A stretch of 64,000 nt of DNA from Pseudomonas asgharzadehiana (GTDB taxonomy: Bacteria; Pseudomonadota; Gammaproteobacteria; Pseudomonadales; Pseudomonadaceae), in assembly GCF_019139815.1 (NCBI RefSeq), contig NZ_CP077079.1, positions 1,426,001 through 1,490,000 on the forward strand, written 5' to 3'. Both the position numbers and the translations under genes were made by a program. The notes below the pieces were generated by a model that saw only the letters and a program-made list of their open reading frames with translations, did no database searches and was not told the DNA's origin. Positions 1 to 64,000 of the stretch are shown here, piece after piece. The stretch's first letter is position 1, and each line of letters opens with the position of its first letter.

Positions 1-870
1 TTCGAGTTTGTCCAGTGCATTGCGTTGTTCGAACGCTTCGGCGTACAGCTCGATGGCGGCGTACGCGGTGTAGCAACCGGCACAGCCGCACGCGGCTTCC
101 TTGGCGTGTTGAGCGTGGGGCGCGGAGTCGGTGCCGAGGAAGAACTTCGAATTGCCGCTGGTCGCGGCATCCAGCAAGGCCACTTGGTGGGTGTTGCGCT
201 TGAGGATCGGCAGGCAATAGAAATGCGGCCGAATCCCGCCCACCAGCATGTGGTTGCGGTTGTAGAGCAGGTGATGCGCGGTGATGGTCGCGCCGACGTT
301 GGCCGAAGCCTCGGTGACGAATTGCACGGCATCGGCGGTGGTGATGTGCTCGAACACCACCTTCAAGGTCGGGAACAGCTCGACCACACGGCGCATATGC
401 TCGTCGATGAAGACCTTCTCGCGGTCGAACACGTCCACGTCGCCACGGGTAACTTCACCGTGGATCAGCAGCGGCATGCCCACTTCAGCCATGGCTTCGA
501 TGGCCGGCAGGATTTTATCGATGCTGGTTACGCCGGAGTCGGAGTTGGTGGTCGCGCCGGCCGGGTACAGCTTGGCGGCGTGCACAAAACCGCTGGCCTT
601 GGCCTGGCGAATTTCTTCGGGCTGGGTGCGATCGGTCAGGTAGAGCACCATCAACGGCTCAAAGCGGCTGCCGGCCGGTCGTGCAGCGAGGATTCGCTGG
701 CGATAGGCGTCGGCTTCAGCGGCATTGCGCACCGGTGGTACCAGGTTAGGCATGATGATGGCGCGGCCAAACGTACGCGCAACATCGGCCACGGTTTGAG
801 GTAACGCAGCACCATCGCGAAGATGAATATGCCAGTCGTCGGGACGCAGCAGGGTCAGGCGGTCGGACAT
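1..870 (-). CDS. pyrC: Dihydroorotase (3' end cut by window edge)
   Basis: Catalyses the reversible cyclisation of carbamoyl aspartate to dihydroorotate in pyrimidine synthesis, in the cytosol. Reading the reverse strand from an ATG at 870 gives 290 codons with no stop before the window edge; the family is about 348 residues. The start reads [20 protein letters not shown], with the metal-binding HxH. The carbamylated lysine lies in [10 protein letters not shown], further metal histidines in VFEHIT and TAHHLLYN, and the catalytic aspartate in GTDSAPH. It is divergent from motY, as in P. aeruginosa (pyrC-motY-argG, recalled). Identification is secure. Confidence 0.96.
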
Positions 871-1026
871 TGGGGATTCCAGGCGGGTCAATCTGGTGGG
901 AATGCTACCGGAAAAGACTCTTGCAGGCACTCGCTATCAAGTTTTGCAGGATGCATCCGATAGCCTTTCGTATGCCTTATCGATGTATGACGCTTTGAAG
1001 TGTTGTAGAAACCAGTGGAGCCTCCC

Positions 1027-1935
1027 GTGCGCCAGCATTATCTAGCCCTGCTCAGTGTGTTCGCCAGCCTGCCTGCGATGGCCCTCACGTTCCAGACACG
1101 TCTGGAGAACATTGAGTGGAAGGTGGAAGGCGACAAGTTCGAGTGCCGACTGACCCAGCCGATCACCGACTTCGGTTCGGGTGAGTTCGTACGCCGGGCC
1201 GGTGAGCAAGCGACTTTCCGTCTGAAAGCCTATGGCGGCTCGCTGGGCGCCGGGTCGGCCACCCTACTGGCCGCTGCTGCTCCCTGGCAGCCGGGGCGTG
1301 GCGACATCAACCTCGGTGCCGTGCGCGCCGGCAGTGGCGATGTGCTTTTTAACAGCTCCCAGGCTCAGGCTGGTCGCCTGTTCAATGGCTTGCTCGAAGG
1401 GCGCTCGCCGACTGTTCGGCATTATGCGCGTGAGGGCGGCTACTCGGAAATTCGCCTGTTGCCGGTCAAGTTCAACAAGGCCTACAGCGATTATCAGCTG
1501 TGCACCGCCAAGCTGTTGCCGATGAATTACGATCAGGTCAAGCAGACCGAAGTCGGCTTCCCCGGCGGCGGTATCGAATTGGATGCAGCGGCCAAACAGA
1601 AATTGTCGGTGATTCTCGAATTCATGAAGGCGGATCCAACCGTCAACCATATCGAGTTGAACGGTCATTCGGACAACAGTGGCAACCGCCTGAGCAATCG
1701 CGATGTGTCGCGTCGTCGCGCATTGGCGGTGATGGATTACTTCAAGGCCAACGGCATTCAGGAATCCCAGGTCACCCTGCGTTTCCATGGCGAAAGCTAC
1801 CCCTTGGTGCCCAACACCAATGCCGCCAATCGGGCCCGCAACCGCCGTGTGAATATTCAGCTTGAGCGGGTAGCGGCTCCGGAGAAACCGGCTCCCCAGG
1901 CCAGTGGCCCGAGCAATCCTGCGCACACTTCATAA
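1027..1935 (+). CDS. motY: MotY, OmpA-domain flagellar stator-associated protein
   Basis: MotY-type periplasmic protein that helps anchor the flagellar stator to peptidoglycan. The GTG at 1027 is chosen because GGAG lies 6 nt upstream; an in-frame GTG at 1015 has no such site. The product is about 302 residues. A short signal peptide (MRQHYLALLSVFASLPAMA) is followed by a MotY-like N-terminal domain and a C-terminal OmpA-like peptidoglycan-binding domain with HSDNSGNRLSNRDVSRRRA and NRARNRRVNI motifs. It lies between divergent pyrC and downstream argG, the order known for P. aeruginosa motY, which supports MotY over a generic OmpA-like lipoprotein. Confidence 0.88.
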   Translation: MRQHYLALLSVFASLPAMALTFQTRLENIEWKVEGDKFECRLTQPITDFGSGEFVRRAGEQATFRLKAYGGSLGAGSATLLAAAAPWQPGRGDINLGAVRAGSGDVLFNSSQAQAGRLFNGLLEGRSPTVRHYAREGGYSEIRLLPVKFNKAYSDYQLCTAKLLPMNYDQVKQTEVGFPGGGIELDAAAKQKLSVILEFMKADPTVNHIELNGHSDNSGNRLSNRDVSRRRALAVMDYFKANGIQESQVTLRFHGESYPLVPNTNAANRARNRRVNIQLERVAAPEKPAPQASGPSNPAHTS

Positions 1936-2088
1936 CGGCAGTCATAAGTGCGCTCGTAGCGTGCGACCATCGGTCGCCCGCTCGACATAATCTGTCGCTT
2001 TATCTTCATTTGCTGTCGCGCCCCTGTAAATCCACGGTTTTGGTCGGTAGAATCGACGCCTTTCCGTACAACCCCGTGGAGTGATGGC

Positions 2089-3306
2089 ATGGCCGACGTA
2101 AACAAGGTCGTTCTCGCGTATTCCGGCGGCCTGGACACTTCGGTGATCCTCAAGTGGCTGCAGGATACTTATAACTGTGAAGTGGTGACCTTCACCGCTG
2201 ACCTGGGTCAGGGCGAAGAGGTCGAGCCAGCACGTGCCAAGGCGCAAGCCATGGGCGTGAAAGAGATCTACATTGACGACCTGCGCGAAGAGTTCGTCCG
2301 CGATTTCGTTTTCCCGATGTTTCGCGCCAACACCGTCTACGAAGGCGAGTACCTGCTGGGTACCTCCATCGCACGTCCGCTGATCGCCAAGCGCCTGATC
2401 GAAATCGCCAATGAAACCGGTGCTGACGCTATTTCCCATGGCGCTACCGGTAAGGGTAACGACCAGGTGCGTTTCGAACTGGGCGCCTATGCTCTCAAAC
2501 CAGGCGTGAAAGTAATTGCACCTTGGCGTGAATGGGACCTGCTGTCCCGTGAAAAATTGATGGATTACGCTGAAAAGCATGCGATCCCGATCGAGCGCCA
2601 CGGCAAGAAGAAGTCCCCGTACTCGATGGACGCCAACCTGCTGCACATCTCCTATGAAGGCGGCGTGCTGGAAGACACCTGGACCGAGCACGAAGAAGAC
2701 ATGTGGAAATGGACCGTCTCTCCGGAGAACGCTCCAGACAAACCGCAGTACCTGGAACTGACCTACCGCAACGGCGACATCGTGGCACTGGACGGCGTCG
2801 AAATGACCCCGGCCACCGTGCTTGCGACCCTGAACCGTATCGGCGGCGAACACGGCATCGGCCGCCTCGACATCGTCGAGAACCGTTACGTGGGCATGAA
2901 GTCCCGTGGTTGCTACGAAACCCCGGGCGGCACCATCATGCTGCGCGCTCACCGCGCCATCGAGTCCATTACCCTGGATCGTGAAGTGGCTCACCTCAAA
3001 GACGAGCTGATGCCCAAGTACGCCAGCCTGATCTACACCGGCTACTGGTGGAGCCCTGAGCGTCTGATGTTGCAACAGATGATCGATGCCTCCCAGGCCC
3101 ACGTGAATGGCGTTGTGCGCCTGAAGCTGTACAAGGGCAATGTGATTGTCACCGGGCGTAAGTCCGATGATTCGCTGTTCGATGCCAACATCGCCACTTT
3201 CGAAGAGGATGGCGGTGCTTACAACCAGGCGGACGCAGCTGGTTTTATCAAGTTGAATGCCTTGCGCATGCGCATCGCTGCCAACAAAGGCCGCTCGTTG
3301 TTCTGA
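2089..3306 (+). CDS. argG: Argininosuccinate synthase
   Basis: Condenses citrulline and aspartate with ATP to argininosuccinate, the penultimate step of arginine synthesis. The full-length product is 405 residues. The ATP pyrophosphatase P-loop [12 protein letters not shown] is near residue 10, [13 protein letters not shown] is near 115, and the substrate-binding [14 protein letters not shown] is near 175. The ATG at 2089 follows GTGGAGTG. It is monocistronic as far as visible and ends at a strong intrinsic terminator. Confidence 0.98.
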
Positions 3307-3328
3307 TTGTTGTATCCGCAGTGAAGGA

Positions 3329-3356
3329 TGGCCCCTTAAAAGGGGCCATTTTTTTT
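3329..3356 (+). terminator. Intrinsic terminator of argG
   Basis: The stem TGGCCCCTT/AAGGGGCCA with a two-base loop is followed directly by a run of T residues. It starts 22 bp after the argG stop codon. Confidence 0.93.
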
Positions 3357-3913
3357 GGCCGAAAGCCTTGGATAAATACGCGTTGTTTATCCATTTAATG
3401 ATTGCTCAAGTTCGTGTGGGACCGATTTTGTATCGGCCCTAAAGCGGGTTGTTTTAAAGGGGAATGAATTTTTACACCTGTGTAGGAACTGGTCTTACAG
3501 AAAGTTCACTTATGAAACTGTGGTGAGTCTATTTGCCGCTGAAAGTTCTGTAGGAAACAAGGATCTAATAAATATGTTAAAGGGAACTGAAACACACTAT
3601 TTGTTTTCACGCGGTCCCGCTCCTGAATGCCCCGTGCAGCAGGGTTTGCCTGAACGCCATGCGCGGCGCGTTTACCGCCGCCCCTTAATCGTCGGGTCAT
3701 TTCCCTCAAAATATGTAAGCCCCCGGAAAGGTCTGAAAGGCTCTGTAAAGCAAGACACATCTGAGTCGGCGTTTTTTTGTAGGGCATTTCTTTTATCTCT
3801 GTGGGTTACGTCTCTGCTTGCTGTTGCTCGGGGGGGAACGCTATGCCAACTAGGAAACGACTAGGCTATTGTGTTTGCTCTAAATAATTCGAACAGCGAA
3901 ATTGGACTTTCTC
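3357..3913. other. Long leader/intergenic region before the response regulator
   Basis: No convincing gene in about 560 bp. Frames open across it (for example 3520-3864) lack a ribosome site and look random. It holds the near-palindrome at 3481-3499, a second half-site at 3549-3555, and a weak GC hairpin followed by seven T residues at about 3750-3778. It is probably the regulatory region of the downstream regulator; an unrecognised small RNA ending near 3778 cannot be excluded. Confidence 0.5.
3481..3499. promoter_or_regulatory. Inverted repeat TGTAGGA-N5-TCTTACA
   Basis: Two 7-base arms (TGTAGGA and TCTTACA, one mismatch) are separated by five bases. Another TGTAGGA follows at 3549-3555. 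The arms resemble both the GacA box, although the spacing here is one base longer than the usual 18-bp element, and the TAGGAAA/TTTCCTA heptads bound by BvgA-type regulators. The next gene encodes a BvgA/RocA-like regulator, so autoregulation is plausible. Confidence 0.45.
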
Positions 3914-4546
3914 ATGAATAAAGTGCTGATCGTGGATGATCATCCCGTCATTCGTCTTGCTGTGCGTATGCTAATGGAACGTCATGGTTATGAGGTCGTT
4001 GCCGAGACCGACAACGGTGTCGACGCGTTGCAACTTGCACGGGAGCATATGCCGGACATTGTTATATTGGATATTGGGATTCCCAAACTCGATGGCCTGG
4101 AGGTTATTTGCCGGCTGTCTTCAACCAAACAATCTGTGCCGTTCAAGGTGCTGGTGCTGACCTCTCAGGCTCCTGGCCATTTTTCCATGCGGTGCATGCA
4201 GGCAGGCGCTGCCGGCTACGTGTGCAAACAACAGGACCTGACCGAGTTGCTGAGTGCGATCAAGGCTGTTCTATCAGGCTACAGCTACTTTCCAAACCAG
4301 GCGCTCAATTCCGTGCGCTCCACCATGGGCAACGCCAGCGAAGCCGATATGGTCGAGCGCCTTTCGGGCAGAGAGATGATGGTGTTGCAACAATTGGCAC
4401 GGGGCAAGACCAACAAGGAGATCGCCGACGGTATGTTCCTCAGCAACAAGACCGTCAGCACCTACAAGACTCGCCTGTTGCTCAAGCTCAATGCTCGGTC
4501 GCTGGTTGACTTGATCGAGTTGGCGCAGCGTAACGGACTGGTATAG
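3914..4546 (+). CDS. NarL/BvgA-type response regulator (RocA-like), orphan
   Basis: Two-domain response regulator of 210 residues. The receiver domain (about 1-120) has DDHPVIRLAVR, the phosphoacceptor aspartate in VILDIGIPKLDG and the conserved lysine in GYVCKQ. The LuxR-type HTH (about 145-205) has LSGREMMVLQQLARGKTNKE. The ATG at 3914 begins MNKVLIVDDHP, the natural start of the receiver domain; an upstream in-frame TTG would add only four residues. No sensor kinase is adjacent. The closest resemblance I recall is to the BvgA/EvgA/RocA1 group controlling fimbriae and biofilm; the target is unknown. Confidence 0.85.
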   Translation: MNKVLIVDDHPVIRLAVRMLMERHGYEVVAETDNGVDALQLAREHMPDIVILDIGIPKLDGLEVICRLSSTKQSVPFKVLVLTSQAPGHFSMRCMQAGAAGYVCKQQDLTELLSAIKAVLSGYSYFPNQALNSVRSTMGNASEADMVERLSGREMMVLQQLARGKTNKEIADGMFLSNKTVSTYKTRLLLKLNARSLVDLIELAQRNGLV

Positions 4547-4584
4547 GGGTGACGCAACTCCCCGAATAACCAGGGCAACCGGCA

Positions 4585-4610
4585 GAAAAAAGCCTCCGTC
4601 AGGGAGGCTT
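4585..4610 (-). terminator. Intrinsic terminator, reverse strand
   Basis: AAGCCTCC and GGAGGCTT arms, with the A-run on the left that becomes the U-tract on the reverse strand. It lies 20 bp past the stop of the small reverse-strand gene at 4630-4809 and may also stop the converging response-regulator transcript. Confidence 0.85.
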
Positions 4611-4629
4611 CCGGTCGTTGGTCGCTTGT

Positions 4630-4809
4630 TCAGAGGTCGAAGTCGTAATCGGCCAATTGTTTTTGCAAGCGTCGCTCTTCCAGAAGATTGTCGATGGTGC
4701 GGCGTTTGCTTAGATTGGTTTTTGCCACCTCTACAGGGGCTTCTGCCACATCGTCATCCGACTCAACGAGGTCGTCTTCTACTTCCAGTTGTTCCTTGCC
4801 AGTGCTCAT
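4630..4809 (-). CDS. PA3496-family small acidic protein
   Basis: A 59-residue protein starting MSTGKEQLEVEDDLVESDDD and ending QLADYDFDL. It has an acidic N-terminal half, a basic NLSKRRTIDNLLEERR segment and an acidic tail. It matches the small conserved Pseudomonas protein found next to nth (PA3496 in P. aeruginosa), annotated as a putative envelope-integrity protein; that role rests on the family name only. AGGTTAACTCC-type sequence precedes the start, and a terminator follows. Confidence 0.8.
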   Translation of the reverse strand: MSTGKEQLEVEDDLVESDDDVAEAPVEVAKTNLSKRRTIDNLLEERRLQKQLADYDFDL

Positions 4810-4916
4810 AAGGTTAACTCCAGGCTAAGACTGCCGTTGGCGCTCCTTATAACGAGAATTGATGAAGCGGTAAAAAAGATTTTTTCAATCGACTCATCGA
4901 AAAAGTTAATGATCGC

Positions 4917-5555
4917 TCAATCGTCGGACGTCTTGTCCTTGTATTCGCACAGGTCTTCGATGCGGCAACTCCCGCAACGTGGCTTGCGGGCTTGGCAAAC
5001 GTAGCGCCCATGAAGAATCAGCCAATGGTGGGAGTCCAGCAGATAGGGTTTGGGCACGAACTTCATGAGCTGCTTTTCTACTTCCACCACGTTCTTGCCG
5101 CGAGCGATACCGGTACGGTTGCTCACCCGGAAAATGTGCGTGTCCACGGCCATGGTCAGTTGCCGAAACGCGGTATTGAGTACCACATTGGCGGTCTTTC
5201 GCCCCACACCCGGCAACGCTTCCAGCGCTTCGCGCGTTTGCGGTACTTCACTGCCATGCTGTTCTATCAATAGGCGGCAGGTCTCGATGACATTCTTGGC
5301 CTTGCTGTTGTACAGGCCGATGGTCTTGATGTATTGCGACAAACCCTCCACACCCAAGGCATAGATCGCCTCTGGCGTATTGGCGACGGGATACAGCTTT
5401 GCGGTGGCCTTGTTGACGCCAACATCCGTGGACTGCGCCGACAGAATTACCGCAATCAGCAACTCGAACGGTGACGAGTAGGCGAGTTCGGTCTTGGGTT
5501 CCGGATTGTCTTCGTGAAACCGGCGGAAAATTTCCAGACGTTTTGCGGCATTCAT
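4917..5555 (-). CDS. nth: Endonuclease III
   Basis: Bifunctional DNA glycosylase/AP lyase that removes oxidised pyrimidines. Full length at 212 residues. The helix-hairpin-helix is LPGVGRKTANVVLNTAF with the catalytic lysine, the catalytic aspartate is in VDTHIFRVSNR, and the C-terminal [4Fe-4S] cluster ligands are in CQARKPRCGSCRIEDLC. It is followed downstream by the PA3496-like gene and preceded by rsxB, the usual Pseudomonas order. Confidence 0.97.
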   Translation of the reverse strand: MNAAKRLEIFRRFHEDNPEPKTELAYSSPFELLIAVILSAQSTDVGVNKATAKLYPVANTPEAIYALGVEGLSQYIKTIGLYNSKAKNVIETCRLLIEQHGSEVPQTREALEALPGVGRKTANVVLNTAFRQLTMAVDTHIFRVSNRTGIARGKNVVEVEKQLMKFVPKPYLLDSHHWLILHGRYVCQARKPRCGSCRIEDLCEYKDKTSDD

Positions 5556-5603
5556 GGGGCGCAGGGGTCCTTACGCTCGATCAGCGTTGTATCGAGTAGT
5601 GGG

Positions 5604-6563
5604 TCAAGCACCATGGGTATCTACCTGGCGCTGTGCTTCATCCAATCGGTGTTGCGCTTGGGCCAACTGTTGCGGGTCGGCATGCTGATCCTGGGCTTTT
5701 TTCAGCTCGGCGCGGCGCATAGCCAGCTGAATCTTGGCGCGTTTTAGATCGGCATTACTGGAGGGCGGCGTCGGCGTGATTGTATGGCTCGCCTCTAGGG
5801 CGGCCAGTGCCTGCTCCGACGTTTCGAACTGTTGCTGTAGCGCAATCAATTGCGATTGTTGCTCAAAGGTCGGTGGATGCCCAAACGCCTTCAAGGACTT
5901 GTGCAACTGGGCGCGGCTCATCGCGACACTGATCTTGGCTTTCTTTACCGCCGCGTCCCGGGCAGCCTGTGCTTCGTCAAGTTGAACGGGCTCTATCGCC
6001 GGCGATCGCTTGAGCCTGGCAAGGCGCTCGGCCAATTTGTGTTCTTCTTCCTGGTGTAGGCGCGCGTTACGTTGTTCGAAGCGCTGCCGTGCGCGGTTGC
6101 GCTTGAAATCGCGTTGGCGGCGCTCCTCGTCGCTCTTCGCCAGGCCGCCCACAATCGCCAGGGCTGTCGTTGGTGGGCGCATTTCGATGCAGTCTACCGG
6201 GCAGGGCGCTACGCACAGGTCGCAGCCCGTGCACTCGTCGATGATCACTGTGTGCATCAACTTGGCCGCGCCGACGATTGCGTCCACCGGGCACGCCTGG
6301 ATGCACTTGGTGCAGCCGATGCATTCAGCTTCACGGATATACGCCACCTGTGCAGGCGCCTCGCCCCGGGTTGTATCCAGCTTCAGTACCGGCACGCTCA
6401 GCAACTGCGACAACCCGATAATGGTTTCCTGGCCGCCCGGCGGGCACTTGTTGATCGCCTCACCCTGGGCAATACCCTCGGCGTAAGGCCTGCAGCCCGG
6501 ATGCCCGCATTTGCCGCATTGGGTCTGTGGCAGGAGCGCGTCGATACGTTGAATGAGGTTCAT
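5604..6563 (-). CDS. rsxB: RnfB/RsxB-like iron-sulfur protein without membrane anchor
   Basis: Related to the B subunit of the Rnf/Rsx electron-transfer complex. The four-cysteine cluster motif is at the very N-terminus ([10 protein letters not shown]...NKCPPGG), and two ferredoxin-type [4Fe-4S] motifs follow ([24 protein letters not shown]). The usual N-terminal transmembrane helix of RnfB is missing: the protein begins [16 protein letters not shown]. The C-terminal half (about 150-319) is a charged helical tail with two similar segments, [17 protein letters not shown] and [15 protein letters not shown], like the Ala/Lys repeats of RnfC. No other rnf genes are nearby. Its electron partner is unknown. 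Confidence 0.85.
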
Positions 6564-6680
6564 GCGTTGGTCATTGCGTTGAAACCCAGGAGCGTCACCC
6601 GAGTGATGACAATCCCCTGGGCATGCCGGTTAAACAAACAGAACCTGATTATCCGGCAACCAAGAGAGGGGCACTAGCTG

Positions 6681-6709
6681 AAAAGCCCTGTCGCCGAGAC
6701 GACAGGGCT
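6681..6709 (-). terminator. Intrinsic terminator of metG
   Basis: AGCCCTGTCG and CGACAGGGCT form a perfect 10-bp stem with a six-base loop. On the reverse strand it is followed by four T residues and lies 13 bp after the metG stop. Confidence 0.85.
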
Positions 6710-6721
6710 GTCGGGCAGGGC

Positions 6722-8773
6722 TTACTTGATGCGCTGGCCCGGCTTGGCGCCGCTGTCAGGGCTCAGCAGGTAGATCTCTTCACCGCCGGGGCCGGCCGCC
6801 ATCACCATGCCTTCGGAAATACCGAACTTCATTTTCCGAGGCTTGAGGTTGGCGATCATCATGGTCAGGCGACCATCGAGTTTGGACGGGTCCGGATAAG
6901 CGCTTTTGATTCCGGAAAATACGTTGCGTTGCTCGTCACCGATATCCAATGTCAGACGCAGCAGCTTGTCGGCACCTTCCACCGCTTCGGCCTTGACGAT
7001 CAGCGCGACGCGCAGGTCCACGGCGGCGAAGGCGTCGAACTCGATTTCTGGAGAAATCGGGTCCTTGGCCAATTCACCATTACCTGCCGGTGCCGTCGAG
7101 CCGGTATCGGTCTGGCTGGCAACCAGGTCTTCTTTCGAGGCGTCGGTCATGGCCTGGACTTTTACCGGGTCGATACGGGTCATCAGCGGCTTGAACTCGT
7201 TCAACGTGTGATTGCTGAGCAAGGTGGCGTGGTCGTTCCAGGTCAACGGCGCCACATTCAGGAACGCTTCGGCGTCGGCGGCCAGCAACGGCAACACCGG
7301 CTTGAGGAAGATCACCAGTTGGCGGAATAGGTTGACGCCGGTGGCGCAGATCGCCTGGACTTCAGCCTGCTTGCCTTCCTGCTTGTTCAACGACCACGGT
7401 GCCTTGTCGGCGATCCAGGCGTTGGCGCGGTCAGCCAGGCCCATGATTTCGCGCATGGCGCGGGCGAAGTCGCGTGCTTCATAGGCGTCGGCGATGCTTG
7501 GCGCGGCGGCCAGGAACGCGTAGGTCAGTTCCGGCGCAGCGTTTTCGGCGACCAGTACACCGGCGTTACCCTTGTGGATAAAACCAGCGCATCGGCTGGC
7601 GATGTTGACGACTTTGCCCACGAGGTCCGAGTTGACCTTCTGTATGAAGTCTTCCAGGTTCAGGTCCAGGTCATCGACGCCACGGCCCAGCTTGGAGGCG
7701 TAGTAGTAGCGCAGGTATTCAGGCGACAGGTGGTCCAGGTAGGTGCGCGCCTTGATAAAGGTGCCGCGCGACTTGGACATTTTCTGACCGTTGACCGTCA
7801 GGTAGCCATGCACGTTGATGCCGGTCGGCTTGCGGTAGCCCGAGCCTTCGAGCATCGCCGGCCAGAACAGCGCGTGGAAATTGACGATGTCCTTGCCGAT
7901 GAAGTGGTACAGCTCGGCGGTGGAGTCTTTGCCCCAGAACGCATCGAAGTCCAGCTGCGGCGTACGCTCGCACAGGTTTTTGAAACTGGCCATGTAACCG
8001 ATCGGCGCGTCCAGCCACACATAGAAGTACTTGCCCGGCTCACCCGGGATCTCGAAGCCGAAATACGGCGCATCGCGGGAGATGTCCCACTGCTGCAGAC
8101 CACTGTCGAGCCATTCGGAGAGTTTGTTGGCCACGGCGTCCTGCAAGGTGCCGCTGCGGGTCCAGGTTTGCAGCATTTGCTGGAAATCCGGGAGCTTGAA
8201 GAAGAAGTGCTGGGAGTCCTTGAGCACCGGCGTGGCGCCGGAAATCGCCGACTTCGGATCCTTCAGGTCGGTCGGTGCGTAGGTGGCGCCGCATTTTTCG
8301 CAGTTGTCGCCGTACTGGTCTTCGGTGCCGCATTTCGGGCAGGTGCCCTTGATGAAGCGGTCGGCCAGGAACATTTTCTTTTCCGGGTCGAAATACTGGG
8401 TCACCGAACGCTGGTCGATGTGCCCCGCTTCCTTCAATCGCAGGTAGATCTGGCTCGACAGCTCGCGGTTTTCTTCGCAGTGGGTCGAATGGAAGTTGTC
8501 GAAGTCCACCAGGAACTCGGCAAAGTCGGCGCTGTGTTCAGCCTGCACGTTGGCGATCAGTTGTTCCGGGGTGATGCCTTCCTTTTCGGCGCGCAACATG
8601 ATGGCCGAACCGTGGGCGTCGTCCGCGCAGACATAGATGCATTGGTTGCCGCGATGTTTCTGGAAACGCACCCACATATCGGTCTGGATGTACTCAAGCA
8701 TATGGCCAAGATGGATGGAACCATTGGCATAGGGCAGGGCGCTGGTGACGAGGATCTTGCGTGGCTCGGACAT
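6722..8773 (-). CDS. metG: Methionyl-tRNA synthetase
   Basis: Charges tRNA-Met with methionine. 683 residues, the long bacterial form. The class I signature is HLGHM near residue 22, the zinc-binding knuckle is [17 protein letters not shown] near 145-161, KMSKSRGTF is near 333, and a C-terminal EMAP-II/Trbp111-like tRNA-binding domain covers the last 110 residues ([20 protein letters not shown]). It is divergent from apbC, with about 170 bp of shared promoter region. Confidence 0.98.
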
Positions 8774-8944
8774 GGGGCTCGGCTACTTGATGAAACGGAG
8801 GTCGGCCACTATAAAGCGCCGGCGGATATATTTCACCCCGTGGCGCTGTTTCCGAATCTTCCGAACCTTCGAAAGCATGCCGTTAATTCGCCGGAACGGT
8901 TAGGATAGCCGCCTGTTTCAGTCAGTCTTTTTCGGGAGTAGCTC

Positions 8945-10039
8945 ATGAGCGCCGTGAATCGCGCAGCGGTGGAAGCCGTTCTTCGCCAGTACACCGACCC
9001 CTATTTGAACCAGGACCCGGTCAGTGCCGGCTGTGTGCGTGGCATCGAGGTCCAGGGCGATCAGGTGTCAGTGCAAATGGAACTGGGCTACGCCGCCGGC
9101 TTGTTCAAGAGCGGCTGGGCGCAGATGCTGCAAATGGCCATCGAAAACCTCGACGGCGTGCGCTCGGCCAAGGTTGACATTCAATGCGTGATCGCGCCGC
9201 ACAAGGCCCAGGCGCAGATCCCGGGCCTGGCCAACGTTAAAAACGTTGTCGCGGTGGCGTCCGGCAAGGGCGGCGTGGGTAAATCCACTACAGCGGCCAA
9301 CCTGGCGCTGGCCCTGGCCCGTGAGGGTGCGCGCGTGGGCATCCTCGACGCGGACATTTACGGGCCCAGCCAGGGCGTGATGTTTGGCATTGCCGAAGGC
9401 ACGCGGCCCAAGGTCAAGGACCAGAAGTGGTTCGTGCCGATCGAGTCCCTGGGCGTGGAAGTGATGTCCATGGCCTTCCTCACCGACGACAACACGCCGA
9501 TGGTGTGGCGTGGGCCGATGGTGTCCGGGGCGTTGCTGCAATTGGTCACCCAGACCGCCTGGGGCGACTTGGATTACCTGGTGATCGACATGCCGCCAGG
9601 CACTGGTGATATCCAACTGACCCTGGCGCAGAAAGTCCCGGTGGCCGGCTCCGTGATCGTGACCACCCCTCAAGACCTGGCGCTATTGGACGCGAAAAAG
9701 GGCGTTGAGATGTTCCGCAAGGTCAACATTCCGGTGTTGGGTGTGGTGGAGAACATGGCCGTGCACATCTGCTCCAACTGCGGTCACGCCGAGCATCTGT
9801 TCGGTGAAGGTGGTGGCGAAAAGCTGGCGACCCAGTACGGGGTGGAACTGTTGGCCTCGCTACCGTTGTCGATGCAGATTCGCGAACAGGCTGACGGCGG
9901 TAAGCCAACGGTGATGGCAGAGCCGGATAGCCAGATCGCCCTGATTTATCAGGAACTGGCTCGTCATGTGGGCGCGCGGATCGTGTTGCAGGAAGCCGCT
10001 GCCCCGGCGATGCCGACGATTACCGTCAGCGACGACTGA
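8945..10039 (+). CDS. apbC: Mrp/ApbC iron-sulfur cluster carrier ATPase
   Basis: P-loop ATPase that carries and delivers Fe-S clusters. 364 residues. An N-terminal MIP18/DUF59 domain (about 1-90) is followed by the deviant Walker A ASGKGGVGKSTTAANLALA near residue 105, and the cluster-binding CSNCGHAEHLF near 278. The ATG at 8945 follows GGGAGTA. In other pseudomonads it sits between metG and dcd; here dcd is absent and rsmZ follows. Confidence 0.96.
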   Translation: MSAVNRAAVEAVLRQYTDPYLNQDPVSAGCVRGIEVQGDQVSVQMELGYAAGLFKSGWAQMLQMAIENLDGVRSAKVDIQCVIAPHKAQAQIPGLANVKNVVAVASGKGGVGKSTTAANLALALAREGARVGILDADIYGPSQGVMFGIAEGTRPKVKDQKWFVPIESLGVEVMSMAFLTDDNTPMVWRGPMVSGALLQLVTQTAWGDLDYLVIDMPPGTGDIQLTLAQKVPVAGSVIVTTPQDLALLDAKKGVEMFRKVNIPVLGVVENMAVHICSNCGHAEHLFGEGGGEKLATQYGVELLASLPLSMQIREQADGGKPTVMAEPDSQIALIYQELARHVGARIVLQEAAAPAMPTITVSDD

Positions 10040-10054
10040 GATTGTTTAAGGTAA

Positions 10055-10083
10055 AAGGCCTCGACAGTGTCGGGGCTTTTTTA
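10055..10083 (+). terminator. Intrinsic terminator of apbC
   Basis: An 11-bp stem (AAGGCCTCGAC with GTCGGGGCTTT, two G-T pairs) with a three-base loop, running into T residues. It lies 16 bp after the apbC stop. Confidence 0.88.
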
Positions 10084-10134
10084 CGCCTGGCAGAGGGGCA
10101 ATGTGCGCTGATTACCCCTTTACGCAATTGTTCG

Positions 10135-10152
10135 TGTAAGCAATGGCTTACT
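10135..10152. promoter_or_regulatory. GacA box (upstream activating sequence) of rsmZ
   Basis: TGTAAGCAATGGCTTACT matches the 18-bp palindromic GacA consensus TGTAAG-N6-CTTACA at all but the last base, including the central AT. It lies about 190 bp before the predicted rsmZ start, the long distance reported for rsmZ (as opposed to rsmX and rsmY). The intervening stretch is AT-rich. Confidence 0.88.
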
Positions 10153-10288
10153 TTTTCGTAAGCGTTTGGGGTTTTTATTCGCCGTGTCCGTCTCGAAATT
10201 GCGAACGTGTTTTCTATCTTATTGAAATATAAGAATTATTTTCTGGTGTCTAAGCGGGTAAGCCCATCAGTGCGCTGGTAGCATCTCG

Positions 10289-10316
10289 TTGAACTTCCCT
10301 TGGAACTCTCTAACAT
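10289..10316 (+). promoter_or_regulatory. Predicted sigma-70 promoter of rsmZ
   Basis: TTGAAC at 10289-10294 and TAACAT at 10311-10316 are separated by 16 bp, and the predicted RNA start is 9 bp downstream. Confidence 0.65.
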
Positions 10317-10324
10317 CAGCCCTG

Positions 10325-10455
10325 TGTCCACGGATTGGCACGGCCATCACGGAACGATGGTTCAAGGAATATCGCGGGATGCGATTCATCAGGATGATGA
10401 AAAGGAATACAGGGACTAGGGAAAAAATGTGGGCGGGTCATACCGCCCCTTTTTT
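10325..10455 (+). ncRNA. rsmZ: RsmZ regulatory RNA (sequesters RsmA/RsmE)
   Basis: About 130-nt GacS/GacA-dependent RNA that binds RsmA/CsrA-family proteins and so relieves translational repression. It begins TGTCCACGGATTGGCACGG and contains repeated GGA motifs, many in hairpin loops (ACGGA, ACGGAAC, AAGGAAT, CGGGAT, CAGGAT, AAGGAAT, AGGGACTAGGGA). It ends in the terminator GGGCGG...CCGCCCC followed by T residues. The sequence closely follows P. fluorescens RsmZ/PrrB, and it sits upstream of fdxA as expected. The usual neighbour rpoS is not present on the other side. Confidence 0.93.
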
Positions 10456-10490
10456 CGCCTGTAGGAAAGTGAACGCAGGCACCAGAATGC

Positions 10491-10517
10491 AAAAAAGGCC
10501 CTTGAGGGCCTTTTTTT
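10491..10517. terminator. Bidirectional terminator between rsmZ and fdxA
   Basis: A-run, GGCCC-TTGA-GGGCC stem, T-run. It works in both directions and lies 17 bp past the stop of reverse-strand fdxA. Confidence 0.88.
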
Positions 10518-10533
10518 GTTGGGCAGCGGCGTT

Positions 10534-10857
10534 TTAGCGCTCTAGTTGCTCAATCTTGTTGGGTTTGCCATCCCACTCAGCGGCATCCGGCATCGGATCT
10601 TTGCGCTCGGTGATGTTCGGCCACACTTCTGCCAGCTCGACGTTCAACTGGATGAACTGTTCCATACCCGCAGGCACTTCGTCCTCGGAGAAAATCGCAA
10701 CGGCCGGGCATTCTGGCTCACACAGGGCGCAGTCAATGCACTCGTCCGGGTGGATAACCAAGAAGTTCGGGCCTTCGTAGAAGCAGTCCACCGGACACAC
10801 TTCTACGCAGTCGGTGTACTTGCACTTGATGCAGTTGTCGGTGACGACGAAGGTCAT
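10534..10857 (-). CDS. fdxA: 7Fe ferredoxin FdxA
   Basis: A small electron carrier with one [3Fe-4S] and one [4Fe-4S] cluster. 107 residues, starting [20 protein letters not shown]. Cluster ligands lie in [18 protein letters not shown] and [12 protein letters not shown], spaced as in Azotobacter ferredoxin I. It lies between rsmZ and mutS, the conserved Pseudomonas position. Confidence 0.96.
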
Positions 10858-10999
10858 TTCTAATTTTCTCCTCAGGCGGCGGCAGCGAAACCCTTTATGG
10901 CAGGGCTCGCGAGGTTCGGGAGCGATAGTCTGCAGGCCAGGCTAAAAGCCTGCAGCATCCCAAACCGCGCGAGAGTCTACCAGCTTGCAAGCGTCTGCG

Positions 11000-13579
11000 T
11001 TATATCCGAGTCTTCAGTGCATATAACATTTCGAGCGCTTTACGCGGAGTCAAGTCATCCAGATCAAGCTTTGCCAACTCATCCAGCACCGGATGGGGCA
11101 GGCTGGCGAACAGGTCGCTCTGGTGTGGCGCCGAGGGCTTGCGGTTGCTCTTGGCAGGGCTGGCGACCACGGTTTCGTGCGGCATGGCCGTGGTTTCCAG
11201 GCGGCTGAGGTGCTCGCGGGCGCGCAGGATAACGTCGTTCGGCACACCCGCCAGTTGCGCCACGGCCAGGCCGTAACTCTGGCTGGCCGGCCCTGGCAGC
11301 ACATGGTGCAGGAATACAATGCGCTCGTTGTGCTCGGTGGCATTGAGGTGCACGTTGGCCACCAGCGGCTCGCTTTCAGGCAACACGGTCAGTTCGAAAT
11401 AGTGGGTGGCGAACAGCGTATAGGCGCGCAGATGGGCCAAGCGCTCGGCCGCCGCCCATGCCAGGGACAGGCCGTCAAAGGTACTAGTGCCGCGACCCAC
11501 CTCGTCCATCAGCACCAGGCTGCGTTCGGTGGCATTGTGCAGGATGTTTGCGGTTTCACTCATTTCGACCATGAAAGTCGAACGACCACCGGCCAAGTCA
11601 TCGCTGGAGCCGATCCGCGTGAAAATACGGTCGACCAGGGACAGCTCGCAACTGGCCGCCGGCACAAAGCTGCCGATGTGCGCCAGCAACACGATCAACG
11701 CGGTCTGGCGCATGTAGGTGGATTTACCGCCCATGTTCGGGCCAGTGATCACCAGCATGCGGGTGTCGTCGTCCAGCGACAGGTCGTTGGCGACGAACGG
11801 CGTGGTCAACACCTGCTCCACCACGGGGTGGCGTCCTTGCACGATGCGCATGCACGGTTCGCCGACAAAGCGCGGGCAGTTCAGGTCCAGGTTCAGCGCA
11901 CGTTCCGCGAAGTTGCTCAGTACGTCCAGTTCCGACAGGGCTGCCGCAGTGTCTTGCAGCGGCGCCAGTTGGCCGATCAAGTCCTCCAGCAGCGCCTCGT
12001 AGAGCATCTTTTCGCGGGCGAGCGCACGGCTCTTGGCCGACAGCGCCTTGTCTTCGAACTCTTTCAGCTCCGGGGTGATAAAACGCTCGGCTCCCTTGAG
12101 GGTCTGGCGGCGCTGATAATCAATCGGCGCCTGCTCGGCCTGTTTGCTCGGCAGCTCAATAAAGTAGCCATGCACGCGGTTGTAGCCGACCTTCAGGTTG
12201 GCCAGGCCGGTACGGGCTTTTTCGCGGGCTTCCAGGTCGATCAGGAATTGCCCGGCGTTTTCGCTCAGGGCTTGCAGCTCGTCCAACTCACTGTCGTAAC
12301 CGGTCTTGAGCACTCCGCCGTCGCGGATGATCGCCGGCGGGTTGTCGATGATCGCTTTGTCCAGCAGCGCCGCGAGTTCTGGGTAAGTGCTGCTGGTGAC
12401 GGCCAACTGTTGCAGGTGCGGTGCGTCCAGGTCGGTCATCGCTGCTTGCAGTTGCGGCAGCGCGCCGAGTGCGTCGCGCAGGCGCGCCAGGTCACGGGGG
12501 CGCGCGTTACGCAGGCCGATACGCGCCAGGATGCGCTCGATATCGCCGATTTCTTTCAGTTGGGGTTGCAGCTTTTCAAAGCGATAGCCGTCCAGCAGGC
12601 ACGTGATAGAGGACTGACGCGCTTGCAGCACCTTCAAGTCCCGCAGCGGACGGTTCAGCCAACGGGTCAGCAAGCGGCTGCCCATGGCCGTTTGGCAGCG
12701 ATCGACCACCGATTGCAGGGTATTGTCGCGTCCGCCGGACAGGTTGGTGTCCAGCTCCAGATTGCGACGGCTGGCGCCATCCAGCACGACGGTGTCATCC
12801 AGGCGTTCGTGGCGCAGGCTACGCAAGTGCGGCAGGGCGGTGCGCTGGGTTTCCTTGGCATAGCTGAGCAGGCAACCGGCGGCGCCGATGGCGAGGGTCA
12901 GGGTTTCGCAACCGAAACCCTTGAGGTCCTGCACGGAAAATTGCTGGCACAGGCTCTTTAACGCCGAATCGCGCTCAAAATCCCACGGCGCGCGCCGCTT
13001 GGTCCCACGACGTTTTTCCGCCGGCAGGTCTTTTGGCCAATCATCCGGGATCATCAACTCCACCGGATTGATCCGCTCCAACTCCGCCAGCAGGTTCTCC
13101 CAGCCCTTGATCTCCAGCACCGTGAAATTGCCACTGGTGATATCCAGCACCGCCAGTCCGAACAAGCGTTCATCGCCCAGTACCGCGGCGATCAGGTTAT
13201 CGCGACGCTCATCCAGCAGCGCTTCGTCACTCACCGTACCCGGCGTAATGATGCGCACCACCTGACGCTCCACCGGCCCCTTGCTGGTGGCGGGGTCACC
13301 GATCTGCTCACAGATCACCACCGACTCACCCAGTTTCACCAACTTGGCCAGGTAACCTTCCAGTGAGTGGTAAGGAATCCCACACATCGGAATCGCCTGC
13401 CCCGCCGACTGCCCGCGCGCGGTCAGGGTGATGTCCAGCAGCTTGGCGGCCTTCTTCGCATCTTCGTAGAAGATCTCGTAGAAATCGCCCATGCGATAGA
13501 ACATCAACTGATCAGGGTGCTGGTTTTTCAGGCGCCAGTACTGCTGCATCATCGGGGTGTGTGAGGAAAGGTCAGACAT
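11000..13579 (-). CDS. mutS: DNA mismatch repair protein MutS
   Basis: Mismatch-recognition ATPase of 859 residues, full length. The N-terminal mismatch-binding Phe-x-Glu lies in [10 protein letters not shown], the Walker A is GPNMGGKST near 612, and the Walker B/signature is [13 protein letters not shown] near 690. A C-terminal QSDLFASLP resembles the beta-clamp-binding motif. Its 5' end faces the mobile region: only about 215 bp separate its ATG from the first cassette gene, so its promoter lies at the edge of the mobile DNA. Confidence 0.97.
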
Positions 13580-13794
13580 TCAATACCTTACGAAGATTTG
13601 TCTAATAGATGACTCAAGATCGTCTAATACTACCGTGTATCGACGCGCTATGAAAAAGGCTACGAATGATAAACGCTCATCAGTATGAAGGAATTTTGTA
13701 GCCCATTTCTTTTAAGTCTTGCAGCGCATAAACTGATGGTGTAAATGTGCCATCACTGATGGCACGGATGAAATTGGTTGAGAGGGAGCTGATA

Positions 13795-14523
13795 ATGGGT
13801 TTGCCTAAGCTTGAGTCTTGGCAGGTTGAGGCACTGAGATTTTCACTTTTCTTTGCTGTGCCTGTTAACGCACAACATCAGAAATGGTGGGAAAGTTTTG
13901 CGGGGCGAGAGGCCGAAGCCAAGGTAAATAAACCACATCTTGGTGAATATACTGAAACTGGCAGCTTTTTAGATGGGCAATGTGAGTTAAAGATTTTATT
14001 CAATAGGGTTGACTGGGCTGTATCATTTCCATTTGCAGGACTTCCCCATTCACCCTCGCACTTAGAGCTTAAAGTGCTTCTTGCGGAATGGTTAATGGCT
14101 ATTAGTCGATGGATGAATAACGAAGGTTTCACGCCTCAGAGAATAGCGCTGGGCGTTGCGATGATTGTTCCTGTAGCTAGTGAAAAATTTTCCAACTCTG
14201 TTATAGAAAGTTTTTTTCCTTTTGTTGATTTTACAAGTAAAAATTTGATTGATATCGCTATTCAAGTCAACTCTCCAACTCCTTCGTTAAGGCTCCCTGG
14301 CTTGTCGATTAATAGGCTTGTAAGGCTTAATACAGCTACGCGGCAGGTTGTAAATATGGCGGCGTCAGGAGTGCCGGTTGTAGAGGCGGATACTGTGCTG
14401 AGGTGTGATCTTGATATAAATACATCTCCTCAATGGATGAATTTATTTGGCGTTCGGTCAGCTATAGATATTGTTGAGGAAATGATTGGGGATGTTGAAG
14501 TTATCTTAACTAAGAGTATTTAG
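13795..14523 (+). CDS. Unknown protein, first gene of an AT-rich three-gene cassette
   Basis: 242 residues from the ATG at 13795, which has GGAG 6 nt upstream; three earlier in-frame starts lack this. No family is recognised with confidence. The N-terminal EALRFSLFFAVPV and the late VLRCDLDINTSPQW suggest, weakly, the sporadic TIGR04255 group (about 250 residues, often in mobile or defence contexts). There is no signal peptide or membrane segment. The gene is clearly richer in A+T than mutS or the phage genes. The next gene begins 2 bp after its stop, so the two are probably one transcript. Confidence 0.72.
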   Translation: MGLPKLESWQVEALRFSLFFAVPVNAQHQKWWESFAGREAEAKVNKPHLGEYTETGSFLDGQCELKILFNRVDWAVSFPFAGLPHSPSHLELKVLLAEWLMAISRWMNNEGFTPQRIALGVAMIVPVASEKFSNSVIESFFPFVDFTSKNLIDIAIQVNSPTPSLRLPGLSINRLVRLNTATRQVVNMAASGVPVVEADTVLRCDLDINTSPQWMNLFGVRSAIDIVEEMIGDVEVILTKSI

Positions 14524-14525
14524 TT

Positions 14526-15083
14526 GTGAATAATTCAGTGTATGAGACGTTTTCTCTTGGTTGGATAGAAGAGCAAGCAACTCCCGATTTGGGCGGCGCG
14601 GTTTATATTGAGAATCGTAGTTTGGCTGAAAAGCACTGCTTAAGTGAAGGTGGGAGGTCTCCAAATATTACTAATGTGCGCGAAGAGTTATGCACTAAAT
14701 ATTCAAGCGCCACATATCATATGTCCTTAACAACAAAGTATTCGGCGTTGCTCAGCTCTGTTGATCTCACTCTTGGGAACCACAAAAAAGCCCAGGAACT
14801 CCTGTATCACTGGGAAGGGAACCAGCACGGGCGCATTGCTTCAGTATTTGCGGTCTTTTTTATTGAAAGAAATTACGCCGCTATGAACCTAGAAGCCATT
14901 AACTCACTGATGCTTACAACATCGGTAAAGAGGCTTACTGAGTGGTCCATGGTTGCAATGTTGCGAGCTTCATTTTCAGCTAAACAATCTCTTCCGGCTT
15001 GGGAGGTGTTTTATAAACAAGTCAAGCTGCAATTAAAAGACAATCCGCGCATTAGTAGGCTTCTGGCGGGTCTGGATGACTGA
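14526..15083 (+). CDS. Unknown helical protein, second gene of the cassette
   Basis: 185 residues from a GTG start 2 bp after the preceding stop. Not recognised. The middle and C-terminal parts look all-helical and TPR-like (LGNHKKAQELLYHWEG, then aromatic and Ala-rich helices to LSRLLAGLDD-like ending ISRLLAGLDD). No catalytic motif, signal peptide or membrane segment is visible. AT-rich like its neighbours. Tight spacing on both sides suggests a co-translated partner of the flanking proteins. Confidence 0.65.
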   Translation: MNNSVYETFSLGWIEEQATPDLGGAVYIENRSLAEKHCLSEGGRSPNITNVREELCTKYSSATYHMSLTTKYSALLSSVDLTLGNHKKAQELLYHWEGNQHGRIASVFAVFFIERNYAAMNLEAINSLMLTTSVKRLTEWSMVAMLRASFSAKQSLPAWEVFYKQVKLQLKDNPRISRLLAGLDD

Positions 15084-15113
15084 TTTTAATTTCAAAGGAT
15101 GCTGGGGCTTACC

Positions 15114-15779
15114 ATGGGTTTGGAGTTGCATAAGTTTGACGTTGAATTGCCTGAAGATGTAAGCTTGGCTCTCGTTATCTGTGGGGATCTTGGCGTTGAA
15201 GAGCAGCGTCATACTGGTTTTGTTGTGCGCAATATGATGGGTGAAACTTACCTGTTTCATCTCGCCACGCATAATGATTTCAGAAAGGGTCAAGTTAGCT
15301 TAAGCTATAATTACTTGTTGATTCCCTACCTCGAGCCTGCCGTAGAAGTACCAATCGTGGCGTTTCTTTTTTTACTGCATCATGACACTCAAGGTAGAAT
15401 TTCTTATTCTACAGAGTACCAGGATCGAGATTATTTCGATGGCGATGGTAAGCTTGTTTTAGTTAAGCCGAGTGATGGCTTTACTTGTGCTACCTTTGTT
15501 TTGGAGACTATGCGAAAGTATGGGATGGACTTAGTTGATCGTTCGACATGGCCGATTAACGAGAAGGACGCAGAATGGCAAAGGAATATAATCGGCCGAG
15601 TCGGTCTTAATCTTGAGGAATTCCTTGCTCAGATTGAAAATATCGGAGAATATCCTCGATTCCGTCCCGAGCAGGCTCTTGGGGCTGCTCACTATTACGA
15701 GGGTAAGAAGCTCTCCTATAACGTAGTGCATCCAGCAGGTTTGGAAGTGATTTACGAGATGGCGCGGCTCCGCGCATAA
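15114..15779 (+). CDS. Unknown protein, possible circularly permuted papain-fold (NlpC/P60-like)
   Basis: 221 residues from ATG 15114 (GGGG 6 nt upstream; an in-frame ATG at 15099 is possible). A histidine in QRHTGFVVRN (about residue 33) precedes a cysteine in GFTCATFVLETM (about 125), with extra histidines in YLFHLATHND. His-before-Cys with this spacing is the order in permuted NlpC/P60 (YiiX-like) cysteine hydrolases. This is inference from order and local context, not a domain match. It ends at a small hairpin (AACACCTCAAGTGTT plus T residues) 5 bp before the convergent integrase stop. Confidence 0.68.
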   Translation: MGLELHKFDVELPEDVSLALVICGDLGVEEQRHTGFVVRNMMGETYLFHLATHNDFRKGQVSLSYNYLLIPYLEPAVEVPIVAFLFLLHHDTQGRISYSTEYQDRDYFDGDGKLVLVKPSDGFTCATFVLETMRKYGMDLVDRSTWPINEKDAEWQRNIIGRVGLNLEEFLAQIENIGEYPRFRPEQALGAAHYYEGKKLSYNVVHPAGLEVIYEMARLRA

Positions 15780-15784
15780 ACACC

Positions 15785-16771
15785 TCAAGTGTTTTTTGGC
15801 ATCATTGGTGGTAGTCCTACATTAGTTTTTCGCAGGCGTAGATATCGCTGTGTCATCCTGGCATCGGTGTGGCCACCGAGCTTCTGTGCGTCGTTGCCCT
15901 GGTCGTCGGTATCGGAAAGCGACTTGGCGCGCAGGTCGTGCAGGCTCGCGTCCTCGACCCCAGCCTTCTTGCAACTGATCGCGAAGGCGTCCTTCACCGA
16001 GCTGTAGTGCACTGGCTTTCCGCCGCGCGGCGAGCAGAAAAGGGTGAGCCCGCGGATCTTCCGAGGGAGCGCTCTGGCCCTGGCGATCAGGTCTTCTAGG
16101 TCGGGTGTCATCTGCACCAGCAGCCTCGCATTCGTCTTCTCCTGCTTGAACGCGATTCCTTCGGGGCTGATGTCGACCAGCCGGATGGCCAGCACGTCGC
16201 CGATCCGCTGGCCGGTCAGATAGCACATCTCGTAAATGACCCGCATGTTGTCGCTGGAGTTTTCGCAAATCGCCTGGAATTCACCGTGGGTAATGTAGCG
16301 GTCGCGCCTGTGTTCAAGATGGCGCCGAATGCCGGTGCACGGATTTGAGTCAACGATCTGCTGCTCCAAGGCGTAGGTGAACACCGCCCGAAGCACCGAG
16401 ATCACCCGGTTTGACATGTTTGGCGTGTCCGCCATGTGCATTTTGAGCGCTACGACGTGTCGCTGGAGAACCTCGCGCGGCTCAAAGTCGGCGAAGTTTT
16501 CCTTCAGCCGCTCGCAGGCTGCTTCGTACTGCTTCAGTGTGTTCGGCTTCAGCGCGGGCTTTGTCCTGGTGCGCATGTATTCGAGCGCATCGTCGATCAG
16601 CTTCGGCATTCCGCCCTGGCTTCCCTTATCCAGCAGCTTGGCGTATTCGGCCAGGGATGCCTGGAAGTCAGTGCCCAGGCGCTTCCATTTGCCTTTGCGG
16701 ACTAGGTAGTAAGCGCCATGCTTCTGGTACATGCACGCCGGCAGGTGCCGGTCCTTCTTGCGCGGACGCAT
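15785..16771 (-). CDS. Phage tyrosine integrase
   Basis: Site-specific recombinase, 328 residues. An N-terminal AP2-like/arm-binding part is followed by a core-binding SAM-like domain (about 55-155) and a catalytic domain with Arg189 (TGQRIGD), Lys212, His278-Arg281 (LHDLR), His301 (GGHTD) and nucleophile Tyr310 (QRYLR), all present. It is the leftmost recognisable phage gene and reads toward mutS. A DUF4224 gene lies just upstream, as in many Pseudomonas prophages. Confidence 0.95.
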   Translation of the reverse strand: MRPRKKDRHLPACMYQKHGAYYLVRKGKWKRLGTDFQASLAEYAKLLDKGSQGGMPKLIDDALEYMRTRTKPALKPNTLKQYEAACERLKENFADFEPREVLQRHVVALKMHMADTPNMSNRVISVLRAVFTYALEQQIVDSNPCTGIRRHLEHRRDRYITHGEFQAICENSSDNMRVIYEMCYLTGQRIGDVLAIRLVDISPEGIAFKQEKTNARLLVQMTPDLEDLIARARALPRKIRGLTLFCSPRGGKPVHYSSVKDAFAISCKKAGVEDASLHDLRAKSLSDTDDQGNDAQKLGGHTDARMTQRYLRLRKTNVGLPPMMPKNT

Positions 16772-16782
16772 CGATCTTCACC

Positions 16783-16977
16783 TCAGCCCAGCCGAAGCTC
16801 TGGCCCTTTCCTTGATTGAATACCACCCAGTCGCCCGATGACAACTTGGCGCAACACCTTCGGGTGCCCATCGCCACCTATCGCGAACCCGTATCGTTCT
16901 GCGGTCAGCCACTTTATCTGTGCCCCTGGCTTCTTGTAGCCGGTCAGGTCGGCAACTTCCTCTGCTGTCAGAAACAT
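16783..16977 (-). CDS. DUF4224-domain protein, probable integration/excision accessory
   Basis: 64 residues beginning MFLTAEEVADLTGYKKPGAQ, with GGDGHPKV in the middle. This is the DUF4224 pattern found immediately upstream of phage integrases; an excisionase or accessory DNA-binding role is generally assumed. Its stop is 11 bp before the integrase start, so they are co-transcribed. A second DUF4224 domain occurs in the gene at 51498. Confidence 0.82.
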   Translation of the reverse strand: MFLTAEEVADLTGYKKPGAQIKWLTAERYGFAIGGDGHPKVLRQVVIGRLGGIQSRKGPELRLG

Positions 16978-17008
16978 TCCTACCTCTATCGCGTGGTGGC
17001 GTCCGGGT

Positions 17009-17176
17009 TCATGCAGTGCTCGCGTTTTGCTGAAAGTGTTCAGCCAGCACTCGGCGCGCGTCGATGCCGCAGGATGCCGACATCGCGTAGATCTGCCCGA
17101 ACGTGGTTTCTCGGCGCTGCAGGGCGTTGAACAGTTCGATCAGGCGCTGGCCCTTGGTAGTCTTGCAGCGGCTCAT
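17009..17176 (-). CDS. Small hypothetical phage protein
   Basis: 55 residues (MSRCKTTKGQRLIELFNALQ...), basic then helical. The start at 17176 overlaps the stop of the upstream gene as ATGA and is preceded by GGGG, giving translational coupling. Function unknown. Confidence 0.6.
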   Translation of the reverse strand: MSRCKTTKGQRLIELFNALQRRETTFGQIYAMSASCGIDARRVLAEHFQQNASTA

Positions 17177-17475
17177 AATTGGAACCCCTTTTCCTGTGGG
17201 AGCGGGGTGGTGGTCAATTGCTCGTTTTGGCACATGGAGGTTGCCAGAAAAGCCCGTGCCGCCTGGCTTTCGTCCGTGGTGGTGCTGGTGGGCACCTTTA
17301 GGAGTGAACTGTCCGGCAGGCAGCTGATACCGGTGTTGTTCAATATCCAGCAGGTGACGCCGCGGGCGCTGTCGTGCTGGACGTCGATCAACTGCTCGCC
17401 GGCGGTGGTATGACCGGCGATCAAAAGTAGGGTTACCGCTTGCAGCACTGCACGATTCAACTGGTGTCGATTCAT
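17173..17475 (-). CDS. Small secreted hypothetical phage protein
   Basis: About 100 residues from ATG 17475 (a GTG at 17484 is possible). N-terminal signal peptide LNRAVLQAVTLLLIAGHTTAG followed by a short domain with three cysteines (GVTCWILNNTGISCLPD, TSMCQN), suggesting a periplasmic disulfide protein. Coupled to the following 55-residue gene by ATGA overlap. Possibly a lysogenic-conversion product; function unknown. Confidence 0.55.
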   Translation of the reverse strand: MNRHQLNRAVLQAVTLLLIAGHTTAGEQLIDVQHDSARGVTCWILNNTGISCLPDSSLLKVPTSTTTDESQAARAFLATSMCQNEQLTTTPLPQEKGFQL

Positions 17476-17605
17476 TGGCTTCACTTTCTCCAGGCCGAAC
17501 GAGTCCCGGCCGCGTTGTCGGCTTTCGCGAAAATCAGGTTGGGTTAGGTGATCGGCATCCGCTGATCCACTGGACTACGCCCGACAGAAGGCGCACGCCG
17601 CTGGA

Positions 17606-17926
17606 TCAGGCGATGAATACACCATCTTCGGATTTTTGATCGTGCTGTCGGGGGTCAGGTGAGGACGGGGCTGTAGCGGTGATAAGACCACGCAACATAG
17701 CTTCGGCGACAAGTGCTGGGCGCCTGAAAACGCCCAATTTGAACATGGCGGATTCAATCCGGCCCTTGACGGATCTTGGAGAAAGTCCGTCGCGCGCAGC
17801 AATTTCTTTATCTGTATGTCCGGCAGCAACAGCAAGAAGACACGAAATCTCTCGTGCGGCCAACCCCATTCCTAGCTGACCCTTCCATGATCCCGATACG
17901 ATAAATTCCATGACCTTCCGACCCAT
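17606..17926 (-). CDS. LuxR-type HTH regulator of the prophage
   Basis: 106 residues (a start at 17911 would give 101). The helix-turn-helix is LAAREISCLLAVAAGHTDKE...LSPRSVKGRIESAMFKLG, a GerE/LuxR-type DNA-binding domain with no receiver domain. It lies downstream of the repressor on the same strand. GCGGGATT operator-like sites sit between it and the repressor stop, so the repressor may control it. Confidence 0.72.
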   Translation of the reverse strand: MGRKVMEFIVSGSWKGQLGMGLAAREISCLLAVAAGHTDKEIAARDGLSPRSVKGRIESAMFKLGVFRRPALVAEAMLRGLITATAPSSPDPRQHDQKSEDGVFIA

Positions 17927-17953
17927 TCAGTTGAATATGGGTGGAATAGTGCC

Positions 17954-18003
17954 TGCGGGATTTTTACATGTCAATGCTTGCGGGATTATTTATAATCCCG
18001 GCA
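17954..18003. promoter_or_regulatory. Repressor operator-like sites overlapping the repressor stop
   Basis: A half-site TGCGGGATTT at 17954-17963 and a perfect palindrome CGGGATTA-N4-TAATCCCG at 17981-18000, which overlaps the last codon and stop of the repressor gene. The same GCGGGATTT word occurs in the repressor/cro intergenic region. Confidence 0.7.
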
Positions 18004-18754
18004 TGCGCACATCGACTACCCGGCCCACCAAAGTCCAGTCTGGATTAAGCCCCAATGTGGGAAAGGTCGGGTTGAGGGCGACCAGATAATCAGAGCTTGC
18101 CTCCCTCATGTATTGCCTGATCGCAAAGTCGCCGCCAGAGTGACGCGCTAGGTAAAACTTCCCAGCTTTAATCTCAAAATCATTTGGTTTTATGAGTAGG
18201 TATGAGCCTGGAGGGAAGCTGGGAGCGGCAGCGCTCGACATCGAAGGGCCTTGCATTGGGATCCAATAACCGTCGGCTCCAGCCGGCTCAGTGCTTGCAA
18301 TAAAATCTGGGTCGCTCTCGTCTTCAAATCGGTCGCTGGCAGGGTTCCTCATTCGAAGGCTATACCAAGGCACTAGTGGATAGGCTGCTGCTGAAGCGTG
18401 TATATGCCCAAACCATTCATTTATATGCCCTTCAGCCCCTTTGCCCTCGATACGAAAGCGCATGAAGCTATCAAGGCTGCGAGGCCCAAAGTCCGAAAGA
18501 GCTGTCGCATAACGAGGAGCAAAGTCTGTTACTGGCACTCCCAGTAACTGGGAAACAGAGAGCGCAAATTCGAGATTGATAGCGTTTCGACCATTCAGGT
18601 AGTGACTAAACGAACCCTGGTTCATCCCTAAGTGTTGAGCCGCTTTTTCCTGAGTAAGGCCTAGGGCTTCTTTTTTAGCGTTGAATATTTCTTTCAGCGC
18701 TGCGCATTCCGCCAGCTGCTTTTCAGTCAGTGGCTTTTTTTTCTGTATTTTCAT
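17990..18754 (-). CDS. cI-like prophage repressor with unusual S24 domain
   Basis: About 254 residues from ATG 18754 (a TTG at 18760 would add two). The N-terminal XRE helix-turn-helix is GLTQEKAAQHLGMNQGSFSHYL, followed by a C-terminal LexA/cI-like S24 domain with PMQGPSMSSAAAPSFPPG (catalytic Ser about 171). Aligned by eye to lambda cI (GGDEFTFKKL), the catalytic lysine position reads GGDFAIRQY, an arginine. No Ala-Gly appears at the usual cleavage position (AAAYPLVPW instead). It probably maintains lysogeny, but RecA-stimulated self-cleavage is doubtful. Confidence 0.88.
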   Translation of the reverse strand: MKIQKKKPLTEKQLAECAALKEIFNAKKEALGLTQEKAAQHLGMNQGSFSHYLNGRNAINLEFALSVSQLLGVPVTDFAPRYATALSDFGPRSLDSFMRFRIEGKGAEGHINEWFGHIHASAAAYPLVPWYSLRMRNPASDRFEDESDPDFIASTEPAGADGYWIPMQGPSMSSAAAPSFPPGSYLLIKPNDFEIKAGKFYLARHSGGDFAIRQYMREASSDYLVALNPTFPTLGLNPDWTLVGRVVDVRMPGL

Positions 18755-18774
18755 AATCAACGACCATATTGCTG

Positions 18775-18832
18775 GCGGGATTTAAAATCAAATCCCGCTA
18801 GGATTGACATGCAAAAATCCCGCTGGCACTAT
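18775..18832. promoter_or_regulatory. Repressor/Cro operators and early rightward promoter
   Basis: The palindrome GCGGGATTT-N6-AAATCCCGC lies at 18775-18798. A -35 TTGACA at 18804-18809 and a weak -10 CACTAT at 18827-18832 (17-bp spacing) follow. A further half-site AAATCCCGC at 18815-18823 lies inside the spacer, so repressor bound there would block the promoter. Confidence 0.78.
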
Positions 18833-18856
18833 TCAGTAGGGTCAATCTATGGAGGC

Positions 18857-19150
18857 ATGAAAGTGCAGCGCACACCACTCGCGGAATATGCCGCTAAACG
18901 CCATGCCTTGACGGCAAAACGCTTGGGAATGACTCAGGGCGCGCTGAGCAAGGCCATTCGTGATGGACGGGTCATTTACGTCACAGATTGTCCCGATGGA
19001 TCAATTAGTGCTGTGGAGGAAAAGCCGTTCCCCGGGCAGCGCAGGGAGCCTCAGCTAAGTGAGTTCGTAAATGCTAGGCCATCTACAGCGCCAAAAAAAG
19101 CGCCTGAAGGACCTGTGAATGTATCCAGTACCCATCAGGTTACCCGGTGA
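18857..19150 (+). CDS. Cro-like regulator, first of two in tandem
   Basis: 97 residues from ATG 18857, with GGAGG immediately upstream. The Cro-like HTH is LAEYAAKRHALTAKRLGMTQ...ALSKAIRDGRVIYVT, followed by the typical beta-hairpin VEEKPFPGQ. A 40-residue Pro/Ser-rich tail extends beyond the Cro fold. First gene of the early rightward operon. Confidence 0.85.
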   Translation: MKVQRTPLAEYAAKRHALTAKRLGMTQGALSKAIRDGRVIYVTDCPDGSISAVEEKPFPGQRREPQLSEFVNARPSTAPKKAPEGPVNVSSTHQVTR

Positions 19151-19341
19151 GCGGTATCTCGGTCTGTATTCCGCTTGCTGAATTTATTGAGCGAGTAGGT
19201 AGGGCAAAAGCGGCTCAGGCGCTCGGCTGTACAGGGCCCGCTCTGTCGAAAGCAATCGCGATGGGAAGGACCATTTTTGTCGAGCGAACGGAAGACGGCA
19301 GGATTTCGGCAACCGAAGTCAGCAAGTTTCCGGGCCGTTGA
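19147..19341 (+). CDS. Second Cro-like regulator
   Basis: 64 residues from a GTG start that overlaps the previous stop (GTGA). LAEFIERVGRAKAAQALG...ALSKAIAMGRTIFVE...VSKFPGR matches the first Cro-like protein along its whole fold, so the pair arose by duplication or recruitment. It may bind the same or shifted operators. Confidence 0.75.
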   Translation: MSGISVCIPLAEFIERVGRAKAAQALGCTGPALSKAIAMGRTIFVERTEDGRISATEVSKFPGR

Positions 19342-19538
19342 CGAAATGTGTTCCTCAAGATGTGCCGGTCTCTCAGCGCTATGGATGGATACCTAGAGTA
19401 TTCTACGCCTACTGTATGTAACCCCAGTACAAGGATTTAAGAATGAAACGCGCAGCCGCACCAGAGCAGCAATCAACAGACCCGCCCTGATAGTGCGCCT
19501 GCTTAGAATTCTGACTTTCTGAATCCCAGAAAGCAGAA

Positions 19539-19558
19539 AACCCGCCTGGCAGCGGGTT
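19539..19558. terminator. Hairpin in the early leader region
   Basis: AACCCGC and GCGGGTT with a six-base loop. No T-run follows on the forward strand, but the reverse strand has TTTT after it. It sits in the 275-bp gap between the Cro genes and the next gene. Otherwise nothing recognisable lies in that gap. Confidence 0.4.
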
Positions 19559-19615
19559 CTCAATCGGCACTTGTTGACGCAAGCGCTTAGGTACTTCTTC
19601 GTTCTGGAGAACGAT

Positions 19616-20050
19616 ATGTCACACCAAAAAAATACCACCGTGCGCCCCAAAGCGCAACACCGGCCATCAAGGCCGCGGCCTGAGCCTCTTCGAGGATTCA
19701 CCTATTACGAGGTTCAAGTCCTCTACGAGGATGCCGGGCTTAAGCGAACCTATCCAGGTGTGCAGGACAAGCACCTTGCTCTGGAGTTGAAGGGGATGCT
19801 TGAGCCGGAACACGCTCCATATCCTGTTCGGCTTCTGTGGATTGCTGGTCAAGAGGAAGAAGTTGAAAGCTTCCTCCGCATGGAACACCGCGTGACCGAC
19901 ATGATTAAGTCGGTTCGTTCGGCGGATCGTCCTGGTCATGAGTTCATGGCTCGCCTCGGCCAGTTCGGCTCATATGAAGGTTACGCGCCACGTTCTGCGC
20001 AATCCGAAAACGTGGCGGGGGAAAGCGGGGTGACCGGACATGAGTCGTGA
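19616..20050 (+). CDS. Hypothetical early phage protein
   Basis: 144 residues from ATG 19616 (GGAG upstream). Basic N-terminus (RPKAQHRPSRPRPEPLRG), then a compact domain with FTYYEVQVLYEDAGLKRTYPG and an acidic helix. No family recognised. Overlaps the next gene by 11 bp. Confidence 0.65.
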   Translation: MSHQKNTTVRPKAQHRPSRPRPEPLRGFTYYEVQVLYEDAGLKRTYPGVQDKHLALELKGMLEPEHAPYPVRLLWIAGQEEEVESFLRMEHRVTDMIKSVRSADRPGHEFMARLGQFGSYEGYAPRSAQSENVAGESGVTGHES

Positions 20051-20264
20051 AACCCTGCTGCCGGATCGCCTGGAAAACGCGCTGCTCACTATCAACCAGT
20101 TGAGCAAGATACTGATCAACAACGAAGCTTTGCGTGGTAGCGAGCCAGAGGCTCAGCTCGACCATCTGGATGTCGACGCTGTCATGCGGGCCGTTCTGTT
20201 GATCAGCGCCCAGGCGCATGACGACTTCTGCGAAATCATAAACTCTGCGGAGGTCCGGCCATGA
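20040..20264 (+). CDS. Hypothetical early phage protein
   Basis: 74 residues, helical and acidic (MSRETLLPDRLENALLTINQ, then LDVDAVMRAVLLISAQ). Overlaps its neighbours on both sides (11 bp upstream, ATGA downstream). Function unknown. Confidence 0.62.
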   Translation: MSRETLLPDRLENALLTINQLSKILINNEALRGSEPEAQLDHLDVDAVMRAVLLISAQAHDDFCEIINSAEVRP

Positions 20265-20986
20265 TCATCGCCAAATTCGAAGGCGGCGAAGCTGTCACCA
20301 TGTCCTCGCAAGAGATCGCCGACCTGGTGGGCAAGCGTCACGACAACGTGAAGCGGACCATCGAGTCGCTTGCGGCAGGCCGCGTTATTGGATTACCTCA
20401 AATTGAGGAAATCCCGACCGCTACAAAACCGGTAAGCGTTTACGTGTTTTCAGGCGCTAAGGGTAAGCGCGACAGCCTCGTCGTGGTCGCCCAACTCAGC
20501 CCTGAGTTCACTGGCGCGCTGGTAGATCGTTGGCAACATCTGGAGCAGCAGGTGCAGGCGCCAGCGTTGCCCGGCGACTACATCTCAGCCCTGGAGCACT
20601 TGCTTGAATCTAAGCGCTCCGAACAGCTTGCGATCGAGCAGCGCGACCAGGCCATCGAAACTAAGGCTGAGATCGGTTCGCGCCGTGAAGCTACGGCGAT
20701 GGCCACAGCGTCGGCAGCTGTTCGGCAGGCCAACCAGCTCAAGGAAGAACTTGGGCGCGGCCTGCGGCAGGCCACCGTCGCCGCGGTGGAGAAGGTAGCC
20801 AAGCGCAAGTTAGGCAAGCAGGGTTTCCGTCCGCTGAAGAATTGGTGCGCTGAGAACGGCGTGCAAGTCCCGAAAGTCCACGATCCGCGTTATGGCTGGG
20901 TTCGCTCCTGGCCCGCCTCTGCCTGGGCAGCCGTTTACCAAATTGACTTGGCTGACCTGTTTGGCGCCGATGGAGAACAAGCATGA
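20261..20986 (+). CDS. Rha-family phage regulatory protein
   Basis: 241 residues. The N-terminal Rha domain (MSSQEIADLVGKRHDNVKRT, with a C-terminal SPEFTGALVDRWQHLE) is followed by a long Gln/Glu/Ala-rich helix (about 105-185) and a C-terminal domain (LGKQGFRPLKNWCAENG, AWAAVYQIDLADLF) like those on phage antirepressors. Rha proteins affect phage growth in some hosts; an antirepressor role would be consistent with the apparently non-cleavable repressor. Confidence 0.82.
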   Translation: MIIAKFEGGEAVTMSSQEIADLVGKRHDNVKRTIESLAAGRVIGLPQIEEIPTATKPVSVYVFSGAKGKRDSLVVVAQLSPEFTGALVDRWQHLEQQVQAPALPGDYISALEHLLESKRSEQLAIEQRDQAIETKAEIGSRREATAMATASAAVRQANQLKEELGRGLRQATVAAVEKVAKRKLGKQGFRPLKNWCAENGVQVPKVHDPRYGWVRSWPASAWAAVYQIDLADLFGADGEQA

Positions 20987-21579
20987 GCAAAGTAATAGTT
21001 TTCCCACCGAAGGTGATGCCTGTTGAGCATATCGACGAGGCCCACTTCGAGAAAAACAACGACGCCGCGCTGTTGTTGAAATGCTTCGAGGTGGTGAAGG
21101 ACGCACTGGACGTAATCGCCGAGCCTGAATACTCCATTGAACAGGAGGATGACACTCACATCGATCTGTACCGTGCCTACTACGCGCTCAAGGTTTTATT
21201 CCGGCGCCGCACTGGACACGATGCTGCGCAAGTTGCCCAAGACCACCAAGAGGCAATCACCCGGCATCTGCTGGGTGGGGAGTCGCGACCCGAAAACAAA
21301 ATACCCGTCGTCGTGTACCCGGCCGAATGCCTGCCAGACGAGGCTTTCGACGGTCTGACCGATCAGCAGCTGGCTTGCGCTGCGTTCAACTCAACCGATC
21401 GCGTTCGATCGCTGATCGTGGAAAACCACACGCCGCCTGCACTTGCCCTGGATGAGGCTAGGACGAACGTCATTGACGCATCTACCGCCCTGCGTCTGCT
21501 AGTACTGCGCCTGTTTGGTGGCTCGGTGGAAGCCATGGGCGCAAGTCTGTGCCGCAAGCCTGGGGAGTTTCTGCAATGA
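20983..21579 (+). CDS. Hypothetical early phage protein
   Basis: 198 residues, ATGA-coupled to both neighbours. Acidic helical first half (LLLKCFEVVKDALDVIAEPE, IDLYRAYYALKVLF) and a second part with DEAFDGLTDQQLACAAFNST. No recognised domain. Confidence 0.68.
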   Translation: MSKVIVFPPKVMPVEHIDEAHFEKNNDAALLLKCFEVVKDALDVIAEPEYSIEQEDDTHIDLYRAYYALKVLFRRRTGHDAAQVAQDHQEAITRHLLGGESRPENKIPVVVYPAECLPDEAFDGLTDQQLACAAFNSTDRVRSLIVENHTPPALALDEARTNVIDASTALRLLVLRLFGGSVEAMGASLCRKPGEFLQ

Positions 21580-21812
21580 CCAAGCCTGTCGAATTAACTA
21601 CAGGAATCCCCGCAATTAAACCTGCCACTGCCGAAGTGGTCGCTGGTCCCTGGCCGAATTATTTTAACTGCCGCCACCTGCCTGAGCGCGAACGCTGGGA
21701 GATCTATGGCCTTGCCAAAGCTGGCCGTGAAGCTTTGGAAGAAAGGGGCATCGTTATGGATGAAAGCTATGACGATTTCGTGCGCCGGGTAACGCGGGAG
21801 CTAGACATATGA
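21576..21812 (+). CDS. Small hypothetical early phage protein
   Basis: 78 residues from ATG 21576, which overlaps the preceding stop. Pro-rich start, then NCRHLPERERWEIYGLAKAG and a C-terminal acidic helix. Unknown function; likely co-translated with the initiator gene that follows (ATGA overlap). Confidence 0.62.
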   Translation: MTKPVELTTGIPAIKPATAEVVAGPWPNYFNCRHLPERERWEIYGLAKAGREALEERGIVMDESYDDFVRRVTRELDI

Positions 21813-22543
21813 GCATGGATCTGATGGTCAAGGCCATGAAAACCAAGGTTGGCAACCCGCTGCGCAAGCTGGTACTGGTCAAGCTGGCCGATAACGCCAG
21901 TGATCAGGGCGAGTGCTGGCCGTCGTACCAGCATATCGCCGACCAGTGCGAGATCGACCGTAGCACTGTTCGTAGGCATATCAGGAAGTTAGCCGAGCAG
22001 GGGCTGTTGCGGGTGGAGAATCGTGATGGCCCCAAGGGCAACTCTTCGAACCTGTATTTCCTGACCCTCGGAGGTGTAGGCCAAAAAAGCACACCTGTAG
22101 GCACAGAAAGCACAGGTGTGGGCGCTGTGCCTACAGGGGGTGTAGGCACAGAAAGCACCAGAACCAATCACCCTTCTGAACCAGTCAATGAACCTAAAAT
22201 CTTGTGCACGCCGGAAGCGGAATTGGGTGAAGCCTTCGAGGTTTTCTGGAAGCTGTACCCCAACAAGAAATCGAAGAAGGACGCTCGCAAGGCCTGGGAC
22301 AAGCTCGAGCCAGACGCTGAACTTCGCTTGACCCTGATGACCGCCTTGGGCAACCACCGCCTTTCCCGCGACTGGACCAAGGACGACGGGCAGTTCGTGC
22401 CGATGGCGTCGACCTGGCTGAACGGCGAGCGCTGGACTGACGTACTCAAGCCCGCTGCCGCCAATGGCCAGGCATACAACAACCTACCCCAGCACACCGA
22501 CGATATGTATCAGCAGGAGGCGCCCAATGGCTCAGCGTTCTAA
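21809..22543 (+). CDS. O-like replication initiation protein
   Basis: 244 residues. The N-terminal winged HTH is CWPSYQHIADQCEIDRSTVR...HIRKLAEQGLLRVENR, followed by a Gly/Thr/Ser-rich linker (about 90-125) encoded by iteron-like DNA, and a C-terminal partner-binding domain (AFEVFWKLYPNKKSKKDARK...MASTWLNGERWTD) typical of phage O-type proteins. Followed by a DnaC-like loader and DnaB-like helicase, which fits phage replication initiation. Confidence 0.85.
   Translation: MSMDLMVKAMKTKVGNPLRKLVLVKLADNASDQGECWPSYQHIADQCEIDRSTVRRHIRKLAEQGLLRVENRDGPKGNSSNLYFLTLGGVGQKSTPVGTESTGVGAVPTGGVGTESTRTNHPSEPVNEPKILCTPEAELGEAFEVFWKLYPNKKSKKDARKAWDKLEPDAELRLTLMTALGNHRLSRDWTKDDGQFVPMASTWLNGERWTDVLKPAAANGQAYNNLPQHTDDMYQQEAPNGSAF
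22075..22158. repeat. Iteron-like repeats inside the O-like gene, candidate phage origin
   Basis: Three direct copies of TGTAGGCACAGAAAGCAC-like sequence start at 22075 (diverged), 22096 and 22141. One inverted copy is at about 22123-22136 (reads TGTAGGCACAGCGC on the other strand). They encode the low-complexity linker of the initiator, as the lambda origin does within gene O. Confidence 0.7.
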
Positions 22544-23354
22544 CTTTCGCCGCCAGCCTGAGATGCGCGAGTTCGCCGGTGAATGCCCTATCCACGGCGC
22601 GGTGGATCGTTCCGAGGTTGAGCAGTTCGACGGATCGATACTGACCCGCCCATGCAAGCAGTGCCAGTACCATGGCCTGCGGGTGGCGCCGCAGGGTAGC
22701 GCAGAGCATTCCCAGGCACTGGCTCACCTCGCTGCTGAACGCGTTAACAGCGCGTTTATAGGCTCTGGCATAACGCCTCGATTCGCTAAATGCACATTCG
22801 CAACTTACCGAGCAACTACGCCCGCGATGGTCGACGCCCTGGAGAAGTGCCAGGTCTACGCCAGAGACTTCGCCCAGCACTACCAGGCCGGCCGCAATCT
22901 GCTGCTGACCGGGAATGTCGGTACCGGCAAGACCCACCTGGCCTGCAGCATCGTTCGGCAGGTTATCGGCCTGAATGCGATCGCAGTGATCACCACCGCC
23001 GCCGAGATCATCCGGGTTTTCAAGCGCTCAATGGCACGGGACTCCGGCTACACCGAGGGCGACGTGATCGATGAGCTGGCAAGCTTTGACTTGTTGGTAG
23101 TCGATGAAGTCGGCGCCCAGGCAGGCACAGCGTACGAGCTGGCAGTTCTGCATGAGGTCATCGACAAGCGCTATCAACTGGTCCGGCCTTCGGTACTGAT
23201 CTCCAACTTGCCGGCCACCTCGAAGCAGGACGTTGACGGGAAGTCCACGCCGAGCCTAGAGCAGTACATCGGCGTTCGGGCCCTGGATCGTCTACGCGAG
23301 AACGGCGCATTGCTGGCCGGCTTCACCTGGGCCTCGGCACGGGGGCGCGCATGA
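22527..23354 (+). CDS. DnaC-like helicase-loader ATPase
   Basis: 275 residues from ATG 22527 (GGAGG 6 nt upstream). N-terminal zinc-binding part (Cys20, His23, Cys43, Cys46 in CPIHG...CKQC), then an AAA+ domain with Walker A GNVGTGKT (129-136) and Walker B DLLVVDEVG. It probably loads the DnaB-like helicase encoded next onto the phage origin. Its 5' end overlaps the initiator gene by 17 bp. Confidence 0.9.
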   Translation: MAQRSNFRRQPEMREFAGECPIHGAVDRSEVEQFDGSILTRPCKQCQYHGLRVAPQGSAEHSQALAHLAAERVNSAFIGSGITPRFAKCTFATYRATTPAMVDALEKCQVYARDFAQHYQAGRNLLLTGNVGTGKTHLACSIVRQVIGLNAIAVITTAAEIIRVFKRSMARDSGYTEGDVIDELASFDLLVVDEVGAQAGTAYELAVLHEVIDKRYQLVRPSVLISNLPATSKQDVDGKSTPSLEQYIGVRALDRLRENGALLAGFTWASARGRA

Positions 23355-24727
23355 ACGACTACCGCGAGCTCTACAGCGACGAGGCCGAGCACGCGCTGCT
23401 TGGCGCGCTGATGCTGGATGGTGACTTGTTCGACTCGATCACTGCCAGCGTGACCACCGCCGACTTCCACGATCCGGAGAACGCGGCGCTGTTCCAGGTC
23501 ATGCTGGACCTGCACGCTACCGGGGCCCCCGTTGACCCCGTCACGCTTCACGACTTCAAACCTTTCCTCCCAAGTGGCGGCACGACCATTGCCTACGCGG
23601 GCGAACTGGCGAGGAACACCCCCAGCACGGCCAACTGGAAGGCATACGCCCGAACGGTGGCAGAGAGGGCAGTGCTTCGGCGCCTGGTTGAAGCTGCCGA
23701 CGCTGTGCGTGATTCGGCCAATGAGAACAGGCCGGTGGCTGAAATCATTGCCAGCGCGCAGCAGGCCATGGCCGATCTTCGCGACCTTGACACCGGCGAG
23801 CCTGATTACAAGCGAATGGACGAGGTGGTCACGCGAAACATCGACATCATCGACTCAAAATACAACGGCAACTTGCCGACTGGTCTTTCTACCGGCCTGA
23901 CGGATCTGGACAAGCTGATCCGAGGCCTGCGCAAAAAGACGGTGACTATCGTCGCCGGCCTGCCGGGCAGCGGTAAAACCACACTTGGGCTGCAAATTGC
24001 CCAGCACATCGCATGCGGAGGGTTCGGTGTCGGCATGGTGTTCTCGCTGGAAATGCCAGAGGAGGAGTTGGCGAACAGGGCCTTGGCGTCTCTGGGCTCC
24101 GTCGACCTGCAGGTTCTGGACAGTGGGCGACTTGAGGACGACGACTGGCCTCGCCTGACCTCCGCTGTCAGCAAGATCAACGGCAAGCCACTGTATGTCT
24201 GTGACAAGTCTGATCTCACCGTCGCGCGCATCCGCAGCATTTGTCGACAGGTCAAGCGAAAGCATGGCCTCGACGTGGTGGTCATCGACTACATCGGATT
24301 GATTGGCTCCGACGGGAAGGCGTTCAACCGCACGTCTGAACTCGGGAAGATCTCGACCGGCATCGTCAACATCGCAAAGGAGCTGGAGGTGCCGGTGATC
24401 CTGCTCGCCCAGCTCAACCGGGATTCGACCAAACGCCCAGGCAAGAAGCCCATTGCTTCAGATCTGCGTGACTCTGGCCAGATCGAGGCTGACGCCCACT
24501 GCATCATTCTGGTCCACCGCGACATGGACGACGAGCAGGGCCAGAACGGTGTGACCGAGCTGATCATGCCTAAGTGCAGGCACGCGCCGGTCGGTTCGTG
24601 CGTTGTGCAGCAGCAGGGCAAGTTCGCGCGCTTCGTCAATTTCGCGGGCCGTGAGCCCACCCAGGAAGAGGTGGAGATCAACCGCCCCTTCGCCGACCAG
24701 TACAAGGGGAGAAAAAAACATGGGTAA
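23351..24727 (+). CDS. DnaB-like replicative helicase
   Basis: 458 residues, the DnaB length. N-terminal DnaB domain (SDEAEHALLGALMLDG), RecA-like ATPase with Walker A AGLPGSGKTT near residue 205, DVVVIDYIGLIG as Walker B, and LRDSGQIEADA near the C-terminus. Hexameric 5'-3' helicase for phage DNA replication. ATGA overlap with the loader gene. Confidence 0.94.
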   Translation: MNDYRELYSDEAEHALLGALMLDGDLFDSITASVTTADFHDPENAALFQVMLDLHATGAPVDPVTLHDFKPFLPSGGTTIAYAGELARNTPSTANWKAYARTVAERAVLRRLVEAADAVRDSANENRPVAEIIASAQQAMADLRDLDTGEPDYKRMDEVVTRNIDIIDSKYNGNLPTGLSTGLTDLDKLIRGLRKKTVTIVAGLPGSGKTTLGLQIAQHIACGGFGVGMVFSLEMPEEELANRALASLGSVDLQVLDSGRLEDDDWPRLTSAVSKINGKPLYVCDKSDLTVARIRSICRQVKRKHGLDVVVIDYIGLIGSDGKAFNRTSELGKISTGIVNIAKELEVPVILLAQLNRDSTKRPGKKPIASDLRDSGQIEADAHCIILVHRDMDDEQGQNGVTELIMPKCRHAPVGSCVVQQQGKFARFVNFAGREPTQEEVEINRPFADQYKGRKKHG

Positions 24728-25007
24728 CGTTACTGCGGCATTGCCGCGCAAAAGCATGAGCGACCTAGAGCGGCGCTTTCTTAAGATCGCTGGTGAGGAG
24801 CTGGCCGAGGTCAAAGTTGGCGGGCCGAGCGCGCTGGCTTACCTGCTGGACATGGTCGCCAGTTGGCACGGCAGCCGGGCCCAGATCGGTTTCCATGACT
24901 TCGGGCAACGCTGGCTTATCGAGGGCAATGCAAAGAACAAACCCGCTGACCGGTTGCTGCGTGACCTGTTTGGCCTGAGTGATCCAGATCCGAGGAAAGC
25001 CGCATGA
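24720..25007 (+). CDS. Hypothetical protein between helicase and antiterminator
   Basis: 95 residues from ATG 24720 (AAGGGGAG upstream), overlapping the helicase stop by 8 bp. Helical, with MSDLERRFLKIAGEELAEVK and WHGSRAQIGFHDFGQRWLIE. Unknown function. Confidence 0.65.
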   Translation: MGNVTAALPRKSMSDLERRFLKIAGEELAEVKVGGPSALAYLLDMVASWHGSRAQIGFHDFGQRWLIEGNAKNKPADRLLRDLFGLSDPDPRKAA

Positions 25008-25390
25008 AGAAGCGTACCTACACCGACAAGCCGCTTGGCGATACGGAATACCTGTTGGAGCAGTGGGGCTGGTGGCGCATGGATGGTATGGGGGTGCCCC
25101 GGTACGTGTCGCCGCTCTTAGCGCTCATGCGTGACAATGTCCAAATGGCGAGCCCGTCCAGCTACGTGATCACAGATGATCAGGCTCTCGCGGTGGATTC
25201 TGCCATGGCAAAGCTGACGCGCCGTAATGAGCAGATGGGTTTGTTCCTCTGGCTCTACTTTGGCGCCAAATGGACGATGGTGCGAATAGGGGAGTCGGGC
25301 AAAATGTCAGAGCGCTCGACAAGAGAAGTAATCAAGGCCGGAGTAGGTTGGATTGATGGAGTCCTACACGGGATGAGCGATGCCGCGTAA
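25004..25390 (+). CDS. Antitermination protein Q-like
   Basis: 128 residues; resembles the phage Q antiterminator family (YLLEQWGWWRMDGMGVPRY, AMAKLTRRNEQMGLFLWLYF, MSERSTREVIKAGVGWIDG). Its position as last early gene, before the lysis and head genes, fits. It would let RNA polymerase read through a terminator into the late genes. Confidence 0.8.
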   Translation: MKKRTYTDKPLGDTEYLLEQWGWWRMDGMGVPRYVSPLLALMRDNVQMASPSSYVITDDQALAVDSAMAKLTRRNEQMGLFLWLYFGAKWTMVRIGESGKMSERSTREVIKAGVGWIDGVLHGMSDAA

Positions 25391-25462
25391 ATAGTCCTTT
25401 CATGCCGGATGCCGACCTGTTTTCATGGCACGGTGTTTAGCTGTTCCAGCACGACACCACAG

Positions 25463-25490
25463 AAAAGCCCGACAAACGAGTCGGGCTTTT
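25463..25490. terminator. Bidirectional terminator between Q and the reversed lipoprotein gene
   Basis: AAAAGCCCGAC and GTCGGGCTTTT form an 11-bp stem with a six-base loop, able to end both the early operon and the convergent gene at 25526. Confidence 0.9.
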
Positions 25491-25525
25491 CCAATGATTT
25501 AATATGAGACGATTTTTGTCTAAGG

Positions 25526-26347
25526 TTATGGCTTTGGTTCAGAGCTTAACTGCATGCACTCAAGATATTTTACTTTGTCTGATATTACATCTGCATATAG
25601 TTTGGATAGGCCTGTATCATCCCCTGCGTCAGACTTAAAGTTAGTGCTTTGAAAAGCGGTGTTGTAGATCACCTTGATGCTTTCTTCAGTTTTGAATGAA
25701 TTCTTCTCTACATCGGTGCGCGCATTTTTTTGAAGATTTAGAGCATCTGCGGAAGCGTCTATGTTGATTGTGGCGATGATGTTTTCCGCGATCGCTTTAT
25801 TTTCTAATGTTCTGTAATTTGAAATGCCTTTAGCGATAGCCATTGGAAGGTTTTCATCCGTTAAGCTTTCAGCTGGGGGAGCGATTTTCAATGAATTTAA
25901 ATATGAGGCCCCAGCTTGGGACGCTGAGATTTTCTGAAGGTCATCACCTTTTTTATTAATACTCTCTACATAAGGGATTGCACATCCCAACTTATAGTAG
26001 GCGGAAGAGTAAATTTTTGATTGTTCTTCAAAGTTTCCCCATGACTTAAATCCTAGTGAGGTTAAGATAATGGCTCCAGCTGATTTGTATAGATCAGAAT
26101 GTGAGTCTGTTGCTAACCCTATTGCCCCGACTCCCGCGCCGCCTAGGGCTACTAAGTTCAAGGTGGAACTGTTTAAATTTGCCCCGTTTGCATATTCGGC
26201 CAATTCATTTTGTATGGACATCATCCGACAAATGCTTGGAGTTGCGGAGGTGCATTTTGTAGTGGATAAATCCATTGGGCGAAGATTTTTTCCACTGCAT
26301 CCAAGAAGCATAGTTAGCGATATAAGTAAGATTGTTAGCTTGCTCAT
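25526..26347 (-). CDS. AT-rich putative lipoprotein, moron candidate
   Basis: 273 residues. A lipoprotein signal with lipobox LLGC (Cys17, then Ser, consistent with outer-membrane sorting) is followed by an unrecognised domain with a hydrophobic stretch (LNLVALGGAGVGAIGLA). It is reversed between Q and the lysis genes, is clearly more AT-rich than its neighbours, and is flanked by terminators on both sides. That is the hallmark of an independently expressed lysogenic-conversion gene; superinfection exclusion at the envelope is one possibility. Confidence 0.78.
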   Translation of the reverse strand: MSKLTILLISLTMLLGCSGKNLRPMDLSTTKCTSATPSICRMMSIQNELAEYANGANLNSSTLNLVALGGAGVGAIGLATDSHSDLYKSAGAIILTSLGFKSWGNFEEQSKIYSSAYYKLGCAIPYVESINKKGDDLQKISASQAGASYLNSLKIAPPAESLTDENLPMAIAKGISNYRTLENKAIAENIIATINIDASADALNLQKNARTDVEKNSFKTEESIKVIYNTAFQSTNFKSDAGDDTGLSKLYADVISDKVKYLECMQLSSEPKP

Positions 26348-26462
26348 GTTTATCCCTATTTTTTATAGTGAAGGCAAACTGATATTAGCAGCGTTTTTTA
26401 AGGGTGCTTTTCTATTTGCATGCCTTGGATACGCCGCAATTTGACGTTTTCTAACAACCCTG

Positions 26463-26489
26463 AGCCTCGCCACTGTGCGGGGCTTTTTC
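26463..26489 (+). terminator. Terminator upstream of the lysis genes, likely Q target
   Basis: AGCCTCGC and GCGGGGCT with a six-base loop, then T residues. It lies 17 bp before the holin start, in the position of a lambda tR'-like terminator that Q would override. Confidence 0.78.
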
Positions 26490-26505
26490 GTATCTGGAGG
26501 CCCCT

Positions 26506-26784
26506 ATGGCAGCCCCAGGCAGGAGCAGAAACATGGCCAACCCGACGCCCGAGAGCATCGTAGAGGTGGTGGGTGCGTCAGTGGCCAATAAGGGCATGCT
26601 GGTTGGCGGTGCCGCTGGCATGGTGGGATTTTTCTCACAGGTCAACTGGATCGGTGTGGCCGGTGTTGTTGTGGCGGTGCTTGGCCTGCTGATCAATCTG
26701 TACTTCCAAGTGCGTAAGGATCGCCGGGAACACGCCGAGAGTCAGGCGCGTATCCAGGCCCTGCGCGAACAGTGCCGATCATGA
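26506..26784 (+). CDS. Phage holin
   Basis: 92 residues from ATG 26506 (GGAGG upstream). Two hydrophobic segments (GMLVGGAAGMVGFFSQV and WIGVAGVVVAVLGLLINLYF) with a charged C-terminal tail (VRKDRREHAESQ) give a class II-like topology. Forms membrane holes and triggers lysis. Overlaps the endolysin start (ATGA). Confidence 0.88.
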   Translation: MAAPGRSRNMANPTPESIVEVVGASVANKGMLVGGAAGMVGFFSQVNWIGVAGVVVAVLGLLINLYFQVRKDRREHAESQARIQALREQCRS

Positions 26785-27296
26785 GCCCCGTCATCCGCCA
26801 GCGTATCGCTGTTGCCATCCTTGGCATGAGCGCCGCCGGCTTCGCAACTTGGCAGGCCAGCGAGGGCTATACGCCTGTTGCGATCATCCCCACCAAGGGC
26901 GACGTTCCCACCATCGGCCACGGCTCCACTCGATACGAAGACGGCACGCCAGTCCGCATGGGGGACACCATCACCCCGGCCCGCGCCGAGATCCTGGCCC
27001 GCAACCTGAACAGCCAGGCAGAGAAGCAGTTCGCCGCGTCACTGCCGGGTGTCACGCTGCATCAAGCTGAGTTTGACGTGTACATGGACTTCATTGGCCA
27101 GTACGGCATTGGCACCTGGCTCAAGGGCTCCCCTCGCCGTGACCTGCTGGCCGGCAACTACGCCCAGGCCTGCCACGACCTGCTCAAGTATCGCTACGCC
27201 GCTGGCTTCGACTGCTCCACGCCGGGCAACAAGCGCTGCGCCGGTGTGTGGGCTCGCCAGCTTGATCGCCACGCCAAGTGCATGGACGCGCAATGA
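26781..27296 (+). CDS. SAR endolysin (GH24-type muramidase)
   Basis: 171 residues from ATG 26781. An N-terminal signal-arrest-release segment (about 8-26, RIAVAILGMSAAGFATW), rich in Gly/Ala, is followed by the catalytic Glu28 in QASEGYTP and the GDVPTIGHGST motif (Thr45), as in R21-like lysozymes. It cleaves peptidoglycan after release from the membrane when the holin fires. Confidence 0.9.
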   Translation: MSPVIRQRIAVAILGMSAAGFATWQASEGYTPVAIIPTKGDVPTIGHGSTRYEDGTPVRMGDTITPARAEILARNLNSQAEKQFAASLPGVTLHQAEFDVYMDFIGQYGIGTWLKGSPRRDLLAGNYAQACHDLLKYRYAAGFDCSTPGNKRCAGVWARQLDRHAKCMDAQ

Positions 27297-27748
27297 GGAT
27301 CACCCTCGGCATCTGCGCCGCGCTCGCCGTTGGCCTGCTGCTGGCGTTGTGGCGCCTGGACCATGTCAGCGCCAAGCTTAATGCCTCAACAGAGCGTGTA
27401 GGCGTGCTGGAGGCTGCCAACGCATCACGCAAGAACACCCAACGCCTGCTGGCCCAGCTGGATACCGAACATACAAAGGCTCTGACCGATGCCCAGACCG
27501 CTAACAACCAGCTTCGTACTGCTGTCGCTACTGGCGCTCGCCGGCTGTCAGTCAAGGCCACCTGTCCCGCCGTGCGAACCGCCGGCACCACCACCGGCCT
27601 GGATCATGCAGACGCGCGAGCCGAACTTGACCCAGCGGCTGGAGCAAGAATTATCGCCATCGCCAACGACGGTGACGAAGGACTGATCGCCCTGCGCGCG
27701 GCACAGGACTACATCACCGCCGTATGCCTGAAGGGAGGCACCCAATGA
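27293..27748 (+). CDS. Rz inner-membrane spanin
   Basis: 151 residues from ATG 27293, overlapping the endolysin stop. N-terminal transmembrane helix (ITLGICAALAVGLLLALW), then a coiled-coil (LNASTERVGVLEAANASRKN), and the family ending GDEGLIALRAAQDYITAVC. With Rz1 it fuses inner and outer membranes in the last step of lysis. Confidence 0.9.
   Translation: MRITLGICAALAVGLLLALWRLDHVSAKLNASTERVGVLEAANASRKNTQRLLAQLDTEHTKALTDAQTANNQLRTAVATGARRLSVKATCPAVRTAGTTTGLDHADARAELDPAAGARIIAIANDGDEGLIALRAAQDYITAVCLKGGTQ
27489..27686 (+). CDS. Rz1 outer-membrane spanin lipoprotein (embedded in Rz)
   Basis: 65 residues in a different frame wholly inside Rz. Signal with lipobox LAGC, then a proline-rich mature part (SRPPVPPCEPPAPPPAW). 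This is the classic embedded Rz1 arrangement. Confidence 0.9.
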   Translation: MPRPLTTSFVLLSLLALAGCQSRPPVPPCEPPAPPPAWIMQTREPNLTQRLEQELSPSPTTVTKD

Positions 27749-27957
27749 TCAAGTACCGAGTCAAATCCGCCAATGAAGTTCACGAGGTGATGGCTGTCAC
27801 GTTCATCCAGGGCGTTGACCTGCGTCTGATTGGTGAGGGCGGCTCAGTTGTTGCCATATTCGCCTCGTTCGAATGGCTCAAGGTCATCCCCGCCGAGACG
27901 GCGCCAGTTGTTGAGCCTGAGCCGTCCACCGAAAAGCTTGAGCTGGCCGGTGAGTGA
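27745..27957 (+). CDS. Small hypothetical protein
   Basis: 70 residues from ATG 27745 (GGGAGG upstream), ATGA-coupled to Rz. Beta-rich start (MIKYRVKSANEVHEVMAVTF) and an acidic Pro-rich tail. Unknown. Confidence 0.62.
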   Translation: MIKYRVKSANEVHEVMAVTFIQGVDLRLIGEGGSVVAIFASFEWLKVIPAETAPVVEPEPSTEKLELAGE

Positions 27958-28574
27958 TGACTGACAAGCAGCCAACCGACTGGGAGCGGATTGAACAGCT
28001 TTACCGAGCCGGCGTGTTATCCGTCCGAGAAATCGCCGCAGCGTGTGGCGTCTCCCATACCGCGATCAATAAGCGGGCCAAGGCAGGCAGTTGGGAAAGA
28101 GACCTTAAGGCGAAGATCCAGGCTAAGGCCGATTCGCTGGTTTCCAAAGCAGAGGTTTCCAAGCAGGTTTCCACAGAGGCGCTGGCAACCGAGCGCGGAA
28201 TCGTTGAGGCGAATGCTCAAGTCATTGCTGGTATCCGCATTGGGCACAGGACTGACATTGGTCGGTACCGAAAGCTGGCCAACAAGCTGCTGGACGAGCT
28301 GGAAGGCGTCACTGATAACCGTGAGCTATTCGAAGAGCTTGGCGAGATCCTGCATAACCCAGAAGACCCACGCTTGAGCGATGCCTATCACAAGGTGATT
28401 GGGTTGCCATCCCGCACCAAGACGCTCAAGGAGTTGGGAGAGACGCTGAAGAACCTGATCGCCCTGGAGCGTCAGGCCTATGACGTCGGCGCCGAGAAAC
28501 CAGGCGATGACCGCAGTCAACTGACGGAAGAAGAACTTGATCGCAGAATCGCCAAGCTCGCAGGCCAGGGCTGA
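27957..28574 (+). CDS. Terminase small subunit
   Basis: About 205 residues (a GTG one codon earlier is possible). N-terminal HTH (LYRAGVLSVREIAAACGVSH...AINKRAKAGSW) that would recognise packaging-site DNA, then a helical oligomerisation region. Lies directly upstream of the large terminase, overlapping it by 38 bp. Confidence 0.85.
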   Translation: MTDKQPTDWERIEQLYRAGVLSVREIAAACGVSHTAINKRAKAGSWERDLKAKIQAKADSLVSKAEVSKQVSTEALATERGIVEANAQVIAGIRIGHRTDIGRYRKLANKLLDELEGVTDNRELFEELGEILHNPEDPRLSDAYHKVIGLPSRTKTLKELGETLKNLIALERQAYDVGAEKPGDDRSQLTEEELDRRIAKLAGQG

Positions 28575-29997
28575 CAAGCTTGAGCTATTGGCGCTGCTTG
28601 AGGAAAAGGCGCGCAGGGATGCACAGAGGCGGCACCTGCTCCAGTTTGAGACGCTTTACGAGTGGCAGCGCAAGTTTGTAAGGGCTACGGCTGATCACAC
28701 GTCCTGCATGCTCATGGCGGCAAACCGAGTGGGCAAGACGCGCACCGGGCTGACAGTTGATGCCATGCACCTGCTGGGCGATTACCCCGAAGACTGGGAG
28801 GGCCACGCATTTGACCATGCGCCGATGTGTTGGCTGCTGGGGTTCTCGATGGAGAAAACCCGCGACCTGCTCCAGACGCCGCTGTTCGGCACGCTGGAAG
28901 GCGGCAAGTGGACTGGCGGGTTAATCCCCGCTGATCGAATCATTGCGCATCTGTCTGCTACCGGAACATCAGGGGCAATGCGTCAGATCACTGTCCGGCA
29001 CAAGTCCGGCAGTCAATCAACAGTGCAGTTCTGGTCATACAGCCAGGGCCAGCACGCAATCATGGGTGACAGCGTCGACTGGTATCACATCGACGAAGAG
29101 CCACGAGACAAAGCGATCTACCCGCAAGTGCTGACTCGTACTGCCACCGGTGATGGCGGCCAGGGCGGTCGGGGAATTTTGACGTTCACCCCGGAGAACG
29201 GCCGAACCGAACTGGTTGTTCAGTTCATGGACTGCCCTGCCGAGGGCCAATACATCCAGCGCGCTACCTGGGCTGATGCACCGCACTTAACCGCTGACAC
29301 TCAGCGCAAGCTGCTTGGCATGTATCCCGAGTGGCAGCGCGACATGCGTTCGAAGGGGCTTCCGTTGCTTGGTACTGGGTTGATATTCGACTTCTCCGAT
29401 GAAGACATTAAGTGCCAGCCGTTCCCTTGTCCGCCGCACTTCTACGTCATCAACGGCATGGACTTCGGCTGGGATCACCCGCAAGCACACGTTCAGCTGT
29501 GGATCGACATCGAGTCGGATGTGATCTACCTGGCCCAAGCCTGGAAGAAGTCGCGCGTCACGCCATCAACCGTGTGGGGCACCGTCAAGGCTTGGGCTGC
29601 AAACATCCCCACTGCATGGCCATCTGACGGCCTGCAGTCTGAGAAATCATCGGGCGAACAGCAGAAGAAGGCCTATGTCGATGCCGGCTGGCAGATGCTC
29701 GACGTGCATGCCACCTGGGCTGATGGTGGTGTCGGCGTGGAAATCGGCTTGGTTGAGCTTTACGAGCGCATGACCACAGGCCGTTTCAAGGTGTTTTCGC
29801 ACCTGTCTGACTTCTTCGACGAGAAGATGAGTTACCACCGGGATGAGAACGGAAAGATCGTCAAGTTGAATGACGACATCCTTTCGGCCACCCGTTACGC
29901 ATACATGATGCGCCGCTTTGGTCAGCAGCGCTGGCAGCTTGAGTCAAATGACTCGGGCAAATTCCAATCCGAATACGACCCTTACGCGAGTAACTGA
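28537..29997 (+). CDS. Terminase large subunit
   Basis: 486 residues from a TTG start; a shorter start after 28574 cannot be excluded. Packaging ATPase with a Walker A-like AANRVGKT (61-68), Walker B region DWYHIDEEP and a C-terminal nuclease domain beginning NGMDFGWDHPQA with further acidic residues (LNDDILSATRYA). Similar in build to the terminases of epsilon15/BPP-1-like podoviruses. Confidence 0.93.
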   Translation: MIAESPSSQARADKLELLALLEEKARRDAQRRHLLQFETLYEWQRKFVRATADHTSCMLMAANRVGKTRTGLTVDAMHLLGDYPEDWEGHAFDHAPMCWLLGFSMEKTRDLLQTPLFGTLEGGKWTGGLIPADRIIAHLSATGTSGAMRQITVRHKSGSQSTVQFWSYSQGQHAIMGDSVDWYHIDEEPRDKAIYPQVLTRTATGDGGQGGRGILTFTPENGRTELVVQFMDCPAEGQYIQRATWADAPHLTADTQRKLLGMYPEWQRDMRSKGLPLLGTGLIFDFSDEDIKCQPFPCPPHFYVINGMDFGWDHPQAHVQLWIDIESDVIYLAQAWKKSRVTPSTVWGTVKAWAANIPTAWPSDGLQSEKSSGEQQKKAYVDAGWQMLDVHATWADGGVGVEIGLVELYERMTTGRFKVFSHLSDFFDEKMSYHRDENGKIVKLNDDILSATRYAYMMRRFGQQRWQLESNDSGKFQSEYDPYASN

Positions 29998-29998
29998 C

Positions 29999-30355
29999 AT
30001 GTGCGGAAAGAGCATTAAGAAATTGGTCAACAAGGTGGTCAAGCTCGACCCGTTGCGCGGTGGTGACGTCATCCTTGAAGGCATGGGATTGCCGAACATG
30101 TTCGGTGAGAACACTGGCATGTTCAACAAAGCTGAGCGCGAGAAGGCAGCAGCAGAGGCGGCCGCTGGCGCCGCAGGCTCTACCGAATCGACGGCGGTGG
30201 CAGCCACTACCTCAAGCGACTCAGTACAGGCCGCTGTCGAGGCTGAGCGCAAACGCCGCCTTGCCCAGTCGGGGCAGAACGGCACCATCTTGACCGGATC
30301 TTCTGGCCTGCTTGGTGGCGCCAGTACCGGGCAGAAAACGTTGTTGGGGGTGTAA
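29999..30355 (+). CDS. Hypothetical protein between terminase and portal
   Basis: 118 residues from ATG 29999. Short basic N-terminal part (CGKSIKKLVNKVVKLDPLRGG), then an Ala/Ser/Thr-rich low-complexity region with a charged helix. The final LTGSSGLLGG segment is like short proteins at this position in BPP-1/epsilon15-like phages. Role unknown. Confidence 0.6.
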   Translation: MCGKSIKKLVNKVVKLDPLRGGDVILEGMGLPNMFGENTGMFNKAEREKAAAEAAAGAAGSTESTAVAATTSSDSVQAAVEAERKRRLAQSGQNGTILTGSSGLLGGASTGQKTLLGV

Positions 30356-30356
30356 G

Positions 30357-32051
30357 TTGGCCGACTCCCTGCGCGAACGCTGCGAGAAGCGCTACACCGC
30401 TCTCAAGAGCGAGCGCGACAGTAATTGGCTGCCTGAGTGGAAAGAACTGGGGGACTTTATCAGCCCGCGCTCTGGCCGCTGGTACAACACCGATACGAAC
30501 GACGGCAAGCGCCGCGACCAGAAGATCATCAACCCACAGGCCACGTTTGCGGCTCGTACGCTGGGCGCTGGCATGCACACCGGCATGACCAACCCGTCGT
30601 CGCCTTGGGTGAAGTTTGGAACGCCAGACCCAGGCCTTATGGACTATGCCCCCGTCAAGGAATGGCTGTTTGCAGCAGAGAAGGCTATGCGCGAAGTCAT
30701 GGCCAGGGGCAACCTTTACAGCGTGCTACCAAACCGCTACAGCGAAGAAGGCATATTCGGCACCGCGCCGATGGTTGTTATGCCCGACGACAGCGACTTG
30801 CTGCGCTCGTATCCGCTGGCTGTAGGCAGTTACATGCTGGCCAACAATAGCCGCAACCAGGTGGACACGCTTTACCGTGATTTCCGCATGACTGGGCGCC
30901 AGATGGAGCAGCAGTTCGGCAAGGACAAGATGTCCACCACGGCGCAGAACCTGCTGGCCAGCAAGCCAGACGCCTGGATCGACATCTGCCACGGCATCGA
31001 ACCCAACGATACCCGAGAGAAGGGCCGCAAGGACAACGCCAACATGCCGTTCCGATCCGTGTACTGGGAGAAGAGTGGCGACAAGGATTCAATGCTGCGG
31101 GAGTCGGGATTCAAGGTGTTCCCGGTCATGGCGCCGCGCTGGGATGTGCTGGGTGAAGACGTGTACGGCACCGGCCCTGGCTCAATGTGCATCGGTACCA
31201 CCAAGGCCATCCAGTTGATGGAGCGCCGCAAGGCCGAATTGCTTGAGAAGGGCGTGCGTCCACCAATGGGCGCACCCGCCAGCCTCAAGAATCAGCGGGC
31301 TTCCATCCTGCCAGGCAGCATCACTTATCTGAATGACATGCAGGTCGGCGCCAAGTTTGCGCCGTTGTATGAGGTTCAGCCTGCATGGCTTGGCCAGTTG
31401 CGTGGTGAGATCGCTGCCGACAGCTCGATCATCGACACAGCCTTCTTCGTCGATCTGTTCCTGATGATCAGCCAGATGGACAGCGTGCGCACCGCGTACG
31501 AGATCGCAACCCGCAAGGAAGAAAAGCTGCTGATGCTCGGCCCGGTGCTGGAGCGCCAGACCGATGACTTGCTCGATCCGCTGGTCGACATGTACTTCAA
31601 CCAGATGCTGGAGCAATCCATTCCACGCTGGCAGGGGATGTTGCCGGGAGCGCCACTGTTGCCACCTCCACCAAAGGAGCTGGCCAACATGGACTTGCGT
31701 ATCGAGTTCACCAGCATCTTGGCTCAGGCACAGAAGGCTATCGGCGTTTCCAGCATTGAGCGCGCTATTGGGTTCGCCGGCACCGTGGCGGCTACAACCC
31801 AAAGCCTGGAGCCGCTCGATCTGCTTGATGGCGATGAAGCCATGCGCCAGTACTTCGAGCTTATCGGTGTGCCGCCAACTATGGTGCGCGCTGACGATAT
31901 GGTCTCGCAGATCCGCCAGCAACGCGCGCAGCAGCAGCAAGCGGCGCAGATGCAGCAAGAACTGGGTACGGCCATCCAAGGCGCCCAGGTGCTGAGCCAG
32001 ACCGACACCAGCGGCGATAACGCCCTGACCGCGTTGGCAGGTGCTGTGTAA
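30357..32051 (+). CDS. Portal / head-tail connector protein
   Basis: 564 residues from TTG 30357, one base after the previous stop and preceded by GGGGGTG. Podoviral portal of the T7-like head-tail connector family: MADSLRERCEKRYTALKSER and EWKELGDFISPRSGRW near the start, GAGMHTGMTNPSSPW near residue 75, and a Gln-rich C-terminal tail. Twelve copies form the DNA entry vertex. Confidence 0.9.
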   Translation: MADSLRERCEKRYTALKSERDSNWLPEWKELGDFISPRSGRWYNTDTNDGKRRDQKIINPQATFAARTLGAGMHTGMTNPSSPWVKFGTPDPGLMDYAPVKEWLFAAEKAMREVMARGNLYSVLPNRYSEEGIFGTAPMVVMPDDSDLLRSYPLAVGSYMLANNSRNQVDTLYRDFRMTGRQMEQQFGKDKMSTTAQNLLASKPDAWIDICHGIEPNDTREKGRKDNANMPFRSVYWEKSGDKDSMLRESGFKVFPVMAPRWDVLGEDVYGTGPGSMCIGTTKAIQLMERRKAELLEKGVRPPMGAPASLKNQRASILPGSITYLNDMQVGAKFAPLYEVQPAWLGQLRGEIAADSSIIDTAFFVDLFLMISQMDSVRTAYEIATRKEEKLLMLGPVLERQTDDLLDPLVDMYFNQMLEQSIPRWQGMLPGAPLLPPPPKELANMDLRIEFTSILAQAQKAIGVSSIERAIGFAGTVAATTQSLEPLDLLDGDEAMRQYFELIGVPPTMVRADDMVSQIRQQRAQQQQAAQMQQELGTAIQGAQVLSQTDTSGDNALTALAGAV

Positions 32052-32344
32052 TGGCCGAGCAACAACCAACCGAGCAGGAACTGCAGGACATCGCCGACTT
32101 CAAGTGGCTGATGAGCGACCACCGCGGGCGCCGCTTCATGTGGCGAACCCTCGGCCATTGCAAGCTGTTCCAGGGCTCAATAGGCCCCACAGACGCAATC
32201 ACGAACTTCAACGAAGGCCAGCGCAATGTTGGCCTTCTTCTTTTGAGCCAGGTGAACGACCTGACCCCATCGCTGTACGCGGTCATGGCTGCTGAGAACG
32301 CGCCGCAGCCGATCCCCGAACAAACCCAGGAGACAGATGAATGA
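32051..32344 (+). CDS. Bbp19-family phage protein
   Basis: 97 residues, ATG overlapping the portal stop by one base. DFKWLMSDHRGRRFMWRTLG and FNEGQRNVGLLLL match the pattern of the Bbp19 family of Bordetella phage BPP-1, usually encoded between portal and scaffold. Precise role unknown. Confidence 0.75.
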   Translation: MAEQQPTEQELQDIADFKWLMSDHRGRRFMWRTLGHCKLFQGSIGPTDAITNFNEGQRNVGLLLLSQVNDLTPSLYAVMAAENAPQPIPEQTQETDE

Positions 32345-33048
32345 GCCCTTTGATGATGAAGCTGCTTGGCCGCGTGTACATGAACGAGGCACCAGCTGAT
32401 GGCGGGCAGGGTGGCGGTGCTGATGCTCCGGTGCCCGCTCCCGCAGCGGACGCCCCGGCCCCGGCTGCCGAAGGTTCGGTATTGACCCCGCCAGCCCCAG
32501 CGGCTGCACCGGCGCCAGATGCAGCCAAAACCCCTGAGCAGATCCAACAGGACGCCGACGCGGCAGCGAAGCTCAAGGCCGATACCAGCGCGCCCGAGGC
32601 CTACGAGGCGTTCACCCTGCCCGAAGGCATGGAGATGGACGCGGATGTCCTGGGCGAATTCCAGAGCCTGGCCAAGGAACTGAATATTCCACAGGCCAAG
32701 GCCCAGCAGCTGATCGACTTCCAAACCCAGCTGGCGACCAAGCAGGCCGAGCAGTACCAGGCAGCAGTGATCAAGCAGGGCCAGGACTGGGCGGCGTCCA
32801 TCAAAAGTGACCCTGAAGTAGGCGGTGAGAACTACGACAAGAGCGTAGAGAGCGCCATCAAGGTCATTCAGTCCTTCGGCGACCCGGCATTGACCGAGCT
32901 GCTGAATACCTCCGGGCTGGGCAACCACCCGGCCCTGTTCAAGTTCTGCCACCGCATCAGCTCGGCTATCTCGGAAGACAAGTTCGTCATGCCCGGCAGC
33001 CAGACCAACGCACCGAAAGAAATGAGCATCATCGACGCCTTCAAGTAA
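32341..33048 (+). CDS. Capsid scaffolding protein
   Basis: 235 residues. Pro/Ala-rich disordered N-terminal third, then a helical acidic part (FTLPEGMEMDADVLGEFQSL, QAKAQQLIDFQTQLATKQAE). Its composition, size and place directly before the capsid gene fit an internal scaffold. Confidence 0.82.
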   Translation: MSPLMMKLLGRVYMNEAPADGGQGGGADAPVPAPAADAPAPAAEGSVLTPPAPAAAPAPDAAKTPEQIQQDADAAAKLKADTSAPEAYEAFTLPEGMEMDADVLGEFQSLAKELNIPQAKAQQLIDFQTQLATKQAEQYQAAVIKQGQDWAASIKSDPEVGGENYDKSVESAIKVIQSFGDPALTELLNTSGLGNHPALFKFCHRISSAISEDKFVMPGSQTNAPKEMSIIDAFK

Positions 33049-33077
33049 GGCCCTGACCAACCGTAGGAGATACACAG

Positions 33078-34073
33078 ATGGGCATTTTGACCTCTACCAT
33101 GCCGACCTTGCTGGATAAGTTCAGCCGGGAAGACAGCCAGAAAAAGATCATGAAGATCGTCGAGCTGATGGCCAAGCAGAACGATATCCTCATGGACGCC
33201 GAATATCAGGAGTGCAATGACGGCTCCAAGCACAAGACCACCATGCGCTCGGGCATCCCTGAGCCAACATGGCGCCTGTTCAACAAGGGCATTCAGCCAA
33301 GCAAGTCCACCACTGTGCCGGTACTCGATACCACCGGCATGATGGAAGACTACGGCCTGGTCGATAAGGCTCTGGCTGATCTGTCGGGCAACGCCGACGC
33401 CTTCCGCGTATCCGAGAACATCGCCAAGCTGCAAGGCTTCAACAACAAAGCTGCGCGCTACATGTTCTACGGCAACACCGGTTCTGAGCCAGAAGCGTTC
33501 CTCGGCCTGGCGCCACGCTACAACAGCCTGGCAGCAGAATCCGGCGCCAACATCATCGACGCAGGCGGCACCGGCTCCACCAACGCATCGCTCTGGTTCG
33601 TTACCTGGGGCGAAATGACCACGCATTTGCTGTATCCAAAGGGCAGCGTGGCCGGCTTCCAGCACCGCAACCTGGGTGAAGACACCGTCAAGGATGCGGT
33701 TGGCGGCGAATACCAGGCCTACCGCGATCACTTCAAGTGGGACATCGGCATGTCGGTACGTGACTGGCGCGCCAACTCGCGTATCGCCAACATCGATGTG
33801 ACCGCCCTGACCGCCGATGGCGCGACTGGCGCCAAGCTGATCGAGCAGATGATCAAGGCCTATTACCTGCTGGAAAACCCTATGCAGGGTGAGGGCCGTA
33901 CCGTCATCTACGCCAACCGCACCTTGCAAACCTTCCTGCACCTGCAGGCCATGAACTCCAAGAACGTGAACCTGACTATCGGCGAATACGCCGGCAAGAA
34001 GATCCCCGAGTTCCTGGGAATCCCAATCAAGCGTGTTGACGCACTGCTGAACACCGAAGCCCGCGTAGTCTAA
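33078..34073 (+). CDS. Major capsid protein
   Basis: 331 residues, the size of the BPP-1/epsilon15 HK97-fold coat proteins. Helical N-arm (LTSTMPTLLDKFSREDSQKK), SGIPEPTWRLFNKGIQPSKS, and a C-terminal FLGIPIKRVDALLNTEARVV. A good Shine-Dalgarno (GGAG) precedes the ATG. High expression is expected. Confidence 0.88.
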   Translation: MGILTSTMPTLLDKFSREDSQKKIMKIVELMAKQNDILMDAEYQECNDGSKHKTTMRSGIPEPTWRLFNKGIQPSKSTTVPVLDTTGMMEDYGLVDKALADLSGNADAFRVSENIAKLQGFNNKAARYMFYGNTGSEPEAFLGLAPRYNSLAAESGANIIDAGGTGSTNASLWFVTWGEMTTHLLYPKGSVAGFQHRNLGEDTVKDAVGGEYQAYRDHFKWDIGMSVRDWRANSRIANIDVTALTADGATGAKLIEQMIKAYYLLENPMQGEGRTVIYANRTLQTFLHLQAMNSKNVNLTIGEYAGKKIPEFLGIPIKRVDALLNTEARVV

Positions 34074-34110
34074 CGACTGCGTGGTTTTCCTCTATTTCGG
34101 AGAAACCATC

Positions 34111-34503
34111 ATGCTTTTTGACGCAAAGCTGCTCATGTCGAGCGCCCAGGCCATCACCGCCACGGCTGCATCGACCGACATCATCGATCGCGGCGACACC
34201 AAGGATGTGGGTCGCACCGGTGATATTCCGTTGCTGATCCAGGTCGTTGAAGCGTTCAACACCCTGACCAGCCTCACCATCGAACTGCAAGCCGATGACA
34301 ACTCGGCGTTCAGCTCGCCGCGCTCCCTGTTTCAGGTAGTTGTTCCGCTGGCTGATCTGAAGCTGGGCTACCAAACGCCAGTCATCACCCTGCCGCAGAA
34401 GACTGAGCGCTATCTGCGTGTCAACTACACCGTGACCGGCACCGCGCCTACTTTGGGCAAGGTAACCGCCGGCGTGGTCGCTGGAGTACAGACCAATGCC
34501 TAA
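34111..34503 (+). CDS. Bbp16-family capsid cement protein
   Basis: 130 residues from ATG 34111 (GGAG upstream). Resembles the cement/decoration protein Bbp16 of BPP-1 (MLFDAKLLMSSAQAITATAA, TLPQKTERYLRVNYTV). Binds the outside of the capsid to stabilise it after expansion. Confidence 0.8.
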   Translation: MLFDAKLLMSSAQAITATAASTDIIDRGDTKDVGRTGDIPLLIQVVEAFNTLTSLTIELQADDNSAFSSPRSLFQVVVPLADLKLGYQTPVITLPQKTERYLRVNYTVTGTAPTLGKVTAGVVAGVQTNA

Positions 34504-34849
34504 GCGCTATGAAGTGCTGGAGCGGTCGTTTATCAACGGCCAGCTCTATGAGCCAGGCGAAGTGCTGGTGCTGGAGATCGACAGCCCCGGCGGCAACCTG
34601 AAGCAGCTGGGCGGCAGTGCAGCATCCGCCGGCAAGCAGGGCGCTGACGCTGCCGACTTCACCGCCAAGCACAATGGCGGCGGCCGCTTCATCATCATCA
34701 ACAAGGGTGGCGACCGTGTTGGCGAATTCACCGGTAACAAGGATGAAGCGGAAGTGGAAGCCGCACGCCTGAATGCTGGCGGTGAAGTTGCCGGCAAGCA
34801 GGGCGCTGACGCTGCTGAAACTGGCAGCAACGGCCTGCCGGACGCCTGA
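34496..34849 (+). CDS. Hypothetical virion-region protein with internal repeat
   Basis: 117 residues. MPKRYEVLERSFINGQLYEPGE then two AGKQGADAA segments separated by a small basic domain (GGGRFIIINKGGDRVGEFTG). The repeats are identical at the DNA level. Overlaps the cement gene by 8 bp. Role unknown. Confidence 0.65.
   Translation: MPKRYEVLERSFINGQLYEPGEVLVLEIDSPGGNLKQLGGSAASAGKQGADAADFTAKHNGGGRFIIINKGGDRVGEFTGNKDEAEVEAARLNAGGEVAGKQGADAAETGSNGLPDA
34629..34815. repeat. 25-bp exact direct repeat within a gene
   Basis: Identical 25-bp copies at 34629-34653 and 34791-34815 (beginning CCGGCAAGCAGGG), 162 bp apart and in frame. Confidence 0.85.
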
Positions 34850-34867
34850 TCACCAGTAGCAATCCTC

Positions 34868-34893
34868 AAGGGCCCTTCGGGGTCCTTTTCTTT
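34868..34893 (+). terminator. Intrinsic terminator inside the late region
   Basis: AAGGGCCC-TTCG-GGGTCCTT stem with a stable tetraloop, then a T-rich run. Likely sets a step-down between capsid and tail genes. Confidence 0.85.
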
Positions 34894-34908
34894 TTCTGAG
34901 GTTCCCGA

Positions 34909-35508
34909 ATGTCCAGCGACGTAGAGATTTGCAACATCGCCTTGTCTCGGGTTGCCAACACCCAGCCAATCGTATCGTTCACGGAAAAGAGCAAGGCCGC
35001 TGAGCTGTGCCGGGTGTTTTATGGCCCGCTTCGCGAGTTGGTGTTGCAGGCATTCCCCTGGCCGTTCGCGGAATCCATCGTTGCGCTGGCCAGCCTGGGC
35101 AATCCTGCGCCTGGCTGGGCCTACCGCTATCGCTACCCGGCAGATTGCTTGCAGGTTCGAGATATCGTTCAGCCAGGATGGCGCAGGGCGCTATCCGCCG
35201 ACCAGCAGATCCCTTTCAAAATTGGCTACGACTCTGGCGGTCGAGTGATCCACACCGACCAGCCGGAGGCCGCATGCCGCTTTACCTTCAAGGTCGAGGA
35301 CTCAACGTTCTTTGACCCGCAGTTCGCTGACGCACTGGCCTGGCGCTTGGCGATGGATCTGGCATTACCGCTCAGCTCCAAGCCGGACCTGCAGCAGTTC
35401 GCCGCCCAGCAATACCAGATGGCCTTGACCATGGCCGAGGGGTCAGCCCTCGAAGAATCCCAGGACGATCCAGAGCCTGAATCTGAATTTATTACGGTGC
35501 GAGCATGA
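34909..35508 (+). CDS. Tail tubular protein A-like (head-tail adaptor)
   Basis: 199 residues. EICNIALSRVANTQPIVSFTEKS-type start and VLQAFPWPFAESI are typical of the gp11/tail tubular A-like adaptor that follows capsid genes in podoviruses. Connects portal and nozzle. Confidence 0.78.
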   Translation: MSSDVEICNIALSRVANTQPIVSFTEKSKAAELCRVFYGPLRELVLQAFPWPFAESIVALASLGNPAPGWAYRYRYPADCLQVRDIVQPGWRRALSADQQIPFKIGYDSGGRVIHTDQPEAACRFTFKVEDSTFFDPQFADALAWRLAMDLALPLSSKPDLQQFAAQQYQMALTMAEGSALEESQDDPEPESEFITVRA

Positions 35509-37847
35509 GCGGAGTACTTCAGCCAACCTTCGCGGCGGGCGAGCTGTCACCATCGGCCAGTGCCCGTACCGATATCGCTCGGTACTACACCGGGCTGAAA
35601 CTGTGTCGTAACTTCACGGTGATGCCATACGGCGGCGTGCGTAACCGAGCAGGCACTCGGCTGGTTGCCGAGGTAAAGGATTCGACCAAGCGTTGCCGCC
35701 TGATCCCGTTCCAGTTCAATGACGTACAGACCTACGTGTTGGCATTCAGCGACCTGAACATGCGCGTCATGAAGGATGGCGGGCAGGTGCTTTATAGCTC
35801 TGGCCCCAACATCGGGCAGCCATTCGAACTGGCGCTGCCATACACGCAGAATGATTTGAGCCTGCTGAGCTTCACTCAGTCGGCCGACGTCATGACGTTC
35901 GCCCAGCCAGCCTACAAGCCTCGTGAACTGAACCGTCTCGCGCATGACAACTGGACTACGGCAGAGATCAACCTGGCGCCGCGTATTGCAGCTCCTGCAA
36001 CGGCGACAGCGGTTACCGGTGGCGGTTCTGGGGTTTCCCAAACCTGGCGCTACCAAGTGACCGCGGTGCTTGACGATGGCAACACGCTTGACGAATCACT
36101 GCCAGTCACGTCGAACCCCATTACCAGTCATGCCGACGTTGCATCAGCCACCATTACCTGGACGGCTGTCACTGGTGCGAACTACTACATCATCTACAAA
36201 GACAACGCCGGCGCAGGGATCTACGGCTTTATTGGTCGCGCCACCGGCACCACCTTCACCGACCAAAATATTACCGCTGTCAAGACTGACACGCCGCCGA
36301 ACGGCAATGACCCATTCGTGGGTACCGGTAACTACCCAGGTGCAGTGGTGTATTACCAGCAGCGCTTGATATTCGCCGGCAGCGATTTGAAGCCTCAGAC
36401 GGTATGGACAAGCAAGACCGGCCTGTTCAAGAACTTCGGATACTCGGTGCCGAACAAGGATGACGATGCAATCACCTTCACCCTGAGCAGTAACAAGGTG
36501 AATCGGGTGCGCCACCTACTGGGCCTGCGCAAGTTGATTGCGCTCACCACGGGTGCGGAGTTCACCATTGCCGGCGGTGAAACAGGGCTTTCAGCCAAGA
36601 CCGTACAGGCAAGCCCTGAGGGCTACGACGGCTCATCCATCGTTCCGCCGGTGGTGGTTGGTAACAGTGCCGTGTACGTCCAGGCGCGAGGCAACCGCGT
36701 TTCATCGTTCGGCTACTCCCTGAATGCGGATGGATTTGCCGCTGACGACCTGACGCTGTTCAGCGCCCACCTATTCAAGGGCAAAGAGTTGACGAACGTT
36801 GCGTATCAGAAGGTGCCTGACTCAATTGTCTGGTACGTGCGCGACGACGGCGTTCTGCTGGGGATGACCTATGTTCCCGAACAGCAGCTGGTTGGATGGC
36901 ACTGGCATGACACTGATGGCTTTGTTGAGTCCATTGCATGCATCCCCGAGGGCCAGGAAGACGTTCTGTACATGGTGGTACGCCGCAACATCAACGGCGT
37001 GCAGAAGCGCTATATCGAGCGCATGGCAAGCCGGCAGATCACCAGTATCGAGGACGCGTTCTTTGTCGACTGTGGCCTGACCTACGACGGGCGAAACGCC
37101 GATACAGCCAAGACAATGACCCTGTCCGGCGGTACCACCTGGGGCTTTCCCGAGGTTGTCACCATGACTGCCGTGGGGCATACGCCATTTACGGTTGGGA
37201 GCATTGGCGTCAATTACTCGCTGAAGGTGGTGGTTACTGACGAGAACGATGACCAAACCACCGAGATCGTCCGTGTGGAGGTGGTTGGCTACACCAGCGC
37301 CAGCGTTGTCACCGTAGAACTTCAGATCGTTTGCCCGGCACCGCTGCGTGGCGTACCCGTTTCGACATGGGCGCGCCAGGTCAAAACTCTGTCGGGGCTG
37401 GGCCATCTCGAAGGCAAAACAGTTTCGATCCTGGCTGACGGCAGTGTTCACCCTCAACGCGTCGTCACCGCCGGAACGGTAGTGCTGCAAGAGGCCGCAG
37501 GCATTGCACACGTCGGCCTGCAATACGTATCCGATATGGAAACCCTTGATCTTGAGCTGAAAAACGCCAATGAGACCGTGCAAGACAAGAAGATCGCGGT
37601 CACTGGATTGACCATACGCGTCGAAGAGTCGCGGGGCATTTTTGCGGGCAAGGACAAGAACCACCTGTACGAATGCAAGACCGATCGTGATGAATACGAA
37701 CTGCCTATTGATCTGCTCACTGGACAGGCTGAAATTCCGATATCCAACGACTGGCAGGGCAAGGGCCGGGTGTTCATTCGTCAGTCAGACCCACTACCAC
37801 TGTCGGTCCTGGCTGTTATCCCGGAGGTGACAATTGGCGGCCGCTGA
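35505..37847 (+). CDS. Tail tubular protein B-like nozzle protein
   Basis: 780 residues. Starts with LQPTFAAGELSPSASARTD and CRNFTVMPYGGVRNRAGT, the signature of podoviral nozzle proteins (T7 gp12-like). Beta-rich throughout, with an Ig-like insertion near 165-245. Forms the distal tube. Confidence 0.85.
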   Translation: MSGVLQPTFAAGELSPSASARTDIARYYTGLKLCRNFTVMPYGGVRNRAGTRLVAEVKDSTKRCRLIPFQFNDVQTYVLAFSDLNMRVMKDGGQVLYSSGPNIGQPFELALPYTQNDLSLLSFTQSADVMTFAQPAYKPRELNRLAHDNWTTAEINLAPRIAAPATATAVTGGGSGVSQTWRYQVTAVLDDGNTLDESLPVTSNPITSHADVASATITWTAVTGANYYIIYKDNAGAGIYGFIGRATGTTFTDQNITAVKTDTPPNGNDPFVGTGNYPGAVVYYQQRLIFAGSDLKPQTVWTSKTGLFKNFGYSVPNKDDDAITFTLSSNKVNRVRHLLGLRKLIALTTGAEFTIAGGETGLSAKTVQASPEGYDGSSIVPPVVVGNSAVYVQARGNRVSSFGYSLNADGFAADDLTLFSAHLFKGKELTNVAYQKVPDSIVWYVRDDGVLLGMTYVPEQQLVGWHWHDTDGFVESIACIPEGQEDVLYMVVRRNINGVQKRYIERMASRQITSIEDAFFVDCGLTYDGRNADTAKTMTLSGGTTWGFPEVVTMTAVGHTPFTVGSIGVNYSLKVVVTDENDDQTTEIVRVEVVGYTSASVVTVELQIVCPAPLRGVPVSTWARQVKTLSGLGHLEGKTVSILADGSVHPQRVVTAGTVVLQEAAGIAHVGLQYVSDMETLDLELKNANETVQDKKIAVTGLTIRVEESRGIFAGKDKNHLYECKTDRDEYELPIDLLTGQAEIPISNDWQGKGRVFIRQSDPLPLSVLAVIPEVTIGGR

Positions 37848-38301
37848 TGTGTTGCCCATTGAGCCAGAAGATGTGCCGGTGATCCTGCGAGATGTGCGCC
37901 AGGCCGACATAGACGAGATCGTTGAAGGGCTCGGCGTCTCCCTGGAGATGGAGCTGCTGGAGGGCATTATTGGCAGCCTCAACGCCCGCAAGATCGTCGT
38001 CGATGGCCAGATCGTCGCCGTATTCGGTGATGCGGTACACAGCGTCTTGGGCTCCATCGGCGTGCCCTGGCTCATCAGTACCATCCATGTAGAGCGCAAC
38101 GCCCGAGCCTTCCTCAAGGTCTGCAAGCCGGAGGTGCAGGGGATGCTTACCCGGCACCGGCACCTCATGAATTACGTCGACGCCCGAAACACCTCGGCTA
38201 TTCGCTGGCTGAAATGGTTGGGCTTCGAATTCGGCGAGGCCATCCCATACGGGCCAAAGCGCCTGCCGTTCTACCCCTTTACGCTGAATCGAGAGGAATA
38301 A
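37834..38301 (+). CDS. Gp13-like (GNAT-fold) phage protein
   Basis: 155 residues from a TTG start with GGAGGTGA upstream. LRDVRQADIDEIVEGLG, FGDAVHSVLG and TSAIRWLKWLGFEFGE resemble the T7 gp13-like family, which has an acetyltransferase fold; enzyme activity is unproven. Overlaps the nozzle gene by 14 bp. Confidence 0.72.
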   Translation: MAAADVLPIEPEDVPVILRDVRQADIDEIVEGLGVSLEMELLEGIIGSLNARKIVVDGQIVAVFGDAVHSVLGSIGVPWLISTIHVERNARAFLKVCKPEVQGMLTRHRHLMNYVDARNTSAIRWLKWLGFEFGEAIPYGPKRLPFYPFTLNREE

Positions 38302-38304
38302 CCC

Positions 38305-38775
38305 ATGTGCTGGATGGCATTGATACCCGTCGCTATCGGCCTGGCCGGCAGCATGATGCAGGCCCAGGGACAGAAGCAGAACGCCGGGTTCCAGTCGGAC
38401 ATGATGCAGCAGAATGCCGGTTTCAAGCGGCAGACGGCTCAGGAAGTACTGAATGCTGGTGACACGTCAGCAGACTGGCAGCGCGTGCGAACTGGGCAGG
38501 CCATCGGCACCCAGCGCAGCGTACAAGCGGCCAACGGAATCGACGTGAACAGCGGTAGCGCCGCCCAGATTCAGGACGATACCGCCATGCTTGGCGAGCT
38601 TGATGCCCTGACGATCCAGAACAACGCCGCGCGCCAGGCCTATGGCTACCGCGTACAGGCCAGGCAGGACCTACTCAACGCCAACCAGACTGTGCAGAAC
38701 GGTAACACCGCCGCAATGGGCTCGATCCTTGGCGGTATCGGTGGCGCATTCGGTTCATTCGCGGGGGCTCGATAA
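38305..38775 (+). CDS. Internal virion protein B-like
   Basis: 156 residues. Hydrophobic start (MALIPVAIGLAGSMMQAQGQ), long Gln/Ala-rich helix, and a Gly-rich end (GSILGGIGGAFGSFAGA). Matches small membrane-active ejection proteins analogous to T7 gp14, which act in the outer membrane on infection. Confidence 0.7.
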   Translation: MCWMALIPVAIGLAGSMMQAQGQKQNAGFQSDMMQQNAGFKRQTAQEVLNAGDTSADWQRVRTGQAIGTQRSVQAANGIDVNSGSAAQIQDDTAMLGELDALTIQNNAARQAYGYRVQARQDLLNANQTVQNGNTAAMGSILGGIGGAFGSFAGAR

Positions 38776-40868
38776 TGCCACGGGTACCTACGTACGATAC
38801 GGCCCAGGTTCAACAGCAACCGACCGGCGCCATTCAACTGCAAGGCGTAGCGCCTGACACCACCTCGATTGCTCAGGGCCTTCAAACTCTGGGGCGCGGC
38901 GCGCAGATGCTCATGGACAAAGAGCGCGAGAAGGCCGATACCGCGCTACTGATGGATGCCGACAACCAGCTCACCAAGTGGCAGCAGCAGAGTATGTACG
39001 GCGAGAACGGCGCCTATACCCGCAAGGGTCAGAATGCCTTGGATGTCACCAACCAGACACTTGACCAGTTCGACAAAGCTCAGGCCGAGATTGCCAAAAC
39101 CCTGACCAACGATCAGCAGAAGACCAGGTATGCGCAGATCGTCAACAGTCGGCGCAACTCCCTGTCCAGCGATTTGAACCGTTACGAGTACGGCGAGCGC
39201 CAGAACTATTACGGGCAAGTCGAAAAGGCCCAGCTTGAAACCTCTATGCAGGGCGCCGCTCTGGAGTATCAAGACCCGAGCAAGGTTGATCAGTATCGGC
39301 AGAAGGTTGACGCAGTTCTGTCCAGCCGTGCCCAGCGCCTTGGGCTGTCGCCTGAAGCCGCGCAGGCTGAGCGCCTGGAAACCAACAGCGGCATGTCCAG
39401 CGCAGTGATCCAGCGAATGCTGATTGACTCGCCGCAGAAGGCAAAGAGCTATTACGAGTCCTATAAGGACACGATGACGGCCGAAGACCAGATACGCACC
39501 AGTAACGGTATTGACCAGGGCTTTCGCCGCCTTGAGGCCGAGGCCCGCCAGCGCCAGGTTGAGGCCCGGCAGATGCAGGCCATCAACCGCATGGAGCTGG
39601 GCAGTCGAGTGCAGGATGCCAGTGCGGCCTATTCGCAGGGCCTGGACTTCGACAATCCGCCGTCGAAAGTAGACTTTGCCGCAGCGTACGGGCCGGAGAA
39701 GGGCGCCAAAGAGTACGAGCGCTTTTCCAAGGTTCAAGAACTGGCCCCAGCCATTCGTGAGTTTGCCACCGCTGACCCGCAAGAGCGCCAGCAGATCCTG
39801 TCAAAATTCCAGCCAGGCAAGGACGGCACCGCCGGCGAGGGCTTCAAGGAAGATAGCCAGCTGTATCAGCACCTCACCAACGTCGGCGTGCGGCTGATGA
39901 AACAGCAGCAGGACGACCCGGCAGCATATGTAGCCAAGTACAGCCCAACTGTGCAGAACGCTTTTGTGGCCGCTCAGCAAGATGGAACGCCAGAGGCCTA
40001 CCAGGCTTACGCGCGTACCACCCTGGCCGAACAGCAGCGCCTTGGCGTCAAGCAGCCCAAGCTGTTGCCGGATGCGGCCGCCGATCAGTTGGTTGCCAAC
40101 TTCAACAACCAGATCAATGGGGGCGAGAATGCCGCCACCATGATCGAGCAGCAGCAAGAGCTATGGGGCAAGGACTTCCCGGCTGTGTTGCAGCAGGTCG
40201 GTAACAAGCTGCCGGCCGAAGCCCAGGTGATTGCCACCGGCTTGCCGAAGGATGTGGCCGAACGCATGGCTTCCGTGGCATCTATCAAGGACAGCGACCT
40301 GCATGCAGGGCTTCAGAAAGGGCAGAAGGATACGATCAATCAGTCTGTATCAGCTGCCATGGCGCCGTTCGCCCAGTCTTTGCAAGGTCAGTCTGGCGGC
40401 ATCAACACCTATAACACCATGTATCAAGCGGCCGCCCGCACTGCGACGTCCTACGTACTCCAGGGCATGGACCCGGAAAAGGCTGCAAGCAAAGTCGTGA
40501 ATGGGATGCTCAACGACAAATACGACTTCTTCGGCACCTACCGCGTGCCAAAAACCCAGGACACCGATGCTGTCAGTCGAGGCGCCCAGCAGGCTATGCG
40601 CCAGATCAAGCCTGATGAGCTGATGCCGCTGCCTGGATTCGCCGGTGTTACTGAGGAGCAGAACCGCCAGCAGTTGCACGACGCACTTCAATCCAGCGGA
40701 CAGTGGGTGCCGAACGAGGATGAAAGCGGGCTGTCGCTGACTCTGAATGGCTATCGCGTGCGTGGCGCCGACGGCAAGCCAATCACTCGCAGCTGGGCCG
40801 ATCTTCAGCAGAATGGATTGCGCGAGCCTGATCAGTACCGCGTGGCGCCAATGGGGTTCATGCCATGA
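38775..40868 (+). CDS. Large internal virion (ejection) protein, gp15-like
   Basis: 697 residues, mostly alpha-helical and Gln/Ala-rich. N-terminal VPTYDTAQVQQQPTGAIQLQ. No enzyme motif. Size and position match T7 gp15-like core proteins that form the periplasmic tunnel. Confidence 0.72.
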   Translation: MPRVPTYDTAQVQQQPTGAIQLQGVAPDTTSIAQGLQTLGRGAQMLMDKEREKADTALLMDADNQLTKWQQQSMYGENGAYTRKGQNALDVTNQTLDQFDKAQAEIAKTLTNDQQKTRYAQIVNSRRNSLSSDLNRYEYGERQNYYGQVEKAQLETSMQGAALEYQDPSKVDQYRQKVDAVLSSRAQRLGLSPEAAQAERLETNSGMSSAVIQRMLIDSPQKAKSYYESYKDTMTAEDQIRTSNGIDQGFRRLEAEARQRQVEARQMQAINRMELGSRVQDASAAYSQGLDFDNPPSKVDFAAAYGPEKGAKEYERFSKVQELAPAIREFATADPQERQQILSKFQPGKDGTAGEGFKEDSQLYQHLTNVGVRLMKQQQDDPAAYVAKYSPTVQNAFVAAQQDGTPEAYQAYARTTLAEQQRLGVKQPKLLPDAAADQLVANFNNQINGGENAATMIEQQQELWGKDFPAVLQQVGNKLPAEAQVIATGLPKDVAERMASVASIKDSDLHAGLQKGQKDTINQSVSAAMAPFAQSLQGQSGGINTYNTMYQAAARTATSYVLQGMDPEKAASKVVNGMLNDKYDFFGTYRVPKTQDTDAVSRGAQQAMRQIKPDELMPLPGFAGVTEEQNRQQLHDALQSSGQWVPNEDESGLSLTLNGYRVRGADGKPITRSWADLQQNGLREPDQYRVAPMGFMP

Positions 40869-42622
40869 CCATCTATGCAGGCGATGCCCCGGTCCTTGAC
40901 CGGCGGACAATGCTCGATATTCCGGCCGACGCCGGCGAGGTATGGGATGCATCTTTTGGCGGTGCCTACGCAACCAACCCAACCTCTTCCGTTATGCGCA
41001 TGCGAGCACTGGAAGATGAAGAGGTAGGAGCCCCCCAAGTTGGCGCAGGCCTTGGGCGCCTTCCGTCGCAGCGTCTCGCACCGGATACACCTTTGCTCGA
41101 CGCTCAGGCAGCACGGGAAAAGGTTTCAGGCATGGGCCTGGATATCAAAATACCCGAGCAAGGCATCCGGCAGGGCGCTCTGGACATTCTCATTGATCGT
41201 CACCGTGAGCAGGCCGCCCGCCAGCAGGTCATGACTCGAGCGAACGGCGGGGCGTTTGGCACGCAGTTAGCAGCCGGTATATCCGCTTCTCTGCTTGACC
41301 CGCTCAACATCGCTTCGGCGTTTGTACCCGTGGTTGGCGAGGCTCGCTATGCGTCAATTCTGGGTCGTGCCGCTACACCATTGGGCCGTGCCGGTGTTCG
41401 CGCTGGCGTCGGCGCCGTTGAGGGCGCCGTGGGTGCTGCGATTATTGAGCCACTGCCGCTTCTGGCGGCCCAGCAAGACCAGACTGAATACGGCCTGTCC
41501 GACTCCCTGGCCAACATCGCCATGGGCGGCCTTCTGGGTGGCGGGCTGCATACTGTAGGGGGGGCAGTGTCTGACGCCCTGCGCCGCCGAATCGCGACCG
41601 AGCCTACCCCGCAAGTCGAAAGCGTGTTGAATTCCGGTGATCGTCAGGCCCCGCAGCCGTCGCGCTCGGCCGACTTCGATCGCGTGTTTGACCAAGACCC
41701 GGAAACAGCACTGCGCGGCGCACTTGCCCGCGACCTGGAGGCTGATGGCGCCACCCTGTACCGCAACGCTGAACGTCAGGCCATTGATGAGATCAGGCCG
41801 ACACTGACAGGTGAGCGTGTCGGAAACGTGGCAGACCTGCATGTTGAGCGCCTTGCTCTGACTCAGCGCGCCATGGGGCTGGATGCAACGCTCAAGGACC
41901 TGGCCAAAGAGTTCCAGGGCCAGCGCATGACCCGAAAACAGGCAGAGCGCGCCGCGCGAGACACTATCGCAACCCAGCGCGAGCAGATCGGCGCACGGCA
42001 GTCCGAAATTAACACCGCCCTTGAGCGCAACCGTGCAGGTGAGTTTTATCGACGTGACCTTGGCTTGATCGAGCGTGGCGAAGTTCCAGAGCGTTTACGC
42101 CCGCAGATTGAAGCCCGCGCCAAGCAGATCATGCAGGGTTACCAGGTGCGCCCGCTGGGCCCGGCCATCCGAACCGCGCGCGAGACCGCTCAGGATGCGG
42201 ACTGGACCGTGCGCGACAGTGCGTTGCGTACCGCTGTCGCTCAGGCCGTCAGCGGCCGTGATGTCGACGTGCAGGCCCTGTTCGATCTGGAAGCCCCAGG
42301 TAAAGCTGCTGGGGCACTGGAGTACGTAAAGCGCCCGCTTACCCGCCGTCTTGATCCAGAAGGCCAGGCCGAAAGCCTGCGTGTAGACAGCGCGCCAAAA
42401 GCCCAGCCCCAGGACGAATTGGAAGCCACCCGCCAGCAATTCGAAGAGGACGAGGCACTGGTTAACGAGATGCTCGACCAACTCCCCGAACAGGACCGCG
42501 CCGACGTCATGGCCGCCAGCCGCGACGAAGCAGAAGCCGCCCAGGCCCAGGCCGACCGCGCCGAACAATACTCGAAGGCATACCGCGCCGCAGCCGTATG
42601 CGACATAAGGAACGGACAATGA
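40865..42622 (+). CDS. Internal virion protein, probable first part of a gp16-like system
   Basis: 585 residues. A hydrophobic Gly/Ala-rich stretch (about 130-230, including GVRAGVGAVEGAVGAAI) is followed by a long charged coiled-coil with RQAIDEIRPTLTGERVGNV. It overlaps the next gene by ATGA. Together the two approximate the length of the single large T7 gp16; here the function may be split. Confidence 0.68.
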   Translation: MTIYAGDAPVLDRRTMLDIPADAGEVWDASFGGAYATNPTSSVMRMRALEDEEVGAPQVGAGLGRLPSQRLAPDTPLLDAQAAREKVSGMGLDIKIPEQGIRQGALDILIDRHREQAARQQVMTRANGGAFGTQLAAGISASLLDPLNIASAFVPVVGEARYASILGRAATPLGRAGVRAGVGAVEGAVGAAIIEPLPLLAAQQDQTEYGLSDSLANIAMGGLLGGGLHTVGGAVSDALRRRIATEPTPQVESVLNSGDRQAPQPSRSADFDRVFDQDPETALRGALARDLEADGATLYRNAERQAIDEIRPTLTGERVGNVADLHVERLALTQRAMGLDATLKDLAKEFQGQRMTRKQAERAARDTIATQREQIGARQSEINTALERNRAGEFYRRDLGLIERGEVPERLRPQIEARAKQIMQGYQVRPLGPAIRTARETAQDADWTVRDSALRTAVAQAVSGRDVDVQALFDLEAPGKAAGALEYVKRPLTRRLDPEGQAESLRVDSAPKAQPQDELEATRQQFEEDEALVNEMLDQLPEQDRADVMAASRDEAEAAQAQADRAEQYSKAYRAAAVCDIRNGQ

Positions 42623-45168
42623 CTCCTTGCATTGATGCTGTACGGGCTGCCGCCGGCAACCTGGAAGACAGAGAGGTTGCCGAAATATTCGAGTTGTTGC
42701 GGGGGAGAGCCAAGGAACTGATGGCCAGGGAGGGCGCGCTGGGAATGGAGCAGGCCACGTTGCGAGCGGCGGACGAGCTGGGCAAGCAGGCCCAGCATGC
42801 GGCGTTGATCGAGAAACGCAATGCGCTGCTCAACTTGCGCCGCCGCGGCGAGATCGTTTCCTTTGTGCGCGGCAGCTTCGCCGATCGGCCAGACCTTGGC
42901 ATTGAATCGCTGTTGGTTGGGACCAACCTGTCCCGGCAGGGCTCTCGCATGTCTGTCGCCGCCGAGCAGAAAGCCCTGGGCGATGCCTATATCGGCGGAT
43001 TCATTCACGACCTTGAGCGCCAGGACCTGACTGGAATCCTGGCCAAGGGCGATTCAGATGTAGATATCGCCGATGCACTGTGGAAAATCGGCACGAGCCA
43101 AGACACCTCAAAGCTCAACGATCAGGTGGTAAGCATCGCCCGAGCCATCCAGAAGTACCAAGAGGCGGCGCGTATCGATGCGAACCGCGCCGGCGCCAAT
43201 ATCGGCAACTTGCCAGGCTACATAGCCCGCCAGAGCCATGACGGCGAGAAGATCGGATCTGCAGGTTTCGATAAGTGGCTTGAGGAAATTCAGCCGCGCC
43301 TGGACCCTCGAACTTTCGAGGATGTAACCAATCCCGCACAGTTCCTGCGTGGCGTCTATGACGGCCTGGTTTCGGGTGATCACCTCAAGGCGCCAGGCGA
43401 TAAACCCTCGAACGGCTTCAAGGGCCCGGCCAACATCGCCAAAAAGGTCAGTCAGGAACGGGTCCTGCACTTCAAGGACGGCGTTGCCTGGCACGAATAC
43501 AACACCATGTTTGGCACCGGAAACCTGCGCGAGTCCGTGCTGCGCGGCCTGGACATGGCTGGGCAGAACACCGGGATCATGCGCCGACTCGGAACCAATC
43601 CAGAAGCGAACCTGAACATGGCCATGGATATCCTGGCCGAGGATGTGCGCAAGTCGGGCGACCCGAAGGCGCTGACCAACTTCAATACCGCTCGCGGAAA
43701 CATGATCGCCAACCGCTTCGCCGAGGTTAGCGGGGCAACCCGGATACCAGGCAATGCTTGGGCCGCCAGGATTTCGGCCAACGTCCGGGCATGGCAATCA
43801 CTGTCAAAGCTTGGCGGCGCATTGCTGTCGAGCTTTGCTGACCTGCCGGTGGCCGCCAGTGAAATGCGGTACCAGGGCAAGAGCTTCCTGGGTTCACTTG
43901 GGGAAATGACCGCCGGACTGGCCAAGGGCCGTGGCAGCCTGGAGCAGCGTGAGATTCTTTCGAGTTTTGGGGTGTATGGGGATGCCATGCGCGGCGAGAT
44001 CATGCGGCGCTTTTCTGCCGATGACTCTGTGGGCGGGAAGATGTCGCGAGGGATGTCGCTGTTCTTCAAGTTGAACGGCCTATCCTGGTGGACCGACGCC
44101 AACAAGGCCAGCGCTGGCCTGATGATGGCGCACAACCTGGCGCAGAACAAAGGCAGGGCGTGGGGCGGCATGGACACTGGCCTGCGCCGCACGCTTGAGT
44201 TGTACGACCTCGATGCCGGCAAGTGGGATCTGTTGCGCGGGATGGATACCCGCATGGCTGATGGACGGGACTATATGACCACCGACGGCATTCCCGGCAT
44301 TCCTGATGAGCGCATCAGCGCATATCTCGCTGATCAGGGGCGAAAGGTGTCCGACGCGGCCGTTCGCGAAACCAGGGAAGGCCTGGAGCGCAGCCTGCGC
44401 GCCTATGTCAACGACCGGGTAAGTTATGCGGTGTTGGAGCCTGACGCCCGCACGCGCTCGATCATGAACCAAGGCACCCGGCCGGGTACGATCATGGGCG
44501 ACCTCAACCGGTTCATGACCCAGTTCAAGAGCTTCCCTGCTGCGTATATGCAGAAGACCCTGGGCCGGGAACTGTATGGCCGTGGATATGCGCCGACCCC
44601 GCTGGGGGAGGGCTATCGGGGCAGCAAGGATTTGATCGCCGCCCTGCGCAACGGTAATGGCGAGCGCCTGGCTATGGCTCAGTTGCTGCTGTGGACCACG
44701 GCATTTGGCTATCTGTCTATGTCTGCCAAGGATGCGGTCAAGGGCCGCCAGCCACGGCCAGCGGATGATCCCAAGACGTGGATTGCTGCGATGACCCAAG
44801 GCGGCGGGTTCGGGATCATGGGCGACTTCATGTTCGGCGAGGTCAGCCGCTTCGGCAACAAGCCGCTTGAAACTCTCGCCGGTCCAACGCTCGGCACCGC
44901 CGCGAACGTTATCGATCTGTGGGCCAAGGTCCGATCAGGTGATGACGCGGCATCGTCAGCGCTGCGTTTGGCCCAGAACAACACACCTTTTCTCAACCTG
45001 TTCTATACGCGCATCGCCATGGACCACCTGTTCCTGTGGTCGGTGCAGGAGGCCATGAACCCAGGGTCGCTACGCCGAACCGAGCAACGCATCCAGCAGG
45101 AAAACGGCCAGAAGTTCCTGGTCAAGCCTTCGCAAAGCTACCTCGACCCCCTGGGCATCGCCCGATAA
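42619..45168 (+). CDS. Large internal virion protein, gp16-like C-terminal part
   Basis: 849 residues from ATG 42619 (AAGGAA upstream). Helical; PGYIARQSHDGEKI near 200 and LNRFMTQFKSFPAAYMQKTL near 640 are typical of podoviral core/ejection proteins. A terminator follows 18 bp after its stop, closing the tail operon. Confidence 0.72.
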   Translation: MTPCIDAVRAAAGNLEDREVAEIFELLRGRAKELMAREGALGMEQATLRAADELGKQAQHAALIEKRNALLNLRRRGEIVSFVRGSFADRPDLGIESLLVGTNLSRQGSRMSVAAEQKALGDAYIGGFIHDLERQDLTGILAKGDSDVDIADALWKIGTSQDTSKLNDQVVSIARAIQKYQEAARIDANRAGANIGNLPGYIARQSHDGEKIGSAGFDKWLEEIQPRLDPRTFEDVTNPAQFLRGVYDGLVSGDHLKAPGDKPSNGFKGPANIAKKVSQERVLHFKDGVAWHEYNTMFGTGNLRESVLRGLDMAGQNTGIMRRLGTNPEANLNMAMDILAEDVRKSGDPKALTNFNTARGNMIANRFAEVSGATRIPGNAWAARISANVRAWQSLSKLGGALLSSFADLPVAASEMRYQGKSFLGSLGEMTAGLAKGRGSLEQREILSSFGVYGDAMRGEIMRRFSADDSVGGKMSRGMSLFFKLNGLSWWTDANKASAGLMMAHNLAQNKGRAWGGMDTGLRRTLELYDLDAGKWDLLRGMDTRMADGRDYMTTDGIPGIPDERISAYLADQGRKVSDAAVRETREGLERSLRAYVNDRVSYAVLEPDARTRSIMNQGTRPGTIMGDLNRFMTQFKSFPAAYMQKTLGRELYGRGYAPTPLGEGYRGSKDLIAALRNGNGERLAMAQLLLWTTAFGYLSMSAKDAVKGRQPRPADDPKTWIAAMTQGGGFGIMGDFMFGEVSRFGNKPLETLAGPTLGTAANVIDLWAKVRSGDDAASSALRLAQNNTPFLNLFYTRIAMDHLFLWSVQEAMNPGSLRRTEQRIQQENGQKFLVKPSQSYLDPLGIAR

Positions 45169-45185
45169 CCGAACACACCCCACCG

Positions 45186-45213
45186 AATCCCGCCATTGAG
45201 CGGGATTTTTTTT
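45186..45213 (+). terminator. Terminator before the tailspike gene
   Basis: AATCCCGC and GCGGGATT with a six-base loop, then eight T residues, only 25 bp before the tailspike start. Confidence 0.9.
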
Positions 45214-45237
45214 GCCCAGAGAAAAGGAGTCACAACC

Positions 45238-47391
45238 GTGACCGTCAACACAATCGACAGCATTGCCGAGTTTGATACCAACGGGGTTACCACCAATTTC
45301 CCGTTTTATTTCAAGTTCCTGGCAAATGAGGACCTGGTTGTCACCTATGTGAACCCGGCTGGCGTAAGCAGCACGCTGACCCTTGGGTCGCAGTACACCG
45401 TGAATGGGGCAGGCAACGATGCAGGTGGGAGCATCGTGACGACGTCCGCACTCGCCGGCCCCGGACAGCTTGTCGTTTCGCGCGAGATGCTCGCCTATCA
45501 GCAAACGTCGCTCAGAAACCAGGGCAAGTTCCTGGCAGAAACCCACGAGGACGTGTTCGATCGTCTGACCATGCTCTTCCAGCAGGGGCTTTCCATTGCC
45601 AAGCGCGCCTTGATGCGCAAGCCAGGCACTGATTACTTCGACGCCGAAAACCGCAACATTTCGAATCTGGCTGACCCTGTAGCACCGAAAGATGCCGTGA
45701 ACAAAGGCTGGCTGGCCACCTACCTTGAGGCGTTCACCGGCGCCATCGTTTCCACTGCCAGCATCCCGTACGACACCTTCACGCTGTTCGACTTCCTGCG
45801 CTTCTGGAATGCGCGTGCTGTTGACAGCATTGCCGAGCTTCGTCTGCTTTCGTCTGCAAGAAACCAGAAGGCTCACGTCTATGGCTACTATGACAAGGGC
45901 GATGGCGGCGGCGGGTATTACTACGTCGACACCACAGATACCACGTCTGCTGATAACGGTGGCACCGTCATCGTCGGCATCGATGGTGCGCGGTGGAAGT
46001 CCTCACGCACACGGGTTGTCACCCTGCGACAGTTCGGCGCGAAGGGTATTGGCACCGATGACACGGCAGCAATGCAGGCTGCTATCTACTCGGGTGCCAA
46101 AAAGGTCAAATATGGGTCGGGAACATATGGTGTAGGGGCCGCTGGGTTAACTGGCGTGGCAAGTCAGATTTGGGAGGGCGATGGTGATCTGGTTTGCATC
46201 CTAAAGATGCTAGTGCCGCCGACGCTGGACATGGTCTATATCCAGCAGAAAACTAATTTTGATATTTCCGGTATTTGCTTTGATGGCAACGGACAGTTAA
46301 CCGCCGGGGTTGGCCACTTCCCAAGTCTTCTGCCGTGCGTGCATATCTCAGAGTGCAGTCAGTTCAAAGTTGTGGATTGCAGATTTATTGGCTTTTACAA
46401 CATGGGCCTGCTAGCGAACGTAGTATCTAAAAGTTCGATTCGCGGAAATCATCTTGACCGTGGTGGCAATGATACTTTCATTAACCATGGCATCGGTGTT
46501 AGCGGTGAATCCTCGGACATGCGGATCGAGGGTAACCGGTGCTACTACTGCCAGATATCGGTCAACGCCATCAATACGATCATCGATGGGAACATCGTTA
46601 CTGGCTGGGGGTTCAGCGCTGGGATCAATACTCAGGCAACGTCGTCGTGCTACAACCTGACCATCACCAACAACATTTGCCACGACTCCAGGCAAGAGGC
46701 GGATGTATCTCCTTACTGGCCGCAGGGGATCGAAAACTGGGCGCCAAACTCGATCATCACGGGCAACATCTGCTACGGAAACTTCGGTGACGGAATTGGC
46801 AACGGCGGTAAGAACTGCCTCATCGCCAACAATATTTGCTACAACAACAGGTCGTACGGGATTTTCAACGCCTACCAAGATGCAACTTACAACGCTAGCG
46901 GGACGCTGGTGGTCAACAACAAGATGTACGACACCAGAGTCGGTGGGTTCCGTTACCAGCAGGGGGGTTATGCTGAGCAGCCAGGCGGCCTTACCGGAAT
47001 CATGTTCTCCGATAACCAGGCCACGAACAACATTGGGGCAAACGTTTTCAACTGCACCGACCGTGCAACCGCCGCCCAATACGATTGGATCCCGATCACG
47101 GTGTTTACAAACTCCTGGCTTGATTATGGTGGTGGCACTTTCAGCCCTGTCTCTTATTACAAAGATACAGATGGGATTGTGCATCTGAGGGGGGCTATAA
47201 AGTCAGGTACTGTAGCTGCTGCTGCGTTCCTGCTCCCCGCAGGATTCAGGCCTGCCGGCAACTCTTATTTCCCATGCGTATCCAACAACGCATTTGGGTT
47301 CTTCAATATCACCACTGGCGGTGGCGTGGTCCTTCAGGTAGGCAGCAATTCCTACGCGTCGCTCGATGGGATCTCATTCAGGGCTGCATGA
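45238..47391 (+). CDS. Tailspike / tail fibre with right-handed beta-helix
   Basis: 717 residues from GTG 45238 (AAGGAG upstream). An N-terminal T7-fibre-like virion-binding domain (FDTNGVTTNFPFYFKFL, then ALMRKPGTDYFDAENRNISN) is followed by a pectate-lyase-type beta-helix starting TLRQFGAKGIGTDDTAAMQA with repeated N-I-C/NG turns. A C-terminal beta domain (HLRGAIKSGTVAAAAFLLP) ends the protein. It probably binds and cleaves a surface polysaccharide. It lies after a terminator and differs in base use from the core tail genes, so it may have been exchanged. Confidence 0.87.
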   Translation: MTVNTIDSIAEFDTNGVTTNFPFYFKFLANEDLVVTYVNPAGVSSTLTLGSQYTVNGAGNDAGGSIVTTSALAGPGQLVVSREMLAYQQTSLRNQGKFLAETHEDVFDRLTMLFQQGLSIAKRALMRKPGTDYFDAENRNISNLADPVAPKDAVNKGWLATYLEAFTGAIVSTASIPYDTFTLFDFLRFWNARAVDSIAELRLLSSARNQKAHVYGYYDKGDGGGGYYYVDTTDTTSADNGGTVIVGIDGARWKSSRTRVVTLRQFGAKGIGTDDTAAMQAAIYSGAKKVKYGSGTYGVGAAGLTGVASQIWEGDGDLVCILKMLVPPTLDMVYIQQKTNFDISGICFDGNGQLTAGVGHFPSLLPCVHISECSQFKVVDCRFIGFYNMGLLANVVSKSSIRGNHLDRGGNDTFINHGIGVSGESSDMRIEGNRCYYCQISVNAINTIIDGNIVTGWGFSAGINTQATSSCYNLTITNNICHDSRQEADVSPYWPQGIENWAPNSIITGNICYGNFGDGIGNGGKNCLIANNICYNNRSYGIFNAYQDATYNASGTLVVNNKMYDTRVGGFRYQQGGYAEQPGGLTGIMFSDNQATNNIGANVFNCTDRATAAQYDWIPITVFTNSWLDYGGGTFSPVSYYKDTDGIVHLRGAIKSGTVAAAAFLLPAGFRPAGNSYFPCVSNNAFGFFNITTGGGVVLQVGSNSYASLDGISFRAA

Positions 47392-47403
47392 TTTGGGAGT
47401 GGT

Positions 47404-47430
47404 GTTCGCCGGCAGGAGGCCGGCTCTACC
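47404..47430. repeat. REP-like element after the tailspike gene
   Basis: GCCGGC-AGGAG-GCCGGC with TCTACC flank, like the common Pseudomonas REP hairpin. It lies 13 bp past the tailspike stop. Beyond it, to 47492, nothing recognisable. Confidence 0.6.
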
Positions 47431-47491
47431 CTCAGCAGGCGCTGATTCGTATTGAACTGCGTAATTCATTAACTCGTTCTAAAAATATTCG

Positions 47492-47755
47492 TCATATCAG
47501 AGGTGGAGGGCTTAGAGAGGCCCCTCCTTTCTGACTGGTTACCACCTTCGGGAATCTGCGGACTGCACGCTTCGTGGTGATCGTGCTTTCTACCCATGCC
47601 TCATACCCGCGTACGTCGATCAATACCCGGCCATCCGGAGCATTTCGCCAGACTAGGTTTTTAATCCAAGTCCCGTCAGCCATCTTGGCTCTAATTGCAG
47701 CTTCCGTGTATCCGCTCTCTGCCGAAAATTGCCTTACCGTCTTGTAATTGACCAT
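47492..47755 (-). CDS. Excisionase-like DNA-binding protein
   Basis: 87 residues from ATG 47755 (GGAG 8 nt upstream). MVNYKTVRQFSAESGYTEAA...WRNAPDGRVLIDVRGYEAWVE is the Pseudomonas phage excisionase-like pattern: winged HTH then DGR-x-x-ID. A plausible Xis for this prophage, at the opposite end from the integrase. Confidence 0.75.
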   Translation of the reverse strand: MVNYKTVRQFSAESGYTEAAIRAKMADGTWIKNLVWRNAPDGRVLIDVRGYEAWVESTITTKRAVRRFPKVVTSQKGGASLSPPPLI

Positions 47756-47769
47756 ATAGGTACTCCTGA

Positions 47770-48030
47770 TCAACGACCGATACTTTTCAAGGTAGGGGGC
47801 ACCTGCCGCTTCCTTCCCACTCTTATTGGCTTGGTTTGGATCTTGCCATCCCTGTAGTCGAGCAGGAACTGCATCACATCTGCTCTTAGCCAGCAATGCT
47901 TGATCCCCATTCTGAAGCCCTTGGGCAACCAAGAAGCTTGGCGGCGAATACCCTCTCTAACTGATACCTCAGTTCGGCCCAGGATTCGCGCCAGATCTGC
48001 AACGTAAATTACCTCGGATTCCTCGCTCAT
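47770..48030 (-). CDS. Small HTH protein
   Basis: 86 residues from ATG 48030 (GGAG upstream). IYVADLARILGRTEVSVREG is an AlpA/MerR-like HTH, with a basic tail. It lies 14 bp upstream of the excisionase-like gene on the same strand; probably regulates excision or nearby phage promoters. Confidence 0.68.
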   Translation of the reverse strand: MSEESEVIYVADLARILGRTEVSVREGIRRQASWLPKGFRMGIKHCWLRADVMQFLLDYRDGKIQTKPIRVGRKRQVPPTLKSIGR

Positions 48031-48050
48031 AAAGTTCTCCGGATTCTCGT

Positions 48051-48269
48051 TTATACGCTGGGGTTTTGCTTCAGTCGCGCTAGGCCCTGTTTGATGTGGC
48101 CTGCGTTCTCTCCGATGGTCTCCAGGGCGCCGCGGACATTCTCGTCTACGTGAGGGCCGCCATGGTTCGCGGTCCACATCGACAGCTCCATGATCGCTGC
48201 CTCCAGGGCGAGTTGGTTTTCGTAGATGCGTTCCAAGACATCAGGAAGAGAGTATTCGGGCGAGTGCAT
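48051..48269 (-). CDS. Small hypothetical acidic protein
   Basis: 72 residues from ATG 48269 (GGAG 8 nt upstream). Helical (LPDVLERIYENQLALEAAIM, ENVRGALETIGENAGHIKQG). First gene of the three-gene reverse operon that ends with the excisionase-like gene. Confidence 0.62.
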   Translation of the reverse strand: MHSPEYSLPDVLERIYENQLALEAAIMELSMWTANHGGPHVDENVRGALETIGENAGHIKQGLARLKQNPSV

Positions 48270-48344
48270 TGCTATGTCTCCATTCGATGGTGCGATGAGC
48301 GTAGCCCATCCAAAAGCGGGCGGGCTCGGCAAATTGCAGGCAAA

Positions 48345-48372
48345 GAAAAGCCCGCGATGGGGAGGGCGGGCT
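48345..48372 (-). terminator. Reverse-strand terminator of the DUF2388 gene
   Basis: AGCCCGC and GCGGGCT with a ten-base loop, A-run on the left (U-tract on the reverse strand), about 70 bp past the stop. Confidence 0.7.
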
Positions 48373-48441
48373 GAAAGAGTTTCATAAGGAGCTGGGGGAA
48401 CCATAGACCCTCTGCTGTGAAAAGAACGTGAATGGCCATGC

Positions 48442-48768
48442 TCAGTAGGTCGCTGCGATCGCCTTGGCGAGTTGCATATCGGACATGAGGGGAGCCCTAG
48501 ACCTCAATCGGTAGTGTCGGGATGCTTGCTCAAACTGTGCGCCGCGAATCTCGCCGTCCGAACCAATGAACGCCAGGGCGTCAGTCTTGGCGGACTTAAA
48601 ATACTCTGGAATTTCCGAGGTAATAGCCGTGGGCGCTGAGATGATCACCGCGGGCACTATGGTGGTGATCATTAGCGCGCCTTGGAACGGGTTGTTGTTT
48701 TCGGCTGCAATTGCCTGAGTGCTGCTTAGCACCATGGCGGCGATTGCCAGGTTCTTCCATGAGTCCAT
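48442..48768 (-). CDS. DUF2388-family secreted protein
   Basis: 108 residues from ATG 48768. Signal peptide (WKNLAIAAMVLSSTQAIAAE), then the DUF2388 pattern DALAFIGSDGEIRGAQFEQA and LMSDMQLAKAIAA. This family is common in Pseudomonas genomes, with no known function. Its presence in the accessory block may be passenger host DNA. Confidence 0.78.
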   Translation of the reverse strand: MDSWKNLAIAAMVLSSTQAIAAENNNPFQGALMITTIVPAVIISAPTAITSEIPEYFKSAKTDALAFIGSDGEIRGAQFEQASRHYRLRSRAPLMSDMQLAKAIAATY

Positions 48769-48835
48769 TCTTCGTTGCTTCCATTGCGTCCAGAGAGCAC
48801 CACAATAGCAGAGCAGGGCGCTTACCAGATACAAG

Positions 48836-48858
48836 AAGCCCGGCGCTGGGCCGGGCTT
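48836..48858 (-). terminator. Reverse-strand terminator of the DUF4411 operon
   Basis: AAGCCCGG and CCGGGCTT with a seven-base loop, directly after the DUF4411 stop. Confidence 0.65.
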
Positions 48859-48859
48859 A

Positions 48860-49336
48860 TTAGAAAGTGGCTTTAGATTGCTTAATGAAGCTTACAAAGT
48901 CGATCACGATCGTAGGAGGTTTTTTATATCCACATACAGCAGGTATCTTGTACTTGGACAGTAATTTCGGAAGGGTGAGCTGGGGGGATTCATTTGATAC
49001 AAGCGGCAGGCCCTTTATCTCAGCTGTTGCGATAATGATTAAATCATTTTCTCCTACACCAGCTCCGTATCGATTCCCATCGATTTCTAATAATGCTTTA
49101 AGTCTGGCTGCACATCGCAATATGGCTGTGTCAGGGTGGAGAATGCTTATATCCTCATCCTTCAGCCATTTACCGCACTCGGGTGTTTTAGCCGTTGTCT
49201 CGTCGAAAGCAACCAATGGCATCGAAATTGTGCCAAGGAATATTTGATTGCTGACCCAATTCCAAAGCTTTGGAAACTGCTCTTTAGGGTAATTGTCCCA
49301 AGCATATATCATTGATGAAGCATCAAATGCCCACAT
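48860..49336 (-). CDS. DUF4411 PIN-like protein, putative toxin
   Basis: 158 residues. WAFDASSMIYAWDNYPKEQF-type start (acidic residue at 5), an acidic VAFDETTAKTP, and GENDLIIIATAEIKGLPLVS give the PIN-nuclease layout of four acidic positions. Family DUF4411, predicted RNase toxin. Overlaps by 14 bp the gene for an Xre-metallopeptidase protein, its likely antitoxin. Confidence 0.8.
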   Translation of the reverse strand: MWAFDASSMIYAWDNYPKEQFPKLWNWVSNQIFLGTISMPLVAFDETTAKTPECGKWLKDEDISILHPDTAILRCAARLKALLEIDGNRYGAGVGENDLIIIATAEIKGLPLVSNESPQLTLPKLLSKYKIPAVCGYKKPPTIVIDFVSFIKQSKATF

Positions 49337-50468
49337 AGAATTCCTTAAGGCTATCTATATCCCTGATTTTAATTCCGTCTAAGTAGGTGCTGGCTTTCGC
49401 GAGACTGATATTTCTTGCATTAAGAGAGTCGAGTACCACCCGCACAAATCCATCGCCAAAAATGTGCTTTGGCTCTCGATGTCTAAATGCTCTATTACCG
49501 CTTTGGTCAAGCTCTGGCATTTTCAGGCGCGCGCGATAGCTCCTGTAAGCTTCGTATTCATCGTTTCGTATGAAACCTTCGTCGCGAAGACGTCGAATTA
49601 TAACCTCGCCGCTCACACCCCACGCTTTTCTCTGTGGCTCAAGCCAATCGTCAAAATCCTCTGCGTCATCTGGCTTGCTGCCTAACTCTATAAGGCGCAA
49701 AAAACTGTCTGGTACTAAAACTAACCCTGCGAATTCGTTGGCTTCTTTCTCATGACCGCTCGCATTATGAAAATCACCATCATCATCAATAGAGCTTTCA
49801 TTGTGCAGCAAAATGTGCCCAAGCTCGTGCATTAGAGTGAAGGTCTGAAGAGTCTCAACATACTGTTTTTTAACAAAAATAAGAGGGCATTCTTCGCTGT
49901 ATAAAGAGAACCCAAGAACTGGGTTTTCTTTAGCTATTTGCCACTGCCCGTGATACCCGTTACTTCTAAATACGAGTATTCCCTTCGCTTCTACAGCAGT
50001 GCGGTACTGCTCAAACGTAGAGTGCTTCTTTAAGCATAGCCACTCTCTTGTTGCATGAGCCGCTTCTTTGACATTTTCTGAAATTTCCGGAGGTGCAAAT
50101 CGAGCGATATCTTCATTTTCGATATCGCTTACCAGATCTAGATAAATATCTCTCTGCCGCTCAGCGCGTTCAATTAGATTGCGGAGCTTATTGTTAATAG
50201 TGGGCTTTTGATTTGCTATACTACGAAATGCGGCGGTATGGATTGTCACCGGATTAGCTTCACCTTCCTCCATGAAAAAGAGAACACCACGGCCAAAGTA
50301 GTCTGCGATTCTCTTCAGCTGGGCGAAAGATAGCCCTCGCTCCCCCTCTGCAGCCTTCGACAATGTGGCCTCAGCCACTCCAGTCTCCGAAGCAAGTGTT
50401 CGCAACGATATGCCGCTTTCCCGGCAGCACCAACCGATCCGTGCATGATTGAAATCTATTCGCTCCAT
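49323..50468 (-). CDS. Xre-ImmA/IrrE metallopeptidase, putative antitoxin/regulator
   Basis: 381 residues. N-terminal XRE HTH (ISLRTLASETGVAEATLSKA) is followed by an ImmA/IrrE-type zinc peptidase domain with MHELGHILLH (HExxH) near residue 215. In this class the protein both represses the operon and may be inactivated to release the toxin. First gene of the pair. AT-rich relative to the phage genes. Confidence 0.85.
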   Translation of the reverse strand: MERIDFNHARIGWCCRESGISLRTLASETGVAEATLSKAAEGERGLSFAQLKRIADYFGRGVLFFMEEGEANPVTIHTAAFRSIANQKPTINNKLRNLIERAERQRDIYLDLVSDIENEDIARFAPPEISENVKEAAHATREWLCLKKHSTFEQYRTAVEAKGILVFRSNGYHGQWQIAKENPVLGFSLYSEECPLIFVKKQYVETLQTFTLMHELGHILLHNESSIDDDGDFHNASGHEKEANEFAGLVLVPDSFLRLIELGSKPDDAEDFDDWLEPQRKAWGVSGEVIIRRLRDEGFIRNDEYEAYRSYRARLKMPELDQSGNRAFRHREPKHIFGDGFVRVVLDSLNARNISLAKASTYLDGIKIRDIDSLKEFYVGI

Positions 50469-50576
50469 TTGCCCATAACCCTCGGGTCAAGCTCCTGTAA
50501 ATCTTGAAGGGAGTGTACGGTTCCTGCTATCAACCGTCTAATTTAGTCGACCGCCGCCATTTCCATCTGACTCACA

Positions 50577-50795
50577 TCACCTGGGCACACCATATAAGTG
50601 ATTCAGCGCTACCAGCTCAACCACCGCCACGATGGTGCAGAGCACAACGAAGCCAGGGCTGAAGACCCGCTTGCGGCCGGACGAGCCCCAGCTAAGACCA
50701 GCTGCGTCGGAGTAACCGGGAATCATCATGAGGAAAGCCACGCAAGCAATGACCCCAACCTTGCTCCAGAAGCTCTGCTCTCGCCATGCAGTCAT
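50577..50795 (-). CDS. Small membrane protein, copy A
   Basis: 72 residues with two hydrophobic segments (VGVIACVAFLMMIPGY and GFVVLCTIVAVVELVALNHL) around a basic loop GRKRVFSP. A diverged copy lies at 54263-54475. Last of three tightly spaced reverse genes. No known function. Confidence 0.65.
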   Translation of the reverse strand: MTAWREQSFWSKVGVIACVAFLMMIPGYSDAAGLSWGSSGRKRVFSPGFVVLCTIVAVVELVALNHLYGVPR

Positions 50796-51025
50796 TTGCG
50801 GTATTCCGCAGCCCGACTTATCCGGCCGGCCTTCACTTCATCCGCATACCCCACCAGCCTGTCGGCTTCCTCATAAAGCGTACCTACCAATCCCATCAGG
50901 GCTATGGCGTCGGCATCGCTGAGCTTTTCTGCCAGCTTGCCCAGGTCGACACAGGATTGCTCGATGTTGAACGCTATCGCCTTGAGATCGCGGCGTAGCT
51001 GCTGGTTGGGTTTGGTGAGAGGCAT
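50792..51025 (-). CDS. Small hypothetical cytosolic protein
   Basis: 77 residues from ATG 51025. Helical, with LRRDLKAIAFNIEQSCVDLG and SDADAIALMGLVGTLYEEAD. It overlaps the membrane protein gene by 4 bp and follows the next gene by 2 bp. Confidence 0.6.
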   Translation of the reverse strand: MPLTKPNQQLRRDLKAIAFNIEQSCVDLGKLAEKLSDADAIALMGLVGTLYEEADRLVGYADEVKAGRISRAAEYRK

Positions 51026-51027
51026 GG

Positions 51028-51327
51028 TCAGGTATCTCGTTTCGTTCGGCCAGTCAAAATCCACTGCACGAGTCGGCCGGTTACCTTGTCATACAGGACT
51101 GACAAGAAAAGCCCAACTATCACAAGGTAGCTACCGTAAAAGACTGCCGGGTACTCCTTAACGCGATATTTATTCCAACTGATCACATCTAGCCACCGCT
51201 CAAAAAAGCGGTCCGGACTCAGGTAGCGCCCGCCCATATTGTAAAGACCAATAGATAGGATAATCAGTCCGACCAGCAACAGAACAATACCTATGCGCTT
51301 TGTGACGGTATTTGTGAACTCTGCCAC
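51028..51327 (-). CDS. Two-helix membrane protein
   Basis: 99 residues from GTG 51327, chosen for AGGAGG 5 nt upstream over earlier in-frame starts without one. Two transmembrane segments (IGIVLLLVGLIILSIGLY and FYGSYLVIVGLFLSVLY). Heads the three-gene reverse unit. Unknown function. Confidence 0.6.
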   Translation of the reverse strand: MAEFTNTVTKRIGIVLLLVGLIILSIGLYNMGGRYLSPDRFFERWLDVISWNKYRVKEYPAVFYGSYLVIVGLFLSVLYDKVTGRLVQWILTGRTKRDT

Positions 51328-51497
51328 GCTGGCCTCCTGTCTGCTGACCATGCCATACGGGATGGCCGGTCTCTGATCCATAAAATTACTGTAGCGCCTT
51401 CAAACACCAAGCGCACAGAATACTATGCCCGAAATAGTCGCGCTGGTAAGCACCGGCGCAAACGGCTTGAAGCCGCTAGTGCTGGAGGAGCGATACT

Positions 51498-52004
51498 ATG
51501 GCTGGTCATTTGGAATCGATGTTTATCAGCTCTCAGGACCTTGCAGAGCTTACTGCTAGTGCGCGCTCGGCTATCCAGATTCGATGGTTACGTGCGAATG
51601 GAATCCCATTCATCGTAGGTGGTGACGGCATGCCCAAAGTCGCTCGGCAGGCATTACTGCACAAGTTTGGTCTAGCTGAACCCGCTGCCGAACTATCACT
51701 GGAGCCTCAGGCCAGCCTCGTCGAGATGACTGACAGCTGGGACAAGGTCACAGAAAGCCTGATGGCCGAGCTATTAGGTGTGACACGGCGAGCCCTAGAA
51801 GGAAGGCGTTCTACCGGAGCAATCCCCGCGGACATCTGGAGAAAGGTTGATGGGCGAGTGATGTACAGCATGAAGCGTTATGAGGCTTTCCTTGAGAGGC
51901 ACTGGTCACCATTTCTCGAGCCTGTAAATAGTCCAAGCAAAAAGCCGGCTCACAGAAAGAAACCAATTCAAGGAAAGAAAGAGACTATTTATCAATTGGT
52001 CTGA
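51498..52004 (+). CDS. Orphan DUF4224/excisionase-like fusion protein
   Basis: 168 residues from ATG 51498 (AGGAG upstream). The N-terminal half (MFISSQDLAELTASARSAIQ...GGDGMPKV) matches the DUF4224 protein at 16783. The C-terminal half (LLGVTRRALEGRRSTGAIPA, GRVMYSMKRYEAFLE) resembles an excisionase. There is no integrase beside it, so it is probably left over from a second element. Confidence 0.72.
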   Translation: MAGHLESMFISSQDLAELTASARSAIQIRWLRANGIPFIVGGDGMPKVARQALLHKFGLAEPAAELSLEPQASLVEMTDSWDKVTESLMAELLGVTRRALEGRRSTGAIPADIWRKVDGRVMYSMKRYEAFLERHWSPFLEPVNSPSKKPAHRKKPIQGKKETIYQLV

Positions 52005-52029
52005 TCCCCTCACAACGGCAGACCTATTA

Positions 52030-52125
52030 AGAGCCAGCTCAAGCATAGCCATCACCGACACCGGCGACCAAGGACTGATCGCTCTGTGGGCGTGCCAGGC
52101 GTATGTCAGAGCGCTAACGCATTGA
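52030..52125 (+). pseudogene. 3' fragment of an Rz spanin gene
   Basis: 32 codons read IAITDTGDQGLIALWACQAY then VRALTH and a stop. This matches the end of Rz proteins (compare GDEGLIALRAAQDYITAV in the intact Rz at 27293). No start or transmembrane segment precedes it. It begins just after the orphan DUF4224 gene, so a deletion junction lies at about 52005-52030. From 52126 to 52229 nothing is recognisable. Confidence 0.7.
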
Positions 52126-52229
52126 CCCACATTCGAGGCGAGAAAATTAGCATGGCTGGTTCGGCAGATTGCCGGAAGAGGTTGCATAAGGTTCGAATGG
52201 TCACGTTCGCGTCCATGACCACCCTAGCC

Positions 52230-52382
52230 TTACACCCTGTTTAAAACAGCAGCAGCAATTAACCCCAGTACAACAGCGATTACCGGGGCTACACCGGAAG
52301 CGCAAAGCACTCCGACGAAGCTGCCTAACGCCGTGAGGCGAAGGTGTAAAGCTGCTGAACCAGCTTGTTCAGAAATGCGCAT
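52230..52382 (-). CDS. Very small membrane protein
   Basis: 50 residues from ATG 52382 (GGAGG 6 nt upstream). One long hydrophobic region (LTALGSFVGVLCASG, VAPVIAVVLGLIAAAVL). The ribosome site argues that it is real; function unknown. Confidence 0.5.
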   Translation of the reverse strand: MRISEQAGSAALHLRLTALGSFVGVLCASGVAPVIAVVLGLIAAAVLNRV

Positions 52383-52651
52383 GGCAATCCTCCCTAGCTG
52401 TTCTCCCGGTCTCATATTGCAGTTGGCAAGGAGGTTCAGACTATCTCTGCCTATTTCCTTTTTCCGCTCGCACGGGGTTTCCAGGAGGTCGGTGGCAGCT
52501 ACCCAACTGGTCGGATGCACAACGACCTGCAATGGTCGTGTGGCTTATGTCCAGAGAGGCGGAAAAACTACCATAGATCTTTCATGGTGTCATTTTGCCG
52601 TGCAGAAGAAATTAGGGCACCCTAACTGTCATCCATCACCGGAGGCAGATC

Positions 52652-53470
52652 GTGGCTATAGGGACATGCAAGCTGACATTGAAATCCGGGAAGTTTGTGA
52701 AGTCACACATGATTCCCCTAGCGTTCTCAGCTCCAAGCGAGGGGTGCTATTTCATCGATGGAGCACCGGGAGGTCGTCCGACCAGGAGGCCGACTAGTTG
52801 GTATGACCGTGAACTGGTCACGCGCTCAGGCGAGGATATTCTCGCTGATTTGGACAGCTTTGCTGCGACTGAACTTCGCAATGCGCGATTAGTTTGGAGT
52901 GGCTGGGGGAAAGAAACGGTAATCAAGGATAAAATAATTAAATATCCGGAGAGCGAGCAATTCGTTCGTTTAGTTCCTGATCTGGATGTTCTAAAGTTGC
53001 GAATTTTTTTTCTTAGTTTGCTTTGGAGATCTGCGGCATCTGACATGCCACAATACGCAAATATTAAATTACAAGAGTGCGAGTTGGAAAAGCTTAGGCT
53101 TATGGTTTTAAACAAAAACCCATATCCTTTAAGTTTTTTTCCGGTGCATCTAACTCAGATGGTAACTCGTGGTGCACGTCACAACCTTGGCCCGTTGGAA
53201 ATGAAAACTCCTTTGGACTTTGGCGCTGGAAATGGGCCATTGATGTTAAATAGCTACCGGTTCTACTTTGATGGGTTAATAGCAAATATACATACAAACG
53301 TCTCGGAAAAGTTTCACGCAGGGGCTTCTGCTATTTATGTAGGAGGCGATGCTATCGTAATAGCAAACTGCATTAAGTTCGAAGATTCTTTTCAAGCTTC
53401 TAATATGATCCAGCATGGGTGCGAGGCCTTTATGAGCCACCAATCCACTATGCTAAAACTCCTCAAGTAA
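52652..53470 (+). CDS. AT-rich unknown protein
   Basis: 272 residues from GTG 52652 (GGAGG 6 nt upstream). Begins MAIGTCKLTLKSGKFVKSHM followed by IP, recalling the SHxIP motif of several mobile-element proteins. The rest is unrecognised, with GLIANIHTNVSEKFHAGASA near the end. Markedly AT-rich from about 52900 on. It stands alone, with its own terminator. A defence or lysogenic-conversion role is a guess. Confidence 0.7.
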   Translation: MAIGTCKLTLKSGKFVKSHMIPLAFSAPSEGCYFIDGAPGGRPTRRPTSWYDRELVTRSGEDILADLDSFAATELRNARLVWSGWGKETVIKDKIIKYPESEQFVRLVPDLDVLKLRIFFLSLLWRSAASDMPQYANIKLQECELEKLRLMVLNKNPYPLSFFPVHLTQMVTRGARHNLGPLEMKTPLDFGAGNGPLMLNSYRFYFDGLIANIHTNVSEKFHAGASAIYVGGDAIVIANCIKFEDSFQASNMIQHGCEAFMSHQSTMLKLLK

Positions 53471-53495
53471 TCTCGTACAACTTTTTACACCATTC

Positions 53496-53517
53496 CGCCG
53501 CTTCTCTAGCGGCGTTT
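53496..53517 (+). terminator. Weak terminator after the unknown gene
   Basis: CGCCGC and GCGGCG with a seven-base loop, followed by only three T residues, 25 bp after the stop. Confidence 0.55.
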
Positions 53518-53668
53518 AGGGGATTGAAAACCACCTGAAGTCCGTTAAAACCTCAGACCAAAAACGCCAGCTAATCCGCGCCCTCTTGCCTTTCCTGGTG
53601 TGACGAAAGAATATTTTCTGCGCATCTGGTAGCGTCTGACGACAAGCCTAACCAAGCGGGAATACGGT

Positions 53669-53899
53669 ATGTCGATCAAAGTCACTGCACCACTCGTTAA
53701 TGGCAATTTGTGGGATCCACTCGGCGAGCGCGCGTCGGGCGCGGAAATTGTCGAACTTATATGCGGTGATGATCTGCGGCCGCCTCCCACGAGTGTGGTC
53801 ATTACGATTACTACCGAATCGGGTAAACGGGTGGAGGTGCGGATTCCGAACTCTGACACCGGCAACGCCAGCGTGAGGATTGACGGCAAGTCCGTGTAG
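53669..53899 (+). CDS. Small hypothetical protein
   Basis: 76 residues (MSIKVTAPLVNGNLWDPLGE...), beta-rich, with SVVITITTESGKRVEVRIPN. No signal peptide or membrane segment. Ribosome site weak. A hairpin begins at its stop codon. Confidence 0.58.
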   Translation: MSIKVTAPLVNGNLWDPLGERASGAEIVELICGDDLRPPPTSVVITITTESGKRVEVRIPNSDTGNASVRIDGKSV

Positions 53900-53917
53900 A
53901 AAATCGGCTGATTTTCT
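53898..53917. terminator. Short terminator hairpin
   Basis: AGAAAATC-GGCT-GATTTTCT, a perfect 8-bp AT-rich stem overlapping the preceding stop codon. Confidence 0.55.
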
Positions 53918-54262
53918 GTCTAAAACTACCCCCGCCTACCGCGTATTCACTGACCTGAAACGCGTCTAAATGACGGTATGGTTTTAGACAGTGAAATGCT
54001 GAAAGCCACGTTTTACGTGGCCTATGCACTGTTCCAGCCCATACTGCTGCATCATTGGGGTGTGGGAGGACAGATCGGACGTATTTTTACTCATTGGGTA
54101 GTAGGCAAATTCGTTGAAAGTGATGGGGCAAAGGGCGCGCTTGGCCCAGCAGTTTTTGCGATGGCGGCAAGGTTAACATGCGAGGTCGGCCCTTCGCAGG
54201 TCGCAAACGGAGAGGCAAAATATGAAAGGGTATGACTCAACCACGTGGGTTACAAATTCAGG
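53918..54262. other. Intergenic stretch without a supported gene
   Basis: A frame of 85 codons is open at 53978-54235 but has no ribosome site and no family resemblance. Nothing else is recognised in this 345-bp stretch. Confidence 0.5.
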
Positions 54263-54475
54263 TCATACACCGTAGAAGTGGTTCAGCAGTATCAGCTCAC
54301 ATACGGCTACAAAAATGCACAACACAATGAAGCCGGGGCTGAAGACGCGCTTGCGGTGGGACGAGCCCTCTCCCAGAGAACTTAGGTCTGCACCATCGGA
54401 CACTACGGCCATAAGTGCCAGGAGGCCGAGGATCCAGGCCTTGGTCCAGAAACTATAGGTTCGCCATTGACTCAT
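54263..54475 (-). CDS. Small membrane protein, copy B
   Basis: 70 residues from ATG 54475. Two hydrophobic segments and the same core as copy A at 50577: W-R-x2-SFW-x-K near the start, RKRVFSPGF in the middle, and LNH-x-YGV at the end. The DNA of the two copies is also clearly related. Function unknown. Confidence 0.65.
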   Translation of the reverse strand: MSQWRTYSFWTKAWILGLLALMAVVSDGADLSSLGEGSSHRKRVFSPGFIVLCIFVAVCELILLNHFYGV

Positions 54476-54564
54476 CCTTGCCGCCCATCCCGTCGATATC
54501 TGCGATGTAGAAAAGGTTAACACTCAAGCCTGACCTTCGCAGGTCTGCTAAAAGGTATGCCGAG

Positions 54565-54579
54565 TGCATAAATAATGCA
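54565..54579. promoter_or_regulatory. TGCAT-N5-ATGCA operator-like palindrome before the S24 regulator
   Basis: TGCATAAATAATGCA lies about 55 bp before the regulator's start codon. Another TGCAT...ATGCA palindrome lies in the promoter region downstream of the gene, so the regulator may bind both. Confidence 0.6.
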
Positions 54580-54634
54580 TTTTGATGCAGGTCAGCATTT
54601 GCCAACCCCTTAAACACCCGGCACTATCCTCGTT

Positions 54635-55369
54635 ATGCAAAAACGCAACGTTTCTATCGTCTTAAGAGAACTGCTGGGCCGCGACCGGATCTCCCCCACG
54701 GAGCTTTACCGGCGCACCGGAGTGCCTCAATCCACGCTGTCCCGGATCCTCAGCGGCAAAATCGTTGATCCATCGGACAAGCACATTTCCCGTATCGCCG
54801 AGTATTTTTGCGTCAGCACCGATCAACTGCGCGGACGTGTGGCGCTGGGCGTTTCGCGCGAAGAGGGGCGCGACCCGATGCATTCGGAACTCAAGGACAT
54901 AAGCCTGTGGGACGATGACACCCCCGTGAATGATGACGAGGTATCGATCCCCTTTTTGCGCGAGGTTGAATTGGCTGCTGGATCAGGAAGATTCGTCATT
55001 GAGGAAAGCGAAAAGGCCAGCCTGCGTTTTGGAAAGCGCAGCCTGCGGCATAACGGAGTGCAGTTCGACCAGGCCAAATGTGTGACGGTGCGCGGCAATA
55101 GTATGTTGCCGGTGCTGCGCGATGGCGCGACGGTCGGAGTGAATGCCGGAAAAAGCGCGATTGGCGACATTGTCGATGGCGACCTGTATGCCATTAATCA
55201 CAATGGCCAGTTGCGGGTTAAACAGCTCTATCGCCTGCCCTCGGGTATTCGCCTGCGCAGTTTCAATCGTGATGAGCACCCGGATGAAGACTACAGCTTC
55301 CAGGATATTCAGGATGAGCAGATCAGCATCCTCGGCCATGTGTTCTGGTGGGGCATGTACGCCCGCTAA
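54635..55369 (+). CDS. LexA/cI-like S24 regulator (PrtR-like), tailocin-type
   Basis: 244 residues. N-terminal HTH (RISPTELYRRTGVPQSTLSR), a linker with VELAAGSGRF as possible Ala-Gly cleavage site, and an S24 peptidase domain with nucleophile Ser in VRGNSMLPVLRDG and the general-base Lys in LRVKQLYRL. Both catalytic residues are kept, unlike the prophage repressor at 17990. In P. fluorescens-group genomes a regulator of this kind beside cinA controls an R-type tailocin; here a holin follows. Confidence 0.85.
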   Translation: MQKRNVSIVLRELLGRDRISPTELYRRTGVPQSTLSRILSGKIVDPSDKHISRIAEYFCVSTDQLRGRVALGVSREEGRDPMHSELKDISLWDDDTPVNDDEVSIPFLREVELAAGSGRFVIEESEKASLRFGKRSLRHNGVQFDQAKCVTVRGNSMLPVLRDGATVGVNAGKSAIGDIVDGDLYAINHNGQLRVKQLYRLPSGIRLRSFNRDEHPDEDYSFQDIQDEQISILGHVFWWGMYAR

Positions 55370-55386
55370 CCATCTTCTGTCAGACG

Positions 55387-55412
55387 AAGCCCGTCAACGT
55401 GCGGGCTTTTTT
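55387..55412 (+). terminator. Terminator of the S24 regulator
   Basis: AAGCCCG and CGGGCTT with an eight-base loop and six T residues, 17 bp after the stop. Confidence 0.85.
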
Positions 55413-55486
55413 ACCTGTAAAAAATCACTAAACCCTAAGCCTGTCGGGCTATAAATGCGTATGTGCATTTTGCCGAGAGAAATAAA

Positions 55487-55518
55487 TGCATTAATGCATT
55501 GACTGTATATGCATCCAG
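55487..55518. promoter_or_regulatory. Operator plus LexA-like box upstream of the holin
   Basis: TGCATTAATGCA palindrome at 55487-55498, TTGACT at about 55500-55505, and a LexA-like box CTG-N10-CAG (CTGTATATGCATCCAG) at 55503-55518. This is what is expected of a DNA-damage-responsive promoter jointly controlled by LexA and the S24 regulator. Confidence 0.72.
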
Positions 55519-55562
55519 TAATACTCTTCATCTCAAGCCAGCCAACAAGGTCTGGTGGAGGC

Positions 55563-55662
55563 GGCAAGGATGCTGCCTAGGAAGACAGGGAAGGCACGCA
55601 ACATCGGCAAGGACGCCATCCGAGCGATGGCAAGGACGCCAGGCAACACCGGCAAGGATGCC
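55563..55662. repeat. Short imperfect tandem repeats GGCAAGGAYGCC
   Basis: Copies at 55563 (diverged), 55606-55617, 55629-55640 and 55651-55662; the last three are spaced 22-23 bp apart. They lie in the transcribed leader between the LexA-like box and the holin. The remaining leader to 55945 has no gene. Confidence 0.6.
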
Positions 55663-55850
55663 GACGCTCTTTAGTTACAAGGTTGTATCCAGATAAACAG
55701 TAATGAATCGGCTTTGACGGTTCGGAAGGTTGGTCTGGGTGTACAGCTTGAAGCATCAGAACAGTTATCCGGCAGACAAGGATCGTGGTCGGAAAAACAT
55801 CAAGGACCAATCCGTAACGCGCCAGTAGCGCCGAAGGACCGTATTACTGA

Positions 55851-55876
55851 AAAGCCTGGGCAACCGGGCTTTTTGG
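55851..55876 (+). terminator. Leader terminator before the holin
   Basis: AAAGCCTGG and CCGGGCTTT with a GCAA loop, then T residues, about 70 bp before the holin start. It could act as an attenuator in the leader. Confidence 0.7.
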
Positions 55877-55945
55877 AATGCCTGCCTATACGGAATTACC
55901 CAGACACCGGCATGTTGCCGGCGTTGCTCAGCCAGGAGGCGCGAC

Positions 55946-56290
55946 ATGACAACCGAGCAGCAAGCGTTAGCGGAAATGCCTATCTGGCTGGTGATCGTAC
56001 TGGCGCTGATCGGCGCAGTGTCCGGCGAAATGTGGCGCGCCGACAAGGAGGGCGCTCGCGGTTGGTCCCTGGTACGGCGCCTGGCGCTGCGATCCGGAGC
56101 GTGCATGGTCTGCGGTGTTTCGGCGTTGATGTTGTGCTACGCCGCGGGTATGTCGATCTGGACCGCCGGCGCGATTGGTTGCCTCACCGCCATGGCGGGG
56201 GCCGACGTCGCCATCGGCCTTTATGAGCGTTGGGCGGCCAAGCGTATCGGCGTCAACCAGGGCCCACCTTCCCGGCCGGATCAGCAATAA
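55946..56290 (+). CDS. Tailocin/phage holin family protein
   Basis: 114 residues from ATG 55946 (GGAGG upstream). Hydrophobic segments PIWLVIVLALIGAVSGEMW, ACMVCGVSALMLCYAAGM and WTAGAIGCLTAMAGADVAIG, with a short basic tail. Matches the holin that is normally the first structural-operon gene of the mutS-cinA R-tailocin cluster. No baseplate, sheath or tube genes follow; cinA starts 147 bp later. Confidence 0.8.
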   Translation: MTTEQQALAEMPIWLVIVLALIGAVSGEMWRADKEGARGWSLVRRLALRSGACMVCGVSALMLCYAAGMSIWTAGAIGCLTAMAGADVAIGLYERWAAKRIGVNQGPPSRPDQQ

Positions 56291-56437
56291 CTGTGTGCTT
56301 TTTAGTCGAAGGGGGGGCGTGCCTGCCAGGCCTATGTGCGTGGCGTCGCCTGTTAGCGTCTTGATTCAGTCTGTCGCTTGCGTGTGCGATTCGCTCCTGT
56401 AGGGTAGGCGAACGCCCGCCCACTTCTGGAGACGCCC

Positions 56438-56938
56438 GTGAACGACATCACCCCACTTGCTGCTGAACTAGGCCGACGTTTGCAGGTGCTCAATGCCCAT
56501 GTCACCACCGCTGAGTCCTGTACGGGCGGCGGGATCGCCGAAGCCATCACGCGGGTTCCGGGGAGTTCTGCCTGGTTCGAAGCGGGGTACGTCACCTACT
56601 CCAATCGGCAGAAGACCCGGCAGTTGAACGTGCCGGAGGATTTGTTTCCAAAAGTGGGCGCGGTCAGTCGGGAAGTGGTGGAGGCCATGGTGCGCGGCGC
56701 TCAGGAAAAAAGCCTGGCGCGGTTTGCCGTGGCGGTCAGCGGTGTGGCGGGGCCGGACGGCGGCTCGCCGGACAAGCCGGTGGGCACTGTATGGCTCGCG
56801 TTCGGTGTGGGCGATGAGGTGACCGCCGAGCTTGAGCACTTCGCCGGCAACCGCGACGAGGTCCGCCGACAAACGGTAAAGGCCGCCCTTGAGGGCTTGT
56901 TGCGACGAGCTGCAGCAGAAATAGAAAATCAGGGGTAG
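56438..56938 (+). CDS. cinA: CinA-family nicotinamide-nucleotide amidase (PncC)
   Basis: 166 residues from GTG 56438. The CinA C-terminal amidase domain: [20 protein letters not shown] and [20 protein letters not shown]. Deamidates nicotinamide mononucleotide. The longer CinA N-terminal domain is absent, as usual in Pseudomonas. Directly precedes recA. Confidence 0.93.
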
Positions 56939-56965
56939 GCGATCTCCGATCTTTGTGGAACAATA

Positions 56966-56981
56966 CTGTCTACTTATACAG
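56966..56981. promoter_or_regulatory. LexA box of recA
   Basis: CTGTCTACTTATACAG has the form CTG-N10-CAG with AT-rich centre, 40 bp before the recA start codon. Confidence 0.9.
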
Positions 56982-57021
56982 GTGTTGGCCGTCAGGCCTT
57001 ATTGATTACGTGAGGACTTTA

Positions 57022-58080
57022 ATGGACGACAACAAGAAGAAAGCCTTGGCTGCGGCCCTGGGTCAGATCGAACGTCAATTCGGCAAGGGTGCCGTAATGC
57101 GTATGGGCGATCATGACCGTCAGGCGATCCCGGCTATTTCCACTGGCTCTCTGGGTCTGGACATTGCGCTCGGCATTGGCGGTCTGCCAAAAGGCCGTAT
57201 CGTTGAAATCTACGGTCCTGAATCTTCGGGTAAAACTACCCTGACCCTGTCGGTGATCGCCCAGGCACAGAAAATGGGCGCCACCTGTGCGTTCGTCGAT
57301 GCCGAACATGCCCTGGACCCTGAATACGCCGGCAAGCTGGGTGTCAACGTTGACGACCTGCTGGTTTCCCAGCCGGATACTGGTGAGCAAGCCCTGGAAA
57401 TCACTGACATGCTGGTGCGCTCCAACGCCATCGACGTGATCGTGGTTGACTCCGTGGCTGCCCTGGTACCGAAGGCGGAAATCGAAGGCGAAATGGGCGA
57501 CATGCACGTGGGCCTGCAAGCCCGTCTGATGTCCCAGGCGTTGCGTAAAATCACCGGCAACATCAAGAACGCGAACTGCCTGGTGATCTTCATCAACCAG
57601 ATCCGTATGAAGATCGGCGTAATGTTCGGCAGCCCGGAAACCACCACCGGTGGTAACGCGCTGAAGTTCTACGCTTCGGTCCGTCTGGACATCCGTCGTA
57701 CCGGCGCGGTGAAGGAAGGTGACGAGGTTGTCGGTAGCGAAACCCGCGTCAAGGTTGTGAAGAACAAAGTGGCTCCACCATTCCGTCAGGCCGAGTTCCA
57801 GATTCTCTACGGTAAGGGTATCTACCTGAACGGCGAGATGATCGATCTGGGCGTGCTGCACGGTTTCGTTGAGAAGTCCGGTGCCTGGTATGCCTACAAC
57901 GGCAGCAAGATCGGACAAGGCAAGGCCAACTCGGCCAAGTTCCTGGCAGATAACCCGGACATCGCTGCCACGCTTGAAAAGCAGATCCGCGACAAGCTGC
58001 TGACGGCCGCGCCAGACGTGAAAGCAGCCGCCAACCGCGAGCCGGTTGAAGAAGTAGAAGAAGCCGACACTGACATCTGA
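57022..58080 (+). CDS. recA: Recombinase RecA
   Basis: 352 residues from ATG 57022; an upstream open stretch lies inside the promoter and is not coding. Walker [13 protein letters not shown] near residue 66, Walker [14 protein letters not shown], and acidic C-terminal tail ([10 protein letters not shown]). Performs strand exchange and stimulates LexA/S24 self-cleavage, hence the relevance to the prophage and tailocin regulators here. Confidence 0.98.
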
Positions 58081-58088
58081 AGCAAACG

Positions 58089-58556
58089 ATGACAGTTGTA
58101 CTGGATACACTCGTCGCCGTTCGGCGCACTGCGATGGACCTGCTCGCTCGACGCGAGCACGGTCGAGTCGAGCTGACGCGTAAACTGCGTCAGCGCGGCG
58201 CAGACCCCGAGATGATCGATACAGCACTCGACCGGTTGACGGAAGAAGGGTTGTTGTCGGAATCCCGTTACCTTGAGAGTTTTGTCTCCTACCGCGCCCG
58301 CTCCGGTTACGGCCCTGCGCGAATTCGTGAAGAGTTGAGCCAGCGTGGTCTGCAACGTGCCGATATCGACCTTGCCCTGCGCGAGTGCGGTATCAGTTGG
58401 CAGGCGCAGTTGGAAGACACTTGGCGGCGCAAGTTCTCTGGCCAGCTGCCCATCGATGCCAAGGAGCGAGCGAAACAAGGCCGCTTCCTGAGTTATCGCG
58501 GATTTTCTATGGAGATGATCAGCCGCTTGTTGAGCGGCCGAGACATGGATGACTGA
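58089..58556 (+). CDS. recX: RecX, RecA modulator
   Basis: 155 residues, starting 8 bp after rec[18 protein letters not shown] and three-helix RecX repeats ([40 protein letters not shown]). Inhibits RecA filament growth. Same transcript as recA. Confidence 0.94.
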
Positions 58557-58560
58557 GTTG

Positions 58561-58586
58561 ACTGTGGCGAGGGAGCTTGCTCCCGC
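58561..58586. repeat. REP element (P. fluorescens type)
   Basis: TGTGGCGAGGGAGCTTGCTC followed by CC is the widespread P. fluorescens REP sequence, with a GGGAGC/GCTCCC palindrome, just after the recX stop. Confidence 0.82.
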
Positions 58587-58635
58587 AGAGCTGCACAGCA
58601 GCCCTAAATCCTCCATCACCGACCTGATTCGCCAC

Positions 58636-58672
58636 AAAAAAGACCCACTATGAAAATAGTGGGTCTTTTTTT
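58636..58672. terminator. Bidirectional terminator between recX and the LOG gene
   Basis: An 11-bp perfect stem AGACCCACTAT/ATAGTGGGTCT with a GAAA loop, an A-run before and a T-run after. Confidence 0.93.
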
Positions 58673-58683
58673 GCGCTTAAAAA

Positions 58684-59796
58684 TCAAGCCGTTTCCGGCG
58701 CCACCCGCTGCTGTGTCTTCCCTTGAGCCGATGCCCAGTTCTCCGGCAAGTTGATGTAATCCACCAACTCTCGCAACCGGCCCTGATCTCGCCCATTGAA
58801 GTTGAACACCAGCCGTGTCAAATGGCTGAATTTTGGCTCGTCATGATCCTCACCCGTATAGGCAAGTTGCTGGAATTCCCCGCTCAATCGCAGGCTGGCA
58901 AATTCACTCTGCAGATATTTAAGCGCTCGATCACTCAGCGGGTGATTCATACGCACCACAAACTCGCGCTTCAACCAGCGCGTGGAATGGAAGTTCGCAT
59001 AAAACTGATTGATTTCCTCCACCGCTTCTTCAGCGCTGTATACCAAGCGCACTAACTTGAGGTCGGTCGGCAAGATATAGCGATTGGCTTCTAATTGGTT
59101 ACGGATAAAGTCCAGGGCACCTTGCCAAAACCCGCCACCTGGCGCGTCCAGCAATACCACCGGTACCAGCGGACTCTTGCCGGTCTGGATCAGGGTCAGC
59201 ACTTCCAGCGCTTCATCCAGTGTGCCGAAGCCGCCCGGGCACAGTACCAACGCATCGGCTTCCTTGACGAAAAACAGCTTGCGCGTAAAGAAGAAGTGGA
59301 ACGACAGCAGATTCTCGGTGCCATCAATGGTCGGGTTGGCGTGCTGTTCAAACGGCAGGGTGATATTGAACCCCAGGCTGTGCTCCAGGCCGGCGCCTTC
59401 ATGCGCCGCGGCCATTATGCCCCCGCCGCCGCCGGTGATTACCATCAAGTCGGAGCGTGCCAGCGCGGCGCCCACTTCACGGGCCAGGGCATACAGGGGA
59501 CTTTCCACGGGCGTGCGCGCGGAGCCGAATACCGTGACTTTGCGTCGGCCCTTGAACTGTTCGAGCACGCGAAAGGCATGGTCCAGTTCGCGGATGGCTT
59601 GCAGGGTGATCTTGGCGTTCCAACGGTTGCGGTCGTCCTGGGCCATGCGTAGCACGGTGAGGATCATGTCGCGATACAGAGGGATATTCGGGCTGTTGGG
59701 GGCGATCAGATGGAGTTGCGCTTCGACCTGTTGCGTGAGGTCGGCTCCACTTTCTTCAAAGTGCCGGAGCAGGCTGTCATTCGGTTCGTATGGCAT
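58684..59796 (-). CDS. LOG-family nucleotide-binding protein
   Basis: 370 residues. Rossmann-like LOG domain with GGGGGIMAAAHEGAG and PGGFGTLDEALEVL, the PGGxGTxxE motif of nucleotide 5'-monophosphate phosphoribohydrolases. Longer than the 180-200-residue LOG enzymes and shorter than PpnN, with extra N- and C-terminal parts. The substrate cannot be told from sequence. Confidence 0.82.
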   Translation of the reverse strand: MPYEPNDSLLRHFEESGADLTQQVEAQLHLIAPNSPNIPLYRDMILTVLRMAQDDRNRWNAKITLQAIRELDHAFRVLEQFKGRRKVTVFGSARTPVESPLYALAREVGAALARSDLMVITGGGGGIMAAAHEGAGLEHSLGFNITLPFEQHANPTIDGTENLLSFHFFFTRKLFFVKEADALVLCPGGFGTLDEALEVLTLIQTGKSPLVPVVLLDAPGGGFWQGALDFIRNQLEANRYILPTDLKLVRLVYSAEEAVEEINQFYANFHSTRWLKREFVVRMNHPLSDRALKYLQSEFASLRLSGEFQQLAYTGEDHDEPKFSHLTRLVFNFNGRDQGRLRELVDYINLPENWASAQGKTQQRVAPETA

Positions 59797-60088
59797 TCAA
59801 CGTCTCCTTCTTACAGGGCCCGGATGGCCGACGAGCGATTCGCCGGAGGCTACGACACTGCATGTGTCGCTGCTTGCCGCAGAGGGCAACCTTCTTTTGC
59901 CCTGAAAATGTTACAGAACAGCATGAGAAATGCTGTGAGTGAGCTGTGGGGGATGGCCTGATGATGGGCTGAAAAACCCTTGCCTGGCAACCGCTTATTG
60001 GTCACTCACACGGAGTCTAGCTGCAGGCGGAGCGTTGAAGCGGGGGAAGTGCGCGTCACTGGCAGCAACGCGCGAAGTCAGGCAGAGG

Positions 60089-60529
60089 TTACTTTTTCTT
60101 CTTGGCTGAAGCGGGGGCAGGGCAATCCGCTTCCACGAACTTCACCGATGCCACCGGGCGGTTAGTTTTGTTCTCGGTGATTTCGTAGCGCATGACCGCG
60201 CCCTTGGCCATCAGCTCGCGATAACCCTTGTTCAGGCACACGCTCTGGCCCAGCTGGAAATACACAGCCTTAGGGTTGGCCCGCATCTGTTCGGCGCGGT
60301 CGGGCAGTACGCTGAGGTGATCGATCAGTTGCATGCCTTCAACGGTGTAGGCCACTTCCAGGGTTTTTTCATCGATTTCCCGGGGCAGGTCCTTGTTGCT
60401 TTCGGTTGCGACGCTTTGCAGCTTCCTGTTCATTTGCGCCTCCAGCAGCGAGGCCGCCTGGGCGCCTACGGGCAAAACCAGCGCAAGCGCAATGGATGGG
60501 GCGGCAAGGCGCAGCATGGAACGCAGCAT
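60089..60529 (-). CDS. PA3611-family secreted protein
   Basis: 146 residues. Signal peptide (LRLAAPSIALALVLPVGAQAA), then YTVEGMQLIDHLSV, VYFQLGQSVCLNKGYRELMA and a C-terminal disulfide partner (FVEADCP), ending KKKK. Matches P. aeruginosa PA3611, described as quorum-sensing-regulated. Periplasmic or secreted; function unclear. Confidence 0.78.
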   Translation of the reverse strand: MLRSMLRLAAPSIALALVLPVGAQAASLLEAQMNRKLQSVATESNKDLPREIDEKTLEVAYTVEGMQLIDHLSVLPDRAEQMRANPKAVYFQLGQSVCLNKGYRELMAKGAVMRYEITENKTNRPVASVKFVEADCPAPASAKKKK

Positions 60530-60707
60530 GAAACTCTCCTGATTCGGTTACTGGTGCATAGACCAGCCACTGCGCTGTGCGTTCAGTGGCGGGCAATTAT
60601 AGGTGAGCCCTTGCCACTACAGCCAGGCGTATCGCTGGTAAACTGCCGCCACTTCAACCTTTCTTGAGCTATCCCGTGTCGATCTCTCCGTCCCTGCGGC
60701 GCATCCG

Positions 60708-61427
60708 ATGAACCACGCCGTCTCCCGCCTGCGTACCCAGCGTCTGGCGCGTGCTATCAAGCCCTTCGTCAACCGGGGCTCCCGTGCCGAACGCTGCCCC
60801 GGTTGCCGGGTGATCCCCGAGTACTGCCTGTGCGATTGGCGGCCCAGGGTCCAGGCCAAGTCCGCCATGTGCCTGCTGATGCATGATGTCGAGCCGATGA
60901 AGCCCAGCAACACTGGCTGGTTGATCGCCGATGTCATCGAAGACACGACCGCCTTCGCGTGGTCGCGAACCGAAGTCGATCCCGAGTTGCTCACCTTGCT
61001 CGCTGACCCGCAATGGCAGCCCTATATCGTGTTCCCCGGCGAATTCGTGGCGCCTGAACGGGTGGTCGGTGAGGTCAAGGTGGAAGAGGGCAAGCGCCCG
61101 TTGTTTATCCTGCTGGATGGCACTTGGAGTGAAGCGCGCAAGATGTTTCGCAAGAGCCCTTATTTGGAGCATTTGCCGGTCCTGAGCCTGGCGCCTGAGC
61201 AACTGTCGCGTTACAAACTGCGCCGGTCCAAGCGCGATGATCATTTCTGCACCGCCGAAGTCGCCGCCTTGTGTCTGGAGTTGGCCGCCGACGGTGCCGC
61301 CAGCGAAGTACTGGACGCCTACCTCGACGTCTTCAGCACTCATTACCTGGCCGCCAAGTTCCAGATGCCTTTGGACCCGACTGATATCGTCCATACTCGA
61401 CTGGCGCCCTATATACCGAGCGTATAG
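60708..61427 (+). CDS. tapT: DTW-domain tRNA-uridine aminocarboxypropyltransferase
   Basis: 239 residues. N-terminal zinc-like CPGCRVIPEYCLC, DTW-family motif LLDGTWSEARKM near 145, and a C-terminal EVAALCLE helix. Transfers the aminocarboxypropyl group of SAM to uridine 47 of tRNA (acp3U). The symbol follows the E. coli enzyme; the family assignment is firm. Confidence 0.87.
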   Translation: MNHAVSRLRTQRLARAIKPFVNRGSRAERCPGCRVIPEYCLCDWRPRVQAKSAMCLLMHDVEPMKPSNTGWLIADVIEDTTAFAWSRTEVDPELLTLLADPQWQPYIVFPGEFVAPERVVGEVKVEEGKRPLFILLDGTWSEARKMFRKSPYLEHLPVLSLAPEQLSRYKLRRSKRDDHFCTAEVAALCLELAADGAASEVLDAYLDVFSTHYLAAKFQMPLDPTDIVHTRLAPYIPSV

Positions 61428-61680
61428 CCAGACGACGTTTGCATGATGGCACCGTAAAGCCACTCGCCGCTAAAATGCCCACTGGGCGTGGTGCTTGACC
61501 CCCCAGGCTACGCTGGGCATGCTGGGCGCCGATTGGGGCGCAACCGTGACTTTTCGACGTCGTTCCAGGCGCTTTTGACGTCGAGTTTGCCCTGTGGCAA
61601 TGGCTGCCTGGCCGCTGCCGTGTGTACTGGCGAACCCTGAACCCATCAGGGCTGCCTTAAAAAACAGGATCATTTAATCA

Positions 61681-62331
61681 ATGGCCACATACGAAATCCT
61701 GATAGCCGATGACCATCCGCTGTTTCGCAGTGCGCTGCATCAAGCGGTGACCCTGGGCCTTGGCCCGGACGTGCGCCTGGTCGAAGTGGCCAGCATTGCC
61801 GAGTTGGAGACCCGCCTCGCCGAAAAGTCCGACTGGGATCTGGTGCTGCTCGACCTGAACATGCCCGGTGCCTACGGTTTTTCGGGGTTGGTGTTGTTAC
61901 GCGGGCAATACCCGCAGATCCCGGTGGTGATGGTCTCGGCCCAGGAAGACGCCGACGTGGTGGTGCGCTCCAAAGAGTTTGGCGCTAGCGGTTTCATTCC
62001 CAAGTCCAGCGCCATGGACGATATTCAGAACGCCGTGCGCAAAGTGCTCGATGGCGATGTGTCCTGGCCGCCGCAGGCGTTCGAAGAAATCAACGTGTCC
62101 GACGAAGCCAAGGCTGCCCGTGACGGCCTCGCCAGTTTGACGCCCCAGCAGTTCCGGGTATTGACCATGGTCTGCGAGGGCTTGTTGAACAAGCAGATTG
62201 CCTACGAGCTGAGCGTGTCGGAAGCGACCATCAAGGCGCATGTGACAGCAATTTTCCGCAAACTGAATGTGCGGACGCGGACTCAGGCGGCGCTGCTTTT
62301 GCAACAACTTGAGTCAATTTCGTCGCAATAA
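61681..62331 (+). CDS. erdR: Response regulator ErdR
   Basis: 216 residues. Receiver domain (ADDHPLFRSALHQ, phosphoacceptor in LVLLDLNMPGAYG) and LuxR HTH (LTPQQFRVLTMVCEGLLNKQ). Matches ErdR (PA3604), which controls ethanol and acetate metabolism in P. aeruginosa; it is followed by dgkA as PA3604-PA3603 are. Confidence 0.85.
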   Translation: MATYEILIADDHPLFRSALHQAVTLGLGPDVRLVEVASIAELETRLAEKSDWDLVLLDLNMPGAYGFSGLVLLRGQYPQIPVVMVSAQEDADVVVRSKEFGASGFIPKSSAMDDIQNAVRKVLDGDVSWPPQAFEEINVSDEAKAARDGLASLTPQQFRVLTMVCEGLLNKQIAYELSVSEATIKAHVTAIFRKLNVRTRTQAALLLQQLESISSQ

Positions 62332-62406
62332 AATGTCACGGGTTCACGCTTTTTTGACTTTGCGTGATCTAGCTTCCCCACTTCTTTGGTTCAGTTGCCT
62401 ACGTCT

Positions 62407-62769
62407 ATGTCGCCTTTCAAGGGTCAAACCGGTATCAAACGTATCTTCAATGCGGGGGGCTATTCCCTGGATGGCCTGCGCGCGGCCTTCACTGGCGAGG
62501 CGGCTTTCCGTCAGTTGGTGCTGCTCAACGTGATCCTGATCCCGCTGAGCTTTTTCCTGAACGTCAGCCGGGTCGAGCGCGCTTTGCTGATTGCGGTATG
62601 CCTGTTGGCCCTGATTGTCGAGTTGCTCAACTCGGCGGTGGAAGCGGCCATCGATCGCATCTCTCTGGACCGCCACCCCCTGTCGAAAAACGCCAAGGAC
62701 ATGGGCAGCGCCGCGCAATTCGTCGCGCTGACCATGATCACTCTGGTATGGGCAGTGATCCTGGTCTGA
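62407..62769 (+). CDS. dgkA: Diacylglycerol kinase
   Basis: 120 residues from ATG 62407. Three transmembrane helices and family motifs GEAAFRQLVLLNV and VELLNSAVEAAIDR. Recycles diacylglycerol to phosphatidate in the inner membrane. Confidence 0.94.
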   Translation: MSPFKGQTGIKRIFNAGGYSLDGLRAAFTGEAAFRQLVLLNVILIPLSFFLNVSRVERALLIAVCLLALIVELLNSAVEAAIDRISLDRHPLSKNAKDMGSAAQFVALTMITLVWAVILV

Positions 62770-62772
62770 GCC

Positions 62773-63699
62773 TCAGGCAATGTTCGGCAGTACGATCTCG
62801 TCGCTGCGTTGAACCCCTGCGGTGAAAGCGCGGCACAGCTCCAAAAACTCGCGCATCGCCGAGGTCTGGTACTTCTGCTTGTGCCAGATGAAGTAGAACT
62901 GTCGCGCCAGGTCCAGGTCCGGGGTCTCCACCGGCACCAGGCTGCCGCGCCGAAACGCGTCGCGCAGCGCCAGGCGCGAGATGCAGCCAATCCCCAATCC
63001 GGATTCCACGGCGCGCTTGATCGCTTCGGTGTGTTCCAGCTCCAGGCGGATATTCAGTGCGCTGCGGTGATGGCGCATGGCCTGGTCGAAAGTCAGGCGC
63101 GTGCCTGAGCCTTGTTCGCGCAGGATCCACGCTTCATGGGTCAGCTCTTGCATCGTTGCCACGCCGCGTTTGGCCAGGTGATGCTGCGGCGCGCAAAACA
63201 CCACCAACTCATCTTCGACCCAGGTTTGCACTTCGATGTCCGGATGGCTGCAGTCGCCTTCGATTAGACCCAGGTCAATTTCGTAATGCGCAACCTGGTG
63301 CACGATATTGGCAGTGTTTTGCACATGCAGCTTCACTTGGCTTTCCGGGTGCTGCTGCATGAAGCTGCCGATCAACAGCGTCGCCAGGTAATTACCGATG
63401 GTCAAGGTGGCGCCGACTGCCAGGGAGCCGAAGCCGGACTTGCCATTGAGCAAGTCCTCGATCTCCTTGGCCTGGTCCAGCAATGCCACCGCCTGCGGTA
63501 ATAGCTGATGGCCGAGCGCGTTGAGGCTCAGGCGTTTACCGGCACGGTCGAATAATTGGCAGCTGGATTGGCGCTCCAACTCGGTAATCGACGTGCTGGC
63601 CGCAGATTGGGATAAGGCCAGAAGGCCAGCAGCGCGTGAGACGCTTTCCTGCTGGGCGACGGCGACGAAGACTTGCAGTTGACGGAGAGTAAATCGCAT
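62773..63699 (-). CDS. finR: LysR-type regulator FinR
   Basis: 308 residues from ATG 63699 (MRFTLRQLQVFVAVAQQESV), chosen because the HTH begins there; an upstream extension is not family-like. N-terminal winged HTH, then a LysR effector domain. Divergent from fpr with about 125 bp between, the arrangement of FinR, which activates fpr under redox stress. Confidence 0.88.
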   Translation of the reverse strand: MRFTLRQLQVFVAVAQQESVSRAAGLLALSQSAASTSITELERQSSCQLFDRAGKRLSLNALGHQLLPQAVALLDQAKEIEDLLNGKSGFGSLAVGATLTIGNYLATLLIGSFMQQHPESQVKLHVQNTANIVHQVAHYEIDLGLIEGDCSHPDIEVQTWVEDELVVFCAPQHHLAKRGVATMQELTHEAWILREQGSGTRLTFDQAMRHHRSALNIRLELEHTEAIKRAVESGLGIGCISRLALRDAFRRGSLVPVETPDLDLARQFYFIWHKQKYQTSAMREFLELCRAFTAGVQRSDEIVLPNIA

Positions 63700-63823
63700 A
63701 TCGATATAACCGATAACCCTTATCTTAATAATCCAGTTAACAGATATTGTCGCCGCCATTAGAATGCTGTGCAATTGCGCGCTTCATCTCTGGCGCAGAC
63801 CCACTTCCAGGAGTCCCCCGTAC

Positions 63824-64000
63824 ATGAGCAACATGAACCACGAGCGTGTCCTCAGTGTTCATCACTGGAACGACACTCTGTTCAGCTTCAAGTGCACCCG
63901 TGATCCGGGCCTGCGCTTCGAGAACGGTCAGTTCGTGATGATCGGCCTGCAACAGCCCAACGGCCGCCCGCTCATGCGTGCTTACTCCATTGCCAGCCCG
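63824..64000 (+). CDS. fpr: Ferredoxin-NADP reductase (5' part, cut by window edge)
   Basis: 59 codons visible from ATG 63824 (CAGGAG upstream). MSNMNHERVLSVHHWNDTLF, FENGQFVMIGL and the FAD-binding RAYSIASP motif are those of Pseudomonas Fpr. Reduces ferredoxin or flavodoxin with NADPH and limits oxidative damage. Regulated by the divergent finR. Confidence 0.93.
   Translation, partial: MSNMNHERVLSVHHWNDTLFSFKCTRDPGLRFENGQFVMIGLQQPNGRPLMRAYSIASP

Follow-up and report, generated by a model that had tools for sequence, protein, structure and literature searches.

A compact cassette of three genes, here called A, B and C, lies at the edge of a prophage inserted next to mutS in the 64,000-nucleotide stretch of Pseudomonas DNA that was analysed (the window). 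The trio is a real unit. Its gene order is kept and its members are inherited together, its slot in the prophage is exchangeable, the third protein carries an invariant His and an invariant Cys, and proteins of the TIGR04255 type take the place of A in some loci. With slightly better than even confidence, we read the trio as an undescribed, prophage-borne anti-phage module that probably acts by abortive infection, in which A would sense the infection, B would restrain its partner and C would be the effector. The defence part of this reading draws on the slot, the sparse distribution and the neighbouring genes.

Prophage edge and cargo slot at mutS

The preliminary description placed three nearly touching forward genes between mutS and the integrase gene, and the list of open reading frames agrees with it, coordinates included (Table 1). 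Alternative starts exist for two of the genes. An in-frame GTG at 13747 is possible for A, and an ATG at 15099 is also open for C, where 15114 is likelier as the start of most homologues. The spacing is 2 bp between A and B and 30 bp between B and C (15 bp with the C start at 15099), and the three genes would be transcribed as one operon. The high A+T content noted earlier is likewise real. The cassette has 43.5% GC (A 42.0%, B 44.3%, C 44.9%), compared with 61.8% for mutS, 59.4% for int and 56.9% for the window, and among 621 segments of the same size the four with GC as low all overlap the cassette.

Table 1. Features of the cassette, its flanks and the prophage ends (positions in the window)
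Feature	Position	Strand	Remarks
mutS	13579-11000	-	From the list of open reading frames
attL core GTCTAATACTAC	13622-13633	+	43 bp upstream of the mutS start; left end of the prophage
Gene A	13795-14523	+	ATG start, 242 aa; unnamed family, proposed sensor or recognition component
Gene B	14526-15083	+	GTG start, 185 aa; conserved C-terminal part, proposed linker to or restraint of C
Codons of the conserved C-terminal Leu-x-Gly of B (Leu180, Gly182)	15063-15071	+	3 residues before the end
Gene C	15114-15779	+	ATG start, 221 aa; proposed permuted NlpC/P60-like thiol hydrolase effector
Codon of presumed catalytic His33 of C	15210-15212	+	His in 107 of 107 rows
Codon of presumed catalytic Cys125 of C	15486-15488	+	Cys in 107 of 107 rows
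int (tyrosine integrase)	15785-16771	-	Borders the cargo slot
Probable attR core GTCTAAAACTAC	53918-53929	+	One-mismatch copy of the attL core; judged in the window only

The att cores and the mutS junctions of related lysogens place the cassette inside the prophage, between attL and int. A search for the core gave two matches, where 0.06 would be expected by chance. Among six related lysogens with a correctly oriented junction, five keep the attL stub beside mutS (L046, L047, L049, L050 and L051) and in the sixth (L048) it is altered. The alternative that the cassette is host DNA outside the prophage is ruled out by the same att cores, together with lysogens in which int nearly abuts mutS. 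Prophages and tailocins of Pseudomonas are known to occupy the site between mutS and cinA (PMC2647930). The portion of that source at hand describes tailocin-like and unrelated prophages at this same chromosomal site and does not mention such a cassette.

Relatives of the integrase (E at most 1e-60) are present in 9 of 298 Pseudomonas genomes, including the one analysed. In the eight others, the interval between mutS and int is empty four times (L046, L050, L051 and L053), and it holds a 264-aa Zeta toxin in L049 (Pfam, 4e-35), a relative of this toxin with 75% identity in L052, a 289-aa protein in L047, and in L048 a 178-aa ORF whose start is integrase-like (50% over 38 residues). The A-B-C trio is found in the interval in none of these eight genomes. 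Because its contents vary among related prophages, the interval is an exchangeable cargo slot, and together with attL this bears out the position at an exchangeable prophage edge that had been proposed. The slot is also a place to look for further systems. Two viral contigs (L015 and L017) carry mutS, the trio and int arranged as in the window, with identities to the genes of the window of 93 and 98% for mutS and 69 and 93% for int. In another genome (G079, locus L031), the neighbour of mutS is a divergent trio, which adjoins an S24/HTH repressor gene, and no integrase lies between. As a separate observation, where the Zeta-toxin kinase occupies the slot (L049 and L052), no neighbouring ORF of at least 60 aa looks like an antitoxin.

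Inheritance and database matches of the trio

Loci were gathered from plasmids, genomes and viral contigs, and duplicates from the same genome or contig were removed, leaving 24 distinct loci (the window, L002-L008, L010-L015, L017-L023, L026, L027 and L030). Contig ends cut three of these just before C (L020, L021 and L022). The order A-B-C on a single strand is kept in all 21 uncut loci, the window included, with genes that overlap or lie almost end to end. With models built from seven loci, A and B were detected next to C in all 11 of the additional distinct uncut loci, and L026, L027 and L030 were matched too, though they lay outside the later training sets. When a model of window-type A proteins was run against 199 Pseudomonas genomes, it found A in two, both of which carry the trio.

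The three proteins also appear to have diverged together. Across 11 loci their pairwise distances co-vary (rho of 0.80 for A and C, 0.84 for B and C, and 0.78 for A and B, with 0 of 2000 shuffles in each case), at mean pairwise identities of 0.29 for A, 0.27 for B and 0.37 for C. The neighbour tally that had been proposed as a check on co-inheritance therefore came out in its favor, with the order kept in 21 of 21 loci. It would take a striking coincidence for these to be three independent adjacent morons with no joint function. That none of the three families is characterized would fit such an arrangement, but the constant order, the co-varying distances and the overlapping or nearly touching genes contradict it. 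Damaged copies are seen in two loci, where A and B are intact. C is truncated in L033 and is missing about 45 residues in L013. These broken copies are compatible with C being a costly effector, although they prove nothing.

The description of all three proteins as unrecognized has held. Pfam, NCBIfam and PADLOC gave no significant match for A, B or C, and the two weak Pfam matches of B lie below the cut-off (SLC35F at 0.029 and DsrC at 0.12). PHROGs gave the only matches, all to function-unknown families: 11486 for A (0.0048), 12704 for B (1.2e-4) and 11836 for C (5.7e-13). Likewise, no named defence system was matched, since PADLOC-DB 2.0.0, which covers named anti-phage systems, returned nothing for the three proteins at E values up to 1. 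A match to ordinary phage head or tail genes would have spoken against the proposal of an undescribed system. None was found in Pfam or PHROGs, and that identity is rejected for the trio.

Other collections were similarly silent. The sequences of PDB entries offered nothing credible for B, for C or for A of either the window type or the TIGR04255 type, and a search of 50,697 phage records with A and three C proteins gave no match. None was found in E. coli DNA. Searches of the literature recovered no paper on TIGR04255, and the trio is absent from the titles and abstract openings of the best matches for papain/NlpC-type defence, the mutS site and prophage cargo.

The predicted hydrolase and its partner proteins

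The third protein had been described as a possible cysteine hydrolase, and this assignment is now probable. A protein search with C returned 46 proteins, namely its own and 45 others with 34-82% identity. A later profile search, which scored the 8000 candidates sharing the most words with C, gave at least 90 proteins, none of which has a precomputed Pfam domain. In an alignment of 107 rows (105 distinct), His33, Thr124, Cys125 and Pro185 are invariant, and Trp146 and Trp155 (105 of 107 each) and Arg182 (106 of 107) are nearly so. The residue at position 53, a polar residue after the His, is His in 62 rows and Asn in 38, which together make 100 of 107. The His lies in an H-x-G motif and the Cys in C-x-x-F-V, and the His precedes the Cys. 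This is the order of permuted NlpC/P60 proteins, and it is reversed in the canonical type (L084 and L087).

C and the permuted NlpC/P60 group (YiiX/Peptidase_C92, LRAT and Tox-Act1) have the His before the Cys and both motifs in common, and possibly also a later polar residue, which in C is mostly His or Asn. Tox-Act1 is a permuted NlpC/P60 toxin with phospholipase activity, and both of its residues His43 and Cys151 are needed for toxicity (PMC12994826, seen in part). Its His and Cys are 108 residues apart, whereas those of C are separated by 92. C also differs from the group by its lack of a significant Pfam match, by an extra conserved C-terminal part that includes Trp146, Trp155, Arg182 and Pro185, and by having A and B as partners wherever the locus is uncut.

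Direct comparisons gave mixed results. The alignment of C with one YiiX-type sequence (L070) has a P value of 0.0027, was equaled by 0 of 100 column shuffles, and brings both the His and the Cys motifs into register. With two canonical, unpermuted NlpC sequences the P value is 0.022 and 1 of 100 shuffles was as good, and only the Cys motif is aligned. The scores of C against canonical NlpC are equal to or better than those against LRAT. For LRAT (three sequences) and a longer C92 set (12 sequences), 9 and 10 of 100 shuffles, respectively, were as good, and the P values of 0.08-0.18 are no better than those of A and B proteins used as controls, the lowest of which was 0.10. Since the controls stayed at P values of at least 0.10 with the same sets, only the YiiX-type and canonical NlpC matches stand out. 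The link to permuted NlpC/P60 proteins by hhalign is weak, reaching a probability of 11% at best. Pfam searches with 61 C members gave nothing significant, and the best scores were for AdoMet_MTase (0.014, five members) and Peptidase_C54 (0.16, one member). Judged from its residues and motifs, C is probably a permuted NlpC/P60-like enzyme, which is not to say that the case is proven.

Enzymes of the LRAT type act in lipid metabolism (PMC12994826, seen in part), and this lends some credit to the idea that the trio is lysogenic-conversion or metabolic cargo unrelated to phage, perhaps for lipid or cell-wall metabolism. We consider this improbable, because one would not usually expect of metabolic genes a sparse distribution, a replaceable first component and a copy at a known antiphage hotspot. 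A superinfection-exclusion or phage competition factor, which would block entry or maturation of related phages without killing the cell and in which C would process a phage or envelope protein, is somewhat less improbable. Peptidases, too, are found among proteins with a papain-like fold, and the position at the prophage edge beside int would suit such a role. However, A, B and C contain no strongly hydrophobic 19-residue segment (the highest mean hydropathy is 1.2 in A, 1.1 in B and 1.7 in C). The trio also occurs on plasmids, as well as in one chromosome (L010) where no mobile gene was recognized by eye in the flanks examined.

Conservation in B is seen towards its C terminus. Of 18 aligned proteins, all have Arg147, Trp159 and Gly182 and all but one have Leu180, and homologues end 2-14 residues after the conserved Gly. 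It is unusual for a tail to be conserved, and this one could act on C as a docking or inhibitory peptide.

The first protein had been described as possibly TIGR04255-like, and this claim must be divided. By sequence, A of the window is not a member of the family, as it gave no match to the NCBIfam model of TIGR04255 and none by hhalign to five TIGR04255-type A proteins, and membership is rejected on these grounds. Nonetheless, in 8 of the 21 uncut loci the A position is taken by a TIGR04255-type protein, although its sequence has no detectable relation to that of the A protein of the window. The family was recognized by the NCBIfam model in L004, L006 and L030/L058, and by a model of such proteins in the rest. 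A model trained on window-type B proteins alone found B in all eight of these loci (E values between 1.7e-7 and 4.9e-3) but gave no match in the other TIGR04255 operons examined. That the first component can be exchanged beside a conserved B and C suggests a recognition role for A. Since B has diverged no more slowly than A, it is this exchange, and not the pace of change, that speaks for A as a sensor.

Inspection of a small number of cases suggests that TIGR04255 more generally heads modular three-gene operons. The model scored over its cut-off in 10 of 119 Pseudomonas genomes, with one gene each, and in eight of these the gene heads a nearly touching run of three genes on the same strand (L054, L055, L057, L058 and L060-L063). 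The two others are cut by a contig end (L059) or are without a close second gene (L056), and a gene below the cut-off in L064 also heads a run of three. Among these Pseudomonas runs, B and C of the window type are present only in L058, and the other arrays have different second and third genes.

Some of these other arrays resemble each other. In five of them (L054, L055, L057, L060 and L061), the second protein has an HTH-like stretch (by Pfam below the cut-off in L061 and by eye in the others), and the third has a THDC or SHSC motif, with no significant Pfam match in the two that were scanned. These are possibly another type of three-gene system. In L062, L063 and L064, a middle protein with a WDG motif is followed by a different, unnamed third protein.

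Distribution and proposed function

C is sparsely distributed, being present in 5 of 298 Pseudomonas genomes and in 4 of 398 genomes of a phylum-wide sample, with the genome analysed counted in both. A scan of viral contigs with the single protein found nothing, and a scan with the alignment found 10 loci. Seven of the 12 loci from genome collections (the window, L002, L003, L004, L008, L011 and L030) have a mobile context, assigned partly by eye, and these contexts comprise a prophage, a tailocin-type site, an island with a recombinase and Tn7-like genes. The other 12 of the 24 loci come from viral and plasmid collections, and mobile context is therefore partly a matter of selection.

Six copies directly adjoin a tyrosine integrase gene (the window, L008, L015, L017, L018 and L019), as called by Pfam for L008, L018 and L019 and by similarity to the integrase of the window for L015 and L017. 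Four copies adjoin a UmuC-type polymerase gene (L002, which is the same as L009, L014, L022 and L023). One copy (L013) adjoins HsdS/HsdR and another (L006) is near genes for a QueC-like protein, a multiubiquitin protein, an E1-like ThiF and DUF6527. Variable slots and defence neighbourhoods are accordingly found in part of the loci only. The truncated C of L033 (in genome G085) is part of a trio downstream of Tn7-like TnsD/TniQ genes and a gene for a weakly TniB-like ATPase, and is followed by what appears by eye to be an IS3-like transposase fragment.

The neighbours of L021 are genes of a P2-like phage, one for a portal protein and one for a gpP-like terminase. Such phages have an antiviral hotspot between gpA and gpQ (PMC9122126, seen in part). 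As presented there, the hotspots of P2- and P4-like elements are likewise small loci of high turnover between conserved phage genes, whereas the slot in the window belongs to another prophage, in which attL and int enclose it. Neither TIGR04255 nor papain is mentioned in the main text of that paper.

Two copies reside on small plasmids. One of these (L007, 6.6 kb) has replication and mobilization genes and carries little cargo other than the trio, and the other (L005) is 6.9 kb. Such a setting recalls an addiction module, or three-part toxin-antitoxin system, that would stabilize its element without sensing phage, with C as the toxin, B as the antitoxin and A as a regulator or chaperone. The Zeta toxin among the relatives of the slot and the decay of C beside a retained A and B in L033 fit this scheme as well. 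Even so, no antitoxin family was found in the trio by Pfam, NCBIfam, PADLOC or PHROGs, and a RelE/ParE-type toxin gene is already annotated on the 6.9-kb plasmid. Moreover, A is large, and in 8 of 21 loci an unrelated family takes its place, which is more like a sensor. We regard an addiction module as unlikely, and toxin-antitoxin systems and abortive infection overlap in any case.

For the anti-phage module that we favor, the following course of events might be envisioned. C would be a cytosolic cysteine hydrolase of the circularly permuted NlpC/P60 type, in which His33 precedes Cys125. In the lysogen, B would keep C inactive, possibly by means of its C-terminal Leu-x-Gly tail. When another phage infects, A would recognize a phage product and C would be released. 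The freed enzyme might then damage a component of the cell, perhaps membrane phospholipid, as permuted NlpC/P60 enzymes do, and the infected cell would die or arrest before the second phage could multiply. Defence cargo of prophages that uses an enzyme as its effector is a kind of system already known. If the proposal is correct, three uncharacterized families would be given a role at once, and a permuted NlpC/P60 enzyme would be added to the effectors of prophage-borne defence. The likely catalytic residues are identified, so the module is directly testable.

More tentatively, the trio might belong to a broader modular class of three-gene immune systems. Interchangeable recognition proteins, from either the A family or TIGR04255, would come first, the middle protein would match the third, and the third would be an exchangeable effector, permuted NlpC/P60-like here and another unnamed protein elsewhere. 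In the version seen here, phage infection would unleash a phospholipase-type enzyme from the C-terminal tail of its inhibitor. This broader view is a doubtful extension of the first, but if true it would make TIGR04255 testable as the head gene of three-gene conflict operons.

The prophage carries further accessory genes. Near its right end and attR, a second accessory pair on the reverse strand (48860-50468) consists of overlapping genes for a DUF4411/PIN-like protein and an XRE-IrrE (Peptidase_M78) protein, the latter of which matches the RmrA models of PADLOC (E of 2e-19). A 272-aa ORF on the forward strand (52652-53470) lies in a low-GC stretch just inside the probable attR and has no Pfam match at 1e-3. 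Finally, a lipoprotein-like ORF on the opposite strand (25526-26347, reverse) is a possible moron. It sits in a patch of low GC (47% at 25001-26000) and, by eye, is flanked by genes for a DnaB-like helicase and a lysozyme-like protein.
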